DNA from: a virus
DNA length: 25,207 nucleotides
IMG/VR virus record: IMGVR_UViG_3300025886_000147
Span: 1 to 25,207 of that record
Strand: one strand, 5' to 3'
Notes under the pieces: model-generated
What the model saw: only the letters and a program-made list of their open reading frames with translations
Databases searched by the model: none
Told to the model about the DNA's origin: nothing
Shown here: positions 1-25,207 of the stretch, piece after piece
How positions within the stretch are numbered: the first letter of the stretch is position 1
How the letters are laid out: each line of letters begins with the position of its first letter
Program-made: the position numbers and the translations under genes

Positions 1-156
1 GCGGGCAGAGACCCCAGCAATTTCACCTTAAAAGAAATTAGCGAATTTATCGGAGTGCCTCTTGTCACAGTCCATCGGGTTGAAAAGGACGCACTGAAAA
101 AACTTAAAAAAATAATGTTAGAATTGGAGATCAAAAATGGAAATACAGGAATTTAG
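1..156 (+). CDS. Sigma-70 region 4-like HTH protein (3' end only)
   Basis: Frame 1 is open from the first base to TAG at 154-156 and gives the last 51 residues of a protein. It contains FTLKEISEFIGVPLVTVHRV followed by a Lys-rich helix (EKDALKKLKK), the pattern of sigma-70 region 4, which binds the -35 element (family pattern LTLEEIG..LGVSRERVRQIEKKALKKLR). The N-terminus lies outside the window, so it is unclear whether this is a full sigma factor, a stand-alone region 4 or another HTH regulator. It overlaps the portal start by 20 bases, so it is translated with the head genes. A role in switching transcription to the late genes is inference. A small-terminase-like HTH is the main alternative. 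Confidence 0.65.
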   Translation, partial: AGRDPSNFTLKEISEFIGVPLVTVHRVEKDALKKLKKIMLELEIKNGNTGI

Positions 157-2209
157 CGAAAAAGGGCCCGATGTCGATGCCATCAAAAAGGAGTTTGACG
201 ATGCAAAGTCGAATTTATCCTTTTGGATGGATAAAGCCGAGCAAGGTAGGGAATGTCGATTTAACGAATGGGCGGGCAAAGATGAAAGCGGCAAGAAGAA
301 CGGCCCGGAAGCATTTCCTTGGAATGGAGCCAGTGATCTCGAAGCAAATCTGATTAATCCCTTAATCGATGGCGATGTAGCCCTCCTTTCTCAATCGTTA
401 TCACAGGCCAACCTGGTAGCCGCTCCCGTGGAGAGTGGAGACATTGGCTCGGCCAAAATGGTAAGCGAGTTTTTGAAATGGCGGATGAACTCAATGACGG
501 AACTCCCTCGGGAGGCCGCTATCGGGGCAAACTATTTATTACAGAACGGTATCACTTTTTTCGGCACTTACTGGAAGCGGGAAACCACTCGGGTATTTAA
601 GGATATATCACTCGATGAAATCGCCCAAATGAGTCCCGAGCTGGCAATGGCAATTCAAGATCCTGAGATGAAAGAGGGAGTTGAGGAGATGCTGTTCCCG
701 TTATTCCCTAATCTGAAAAAGAGACGGGTTCGTAAGATGATTAATGAACTTCGCAGTAAAGGAGTATCGAAAGTTCCGACTGAGAAAGCGGTAGTAAACA
801 GACCGGCAATTAAGGCGTATGAACTCGGCAGAGAAATAATCATCGACTCAAATGTAATTGATTTGGAGTCTGCTAGGAGCATTCACTGCATCCACTACTA
901 CAGCCCCGAAGCACTCATGCAAAAGGTCAACGAGGGCTGGGATAAAAAGTGGATCGAAGAAGTCCTCGAAAACAGCAAAGGCTTTTATGCGGACGAAAGT
1001 TATTCGACTGATTTAATGTCCTACGATTCCGGCAACTTTTACGGCACTCAGAATTACGAAGGTATGGTCCGAGTAATTACGACATATCGTAAGGAACTCG
1101 ATGAAGACGATGTACCTATCTGCACGATTACCTGTTGGGCGGACGAAGCGGAAGGACATGGTTTTCACAGTCCGATGGAATATGATGAGGGCAGATATCC
1201 ATTCGTTTGTATTACCCGCGAGAACCTCAACCATCGCCTACTCGATTCCCGAGGTTACCCCGAACTTTTAAAGAGCTATCAGATTGCTGTAAAAACAGAA
1301 CTCGACAGCCGGCGCGACCGTGCATCAATGAGTACAATGCCAGCCGCTGAATATGTTGTTGGCCGGAAGCCCGAACGGATCGGACCAGGTGCGCAGATTC
1401 CAGTTCGCCGCCGTGGAGAATTTGGATTCGTAGAAATCCCAAGGTATTCACCGGCAAGCATGGAAGTGGAGATGCAGTTGCGACAACTCGCAAACAAGAT
1501 AACCGGTCGAGCAACATCCGCCGAAGACGCAGTTGAAGCAAACAGCATCCGCCAGCACCTCGTCAACCAATGGCTCAATGGATTTAAACAAATTTTAAAT
1601 CGTGTATGGTGCCTAGACAGGACTTATGGCGGTCCACAGATATGGTTCAGAGTCACCAATAACGAACAGGGAGCGATGCTCATGCTTGATGAAACTGCCG
1701 AGGTTTACGATTTTAATATCACTTGGAACAGCATGAACCAGGATGAGGAGAAGGTTCTTCAGAAGTTGGATACAGTTGGGAAAATTATGTCTCAGTATGA
1801 CCGCCAGGGTACTTTTAAGACGGATGCTTACCTCCGAAAGTACCTCGAAGCAGTCGATCCAAACCTTGCTGGTCAATTAATCGCCCCAGTTGAAGAGGCA
1901 ACGGATAAAGAGATCCAAGAAACTTCCGCAGACATTGCCAAAATTTCATCTGGGCAAGTTGTCAATGTACCTCAACAGGGGGTTAATTCACAGCTTCGTC
2001 TACAGAAACTCCGAGAGTTCCTTGAAGGTACTCCCGAAATACCCGCACAGGATGTGCAACAGCGTATGCAAGAAGACGAGAACTTCGCCAAGAGACTTCA
2101 GACATATGCGGGTCAATTGGAGATGATGCAAACTCAGCAAAAAAACGCACTAATTGGCCAGCTAGGTACTGCTCCCGGTAATGTACCAGGTACATCAGTG
2201 GCCGCTTAA
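137..2209 (+). CDS. Portal protein
   Basis: This 690-residue protein would form the dodecameric ring at one capsid vertex through which DNA is packaged and released. Length and composition fit the large portals of short-tailed phages. An early PWNGASD motif (about residue 62) matches the PW.GAS motif common near the N-terminus of phage portals. It is followed by an acidic, Trp-containing stem and clip region and a Gln-rich C-terminus (PQQGVNSQLRLQKL, then QTQQKN). The start at 137 has a GGAG about 6 bases upstream and lies inside the end of the upstream HTH gene. The order portal, small basic protein, scaffold, capsid supports the call. No terminase is visible; it is presumably upstream of the window. 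Confidence 0.88.
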   Translation: MEIQEFSEKGPDVDAIKKEFDDAKSNLSFWMDKAEQGRECRFNEWAGKDESGKKNGPEAFPWNGASDLEANLINPLIDGDVALLSQSLSQANLVAAPVESGDIGSAKMVSEFLKWRMNSMTELPREAAIGANYLLQNGITFFGTYWKRETTRVFKDISLDEIAQMSPELAMAIQDPEMKEGVEEMLFPLFPNLKKRRVRKMINELRSKGVSKVPTEKAVVNRPAIKAYELGREIIIDSNVIDLESARSIHCIHYYSPEALMQKVNEGWDKKWIEEVLENSKGFYADESYSTDLMSYDSGNFYGTQNYEGMVRVITTYRKELDEDDVPICTITCWADEAEGHGFHSPMEYDEGRYPFVCITRENLNHRLLDSRGYPELLKSYQIAVKTELDSRRDRASMSTMPAAEYVVGRKPERIGPGAQIPVRRRGEFGFVEIPRYSPASMEVEMQLRQLANKITGRATSAEDAVEANSIRQHLVNQWLNGFKQILNRVWCLDRTYGGPQIWFRVTNNEQGAMLMLDETAEVYDFNITWNSMNQDEEKVLQKLDTVGKIMSQYDRQGTFKTDAYLRKYLEAVDPNLAGQLIAPVEEATDKEIQETSADIAKISSGQVVNVPQQGVNSQLRLQKLREFLEGTPEIPAQDVQQRMQEDENFAKRLQTYAGQLEMMQTQQKNALIGQLGTAPGNVPGTSVAA

Positions 2210-2224
2210 CTTAAAGGAAATATT

Positions 2225-2365
2225 ATGAGTTTATATAAAAATATTGCCAAGAAGAAGGCACGAATTGCCGCCGGATCAAAGGAACGAATGAGAAAGCCCG
2301 GAGCAAAAGGCGCACCATCTGCAAGTGCGTTTAAGAAGGCGGCAAAAACTGCAAAAAAACGATGA
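2225..2365 (+). CDS. Small highly basic protein
   Basis: A 46-residue ORF starts at ATG 2225 behind a good SD (AAAGGAA). It begins MSLYKNIAKKKARIAAG and ends KKAAKTAKKR; about a third of residues are Lys or Arg and there is no Cys or Trp. Its stop overlaps the next start (ATGA). Small basic proteins of this kind often follow the portal gene in marine short-tailed phages, but I know of no established function. Binding DNA or the acidic scaffold is a guess from charge alone. Confidence 0.75.
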   Translation: MSLYKNIAKKKARIAAGSKERMRKPGAKGAPSASAFKKAAKTAKKR

Positions 2366-2592
2366 CATTAGGAGATGCAATAAACGGCCTCGGCGAACAG
2401 ACCGAGTGGCTCGTAATAAAAGATTTCATTAAAGAACAACGGGATATGTGCTTAGTCGATTTTCAGGACTACACCCATGTTGATAATCCTCAAAAACTCG
2501 CCCGCCTATCGGGTGAGATTGCTGGTTTAACACGAATTATAGAAAGTTTAGAAAATGCCGAAACAATCTCTGACACCCCATCAGCAGTTTAA
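2362..2592 (+). CDS. Small protein of unknown function
   Basis: This 76-residue protein is translationally coupled to the upstream basic protein through an ATGA overlap. It looks helical: LVIKDFIKEQRDMCLVDF, then KLARLSGEIAGLTRIIESLE. I see no catalytic motif or membrane segment. The pattern of a helix pair with a central acidic and aromatic patch resembles small proteins found beside portal genes in marine phages, and I do not recognise a named family. Its 3' end overlaps the next gene by 38 bases in another frame, which supports both being real, tightly packed genes. Confidence 0.6.
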   Translation: MTLGDAINGLGEQTEWLVIKDFIKEQRDMCLVDFQDYTHVDNPQKLARLSGEIAGLTRIIESLENAETISDTPSAV

Positions 2593-2755
2593 AAACGAAC
2601 ATCGGGCTTTGCTTAACCGCTGGCTTGAAGAGAGCGACATTGAGGACCATGACATGGCACAAATCGTCCTGACCGATGTTGAAGAATGGATGGACGAGGA
2701 AGTTGTTGATTTTGAGTGCGACATGAGCCTCGATGACGAAGAACACGAAGCGTAA
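2555..2755 (+). CDS. Small acidic protein of unknown function
   Basis: A 66-residue acidic protein whose C-terminal half is dominated by Asp and Glu (TDVEEWMDEEVVDFE, DMSLDDEEHEA). It starts inside the preceding gene with no obvious SD and ends inside the following one, fitting the overlapping style of this operon. It could be a small helical accessory protein; no family is recognised. Being strongly acidic and next to a strongly basic protein is compatible with an interaction, but that is speculation. Confidence 0.5.
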   Translation: MPKQSLTPHQQFKNEHRALLNRWLEESDIEDHDMAQIVLTDVEEWMDEEVVDFECDMSLDDEEHEA

Positions 2756-3164
2756 AGGCTACATTTACGAGCAGACTTTCTTCACTGAAGCGTTAAAGAA
2801 TGGGTTGGAAGTTTTCATCCCACTAGGTGACCATTTACCAGTTGACTGTATCCTCGTAAATTCGGCGGGCAAAAATTTTAATGTCCAAATTAAGGGGTCT
2901 GAAAAGTCAAGCAAAGGGGAACGAAAAAACGGGTGCAAACGGTATCGATTTTCCACGACTACTGGGCGGGTAGTAAAGCAACCACTAGACTGCACAAAAG
3001 TCGATATAGTGGCAATATTTTGTGCCGACATAAACACCTGGTATCTAATCCCATGTATGGCTCTAGATGGAGCATTAACAGTTGCGGTTTACCCGGACAA
3101 CCCCGAGTCCAAAGCAAAACACGAAAAATATCGGGAAGCGTGGGACTTATTTAAAACTCCCTGA
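2733..3164 (+). CDS. PD-(D/E)XK nuclease-like protein
   Basis: This 143-residue protein resembles the compact PD-(D/E)XK endonuclease family (the type called PD(D/E)XK endonuclease, PF11645). The expected elements occur in order: an N-terminal helix with Glu13 (KGYIYEQTFFTEAL), an LGDHLPVDCIL strand with Asp38, and then VQIKG with Gln52 and Lys54, a QxK variant of the (D/E)xK motif. A basic stretch with an aromatic strand follows (KRYRF), then DIVAIFCADINTWYLIP, typical of the fold's last strands. It overlaps the upstream gene by 23 bases and sits between portal and scaffold genes, an unusual place for a nuclease. It could trim or resolve packaged DNA, attack host or competitor DNA, or be a degenerate accessory gene. 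The cut specificity is unknown. Confidence 0.65.
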   Translation: MTKNTKRKGYIYEQTFFTEALKNGLEVFIPLGDHLPVDCILVNSAGKNFNVQIKGSEKSSKGERKNGCKRYRFSTTTGRVVKQPLDCTKVDIVAIFCADINTWYLIPCMALDGALTVAVYPDNPESKAKHEKYREAWDLFKTP

Positions 3165-3256
3165 AAATTTTTATTGGCCCCCTGTCATAATGGGATGTGG
3201 CGAACCATATCGGTCCGCAGAAAAACACAAAGAGTGCGAACTTTAAACGCAGAATT

Positions 3257-4279
3257 ATGGCAGATACAGTTACAACCGAGGCCCCGGGTACAACAGGAGC
3301 AGAAACACAAACGCAGGGAATCACCACTTTGGAGGAATTAACGGCATCGTTCGTTGAGAAAGTCGAAGAGGCCGAAACCCCACAGGAATCTGAAGTGGAA
3401 GCGGGTCCCGAGACCACAACCGCAGACGCAGAGACCGACCAAAAAGATGTTCTTTTACAGTCAACCGAAACCGAGGAATCGGAGGAGGAAACGGAAGGGA
3501 TAGCAGATGAGGAGGAGTCCACTGATGAATCGGGGGACGCTGAGCCACCGCCCAAAGCTGTCGGCAAACTGCTTAAACAGGTTAATAAACTTACCGCCCG
3601 AGCTAAGTCAGCCGAAGAAACAGCCGAAGCATTACAAGCTCAAATCGAATCACTAAAGACAAGCCCTCAGAAGCAATCGGAATCCAGCCAGCCAGCCTTA
3701 GAAGATGTCCAAGACTTTCAGTCATTGGAAACTCTTCGCAAGGAAGCAGTAGCCGCTAAGAAGTGGGCATTGCAAAATATTGGCCGTGATTATGTAGAAT
3801 CCGGTGGGGAAGAATACAGCGATGACGATATCCGCAATATTCTAACTCAAGCCGAGGACTACTTATCGGAGAAAATCCCCGAACGGGCACAATATCTCCA
3901 GTCAGCACAGCAATGGCAACAGGATACGATCAATACTCATCCGTGGATTTCAGAAACAGTCGATACCGACCTAGCCGAAGAACGGAGATCCGTTTTAGGT
4001 CAGATCAAAAGTCAATATGCAGACATTCTCAAATCCCTACCTAATGGCGATTTTGTTGCCGCAACACTCGTAAGAGGAGTTGAAGCAATTAAGCAAGATC
4101 AGGCGGCCAAGTCGGCCAAGCCTAAATCCAAAAGGGTAGCCAAAGCACCTCCGACAACGATGGGTGATTCATCCCCACCGGTACAAACCTCGGCCACTCG
4201 AAAGACTGCAAATAAACAGAAGATTTTGGGCAAGAAATCCCTCTCGGAAAACGATCTAGCCGCACTCTTTGCGGAATAA
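3257..4279 (+). CDS. Scaffolding protein
   Basis: This is probably the internal scaffold that directs procapsid assembly and is then removed. The frame is open from a GTG at 3197, but the ATG at 3257 (MADTVTTEAP) looks the better start because the extra 20 residues are basic and unlike the rest; neither start has a clear SD. The 340-residue product has a very acidic, low-complexity first third (many Glu and Thr), then a coiled coil (LLKQVNKLTARAKSAEETAE) and a middle helical domain. It ends with a basic tail (KSAKPKSKRVAKAP) and a short helix (SLSENDLAALFAE). Acidic N-terminus, coiled coil and basic C-terminal coat-binding tail directly before the capsid gene is the classic scaffold plan. Confidence 0.8.
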   Translation: MADTVTTEAPGTTGAETQTQGITTLEELTASFVEKVEEAETPQESEVEAGPETTTADAETDQKDVLLQSTETEESEEETEGIADEEESTDESGDAEPPPKAVGKLLKQVNKLTARAKSAEETAEALQAQIESLKTSPQKQSESSQPALEDVQDFQSLETLRKEAVAAKKWALQNIGRDYVESGGEEYSDDDIRNILTQAEDYLSEKIPERAQYLQSAQQWQQDTINTHPWISETVDTDLAEERRSVLGQIKSQYADILKSLPNGDFVAATLVRGVEAIKQDQAAKSAKPKSKRVAKAPPTTMGDSSPPVQTSATRKTANKQKILGKKSLSENDLAALFAE

Positions 4280-4313
4280 AATTTATAAAATCTTAAAATA
4301 AGGAATTAAAAAA

Positions 4314-5534
4314 ATGGCTTTAGCAACAAGTTACTCAGTAACATCAACACAAGGGGCAAGAGAAAATTTAGAGAATGTTTTAAAAAGCGTTTCTCCAAAA
4401 GAATGCCCTCTTTACGCAACTCTTCCCCAATCAGCCGCTCCCAAAGCGACATTAAACGAATGGCTCGTAGACTCACTTTCCGATCCATCCCTCGCCGGAC
4501 AAATCGATGGCGTTGACTATGGATTGAGCGACATGAACGATCTCGTAGCTTCAAGAGCTAGACTTGGTAATCGAGTGCAAACTTTGCAAGATCGATTCTC
4601 CATTTCAAAACAAGCTGAAATGATCGATGTAGCTCCTGGCGGGTCTTTATATGCCCAGTCAAAAGCGAAATCTCTTTTACAACTTCGCCGCTCTATCGAA
4701 AGTGCAATCGCTGGTGGAAATGACCAGGTAGCTGGCTCTTCGACTGTCGGAAGTACCCTCGCGGGAATCGGTGTATGGAGTGATCCAGCTTTTACAGGCA
4801 ACACATTCGATACAACTTTAAAGCAAAGTTTCCGTGCGGTAAGTGGTTCCAGAATTAACCTTAGTGGTATGACTGAATCCTCATTCCGTGGAATGCTTCA
4901 GGCCGTTTACGAAGCAAGTGGAAGTAAGGGAAGTTTCAAACTTTTCGCATCGACTGGAGTTATGAATGCGGTCACCGATTTCACGAGGTCCACAACTGCA
5001 AATGGTAACTTCAACTTCGATCAAGATGTATCCGATGGAGCATTGCGCTTGAGTGTTGTCGATTACATTTCAGATTATGGTCAAATTTCAATAATCCCGG
5101 ATTTATTTTTAGGCCGCCAAAGCTCCAAAGCAATCACCGGTGCAACGAATGCGAATCCAATCGTAATCACATCTACCGCTCACGGGCTTACCAGTGGTGA
5201 TTCTGTAGTGATCAGCGGAGTTCTTGGGAACACAGCGGCTAACGGAACAAAGACTGTTACTGTTGTGAATGCGAACTCCTTCTCTATTGCTACAGCCGGA
5301 AACGGTGCGTACACAAGCGGAGGTGTTTTCGTAGATGCTCCTAACACAGACGAAGGAACAGTGAACACAGATCGTGCTTACTTAATTCCATCCGATGATA
5401 CTCTCAGTCTTAAATTCTTGGAAGGAATCACTGTTCAGGATTTACCTGACAGCGGTGCTGGGAAAAGATCTATCACTGAGGCGATGTTGACTTTGCGTTG
5501 CGCAAATCCACGAGCACTTGGTTCAATAGTTTAA
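4314..5534 (+). CDS. Major capsid protein with inserted FCCH-type domain
   Basis: A 406-residue coat protein of the HK97 fold, closest by eye to the SU10-like major capsid family. It begins with the hallmark N-terminus (TYS/TSYS.TS..G.RE.L..V) and SPKECPLYATL, then KATLNEWLVDSL. It has a good SD (AAGGAA) and sits between the scaffold and a strong terminator, as expected for the most abundant virion protein. Residues 273-340 form an insertion, NANPIVITSTAHGLTSGDSV through VNANSFSIATAG to GAYTSGG. This matches the small beta domain known as FCCH (named from ubiquitin-activating E1) that recurs in phage virion proteins. The coat fold resumes afterwards (DTLSLKFLEGITVQDLPDSG). The insertion probably projects from the shell surface. 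Confidence 0.9.
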   Translation: MALATSYSVTSTQGARENLENVLKSVSPKECPLYATLPQSAAPKATLNEWLVDSLSDPSLAGQIDGVDYGLSDMNDLVASRARLGNRVQTLQDRFSISKQAEMIDVAPGGSLYAQSKAKSLLQLRRSIESAIAGGNDQVAGSSTVGSTLAGIGVWSDPAFTGNTFDTTLKQSFRAVSGSRINLSGMTESSFRGMLQAVYEASGSKGSFKLFASTGVMNAVTDFTRSTTANGNFNFDQDVSDGALRLSVVDYISDYGQISIIPDLFLGRQSSKAITGATNANPIVITSTAHGLTSGDSVVISGVLGNTAANGTKTVTVVNANSFSIATAGNGAYTSGGVFVDAPNTDEGTVNTDRAYLIPSDDTLSLKFLEGITVQDLPDSGAGKRSITEAMLTLRCANPRALGSIV

Positions 5535-5556
5535 GTTGGTTTAGTAGTGTTATTTT

Positions 5557-5597
5557 GGGAGGCCGGTTGGGTAGTGGCCGGCCTCCCTTTTTTCTTT
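5557..5597 (+). terminator. Strong intrinsic terminator after the capsid gene
   Basis: A perfect 10-bp stem, GGGAGGCCGG (5557-5566) pairing with CCGGCCTCCC (5578-5587), has an 11-base loop and is followed by TTTTTT and further T-rich sequence. It lies 22 bases after the capsid stop and is the clearest Rho-independent terminator in the window. It would give the capsid mRNA a stable 3' end and reduce read-through into the tail genes, a common way to make more coat than tail protein. Confidence 0.93.
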
Positions 5598-5602
5598 AAA
5601 AT

Positions 5603-5908
5603 ATGAGTCTCAATATAATAGTAAAAGGCGGTAAGAGAAGTGGAATGTCAGGCGATGAAATGGCAAGATACTTATCGAAAAAAGTGGAAGCGGAAGCCAA
5701 GCGAGAAAAAGCTGGTTATAAGCAAAGAGCATTAGCCGCTCGTAAATACGGAAAGTCTGTTGGCGGAGGGAAGAACTTCCGAGCAGTCCGGTCCGTGGAT
5801 GTTACTACTTACTTGAGGCATGAACTCGAACGGCCCGGCTGTATGTCCGATCCCGAGTATTCGAGGGATTTCGCTAAGAAAAATCCTGAAACGGTAATCG
5901 GAAGCTAG
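5603..5908 (+). CDS. Small basic protein of unknown function
   Basis: A 101-residue protein, rich in Lys, Arg and Gly, starting just after the capsid terminator. It has a helical middle (DEMARYLSKKVEAEAKREKA) and a Gly-rich basic turn (YGKSVGGGKNF). I recognise no family and see no membrane segment. Its stop (TAG) is immediately followed by the ATG of the next gene, so the two are co-translated. Position between capsid and adaptor suggests a head-completion or minor virion role, but the sequence itself does not show this. Confidence 0.6.
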   Translation: MSLNIIVKGGKRSGMSGDEMARYLSKKVEAEAKREKAGYKQRALAARKYGKSVGGGKNFRAVRSVDVTTYLRHELERPGCMSDPEYSRDFAKKNPETVIGS

Positions 5909-6541
5909 ATGCGGACAGTAACTTACACCGAACTTAAAAATCGATTCACCTCAGCAATCGGGGTGGATACTTTATTATCGGTTGAGGAAACAGCATTCAA
6001 AAACTCGCTAAACGACCGAGTAAAAGGAGCATGGACCCGCGCACAATGGCCCGAGCTAATGACAGTAGTCGAAAAGACTGTTGCCGCCGTTACCTCGCCA
6101 ATCGTTGCAGATAAGGCGGTTCAAATAGATAACGATGCAAATCTGATGGATGTGTTTTCGGTCTTCGATAAGAATCCATTATCAGATCGCACAGCATTCA
6201 AGTTAGATTACAATTTAATCAATGGGTACTTAGTATTACCCGCCAATTCTTCACAGGATTCAGTCTTTGTGATGGGTAACCAGGTAACTCCTTCGAGTTA
6301 TGGAGAGTCGGGAGATCCTGACCTTCCAAGATTCTTGGAGAGGTACTTATTATTAGCAACCATTGCAGACTGGTACAAATCAGACGGCCAGCTTGAAAAG
6401 GCGATCCAACAGGAACAAATGGCAGAAGAAACCTTGGCACTCGAAATCGACCGAGTCGAACGCCTGGAAGGAATGAATAAAATATCGGTCAACACATACC
6501 CGAGCTACTCGTTCGGAGTTAACATTTTAACAACATCATAA
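5909..6541 (+). CDS. Putative head-tail adaptor (connector) protein
   Basis: A 210-residue protein with a helical N-terminus, a beta-rich middle (about 60-130) and a long C-terminal helical pair at 139-188 (LPRFLERYLLLATIADWYKS, then QLEKAIQQEQMAEETLALEI). That layout matches the adaptor or gateway proteins that dock under the portal in short-tailed phages: a helical bundle with a C-terminal arm and a domain with an aromatic-rich helix. The gene lies after the capsid, where the adaptor is normally found, and no other gene here fits that role. The call rests on architecture and position, not on a family signature. Confidence 0.55.
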   Translation: MRTVTYTELKNRFTSAIGVDTLLSVEETAFKNSLNDRVKGAWTRAQWPELMTVVEKTVAAVTSPIVADKAVQIDNDANLMDVFSVFDKNPLSDRTAFKLDYNLINGYLVLPANSSQDSVFVMGNQVTPSSYGESGDPDLPRFLERYLLLATIADWYKSDGQLEKAIQQEQMAEETLALEIDRVERLEGMNKISVNTYPSYSFGVNILTTS

Positions 6542-6543
6542 TT

Positions 6544-6813
6544 ATGGGAATCTCAGCAATAAATGTAAACAACAGCATGGGAGCCAATGGGTGTGCCTAT
6601 GCCAACGATACCGCAACAAAAACAAACGGCACAGCGGGATGGACAGCGATCCAGTTTACCGAGGACTCGGTGCTTGCCAGTTTAGTCGGCAAAATGGATG
6701 ACTCAGCGGACTTAATATCCGATGCAGTTACCTTCGCCGCCGGGCAAGTTCTGTATGTACCTTGCACATCGGTTTCGCTCACATCGGGAGCTTGCATCTT
6801 ATACAAGGGATAA
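6544..6813 (+). CDS. Small putative virion protein
   Basis: An 89-residue protein rich in Ala, Thr, Ser and Gly with alternating hydrophobic residues (AGWTAIQFTEDSVLASLVGK, AGQVLYVPCTSVSLTSGACI), suggesting one compact beta domain. It starts 2 bases after the adaptor stop. The pattern resembles small phage proteins with a single beta sandwich that decorate virions, but no family can be named. It contains three Cys and no membrane segment. Confidence 0.55.
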   Translation: MGISAINVNNSMGANGCAYANDTATKTNGTAGWTAIQFTEDSVLASLVGKMDDSADLISDAVTFAAGQVLYVPCTSVSLTSGACILYKG

Positions 6814-6816
6814 GCG

Positions 6817-6960
6817 ATGCCGGATCTCGCACTAGGCTTAATGATCGGGGAGGGCGATGCAGATTCGCACATCCCCCCCATCGGAGTCGATGGTGCATTA
6901 CAGGCAGAAAGCGGACCCTATTTAAACACAGAAGACGGAAACATTTTAGCATTTGATTAA
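6817..6960 (+). CDS. Micro-protein of unknown function
   Basis: A 47-residue ORF starts 3 bases after the previous stop and ends at TAA 6958-6960, filling an otherwise empty gap before the fibre gene. It is acidic and Gly-rich (MPDLALGLMIGEGDADSH, then PPIGVDGALQAESGPYL). There is no membrane segment or known motif. The tight fit between neighbours and codon usage like theirs support coding; the function is unknown. Confidence 0.45.
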   Translation: MPDLALGLMIGEGDADSHIPPIGVDGALQAESGPYLNTEDGNILAFD

Positions 6961-6974
6961 AGGAAAATAAAAAC

Positions 6975-7787
6975 ATGGCGAACCGGAAAATTTCATCTTT
7001 AAGCGCTCTCGGGGCAACCCCCGCAGTTGGCGATATCATCCCCATTACCGATGTCTCGGATACCACCGGTTCGGCACAAGGTACTACTAAAAAAGTAACA
7101 GTTGCCAACTTGGTAGCGGCCGCCCCCGTCCAATCAGTTGCCGGACGAACAGGTACAGTAACACTTAGTAATACTGATGTTAGTGGGTTAGGTACTGCTG
7201 CACTGTTAGACTCAGGGACATCAAATGGAAATGTAGTAGTACTTGATGCAACAGGATTACCAGCAGTTGATGGCTCACAGTTAACAGGTATTAGTTCAGC
7301 AGTCGAAGGTACAGCAGTACTCTCAACAGGCGAGGGAGGTGGTACTAAATTCCTTCGTGAAGATGGAGATAATAGTTGTTCGTGGCAACCTATTGTAGTG
7401 GGAGATGCAGAACTAAGAGGCACAGACAATCCACACATCGGAGCATTTCCTAATCAGTCGCTAAAAGTTATAGATAATCCTAGTGGGTCTGTCGCAGTAG
7501 TTAGTGATAGTGATGGTAATTTAGACTTCGTAGTCAAGACAGACGCATCAAAAGCATATTTAAATACTCCATCAGGAAGGTTAGAATTAACAACAGGAGT
7601 GTCGGTATCGGAAGATTCGACTGAACCTGATATTGAGATTACCACCACATCAGGAACTTACTCACTTATCACAGGTGACTCAGATGCTTTAGGAGCTAAC
7701 GGATTACCTCAGAGACAAGGCTTTAACGCTCCCGATATAGGAGCAAACCCAGCACCACTTTTAATATCAGGTGGAACAATTTCTTAA
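6975..7787 (+). CDS. Tail-fibre-like structural protein
   Basis: A 270-residue protein behind a good SD (AAAGGAAAA). The first 45 residues (KISSLSALGATPAVGDIIPI, then TTKKVTVANL) match the N-terminal module of many phage tail-fibre proteins. SVAGRTGTVTLSNTDVSGLG, DGSQLTGI and TKFLREDGD are further short fibre-type motifs of trimeric fibre shafts. The last third is beta-rich and repetitive (PSGRLELTTGVSVSEDSTEP). Base and codon use change sharply near 7140, from the GC-richer style of the neighbours to an AT-rich style (many ACA, AGT, TTA), suggesting the distal part was exchanged. It is probably a receptor-binding or fibre-base component. Confidence 0.65.
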   Translation: MANRKISSLSALGATPAVGDIIPITDVSDTTGSAQGTTKKVTVANLVAAAPVQSVAGRTGTVTLSNTDVSGLGTAALLDSGTSNGNVVVLDATGLPAVDGSQLTGISSAVEGTAVLSTGEGGGTKFLREDGDNSCSWQPIVVGDAELRGTDNPHIGAFPNQSLKVIDNPSGSVAVVSDSDGNLDFVVKTDASKAYLNTPSGRLELTTGVSVSEDSTEPDIEITTTSGTYSLITGDSDALGANGLPQRQGFNAPDIGANPAPLLISGGTIS

Positions 7788-7806
7788 AACTTAACAAACA
7801 AAAATT

Positions 7807-8613
7807 ATGGCAACAGTATATATTAAACCAGGTTCAGGTACAGGCACAGGAACACTAGCTGATCCTTATTTTTATAATCAATTAGGTACAGCAGAAACAG
7901 CAGCTGGAAACGGAGGTACTATTTATTTCACAGATGGAGATTATAGTATAAACACGGCTACAACATTGTGGAGAGCATCAGGGGTAAATTATGAAAGCTT
8001 AAACTTATATGGTGCTAAATTAACCACCACTAACACGGCATCAGCAAATACAGTCTATGTTGGTCAAAATGCAGGAGGGGGTGGAGCTAATACTTTTCAG
8101 AAATTTGTAGTTGAAAATTTAAGATTCGGAATTGATGCAGCAGTAAAACCCACTATAAAAAATAATAAATTTATTTCTTCGACTGCACTTACAGGTAATG
8201 TTTACGGATCTATAACATTAAATACAGCGGGGGCTGGAGCAGATTTTACAGACAACTCTATAAGCCTATCTTTTACAGGAGCTGCTAAGACATTATTTAA
8301 TAACTTTACTAGTGTCACTATGGAGCGTAATAGTATTTATCTAGGTCTTACAGCTATTACATCAGGCACAGTCACATCTGCACTTCCCTCATCAGGAATG
8401 AAAAATAATGTGTGGATGAGCGATGACACAGCGGCTTGTAATTTAACATTAGCATCAGCGTCTACATTTAGTTGCTTCCACCAAATTGGTAGTAGTAACA
8501 CGAGTGGAGGGACTGACAATGTATTCTCCGATCCATTATTCGTAGACCCAGCAAATGATGACCTTCGCCTCCGCCCATCCTCACCTTGCATCGGTGCTGG
8601 AACAGCAAGCTAA
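7807..8613 (+). CDS. Right-handed beta-helix protein, putative tail spike
   Basis: A 268-residue protein with the signature of a right-handed beta-helix (pectate-lyase-like). It begins MATVYIKPGSGTGTGTLADP and has repeated short strands with Asn-rich turns (PTIKNNKFISS, ADFTDNSISLSF, VTMERNSIYLGL). The end, DPLFVDPANDDLRLRPSSP then CIGAGTA, is a typical beta-helix terminus. No signal peptide. No SD before ATG 7807. The gene is AT-rich through most of its length, but the last 90 bases return to the genome style. Such proteins bind or cleave surface polysaccharide; no catalytic residues can be assigned by eye, so enzymatic activity is open. Confidence 0.7.
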   Translation: MATVYIKPGSGTGTGTLADPYFYNQLGTAETAAGNGGTIYFTDGDYSINTATTLWRASGVNYESLNLYGAKLTTTNTASANTVYVGQNAGGGGANTFQKFVVENLRFGIDAAVKPTIKNNKFISSTALTGNVYGSITLNTAGAGADFTDNSISLSFTGAAKTLFNNFTSVTMERNSIYLGLTAITSGTVTSALPSSGMKNNVWMSDDTAACNLTLASASTFSCFHQIGSSNTSGGTDNVFSDPLFVDPANDDLRLRPSSPCIGAGTAS

Positions 8614-8619
8614 GTAGTC

Positions 8620-8826
8620 ATGGCACAGCAAAAATTAGGACGGAAGGATTACTCCATCGCTGTTAAGACAGGGACGGATGCGAATAAGTCGAAGTTTAAA
8701 AAGGAGGCTACGCAAGGTGAATACTACTTTGCTACCGACACTAAAAAACTTTACCTGGCAGAAACTACTGCTGGTGCTTCCGATTCTACTTTAGCTGAAT
8801 TTACTCCATCTGCTACTGGTCAATGA
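8620..8826 (+). CDS. Free-standing fibre N-terminal attachment module
   Basis: A 68-residue protein that is almost entirely a copy of the first 58 residues of the next gene: from KLGRKDY to the final Phe, 42 of 57 aligned residues are identical by eye. The pattern KTGTDANKSKFKKEATQGEY, ATDTKKLYLAETT resembles the N-terminal domain of trimeric tail proteins such as the major tropism determinant (GE..VATDT..LYV). Its TGA overlaps the next ATG (ATGA). It could be a decoration or adaptor subunit sharing the partner's docking site, or the remnant of a fibre that lost its distal domain. Confidence 0.7.
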   Translation: MAQQKLGRKDYSIAVKTGTDANKSKFKKEATQGEYYFATDTKKLYLAETTAGASDSTLAEFTPSATGQ

Positions 8827-10340
8827 AGTTAGGTCGTAAAGATTACACCATCTCTGTTAAAACAGGGACTGATGCGAACAAAGCAAAGTTCAAAAAGGAA
8901 TGTGTCCAAGGTGAAATATATCATGCCACTGACACAGGATTCTTTTACATTGCTGAAGTAACGGCTGGTGCGAGCGATGCTACTTTAAGTAAGTTTGGAG
9001 CACCTGCATTCGCAAACCAATACAGCGTAAGCTTTGATGGTACGGATGATTACATGACTACCGATAACTCGGTTTTAAACTTTTATAATACAGGAGGAAG
9101 TATATCAGCGTGGATTAAACCTTCTAGTGTAACTGGTACTGGAACAGACCCTTTTAAGAACCGTTCAATCATCAATAAGGGTAATGTGTATTTGAGTTTA
9201 AATGTAGATGAGTCGGGTTATCCAGCTCTATATTTTTACGATGGAGCTGTTCGAGAAGTTGTAGCTACAACACAAGTTTCCACTTCGTCTTGGATGCACA
9301 TTTGTGCTACCTGGTCAACAACAGGTTCATCAATCTATGTCAACGGAACATCTGAAGCAACTTCAAGTAATACTCCAGCTAATATAACTTCTAGTCAAAC
9401 AGGAGCTACTGTTTATATGGGTAGGACACCGACTGTTTGGGATTACTTTGGGGGTTTGATTGATGAATTAGCGGTATTTAATACTGAGTTATCATCGTCT
9501 AATGTTTCAACAATTTATAATAGTGGAGTGCCAAGCGATATATCTGCGTTGAGTCCTGTAAACTGGTGGAGAATGGGTGATAATGATGGCGGTACAGGCA
9601 ATACAATCACTGATCAAGGTAGCGGAAGTAACAATACTACACTATTCAACAGTATTACCTTCTCAACAAGTGTACCTGAATATGTATTCAACCAATACAG
9701 CGTAAGCTTTGATGGTAGTGATGATTATATGGATATACCTGATAGCACAGCTTTAGAAACCACAGCGTTTACATGGAGTGCTTGGTTTTATTGCACAGCT
9801 ATTGATCGGTATAATCTCATAGTGGATTCTGCAACTAGCACACAAACTACTAACGGTTACATACTGTTTATAAGAAACTCAAACAATAAGATTGTTTTTG
9901 GTTCTTATAGCTCTACTGATTACTTAGATTCCACTACCGCAGTTACAGCTAATACATGGTTTCATGTTGCCGCTACTCACGAAGCAGGAAGTGATAAACT
10001 TTATGTTAACGGTTCTCTTGAGGCGAGTGGGTCTGCTTCTAATTTTAATACCACTGATGCCGTTAATTTAAGAATCGGTTCTAGCTCAGTATACGGTCTG
10101 TACCACCAAGGTTTAATTGATGAAGTAGCGTTCTTTAACTCTGCTTTATCTGCATCTAATATAACTTCCATCTACAACAGCGGTGTACCAAACGACCTTA
10201 CTTCATTAAGCCCTGTTGGATGGTGGAGAATGGGTGAAAACGACGGTGGAACAGGAACAACTATAACTGACCAAGGAAGCGGAGGTAACAACGGAACACT
10301 TACCAACGGCCCAACTTACTCAACCACAGTACCATCTTAA
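8823..10340 (+). CDS. Tail protein with two tandem LamG/ConA-like lectin domains
   Basis: A 505-residue putative receptor-binding protein. Residues 1-60 are the attachment module shared with the upstream gene. Residues 65-289 and 290-505 are two tandem concanavalin-A-like (LamG, Laminin_G_3 type) domains, each with the order NQYSVSFDG..DYM, AW, W.H.(C/A)AT, (I/L)YVNG, G.(I/L)DE(L/V)A.FN, (I/S)YNSGVP and a C-terminal WWRMG.NDGGTG. These jelly-roll domains bind glycans. The repeats are 225 codons apart and share exact DNA at their starts, so the second arose by in-frame duplication. No signal peptide. Position among fibre genes supports host-surface binding. Confidence 0.85.
   Translation: MKLGRKDYTISVKTGTDANKAKFKKECVQGEIYHATDTGFFYIAEVTAGASDATLSKFGAPAFANQYSVSFDGTDDYMTTDNSVLNFYNTGGSISAWIKPSSVTGTGTDPFKNRSIINKGNVYLSLNVDESGYPALYFYDGAVREVVATTQVSTSSWMHICATWSTTGSSIYVNGTSEATSSNTPANITSSQTGATVYMGRTPTVWDYFGGLIDELAVFNTELSSSNVSTIYNSGVPSDISALSPVNWWRMGDNDGGTGNTITDQGSGSNNTTLFNSITFSTSVPEYVFNQYSVSFDGSDDYMDIPDSTALETTAFTWSAWFYCTAIDRYNLIVDSATSTQTTNGYILFIRNSNNKIVFGSYSSTDYLDSTTAVTANTWFHVAATHEAGSDKLYVNGSLEASGSASNFNTTDAVNLRIGSSSVYGLYHQGLIDEVAFFNSALSASNITSIYNSGVPNDLTSLSPVGWWRMGENDGGTGTTITDQGSGGNNGTLTNGPTYSTTVPS
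9015..9717 (+). repeat. Intragenic direct repeat marking the LamG duplication
   Basis: The 28 bases at 9015-9042 are identical to 9690-9717. The copies are exactly 675 bases (225 codons) apart and each lies at the start of a LamG domain. The rest of the two domains has diverged more in DNA than in protein. This shows a duplication event within the fibre gene or conversion between copies. Confidence 0.9.
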
Positions 10341-10346
10341 TAAATT

Positions 10347-10586
10347 ATGAGCAGAAAATATGTAATAATAAATGCGGACGAAGTTGACTCCGTTGATTTT
10401 AGTAAGGTGGATGAGACGAGCGAAAATACAGTTAGATTCTCAACCGATGGTAGTCAGACATTCGTTAAGTTTGATTCGGACACAACACCTTCATTTTTGG
10501 AAGGTAAAACGCAATACTCCCATTCTGAGATACTCACCGTATTAAGCGGAGACGAGTGGACTCCTGACGAACCTCCTGGCGAATGA
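10347..10586 (+). CDS. Small acidic protein of unknown function
   Basis: A 79-residue acidic protein (KYVIINADEVDSVDFSKV, ending GDEWTPDEPPGE). The first strand followed by charged turns suggests a small alpha/beta domain. It follows the LamG protein by 6 bases, and its stop overlaps the lipoprotein start (ATGA). No family is recognised. A fibre chaperone or accessory role is possible from position only. Confidence 0.55.
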   Translation: MSRKYVIINADEVDSVDFSKVDETSENTVRFSTDGSQTFVKFDSDTTPSFLEGKTQYSHSEILTVLSGDEWTPDEPPGE

Positions 10587-11041
10587 TCTACACCGCCATA
10601 CTATTATTGGCGTTGTGCCTCACGGGGTGCAGTTTGCGCTCTGTCTACCCAACACTTGGCGGTATAGCTGGAGGTGGAGTAGGTAGTCTAGGTGGCCCAG
10701 GCACTGCGGCATTAGGTGCTGGTGCTGGTGTCCTAGCTGGTGAGGCATTAAAGAACAAAGATGCACTAATCGAAGCAGAAGAAAAACTTGATTTACTTAC
10801 ACACGGAGATGTGAGCGAGCTTGTTGCAAAGGGCATGGAGAGTCACAAAACAGGCTTTGATGCCTTCACCTCCTACATAAAAAAGATTCTTATCGGAGCG
10901 GCCATCCTCCTTGGTGGCTACCTCGCCATCCCAATCTTCGTAGCAAAAAGAACTGCCCGTCAGTGTTCCCAAACCGAAGCAATTAAACATCAGACTCGCG
11001 CACCATTTCCTGTAAAACCACCCTCCCGTGAAAAATCTTAA
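10583..11041 (+). CDS. Putative lipoprotein with glycine-zipper segment and membrane helix
   Basis: A 152-residue protein with a short hydrophobic signal and a lipobox LTGC at residues 13-16, so Cys16 should be lipidated after signal cleavage. A Gly/Ala-rich stretch (about 25-53, LGGIAGGGVGSLGGPG) resembles a glycine zipper. A charged helical part follows, then a second hydrophobic helix at about 102-121 and a basic, Pro-rich end. Being both lipidated and membrane-spanning, it could bridge membranes in lysis (spanin-like) or block superinfection. It does not match a classical Rz/Rz1 pair. It is coupled to the upstream gene, and two membrane micro-proteins follow. Confidence 0.6.
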   Translation: MIYTAILLLALCLTGCSLRSVYPTLGGIAGGGVGSLGGPGTAALGAGAGVLAGEALKNKDALIEAEEKLDLLTHGDVSELVAKGMESHKTGFDAFTSYIKKILIGAAILLGGYLAIPIFVAKRTARQCSQTEAIKHQTRAPFPVKPPSREKS

Positions 11042-11144
11042 ATTATTAGCAGATCAATTCTCAACTCTTTCAAAGAAAGCAAAGATGTTTACTGTTTTAG
11101 CCGGCCTAGTGGTTGGCATTATAATCCTCGATTGGCTTTTCTAA
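11028..11144 (+). CDS. Micro-protein with one membrane helix
   Basis: A 38-residue ORF starts at GTG 11028, 14 bases inside the lipoprotein gene, and ends at TAA 11142-11144. An amphipathic, basic N-terminal half (LADQFSTLSKKAKM) is followed by a hydrophobic helix (FTVLAGLVVGIIILDWLF). Its last base is the A of the next ATG. Its size, single helix and place beside the holin-like gene suggest a role in lysis or at the membrane. The GTG start is the only in-frame start giving the whole helix with its basic head. Confidence 0.5.
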   Translation: MKNLKLLADQFSTLSKKAKMFTVLAGLVVGIIILDWLF

Positions 11145-11287
11145 TGGACCGAACTGCACTAGCCGGAGCCGGTGGATCGCTTGCTAGTATAAGCGGATCT
11201 TTCCATGAACTAATCGGTATTATTGCCGGTGGAATGACGATTATTTACATGGCGGTCAAGATTTACCAAGAGGTGAAGAAGAAGTGA
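11144..11287 (+). CDS. Putative small holin-like membrane protein
   Basis: A 47-residue protein starting at ATG 11144 (TAATG overlap) and ending at TGA 11285-11287, which overlaps the GTG of the nozzle gene. A short polar N-terminus (ASISGSFHELI) is followed by one hydrophobic helix (IGIIAGGMTIIYMAVKIY) and a basic tail (QEVKKK). A single helix with a charged C-terminus and this length fit small holins, and the helix pattern resembles holin-like proteins of marine phages. No endolysin is next to it in the window, so the assignment is tentative. Confidence 0.5.
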   Translation: MDRTALAGAGGSLASISGSFHELIGIIAGGMTIIYMAVKIYQEVKKK

Positions 11288-13725
11288 GCCGGTATCGATC
11301 ATACGGCAAACTAGACGATCCATTCACATCGGAAGGGGATACCTTCTTTTTGCGGATGAATGCCCGTCTGCGGCCTAACCAGTTAAAGCCTGGTGAGGTA
11401 GCATTGTCGAAGAATGGTCGAATGAATAAGGATGGAACTTGGCAGACTCGGAAGGGGCTTTCTACTCTGTTCGGCTCAATTACATCGGGGACAAATGCGA
11501 TCCGATTGCCTTACATTATTTTATCGGCCCAACGGCAGAGCAATGTAGTAACCTTAATTTTAAGCACTACACCTTCGCTTTCTTTTATACCTGGTGAAGA
11601 TTTCCACATCGATGACCTAGATGCATCAGTCGATGGCACTCGCACTTTAGCATCGGTTAATTTTACGACTAAGACTCTGACTTTTGCAAACAGCGGAGCG
11701 GATACCACTTTTACCATTAAAGGCGAGAATGTGGGAAATACTTCAGTGGTAAGTTCGGGGACGGCCATCGGTACAACTTTAAATTTTACCCTCAACGACA
11801 ACGGAGTAAACGAAGTATTCGGATCGGCAGTCTTTTCAGATGCCACATCGAATAACGATGATTATATTTTTACCGCTACTGATACCACCTGTATCATTCT
11901 TCGTCTGAAAGATTCTGCACTTTTTAAGTGTCGGTATGAGGCGGGTGGGGAATCAGTCGATGGACCGGTTCAATTGACTCAGGGACTCGGGAAGATGTAT
12001 ATCTTTAGGACTCGTCAGACAACTCTCGAGGCCAGTCCCGAGGTTCAGCGAGTGGATATATCCTCCGCCTCGCAAAGCAGTCAAACAATAACTGTAAACG
12101 CCACGGCACATGGCCGAACCGCAAATGATTATGTTACCTTAACCGGTTTAGGAAATTGGACTGATAACCCTAACGACTGCTATCAGATTGAGACAGCATC
12201 GACAAATCAGTTTACCGTCAAAATGGCAACATCGCAGACCACAACATTTAATGTTTCCGGCGCACAGGTTGAATTTTTCTTGGACTTCACTAAAGTCGCA
12301 AATGGAACTTATACCGCACCCGTTTATCTGACTGATACCACAACAGTCGCACAGGACGGAGTGGTAACCATGGATATAAATTCTCACGGCCTGTCCGCTG
12401 GTGATGATTTAACCATCCAGTCAGGTACAAGCCCATTCGACCTCTTTACGAATCAAAAAACTCGTGTTTCCAATGTCCCGAATGCAAATCAATTTCAGTT
12501 TAACTTAGAAGTCGCTAATGTATCCCTCGGAGATTCCAAGACTTTAACAGTTAATAAACCCCTAGCAGTCGGAAAAGGCTACATCCACCAACCCGCCGCA
12601 CCTTGGGGAATCGTTCACGAACGAAGGCTTTGGATGCCTTACTGGTACACCTCGGCTACCACTCCAGCGGACCGAGGAATAAGGGATGAGATTGTAGCAT
12701 CTGACATTATGGATTTCGATACCGTGGATGTAATCGGCAATCAGTTTAGACCATCTGCCGGGCAAAGCGATTACTTGGTCCAGCTTACTCCATTCACTAA
12801 GGATTCGCTCGTAGTATTTAATCGAAAATCGATCCATCTAATGAGTGGGATAAGCGGATCTCTTGCCGATGTTTCGACCAATGTGGTAACCACAGAAATC
12901 GGATGCTCGGCAAGGAAGTCAGTGGTCCAAGTGGCAAATCAAATAATGTTTCTATCCGACCAAGGTATTTATGCGGTCGAGTTCCTCGATGAATATAATT
13001 TACGGGGAACAGGCACTCCAATATCGGAAACCATCCAGCCCTTTATCGACCGAATTAATCAGGATTATGTTCATCTATCTTGCGGAGTTTACTTCGATAA
13101 TCGTTACTGGCTGGCGTTACCGCTAGACATTGCGCCAGGGAGCGGAGATGCAACTAAACTCAACACTATAATTGTGTACAGCTTTCTTAACGGAGGCTTT
13201 GAAAGCATCGACACAGTTAATTCAACCGAGTTTGCGATCCGTGAATTAATAGTCGGCAAAGAAGGTTCTCAGAATGCTTTATATCTTACCACAGAAGAAG
13301 GGGGCATCCACAAAGTCGATGGAGCAGATGGAGGGGATGTGGTAAGTATGTCCGCCGGTCAGGCGGTTCCCGAAACAATAGCAGTCGTTTCTCAATGCAC
13401 CACCCGACAATATGATGCCGATACTGCCGATAGGAAAATGTTTTCCCGTTCCGAGCTACATATAAAAAGCTCAGATCAAGGACTTTCCGATGGCGATATT
13501 AGTTTTATAACTGAAGACCCCGACTCCACAACATCGGCCACATCGATCTCCACTCTGCTAGGTTCAACTTTACCGGCAAACGAGGATTCTTCCATCCGAT
13601 TGGGAGTAAGAAAAAGAGGATTCGGAATACAGACAGACTTTAAGCCCACAGTGGGCAGACCATTTTTACGGGCAGTTAAGATCGATGCCCGAGTAACAGA
13701 CAGAAGCACGACATCCATTTCATAG
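11284..13725 (+). CDS. Tail nozzle (tubular-protein-B-like) protein with FCCH-type inserts
   Basis: An 813-residue protein starting at GTG 11284. Its N-terminal LRPNQLKPGEVALSKNGRM then DGTWQTRKGL matches the opening of tail nozzle proteins (the T7 gp12 type, LP.G.....N.R...G....R.G). The later part has propeller-like blades: WGIVHERRLWM, SLVVFNRKSIHLMSG, and VQVANQIMFLSDQGIYAV with a conserved GC.A..S. Two inserted beta modules at about 258-332 and 355-412 (ITVNATAHGRTANDYVTLTG; VTMDINSHGLSAGDDLTIQS) resemble the FCCH domain also found in the capsid protein. The nozzle closes the tail tube and carries fibres. Its position before the collar fibre and ejection genes fits. Confidence 0.8.
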   Translation: MSRYRSYGKLDDPFTSEGDTFFLRMNARLRPNQLKPGEVALSKNGRMNKDGTWQTRKGLSTLFGSITSGTNAIRLPYIILSAQRQSNVVTLILSTTPSLSFIPGEDFHIDDLDASVDGTRTLASVNFTTKTLTFANSGADTTFTIKGENVGNTSVVSSGTAIGTTLNFTLNDNGVNEVFGSAVFSDATSNNDDYIFTATDTTCIILRLKDSALFKCRYEAGGESVDGPVQLTQGLGKMYIFRTRQTTLEASPEVQRVDISSASQSSQTITVNATAHGRTANDYVTLTGLGNWTDNPNDCYQIETASTNQFTVKMATSQTTTFNVSGAQVEFFLDFTKVANGTYTAPVYLTDTTTVAQDGVVTMDINSHGLSAGDDLTIQSGTSPFDLFTNQKTRVSNVPNANQFQFNLEVANVSLGDSKTLTVNKPLAVGKGYIHQPAAPWGIVHERRLWMPYWYTSATTPADRGIRDEIVASDIMDFDTVDVIGNQFRPSAGQSDYLVQLTPFTKDSLVVFNRKSIHLMSGISGSLADVSTNVVTTEIGCSARKSVVQVANQIMFLSDQGIYAVEFLDEYNLRGTGTPISETIQPFIDRINQDYVHLSCGVYFDNRYWLALPLDIAPGSGDATKLNTIIVYSFLNGGFESIDTVNSTEFAIRELIVGKEGSQNALYLTTEEGGIHKVDGADGGDVVSMSAGQAVPETIAVVSQCTTRQYDADTADRKMFSRSELHIKSSDQGLSDGDISFITEDPDSTTSATSISTLLGSTLPANEDSSIRLGVRKRGFGIQTDFKPTVGRPFLRAVKIDARVTDRSTTSIS

Positions 13726-13734
13726 GAGAAACAT

Positions 13735-14484
13735 ATGGCAGTATTATCAACAGGACAGAGTTTTGCGAGTGGCGATCAAGTCACCGCACAGAAATTAATT
13801 GATATTGTCGGCCAAGCGTATTTTACCTCGGCGGCAGATACGACTGACAATTCGACACTTACTTTAGGTTCGAGTAAATTAAAAGTTAAGGATGCTGGAA
13901 TCACAGCGACCCAGTTGGCCACGGATTCCGTCATCACCGCAAAGATTCAAGATGGAGCAGTAACAGCCGCCAAGCTAGATGCTGGAGCAGTAAGTGTTCT
14001 CATGCCAACGGCATCAATTATGCCGTACGCCGGTTCATCTGCCCCAACCGGTTATTTATTGTGTGATGGTGCGGCAATTTCACGCTCCACTTATTCGACT
14101 CTTTTTGGACTGCTGGCAACCACCTACGGATCGGGAGATGGTTCATCGACTTTTAATATCCCCGACCTTCGAGGCCGAGTAATTGCCGGACAGGATGATA
14201 TGGGCGGAGCATCTGCTAATCGATTAACTGGTTTAACTGGTGGAGTTGACGGAGATGTTTTAGGCGGATCAGGAGGTGCTGAAACTCACACACTAAGCAC
14301 AGCAGAAATGCCCTCTCATACGCACGATACTGGTAATATAGCGGGAACAGGGCCTTATGCAGAATCAGGTGATGTTAGTGGTGGTAGTGTCGCACAAAAT
14401 TTAACTACACTTCCTACAGGCGGAGGCGGAGCGCACAACAATGTCCAGCCTACCATCATTTTAAATTACATAATAAAGACTTAA
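13735..14484 (+). CDS. Short tail fibre with phage tail collar domain
   Basis: A 249-residue protein behind a strong SD (AGGAG). Residues 57-86 are a short repeat (ATQLATDSVITAKIQDGAVT) that forms trimeric shafts in fibres. Residues 94-150 are a textbook tail collar domain: SIMPYAGSSAPTGYLLCDGA, then YSTLFGLLATTYG and FNIPDLRGRVIAG. The C-terminus has MPSHTHD (His195, His197) and AHNNVQPTIILNYIIKT, the His-containing metal-binding tip and final strand seen in T4 gp12-like and other collar fibres. It probably sits at the tail tip and binds the host surface. Confidence 0.92.
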   Translation: MAVLSTGQSFASGDQVTAQKLIDIVGQAYFTSAADTTDNSTLTLGSSKLKVKDAGITATQLATDSVITAKIQDGAVTAAKLDAGAVSVLMPTASIMPYAGSSAPTGYLLCDGAAISRSTYSTLFGLLATTYGSGDGSSTFNIPDLRGRVIAGQDDMGGASANRLTGLTGGVDGDVLGGSGGAETHTLSTAEMPSHTHDTGNIAGTGPYAESGDVSGGSVAQNLTTLPTGGGGAHNNVQPTIILNYIIKT

Positions 14485-14485
14485 T

Positions 14486-15880
14486 ATGGAATTCATAAAA
14501 AAATTAATCGGGCCATCGGAAGAGGAAATTGCAGAAGAAGCAGAGATGCGTTTAAATCTAGTACAACAGGCCCAAATAGCTCCCCAGCAAGTAACTCGCT
14601 CAAAAGACCCGCTTTCCCACCAATACGGGGACACCCATGTTCAAATGCGTCGGCGTACAAACCCAAGCCATTTTCCCGACACCAACCCCGAGCATTTTAA
14701 TCAGGATATTTCGCAAGACCAGGTAATAAAATATTTAGCCGAACAATCGCCAAGCGGGGAATCGTTAGCGTACATCAATCCGATCGAACGGGAACTTCTC
14801 ATGCTCTCCGGCGCAAAGGGTAAAATGACAAAAGATGGAATAGTTTCCTTCGCCCCCGAAGATCCGCTCAAACAGGCGGCCATGCTTCTTAATACTGCCG
14901 CACCGGAAGGTGAAGGATTAGCGTACATTAATCAACAAGAAGCTCAAATGCTAAAGGATGCCGGTGGAGCGGGTGAACCGGTCAACTCCTCGGGAGTACC
15001 TTCCTTCTTCTTGCAGAAACTCTTTGGAGGTGGAAAAGCACCCCCTCCCTTACCCGAATTTAATGTCGGCAAATCTGCCCGAGATTATGTTGGAGCAATG
15101 GCCGACTCAGGACTTCAGGACCAGCTTTTAGGAGTTCGCCAGCAATACGATCCACAGTACCAAGATTTACAGATGGGACTCGCCAAACGAGCCGCCGATC
15201 CGATGGCCAGCCTAGCAGAATCAAATGCCATGCGTTCACAGAACTTCGGGGCGAGGATGGCGGAAAGACAGGCGGGTTCAGATATTTCTATGCTTGGTCG
15301 ATTTGGTGCGGACTTAAACCAGGCTTATCGTGCATCCGATCCACTCATGCAAGCTCGTACACAGCAAGCTAACCAGTTAGCCGAACAGGCTTTCAATGAA
15401 GCACAAATGACTGACCTATCGCCCGAAATGAGACGGCGAGCCACTCAGTCCGCTCGTGAAGGATTAGTGGCGAGGGGTAGGGGGATGGATAATGCGGGCA
15501 TTGCCGCCGAGGCGATGAGCCGAGAGGATTATTTACGAAAAATTATAGGCGAAAATCGAGACGATGCAATGAAGTTTGGCGGGTATGCATCAAGCATGAA
15601 TAAAGCAACCTCAGTCGATCCACTGGCTATGCTTCGAGGTGGAAGTAATTACACCGCCCAAGGATTCGGAGAAAGATCCGCATTGTTTGGATTACCACAG
15701 GAATCTGCCACTCGGATAAATCCTGATGCTGGTGTTAATATCGGAATGCAAGCATACGCAAATAAAGCGAACTACGATGCGGCCAACTATGCCGCCCGAG
15801 AAAATGCGGCGAGTGGAATGGCACAGGGTTTATTTGGTGCGATTGGATCATTAGGCGGTGGATATCTAAGCAGAGGATAA
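14486..15880 (+). CDS. Putative internal virion (ejection) protein 1
   Basis: A 464-residue, Gln/Ala-rich, mostly helical protein with a Gly-rich C-terminal hydrophobic patch (GLFGAIGSLGGGYLSRG). It starts 1 base after the collar fibre. An internal repeat with a 51-residue period is seen at about 90 and 141: SGESLAYINPIERELLMLSG versus EGEGLAYINQQEAQMLKDAG, each followed by G(I/V).SF. Such AYI.P.E...L...GG repeats occur in other marine phage proteins. The position ahead of two more large helical proteins fits the order of internal core proteins ejected into the host. The function is inferred from order and composition. Confidence 0.55.
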   Translation: MEFIKKLIGPSEEEIAEEAEMRLNLVQQAQIAPQQVTRSKDPLSHQYGDTHVQMRRRTNPSHFPDTNPEHFNQDISQDQVIKYLAEQSPSGESLAYINPIERELLMLSGAKGKMTKDGIVSFAPEDPLKQAAMLLNTAAPEGEGLAYINQQEAQMLKDAGGAGEPVNSSGVPSFFLQKLFGGGKAPPPLPEFNVGKSARDYVGAMADSGLQDQLLGVRQQYDPQYQDLQMGLAKRAADPMASLAESNAMRSQNFGARMAERQAGSDISMLGRFGADLNQAYRASDPLMQARTQQANQLAEQAFNEAQMTDLSPEMRRRATQSAREGLVARGRGMDNAGIAAEAMSREDYLRKIIGENRDDAMKFGGYASSMNKATSVDPLAMLRGGSNYTAQGFGERSALFGLPQESATRINPDAGVNIGMQAYANKANYDAANYAARENAASGMAQGLFGAIGSLGGGYLSRG

Positions 15881-15884
15881 AATT

Positions 15885-17216
15885 ATGGCAATTGGAGATA
15901 CAGTTCAGGCGGGCTTAATGAGAATCGACACCTCGGCCTATGAAAGGGCGGGACAGGCAAATGCGAATGCTAACCAGGCATTCGGTAATGCCCTTAACCA
16001 AGTAGCCAAAGGATTCATCGAAGGGCGAGAAAAGAAAGCACGGGCAGAAGAAATGACGGGCTATCTGATGAACCAGGGAGTCTCCGAAAAAGATGCCAAA
16101 GCAATCGCCAAGAATCCATTTCTGCAAAAAGAATATCAGCGTAAAAAAGGTGCTGAACAGCAGATGAAGATCGAAGAAGGCCGAATTGCCCAAATGGCGG
16201 CCAACCGGCGAAGTGCGCAAAAGATTGCTGGAGATAAAGCCGCACAGATACAATCGGAAAAAGATTTGATTCGGGCAGATGCGGATGAGTTGAAGCAAAG
16301 TGCAACTAATATAGCTAAATTTAATTTAGATCGCCCGGATTTACCGATTACGGAAGAAACACCAGCCGCCTTTTTACCGGAACTTGATCCCGATCCGTTT
16401 GTCGGCCCTCCGACTACTTATCAAGGCCAAGCTCCAGCGGTCGCTCAGTTACCCGAAAGTTTTCAGCCCCAAGGCGCACAAGTAGTTGATGCAGTTCAAA
16501 GTGGCCGATTAAGCCCATTGGAAGGGAATCGTATAATGGACAGCATCCAAGGCCAAGCAATGGCCGAGCGGAAGGCGGCTCCCTCACTAAAAGATATATT
16601 GGATATTCAAGGTAAAACTTTAGATATGAATATTAAGACTGAAGACTTTGAGCAGAAGCAAGATGCGATTAGTTTTAAGCCGGAACAAAATTATCTTAAT
16701 TTAGGGGAAGTTAAATACGGGATATCGGGTAAATTTGGTAACGAGGCGGAAGTAATCAAAATAAAGAGTGAAGCTATTCCGAATTACCAAAAAATGAACG
16801 AAGTAATGGAGGATCTTATTGATTTAGGCGAGGCTCGGAAAAAGCAAAAGTATATGAGCAATTCCGATAAAGTTTTAGCTGAGTCTCTAAGTAGGCAGTT
16901 ACAAGGCTTACTTCGTGAAGATATTTTAGGTCCTGGTACTGTAACTGAACCCGAAAGAGCTATTCTAGAGCAGATAATACAAAATCCTACTCAATGGTTT
17001 GATTTTAAAGGAAAAACGGATGATAAAATTAGATCATTAAAAGGTGTCAGGAAAAAGGCATTTAATACCCTAAAATCAAGACTGTCCGGCCTCGGCTTAG
17101 ATGTCTCAGAGTTTGAACAAGGTGGAAATGCATCTGGAACAAATAAATCTTCCAATATGCAAAATAAGACGGATAGCGGGCTAAGTTTTGAAGAAATTTC
17201 TTTAGACGATCTGTAA
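15885..17216 (+). CDS. Putative internal virion (ejection) protein 2
   Basis: A 443-residue helical protein with an SD (AGAGGA). The N-terminus (YERAGQANANANQAFGNAL) leads into long coiled-coil-prone helices with many Lys, Glu, Gln and Ala (about 40-130). A Pro-rich linker (about 145-190) and a C-terminal helical region with SLSRQLQGLLREDILGPGTV follow. The stop overlaps the start of the giant protein (TAATG), so both are made together. Coiled-coil ejection proteins in this position form the trans-envelope channel for DNA in short-tailed phages. I see no enzymatic motif. Confidence 0.55.
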   Translation: MAIGDTVQAGLMRIDTSAYERAGQANANANQAFGNALNQVAKGFIEGREKKARAEEMTGYLMNQGVSEKDAKAIAKNPFLQKEYQRKKGAEQQMKIEEGRIAQMAANRRSAQKIAGDKAAQIQSEKDLIRADADELKQSATNIAKFNLDRPDLPITEETPAAFLPELDPDPFVGPPTTYQGQAPAVAQLPESFQPQGAQVVDAVQSGRLSPLEGNRIMDSIQGQAMAERKAAPSLKDILDIQGKTLDMNIKTEDFEQKQDAISFKPEQNYLNLGEVKYGISGKFGNEAEVIKIKSEAIPNYQKMNEVMEDLIDLGEARKKQKYMSNSDKVLAESLSRQLQGLLREDILGPGTVTEPERAILEQIIQNPTQWFDFKGKTDDKIRSLKGVRKKAFNTLKSRLSGLGLDVSEFEQGGNASGTNKSSNMQNKTDSGLSFEEISLDDL

Positions 17217-20200
17217 TGCCAAAGTATAGAATAAAGTCCGACATCTTAGGGGTGGATTTTGGAATCCGCACGGATGAAAAGTTAACCGAGCGGGATTACT
17301 TCGACATCCTTAAAACGAAAGTCCAGCCACAGGATTTATTACACGCTTATACATCTGCTCCTTACGATGAGAAAAGGCAGAACCTAGCGACTAAGGCATT
17401 GGATAATGGTTTCTTTGACCAGGATGTTGGTTTTACCGAGTCAGTGGCAGAAGTCGGGGGCATGGTCGGACAAGGGATTGGTGATATGCTCACCACAAAT
17501 GTATATGCCACTTCTCGTTTACAGCGGGCAAGGATGCAATATGGAGATGCTGACAACGAACAGGTTTACCAACCACTAATCGAAGAGGGCATTAAGAAGG
17601 CCGGACAACAGCTTAAAGGATTGGCTTATGCGGCCAAGCGGGCAGACCGATCCATCGAGGATGATTTATCACAGGCTATGCAGTTTGCCGGTATCCCTCG
17701 GGATGATGAGAATTTACAGAAGCGAGTTATCGCAGAAGCACAAAGACAGGACCAGTCACAAGTTGCCGCCACACAGGCACAGATGGGAGTGGAAGCGGCG
17801 GGCATGATGGCCATAATCGGTGCAAAGGGTAACGAGGTAATCGAGCGAGTAAAGGCAGACTCCTCAAAGGAATCCAAACTCGCACAGATTGAATATTTAG
17901 CGGATAAATTCGATATTGCTGAAAAGATTGAGAAAGGTGCAGAACTTGGACTTGCAGAAGCGGGCTTGCTCGGAACTTTAACCAATGTCTACCTCGGTAA
18001 AAACTTATCTCCATTCGATGTAAATCAAGAAGCACTTCAAGATGTACAGTCGGGATTAGTTGAACCGGATCGAGAGGTTGCACTTGTCGGATCAGTAGTC
18101 GCAGACCCTAGCTTTGTTGCAACAATGGGAGCGGCTGGCGGAGTAAATGCGATGCGTAATGTATTAGCTCGGGGCATGGTTATAAGGACAGGCGAAAAGG
18201 CGGCACAGGAGTCCTCGTTAAGATTATTTTTAAGTAGAGCAGAAAACATCGCTAAACCATCAACTCAGCAAAAGGCATTAATTAAATCAGCCGAGCAGAA
18301 GTTGGCAAAGGTTGCCGGATCGGGTGAAAAGTTAGATAAACTTGTGGCTAAATCGCAAGGGGTTGCACAGGCAAAAGTTGGCAGTCTTATACAGAGTGGA
18401 GAGGCAAGCACTCAAAGCGGGGCAAGGCTTGTAAATTCGCTATCTAAAGCACTTGAAAATGCACCCGCCCCCAAAGCTCCAATATTTAATCGGATGACCG
18501 GTAAGATATTGGAACGGGCTGGAATGACTACCGAGACACTCGGACGCACCATAGAATTTATTCAGCGATTACCCGAGGAAGCTCTGACTACTCTGTTTAT
18601 GAAGGGCAACATGGGTGGGATGAGCCAAGAGGCCGCCCAAATGGCCGCAAGAGCGGTTGCAAAGCCAGTACAATCGCTTGCGGCGGCTGGAGTCGTAACC
18701 GGTGGATTTAATGAATTTAGCCCCGACCTTGAAAACCTTGGACTCGCTTTACTCTTAGCACCAGGTGGATCTTCCCTTGTAACTCGATTCGGACATGATG
18801 CGGCAATCCTCGGGAAGCAGTTACAATTTGCACAGGCATCCAGCCCACTATTTCAACGGATCGCACAACTTGATCCCGCAGATGCCTCGTTAACATCGGT
18901 AATTATTGACCGATCATCCGCCTTAACTATACCCGAAACTATCTCAGGACTTGCTGAAGGGATATTCTCAAAGTCTCGTCAGTTCGGTCCATCCCCAGCC
19001 TTAAAAGTCCCTTCGACTGCATTGGCAAAGACAGGACTTGGGAACACTTTAACCGGTGCAGTTAATACAGCGAAGACTGTAGTCGGTGCATCTACTATAC
19101 CAGGAGCAATCGGATACGCTTTGGACGGCGAGGCGGGAGCCGGTGGAGCGATTGGAGCTTCATGGCCATTCCTAGCCGCTGGATTAGGCATGGGTACACT
19201 GGTCAAGTTTGGGTCAAAGTCAGACTTATATATGAAGATGGCCGGAGATGAGGCATACTTTAAAGATACATATTTGGATAGCACGGACCGAGCATCTTAC
19301 GAAAGTCAGCCAAGAATAGTCCGTCAGGCAATTGCCACATCGAACATTCAGAACCCCGATGTAATCTTTCGATTCAAAGAAGGTAAACCACCTCCCGGCG
19401 AAAGTAGTAATTTCTCAGTTGAGAATGGCGAATCAGTTATAACGATATACGGAAAGTCTCACCCACAGGAAGTGCTTTCCGCTATATTCGGCCATGAGAT
19501 TGCCCACCATATTGATACCTTTGGCTTTATGCCTCAGATCATTGACGAGCTTATTGGTTCTGTCGAAAAAGGTAAGCCTGGAGTTTATACAGAATTTAAG
19601 AACGGCAAACCTGTTATTAATAAAGATGCGGAAGGCCGAGAAGTCTATGCCACCAATAAAGAGTTTCAAAAACATCGCCAGCAATACTTAGACCGATTGG
19701 AAGCGGGTGGAATCGATAAAAATTCACCTTCATATAAACAGTATGCAAATAACGATGCACAGATTGCCCGAGAAATCTTTGCGGCTCATGGTGCAGATTG
19801 GTACTTCGGTGGAGAGTTTGTAAATAAAAACTGGCAAGGTGCTGGAGCAAAGATGATGGGGGCAATGCTTGATCCCTTATTTGGCTCAACCGGATTAAAG
19901 AAGTTCTTCCATCGAATTGGATTAGCCACTAGCGAACAAACTGGACTTGTGGCTGACCCAACGGGCTTATTCCCCGGCTTAAAAGAAGTCCCCGCACTTA
20001 CCCGAATGATCGAGAAATATAATTCCGATGTTCGAGGCTACGGACCACAAGCCCGCCGTGAGGGTAGGGGGAGAGGTAACCTTGTCGATCCAGCCTTTAA
20101 GGATGAAGTGGCAACTGTTAACCTCACCGCAAAGGATCTCGAAAACCCAGCAATCGTAAATCGGTTAAAAGCGGGTGGAGTGGTAAAGATTAAGGACGAT

Positions 20201-22576
20201 GGAACAATTGAAACAGATGTTGAAGGCCGACCTGTTTTCCTCCCAACCCGAGAAGTAAATAAGAATAATAAAAAACTATCCAACGACATCCTTGAGATTA
20301 TCCGAAAGAAAGAGGATGCCGGTGAAACTTTTGGCGAAGGTCATGTATCACTTGAAAAAACAGTCGATGGAAAAGATCGGGCAACTGGTGTATTTATCGA
20401 CCCATCAATCATTGACCAGTTACAGGGTAAATATAATCCTCACCAATTAGCCGCACTTAAACAGATTAATCAGACTTTACGGAATGGAACCGGAGATGTT
20501 TGGGATTTATTTTATTACTCAGCTTTAAAGTATAACAAGGCGGGTAGGAAAGTATACGGACAGATAAAAGGCGGTGATCGAACCAGCCTTCCATTCGGTA
20601 TAGAAATTACCAAGGATGGAAATATAAACATCCAAACCATTTCGATGGATGCCTTTATTAAAAACCTTGAATGGTTCGCTAAAAGCAAAGGCTATTCCCA
20701 AAAGATGGCACAGGCATTCGGTGGAATGAATCCATTTGAGAATACACAGGCCGCCCTCAAATTACTCCCGAAATATCTGCAAAATCATTTAAATAAGATT
20801 GAGAACGGCACACCTGAGAGTGGAATAACAGTGGCACAGCGCGATCTCATCAACGGCGCGATTGGCAGAATGAATACCGACCAGGTAAAAGCCAATCCCG
20901 TACTGGAGGGGTTGGGGGATCGGCGGAGTCAGCGCCAACAAAGTTATCGCTCCCGCCGATTGGACAGAATTGGAAATGCGGTCCGAGGTGAACCTGGTTA
21001 CCCAGCAGTAAAGAGTGCGATTGAACAGAATAAACTTCCAATGCGGATACCTAATGAAGCCGATGTCACTGTGACCGAGAAACTCTTCATGCCAGCCTCC
21101 GAAGCGGGTGCGGGGAAGGGGAAGCCTACTCAAGGCGATACAACTCCGGCATCGGTTCAATCATGGGACGGACCGAATCCTACATTTGGCACAAATTTCA
21201 CCAAGGGAATGGTTAAGGATAATAAGGAGGCCGCCGCTTTACTTCGTAAATCATATGAAGATCAATTCGGTGAACCACTAAGGGCGCAAGATTTTACAGA
21301 GGAACAGGTAAATTGGTTGGGCGATATGTTTGCTAAAGAAGGGGAGGCTGCACTTGGCAGAACCGGCAATGCGGTAGACTGGTATACGAGTGCAGTTGAG
21401 CGGGCATTGGCGGTAGCCGAGGAAATCTTTCCCGATATTGGTCAGAAGTATGAGGCTAAGGATAGGTTTCTTGGTGCATTATCGATCACTAGTCAGAACA
21501 TGAGGGTGATGGATAATGCAAAAGGTGCAGTTAAACAATATCAGCATAAGGAAAGAACCGGTAAATTTGACTACAGTATTAAGCATGGAGCAAAGGCAGA
21601 TGCCATAACGCAGAATTTAAAACTCTATGACCAGGCAGAAGCTAAAATGGGAGCTAAGGATCTCCACGAATTTCTAGATACAGACTTTACTGTTAAAGAA
21701 TTATCAGAATGGGGAAAGGGTTTCTTTGGGGATAAAAAGTTTTCCATAGCTGGTTACAGCACTGATAAAGTTAAAGGTTCGGCAATATTTGGTCCAAAGA
21801 TTGGGCAAGGATTCTTTCAGAACCTTCGAGGAAACTATAATCCAGTTACTGTCGATCTGTGGTTGCGGAGAACATTTGGCCGATTAACCGGTTTAGCGTT
21901 AGATACGCAATTAAAAGCTGGTGACATAGGTAGGCTTATTTATTCGGTCCGTAAAAATGTGGGCAAACGGAAATTCTCAGGATTGGAACTACCCGAGTTT
22001 TTAAAAGGGGTTTCGATAACTGGAAAAGTACAGGGTAACGGAGTTGCTAATTTTAAAATATCTGACCAGGCATATAACCGGTTATTTGGAGATAATACTA
22101 TTGGCCGAGACAATTATGAAGCAGTTTACGAATTTGCCGGTAAGTTAAATAAAGAGTGGGAACGAAGATTTGCGACTGCCGGTAATGATGTTACAAAAGC
22201 TAAAAAGGCGATCAAGGCGGCCAAGAAGGAAAAAAAAGGCACAGCGAATCTAGAAAAGAAACTCGCAAAGTTGGAAATTGAAAAGGAGGCAATTGGTAAA
22301 GAAAAACCACAATGGGCAAAGGCCGGTTCAACTGTTTCCGATAAATTAAAACCTATTGATATTCCATCAAATGCAGAGCGGGCTGTTATCACAAAAGCAT
22401 TTAATGTGGCATTAAAGACTTTAAGAGATAAAGGCATCGACTTGACCCCGGCGGATCTTCAAGCTACTCTATGGTATCCTGAAAAAGATATATGGGCATT
22501 TTTAAAAGGCGAAAACTCAGATGCATTAAATATGTCCTACGATACAGCAATGGAGGTAATTCGTGACCAAAGATAA
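17216..22576 (+). CDS. Giant ejection protein with zincin motif and HhH-GPD-like region
   Basis: A 1786-residue protein, the size of T7-like gp16 or larger. Helical N-terminal part; Gly/Ala hydrophobic stretches near 508-525 and 620-665 (IPGAIGYALDGEAGAGGAIG) could contact membrane. At 757-770 AIFGHEIAHHIDTF contains HExxH (His760, Glu761, His764), a zinc-metallopeptidase motif; Glu853 in AREIFAAHGADW is a possible third ligand. At about 1416-1560, DRFLGALSITSQNMRV, FGPKIGQGFFQNL and NPVTVDLWLRRTFGRL follow the order of the HhH-GPD DNA glycosylase/lyase fold, with Lys1528 and Asp1547 where endonuclease III has its catalytic Lys and Asp. A Lys-rich coiled coil lies near 1660-1700. It is likely packaged in the virion and injected ahead of or with DNA. 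Confidence 0.75.
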   Translation: MPKYRIKSDILGVDFGIRTDEKLTERDYFDILKTKVQPQDLLHAYTSAPYDEKRQNLATKALDNGFFDQDVGFTESVAEVGGMVGQGIGDMLTTNVYATSRLQRARMQYGDADNEQVYQPLIEEGIKKAGQQLKGLAYAAKRADRSIEDDLSQAMQFAGIPRDDENLQKRVIAEAQRQDQSQVAATQAQMGVEAAGMMAIIGAKGNEVIERVKADSSKESKLAQIEYLADKFDIAEKIEKGAELGLAEAGLLGTLTNVYLGKNLSPFDVNQEALQDVQSGLVEPDREVALVGSVVADPSFVATMGAAGGVNAMRNVLARGMVIRTGEKAAQESSLRLFLSRAENIAKPSTQQKALIKSAEQKLAKVAGSGEKLDKLVAKSQGVAQAKVGSLIQSGEASTQSGARLVNSLSKALENAPAPKAPIFNRMTGKILERAGMTTETLGRTIEFIQRLPEEALTTLFMKGNMGGMSQEAAQMAARAVAKPVQSLAAAGVVTGGFNEFSPDLENLGLALLLAPGGSSLVTRFGHDAAILGKQLQFAQASSPLFQRIAQLDPADASLTSVIIDRSSALTIPETISGLAEGIFSKSRQFGPSPALKVPSTALAKTGLGNTLTGAVNTAKTVVGASTIPGAIGYALDGEAGAGGAIGASWPFLAAGLGMGTLVKFGSKSDLYMKMAGDEAYFKDTYLDSTDRASYESQPRIVRQAIATSNIQNPDVIFRFKEGKPPPGESSNFSVENGESVITIYGKSHPQEVLSAIFGHEIAHHIDTFGFMPQIIDELIGSVEKGKPGVYTEFKNGKPVINKDAEGREVYATNKEFQKHRQQYLDRLEAGGIDKNSPSYKQYANNDAQIAREIFAAHGADWYFGGEFVNKNWQGAGAKMMGAMLDPLFGSTGLKKFFHRIGLATSEQTGLVADPTGLFPGLKEVPALTRMIEKYNSDVRGYGPQARREGRGRGNLVDPAFKDEVATVNLTAKDLENPAIVNRLKAGGVVKIKDDGTIETDVEGRPVFLPTREVNKNNKKLSNDILEIIRKKEDAGETFGEGHVSLEKTVDGKDRATGVFIDPSIIDQLQGKYNPHQLAALKQINQTLRNGTGDVWDLFYYSALKYNKAGRKVYGQIKGGDRTSLPFGIEITKDGNINIQTISMDAFIKNLEWFAKSKGYSQKMAQAFGGMNPFENTQAALKLLPKYLQNHLNKIENGTPESGITVAQRDLINGAIGRMNTDQVKANPVLEGLGDRRSQRQQSYRSRRLDRIGNAVRGEPGYPAVKSAIEQNKLPMRIPNEADVTVTEKLFMPASEAGAGKGKPTQGDTTPASVQSWDGPNPTFGTNFTKGMVKDNKEAAALLRKSYEDQFGEPLRAQDFTEEQVNWLGDMFAKEGEAALGRTGNAVDWYTSAVERALAVAEEIFPDIGQKYEAKDRFLGALSITSQNMRVMDNAKGAVKQYQHKERTGKFDYSIKHGAKADAITQNLKLYDQAEAKMGAKDLHEFLDTDFTVKELSEWGKGFFGDKKFSIAGYSTDKVKGSAIFGPKIGQGFFQNLRGNYNPVTVDLWLRRTFGRLTGLALDTQLKAGDIGRLIYSVRKNVGKRKFSGLELPEFLKGVSITGKVQGNGVANFKISDQAYNRLFGDNTIGRDNYEAVYEFAGKLNKEWERRFATAGNDVTKAKKAIKAAKKEKKGTANLEKKLAKLEIEKEAIGKEKPQWAKAGSTVSDKLKPIDIPSNAERAVITKAFNVALKTLRDKGIDLTPADLQATLWYPEKDIWAFLKGENSDALNMSYDTAMEVIRDQR

Positions 22577-22760
22577 AAAGAAACCTGAAGTATATGACTT
22601 CGACCATGAAGATGGTTTAGCATCGCAGTTGTCTGATAAGCAGATCGAAGGTGCGGCATCCTCACTAAAGAAATTGATGGACCGAAAGAAACGGGAAGAT
22701 CCAGCACTTAGGCAAAGATTAAAAGACCTAGATGCTGAGATGAAAACTCGTAAATCTTAA
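22563..22760 (+). CDS. Small charged protein of unknown function
   Basis: A 65-residue ORF starts at GTG 22563, 14 bases inside the giant ejection gene, and is the last gene of the late operon. It is very polar and helical (SDKQIEGAASSLKKLMDRKK, REDPALRQRLKDLDAEMKTR) with no hydrophobic core to speak of, so it may form a coiled coil or bind a partner. A GGAGG 6-9 bases upstream of the GTG supports this start. Function unknown. Confidence 0.55.
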   Translation: MTKDKKKPEVYDFDHEDGLASQLSDKQIEGAASSLKKLMDRKKREDPALRQRLKDLDAEMKTRKS

Positions 22761-22786
22761 TACTAGTTCCGCCGGTGCTAAGTTAT

Positions 22787-22800
22787 CCGAAAGATTTCGG
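22787..22800. terminator. Possible weak bidirectional hairpin between convergent genes
   Basis: CCGAAA (22787-22792) and TTTCGG (22795-22800) form a short perfect stem in the 44-base gap between the late operon and the leftward recombinase operon. It sits where a two-way terminator would be expected, but there is no T-run on either side and the stem is short. Confidence 0.25.
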
Positions 22801-22804
22801 TAAT

Positions 22805-23050
22805 CTATTCCCGCTCGATTTCCTCGATGTAGAAATCTCCGACCTCTCGCATTAGCTTGGCGATAGCGGATGCATCCTTAATAGGTTCATCGATAAAAGT
22901 AGGGTCAAATGTTTCGCTCCCATCTTCCGCCACCACTATCTCGGCAATCAATTTAGGGCTGTGGAGGTGGACAACAAATGTCCGGTCCTCTGTATCGCCG
23001 ATGATAAACTTTGGGAATTTTGCCTCAAAACTTTCTAAGTCATTAACCAT
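22805..23050 (-). CDS. Small protein downstream of the recombinase
   Basis: An 81-residue acidic protein on the minus strand. It begins MVNDLESFEAKFPKFIIGDT and has alternating beta strands and a C-terminal helix (AKLMREVGDFYIEEIERE). The SD AGAGGA at the right distance overlaps the recombinase stop codon, so the two genes form a leftward operon with coupled translation. No DNA-binding motif or family is recognised. It could be a recombinase accessory factor or a lysogeny gene by position; this is inference. Confidence 0.65.
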   Translation of the reverse strand: MVNDLESFEAKFPKFIIGDTEDRTFVVHLHSPKLIAEIVVAEDGSETFDPTFIDEPIKDASAIAKLMREVGDFYIEEIERE

Positions 23051-23054
23051 AATA

Positions 23055-23969
23055 TTATCCTCTTGGGTGGGCTAGGCCGTGGACTTCTTTAAGCCGGGCG
23101 CTAGAAACATGGGTGTAAATTTGTGTACTCGATAAGCTTGAATGCCCGAGTAATTCCTGAATTGCACGAAGATCCGCACCATTATCAAGTAAGTGAGTAG
23201 CGAATGAATGTCGAAGCTTGTGCGGGGTGATATCATGCGGAAGCTCCGCGAAGTTTAAATACTTTTTAATCAGATATTGGACCGACCGAGTGGTAAACCT
23301 CTTACCAAAAGAATTTATAATGACTGGATCGGACTTTTTCGATTTCTTGGCAAACATATGCCTAAACTTTTGGACTGTGTCGCTGGCCTGTTTACCGATA
23401 ACTACCATTCTTTCCTTCTGACCTTTCCCGACTACCTTTATAGTTGAGCGAACAAAATCAATATCCTCGTAATTAATGCTAACTAATTCGCTAACCCGCA
23501 AACCCCCAGCATAAAGAAGCTCTAAAATCATCAAATCCCTCAATGAATTAAATTTTATTCCTACGCCCTTCGGCTCATTGGCGGGCGGTTGCTTCATCAG
23601 CTTAGTCATCTGATCTTCAGACAAAACTTTGGGCAATGGCTTACTAAGCTTGGGCAGAGCGATATTTAAAAATGGATTTATTGTGGCAAGCTTACGAGTC
23701 CGGCAAAAAGTAAAAAAGGTACGGAGGCCCGAAATATGATGCCTAAGTGTTCGGCGGGATATTTGATTCTGTACCTCAATGCAGTAACTTCTAGCCTGTT
23801 GCCGGGTAACCTCAGAGGGTAGGGCGACCTTCTCCTCCTTCTTAGCCCAGGTAAAAAATAACTCAATGGCGTGTTTATAGTTACGGACCGTGTAAGGTGA
23901 TAATCGGCGGACTACTTTCATGTATTCAATAAACTCAGAAAGTTCAAAAAGTACAATTTTGTCGGCCAT
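23055..23969 (-). CDS. int: Tyrosine recombinase (Xer-like phage integrase)
   Basis: A 304-residue site-specific recombinase of the XerC/XerD type. The SAM-like N-terminal domain (LSPYTVRNYKHAIELFFTWA) is followed by the catalytic domain with every expected residue: Arg158 (YAGGLRVSEL), Lys182 (VGKGQKER), His250 and Arg253 (HKLRHSFATHLL), His276 (LLGHSSLSSTQ) and the nucleophile Tyr285 (IYTHVS). It ends with the Xer-like RLKEV...AHPR. The frame is open to a TTG at 24020, but ATG 23969 (MADKIVLFEL) gives the standard length. No SD is evident at either start. It lies at the junction of late and early regions next to an inverted-repeat region, so integration or excision of this phage is the likely role; resolution of multimers is an alternative. 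Confidence 0.93.
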   Translation of the reverse strand: MADKIVLFELSEFIEYMKVVRRLSPYTVRNYKHAIELFFTWAKKEEKVALPSEVTRQQARSYCIEVQNQISRRTLRHHISGLRTFFTFCRTRKLATINPFLNIALPKLSKPLPKVLSEDQMTKLMKQPPANEPKGVGIKFNSLRDLMILELLYAGGLRVSELVSINYEDIDFVRSTIKVVGKGQKERMVVIGKQASDTVQKFRHMFAKKSKKSDPVIINSFGKRFTTRSVQYLIKKYLNFAELPHDITPHKLRHSFATHLLDNGADLRAIQELLGHSSLSSTQIYTHVSSARLKEVHGLAHPRG

Positions 23970-24038
23970 ATGTTTTGTTATTTTATTTATGCGGATTTGT
24001 AAAGCTGTTTGCCTTCGCAAACACTGGTAAGGCTGTTA

Positions 24039-24145
24039 TTTTCTTTCGCTAACCCTTGCGTTAGAATTAGTCCACTTTATAGCAATTTAGTCCTTGCATG
24101 GGTGTTTGCAGTCCAATATTGTACGCAAGCACTAGCGAAAGAAAA
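24039..24145. repeat. Long imperfect inverted repeat upstream of the integrase
   Basis: The left arm (24039-24061) is TTTTCTTTCGCTA, four bases, TTGCGT. The right arm (24123-24145) is ACGCAA, four bases, TAGCGAAAGAAAA. Nineteen of 23 positions pair, and the four mismatches are clustered in the middle of each arm. The arms enclose 61 bases. Two bipartite half-sites of this form fit recombinase or dimeric protein binding better than a transcript hairpin. Confidence 0.85.
24094..24122 (+). promoter_or_regulatory. Possible sigma-70-type promoter for the rightward early genes
   Basis: TTGCAT (24094-24099) and TATTGT (24117-24122) are separated by 17 bases, a fair match to -35 and -10 boxes, and lie 25 bases before the ATG at 24148. 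The -10 box abuts the right arm of the inverted repeat, so a protein bound there would affect initiation. The match is only moderate and the sequence is AT-rich, so chance is possible. Confidence 0.3.
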
Positions 24146-24147
24146 AT

Positions 24148-24549
24148 ATGAAAAAAGGTACTAAAAAATGGATAAATGACTTAAGTTGCACATTATACTA
24201 TAAGGGTGAGACTCGTAAGTGTTTTGCGCAAGATTTTAGGCATATGAGACTAAAGCTTCCCGAGGCGGTTCAGCGGAAGTGGAAATTATGGTGTAATATG
24301 AATAGTGACAGACTAGCTCAAGTAAGTAATAATGAGTGGCATGGACATACTATATGTGCCACTGGCGAACGAATTAACTACACCATCATTGACCGCAAGG
24401 ACAAGGTTAAAGAGGCGGCTAGGCTTTTGGGTCAGGTTGGCGGCCAAGCTGGATATGGTAAGAAAAAAGTTCGGGGAGATTCAAATTATTACCGCTTACT
24501 CCGAGCTAAAAGAACGATTAAAGAGTCACAAAAAAATAAGAAAAAATGA
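24148..24549 (+). CDS. Basic protein of unknown function
   Basis: A 133-residue, Lys/Arg-rich protein, first gene of the rightward early region. It has a beta-rich start (DLSCTLYYKGETRKCFAQDF), HMRLKLPEAVQRKWKLW in the middle, HGHTICATGERINYTIID and a long basic C-terminal helix ending in KKK. Two Cys in the first half and a Gly-rich basic loop (GGQAGYGKKKVRG) are notable. No SD is clear. The basic character suggests nucleic-acid binding, but no fold is recognised. Its stop overlaps the next start (ATGA). Confidence 0.6.
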   Translation: MKKGTKKWINDLSCTLYYKGETRKCFAQDFRHMRLKLPEAVQRKWKLWCNMNSDRLAQVSNNEWHGHTICATGERINYTIIDRKDKVKEAARLLGQVGGQAGYGKKKVRGDSNYYRLLRAKRTIKESQKNKKK

Positions 24550-24740
24550 ATATTAATAGAAGAAATATAAATTTTATAGCAGAAAAAGTAAAACTTGTTG
24601 ACATGATCCGATTTATTCCATTTAAAGGCATTATTCACCCAATGGATGGGCTGAGTTTGATCTTTAATATTATTAATAACCAACCGGTTGGCATACATTT
24701 TGTTTCGCACAATATTGATTACGGTTCTATTTCGACATAA
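24546..24740 (+). CDS. Small protein of unknown function
   Basis: A 64-residue protein coupled to the upstream gene by ATGA. It is AT-rich and Ile/Asn-rich (NINRRNINFIAEKVKLVDMI, FIPFKGIIHPMDGL), with no membrane helix or known motif. The perfect palindrome CCAACCGGTTGG (24680-24691) lies in its coding sequence. Coding is supported by the overlap and packing rather than by homology. Confidence 0.45.
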   Translation: MNINRRNINFIAEKVKLVDMIRFIPFKGIIHPMDGLSLIFNIINNQPVGIHFVSHNIDYGSIST

Positions 24741-24793
24741 ATAGTTAGTAAATAGCACTTAGTTTTTTTCCAACCGGTTTTAACATTAACCGG
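24680..24793. promoter_or_regulatory. Operator-like CCAACCGGTT palindromic sites
   Basis: CCAACCGGTT occurs at 24680-24689 (within the 12-base palindrome CCAACCGGTTGG) and again at 24770-24779, exactly 90 bases apart. A third related half-site, AACCGG at 24788-24793, pairs with CCGGTT at 24774-24779 across 8 bases. The last site lies 4 bases before the ATG of the HTH gene. This arrangement fits binding by a dimeric repressor, possibly the HTH protein itself, with repression or looping. Confidence 0.45.
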
Positions 24794-24797
24794 AAAA

Positions 24798-24989
24798 ATG
24801 GAAAAACTACTAAATCAATATCACAATTTATTTCTCACGAAGCGTGAGGTCAAAGAAATTTTCAGATTAAATTCTGATAAGGCTTTGCAAACTTTCAAGC
24901 GAGAGTTTGGTATTCGGAAAAGAGGCCAGCTTTATTTGGCTTCTGATGTTAAAAAAGTAATTGCCATCTTCTCCGAGGAGGCCGCATGA
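24798..24989 (+). CDS. Excisionase-like helix-turn-helix protein
   Basis: A 63-residue protein with one winged-helix or MerR-type HTH: LFLTKREVKEIFRLNSDKAL is the helix-turn-helix and the rest (FKREFGIRKRGQLYLASDVK, then KVI) gives the wing and the trailing helix. That T..E......S..AL...KR.F.I...G..YL...V layout is typical of excisionases and small phage DNA-binding regulators. It lies downstream of operator-like palindromes, and its stop overlaps the RuvC-like start (ATGA). It may direct excision by the nearby recombinase or regulate the early operon; both are inference. Confidence 0.6.
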   Translation: MEKLLNQYHNLFLTKREVKEIFRLNSDKALQTFKREFGIRKRGQLYLASDVKKVIAIFSEEAA

Positions 24990-25207
24990 AATTGACCATC
25001 GGAATTGACCCTGGTAAAAGCGGCGGTTACGCAATCGCTTGGGGCGGGATGCACGATATTAAACTGCATACCTTGGGGGAGGACTTTGAATTTGTTGAGC
25101 ATATTCAGGATCTCCAAGACCATCCAATTGTCACCTCGATTGAAGCGGTGGTTGAATTGGTCCCGCCTTTTGCTGGTAAGATGATTCCTTCTAGTAGCTC
25201 GTTCAAA
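24986..25207 (+). CDS. RuvC-like Holliday junction resolvase (5' part)
   Basis: The first 74 residues of a RuvC/RNase-H-fold nuclease, cut by the window end. IGIDPGKSGGYAIAWG has the first catalytic Asp (Asp8) and the DPG turn, and SIEAVV supplies the second acidic residue (Glu53). VPPFAGKMIPSSSSFK matches the segment before the FGRS/LG.. helix in phage RuvC-like proteins. The remaining acidic residues should lie beyond the window. Such enzymes resolve branched DNA before packaging. It is coupled to the HTH gene by ATGA. Confidence 0.85.
   Translation, partial: MKLTIGIDPGKSGGYAIAWGGMHDIKLHTLGEDFEFVEHIQDLQDHPIVTSIEAVVELVPPFAGKMIPSSSSFK

Follow-up and report, generated by a model that had tools for sequence, protein, structure and literature searches.

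Between the late and the early genes of a tailed phage lies a short segment that, judging from sequence comparison among related phages, probably controls transcription of the early operon. Two operators would stand around one promoter, and repression would probably involve looping of the DNA. The DNA analyzed here in its whole length, called the window below, is an IMG/VR record of 25,207 bases from a phage with an SU10-type capsid protein. Late genes extend to 22760 and are followed by a leftward gene for an 81-aa protein, a leftward gene for a tyrosine recombinase, an inverted repeat, and then rightward early genes from 24148. The early gene set downstream includes a DNA polymerase A, a nuclease, a dNMP kinase and an AAA ATPase. 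The elements of the segment are listed here in map order.

24039 to 24061, no strand: left arm of the inverted repeat (from arm comparison)
24046 to 24061, minus strand: left operator-like site, ACGCAAGGGTTAGCGA, one of the two sites per genome, found in 42 of 42 loci
24064 to 24093, plus strand: three imperfect 10-bp repeat units, GAATTAGTCC, ACTTTATAGC and AATTTAGTCC, recognized by self-identity at a lag of 10
24094 to 24099, plus strand: -35-like hexamer TTGCAT, with TTG here in all non-redundant loci
24117 to 24122, plus strand: -10-like hexamer TATTGT, after a spacer of 17
24123 to 24138, plus strand: right operator-like site, ACGCAAGCACTAGCGA, overlapping the predicted transcription start and 5' leader
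24123 to 24145, no strand: right arm of the inverted repeat (from arm comparison)
24138 to 24143, plus strand: ribosome-binding region of the gene at 24148, AAAGAA here and AAAGGA in most close relatives
24148 to 24549, plus strand: first early gene, p133, encoding 133 aa without a known family

Relatives were collected by searching viral contigs with p133, which gave 16, then 24 and then 43 loci; 42 loci, the window counted in, were read upstream of p133. Identity to the p133 protein of the window is about 55-98% among the relatives, and structure comparison of the predicted p133 fold gave no matches. A DNA similarity search of a phage collection likewise returned nothing, and the contigs returned by an exact 14-mer scan were mostly unrelated. 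The nearest phage record by portal is C75C1, in which a strict motif finds no site within the 33 kb searched; the literature on C75C1 and on this kind of phage yielded nothing useful. Two other genes of the window may be mentioned. Positions 1-156, just before the portal gene, encode the C-terminal portion of a small protein resembling sigma-70 region 4 (PF04545, E 1.7e-7), possibly a phage transcription factor, and a PD-(D/E)XK endonuclease-like gene (PF11645) lies among the head genes at 2733-3164.

In each of the 42 loci a dyad-like site, ACGCAA-N4-TWG, is present twice, one copy inverted relative to the other. Departures from this form are few: A[C/G]GCAA in some, and in L213-L216 a right site with TTT in place of TWG. 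The site is 13-16 bp long, the outer half of the dyad being weak, and the two copies differ in their centers, the left one nearly always reading GGGN and the right one usually SCAN. When ten genomes or large contigs, including the window, were scanned with a site matrix, only these two copies were found in each; they score 23-29 bits, except for the left site of one genome (G017, 15.3 bits), and the next best score elsewhere is 12.3. The right site extends into the ribosome-binding region of p133. In three loci (L217, L226 and L227) the left site is lengthened to CGCAAG-N6-CTTGCG, overlapping the N4 dyad.

The spacing between the two sites is 61 bases in 22 loci, 71 in 19 and 70 in one. Loci of the 71 class have one repeat unit more than those of the 61 class. 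The difference is about one helical turn, which would leave the two sites facing the same way relative to each other. The two classes probably reflect one indel event, and the helical phasing is thus not independently replicated.

How much weight should be given to the inverted repeat itself? The original prediction placed its arms correctly, with 61 bases between them, but counted 19 matches in 23 and four mismatches; there are 20 matches, and the three mismatches are central, at arm positions 14-16. The pair is the top inverted repeat within 200 bases across the whole window. Its score was reached by 7 of 200 dinucleotide shuffles of the whole window and by none of 2000 shuffles of the 127-base intergenic stretch. 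Taken alone, the repeat is only modestly improbable, and since 7 of 200 window shuffles equal its score it is by itself weak evidence. It is not a product of chance because it is conserved in 41 relatives, not because its arms are long. The original prediction named arms that are not conserved in relatives as a point against it, and here the outcome is split, the inner ACGCAA...TWG part being conserved and the outer GCGAAAGAAAA lineage-specific.

An inverted repeat of this size could also act as a stem-loop in RNA or DNA, either as a riboregulator or as a long stem that sequesters the ribosome-binding site. The window sequence does fold better than its shuffles (z -2.9), and the ribosome-binding region falls in the right arm. 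However, when the 20 complementary pairs were taken as the structure, one-sided changes were found to break pairing (at alignment pair 25-111 in 13 of the 23 sequences, at pair 30-106 in 5), and pairs changed on both sides were not clearly more numerous than in shuffles, the count being reached by 55 of 500. Most shuffles have a lower total of paired cells and a lower covariation score, which related repeated sites would also produce, and the inner seven pairs keep their sequence, as a protein site would. An Rfam search gave no matches, and the promoter would sit in the loop. Base-pairing is not conserved, which argues that this is not an RNA stem, and we consider the stem-loop reading very unlikely.

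The neighboring recombinase gene invites several other readings. The features that bear on these are as follows.

22804 to 24038, no strand: presence/absence region with the 81-aa gene and the integrase, ending at the left arm
23055 to 24020, minus strand: XerC-like tyrosine recombinase, an optional cassette, with a plausible ATG start at 23967-23969

The recombinase scores 312 bits against TIGR02224, under the cut-off of 335, and a domain search of the protein gave no matches to an arm-binding domain. Among 24 records, the integrase is present in three, namely the window and two relatives 99% identical to it; it was not found in the other 21 records searched, some of which are fragments. Otherwise similar phages have no insert, the 81-aa gene only, or the 81-aa gene plus the integrase, and in every insert state homology restarts at the left arm. 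The site pair is present in all 21 integrase-less records but one (G016), which is cut before the locus. A palindrome, TGTTTGC-CTTC-GCAAACA (7+4+7), lies at 24006-24023 within the integrase cassette and is absent from phages that lack the cassette; it is a candidate recombinase core site or hairpin.

The original prediction suggested that the repeat might be the attP core/arm array of a Xer-like phage recombinase; in the form weighed here, the arms would be the core sites. The adjoining recombinase gene is in keeping with this, as is the central position of the mismatches in the arms, which would be expected of core sites with different overlap regions. It is difficult to reconcile with sites that are kept in relatives lacking the integrase, one of which (G003) has overlapping contig ends and is therefore effectively complete, or with a cassette that adjoins a left site which relatives own without it. 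Moreover, there is no dif-like sequence, and the recombinase is XerC-like and matched no arm-binding domain. The attP reading fares poorly on these grounds and is quite improbable; the 24006-24023 palindrome is a better core candidate than the arms. Prophages sought by p133 in genome contigs were not found, and a search by portal gave only one contig (L187), with no att junction. That contig is phage-like, 7 kb long, has a portal 72% identical and is binned in a Verrucomicrobiota MAG, a weak host lead by which phages of this group possibly infect Verrucomicrobiota. A host dif looked for in this MAG gave nothing convincing, the matches being no more than in a reversed control.

A promoter between inverted repeats, with a tyrosine recombinase adjoining, could equally bring to mind a recombinase-invertible switch, also raised in the original prediction. 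The inner part has the same orientation in 42 of 42 loci, most of them without a recombinase, and of all the readings weighed here we give this one the least credence.

A dif/Xer site, with two 11-bp half-sites and a 6-8 bp center, was tried as a candidate and rejected; the conserved core is ACGCAA-N4-TWG, and the outer arm is variable. This agrees with the earlier statement that the repeat is not a dif site. A related idea dispenses with the phage integrase altogether, the locus being an attachment site for host XerCD (IMEX-like), comparable to the inverted site pair of CTX phage. Two inverted sites do surround a promoter in integrase-less phages, and the TTTTAACGCAA half resembles by eye the reverse complement of a XerD half-site, 8 of 11 positions being alike. 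The conserved dyad center of 4 bp nevertheless differs from XerCD sites, in which two arms of 11 bp enclose 6 bp (PMC5357621). Conservation does not extend to the outer arm, and no prophage was found by either p133 or portal. Host XerCD use is extremely unlikely.

We return to the operator-promoter reading and to the segment between the two sites. Upstream of the -35 element the sequence has a 10-base period, with a mean lag-10 self-identity of 0.54 in 14 non-redundant loci and a z of 12 against shuffles, a value that is optimistic because these loci are related to each other. The sequence of the repeat units themselves varies between lineages. The phased AGTCC repeats of the original prediction are present at 24069, 24089 and 24110, spaced by 20 and 21, and belong to this periodic stretch. 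Its candidate promoter, sigma70-like in form, also stands: TTGCAT-17-TATTGT at 24094-24122 is conserved in relatives, yet falls below a consensus scanner and is weak against the E. coli consensus. In 11 of the 14 non-redundant loci, TTG followed at a spacing of 16-18 by TAnnnT precedes p133 and stops 0-3 bases before the right site, so that this site covers the predicted start; in the other three TAnnnT is missing.

A protein that might bind the repeats is encoded a little further downstream.

24798 to 24989, plus strand: p63, a 63-aa winged-helix-turn-helix (wHTH) protein with an excisionase/BldC-like shape in its structure model

The model of p63 is a small wHTH (pLDDT 88), and the gene is conserved along with the locus. 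Matches to excisionase and regulator PHROG profiles are weak, and the Foldseek match to BldC (E about 3, 2.9; TM 0.51-0.57) is not significant, so that binding of p63 to the 10-bp repeats, though plausible, is a lead. BldC, a wHTH protein of 68 aa, binds direct repeats that follow each other at one helical turn, their consensus being AATTXXXX(C) (PMC5859096), and oligomeric wHTH excision factors act similarly (PMC11963761). The locus is like these arrays in having repeats one turn apart, AATT-like units (AATTTAGTCC and AATTTCTGCC) and a 63-aa wHTH gene downstream; it differs in that p63 has no significant sequence or fold match to BldC, and the array is a predicted one. Perhaps a BldC/Xis-like protein of the early operon polymerizes on the phased repeats between the operators, with repeat number shifting only by whole turns and repeat sequence co-diverging with the protein, but we regard this as doubtful.

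Phased repeats at the head of replication genes raise the main rival explanation, a replication origin, which would share several features of a control region. A phage initiator would bind both dyads as well as the 10-bp repeats, and the promoter would prime or activate replication. The single locus per genome, the iteron-like, helically phased repeats and the position all agree with an origin. On the other hand, no initiator gene was recognized, and the sites fall exactly on the promoter and start site. GC skew in one relative (G001) has no sign change here, which is uninformative given the uniform gene direction. On balance an origin seems unlikely. A DNA packaging or genome-end site between the late and early genes is less likely still. 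Genome ends of T7-like phages lie at this map position, and in lambda cosB, too, inverted binding sites occur in a pair with bent DNA between them. Contigs, however, pass through the locus, the ends of two relatives (G001 and G003) lie and overlap elsewhere, and the terminase genes are distant on the map.

What comparison of the relatives brings out is the site pair, its spacing, the periodic repeats and the promoter-like elements; from these we infer operator function, looping, bending and the wHTH array. In the simplest scheme, a candidate regulator dimer would occupy both sites. At the right site it would block RNA polymerase, and at the left site, on the same helical face, it would strengthen repression by way of a short DNA loop. 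The 10-bp repeats would either bend the DNA or bear a head-to-tail array of a small wHTH protein, plausibly p63; the p63 gene lies downstream and reads the same way, and autoregulation of the early genes would result. The integrase is an optional neighbor and lies outside this device. The original prediction included an operator segment controlling divergent genes, a reading that is borne out in kind. Two dyad-like sites do flank a conserved promoter, but the predicted control serves the rightward early operon; the divergence is accidental, the leftward integrase being absent from most relatives.

Looping operators of the lac and lambda OL/OR type are among the closest known likenesses to this locus, with its two inverted dyad-like operators on a probably fixed helical face, its one promoter and its predicted start under one operator. 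They differ from the present case in that the spacing here is short, 77 or 87 bp center to center, and the loop is a predicted one. The half-site ACGCAA with a 4-base center also matches the PurR-type operator, ACGCAAACGTTTGCGT; here the other half-site is weaker, being variable after TWG, and CG is missing from the center, and the match is a lead only.

A conserved early promoter/operator region, as predicted here from sequence, is ordinary in kind, and its conservation is well supported. The result would define, for a group of uncultured phages, a conserved region of early control. An element beside an integrase is also easily misread as attP or as an invertible switch, and this is corrected here, since relatives without the integrase show that the element is independent of it.
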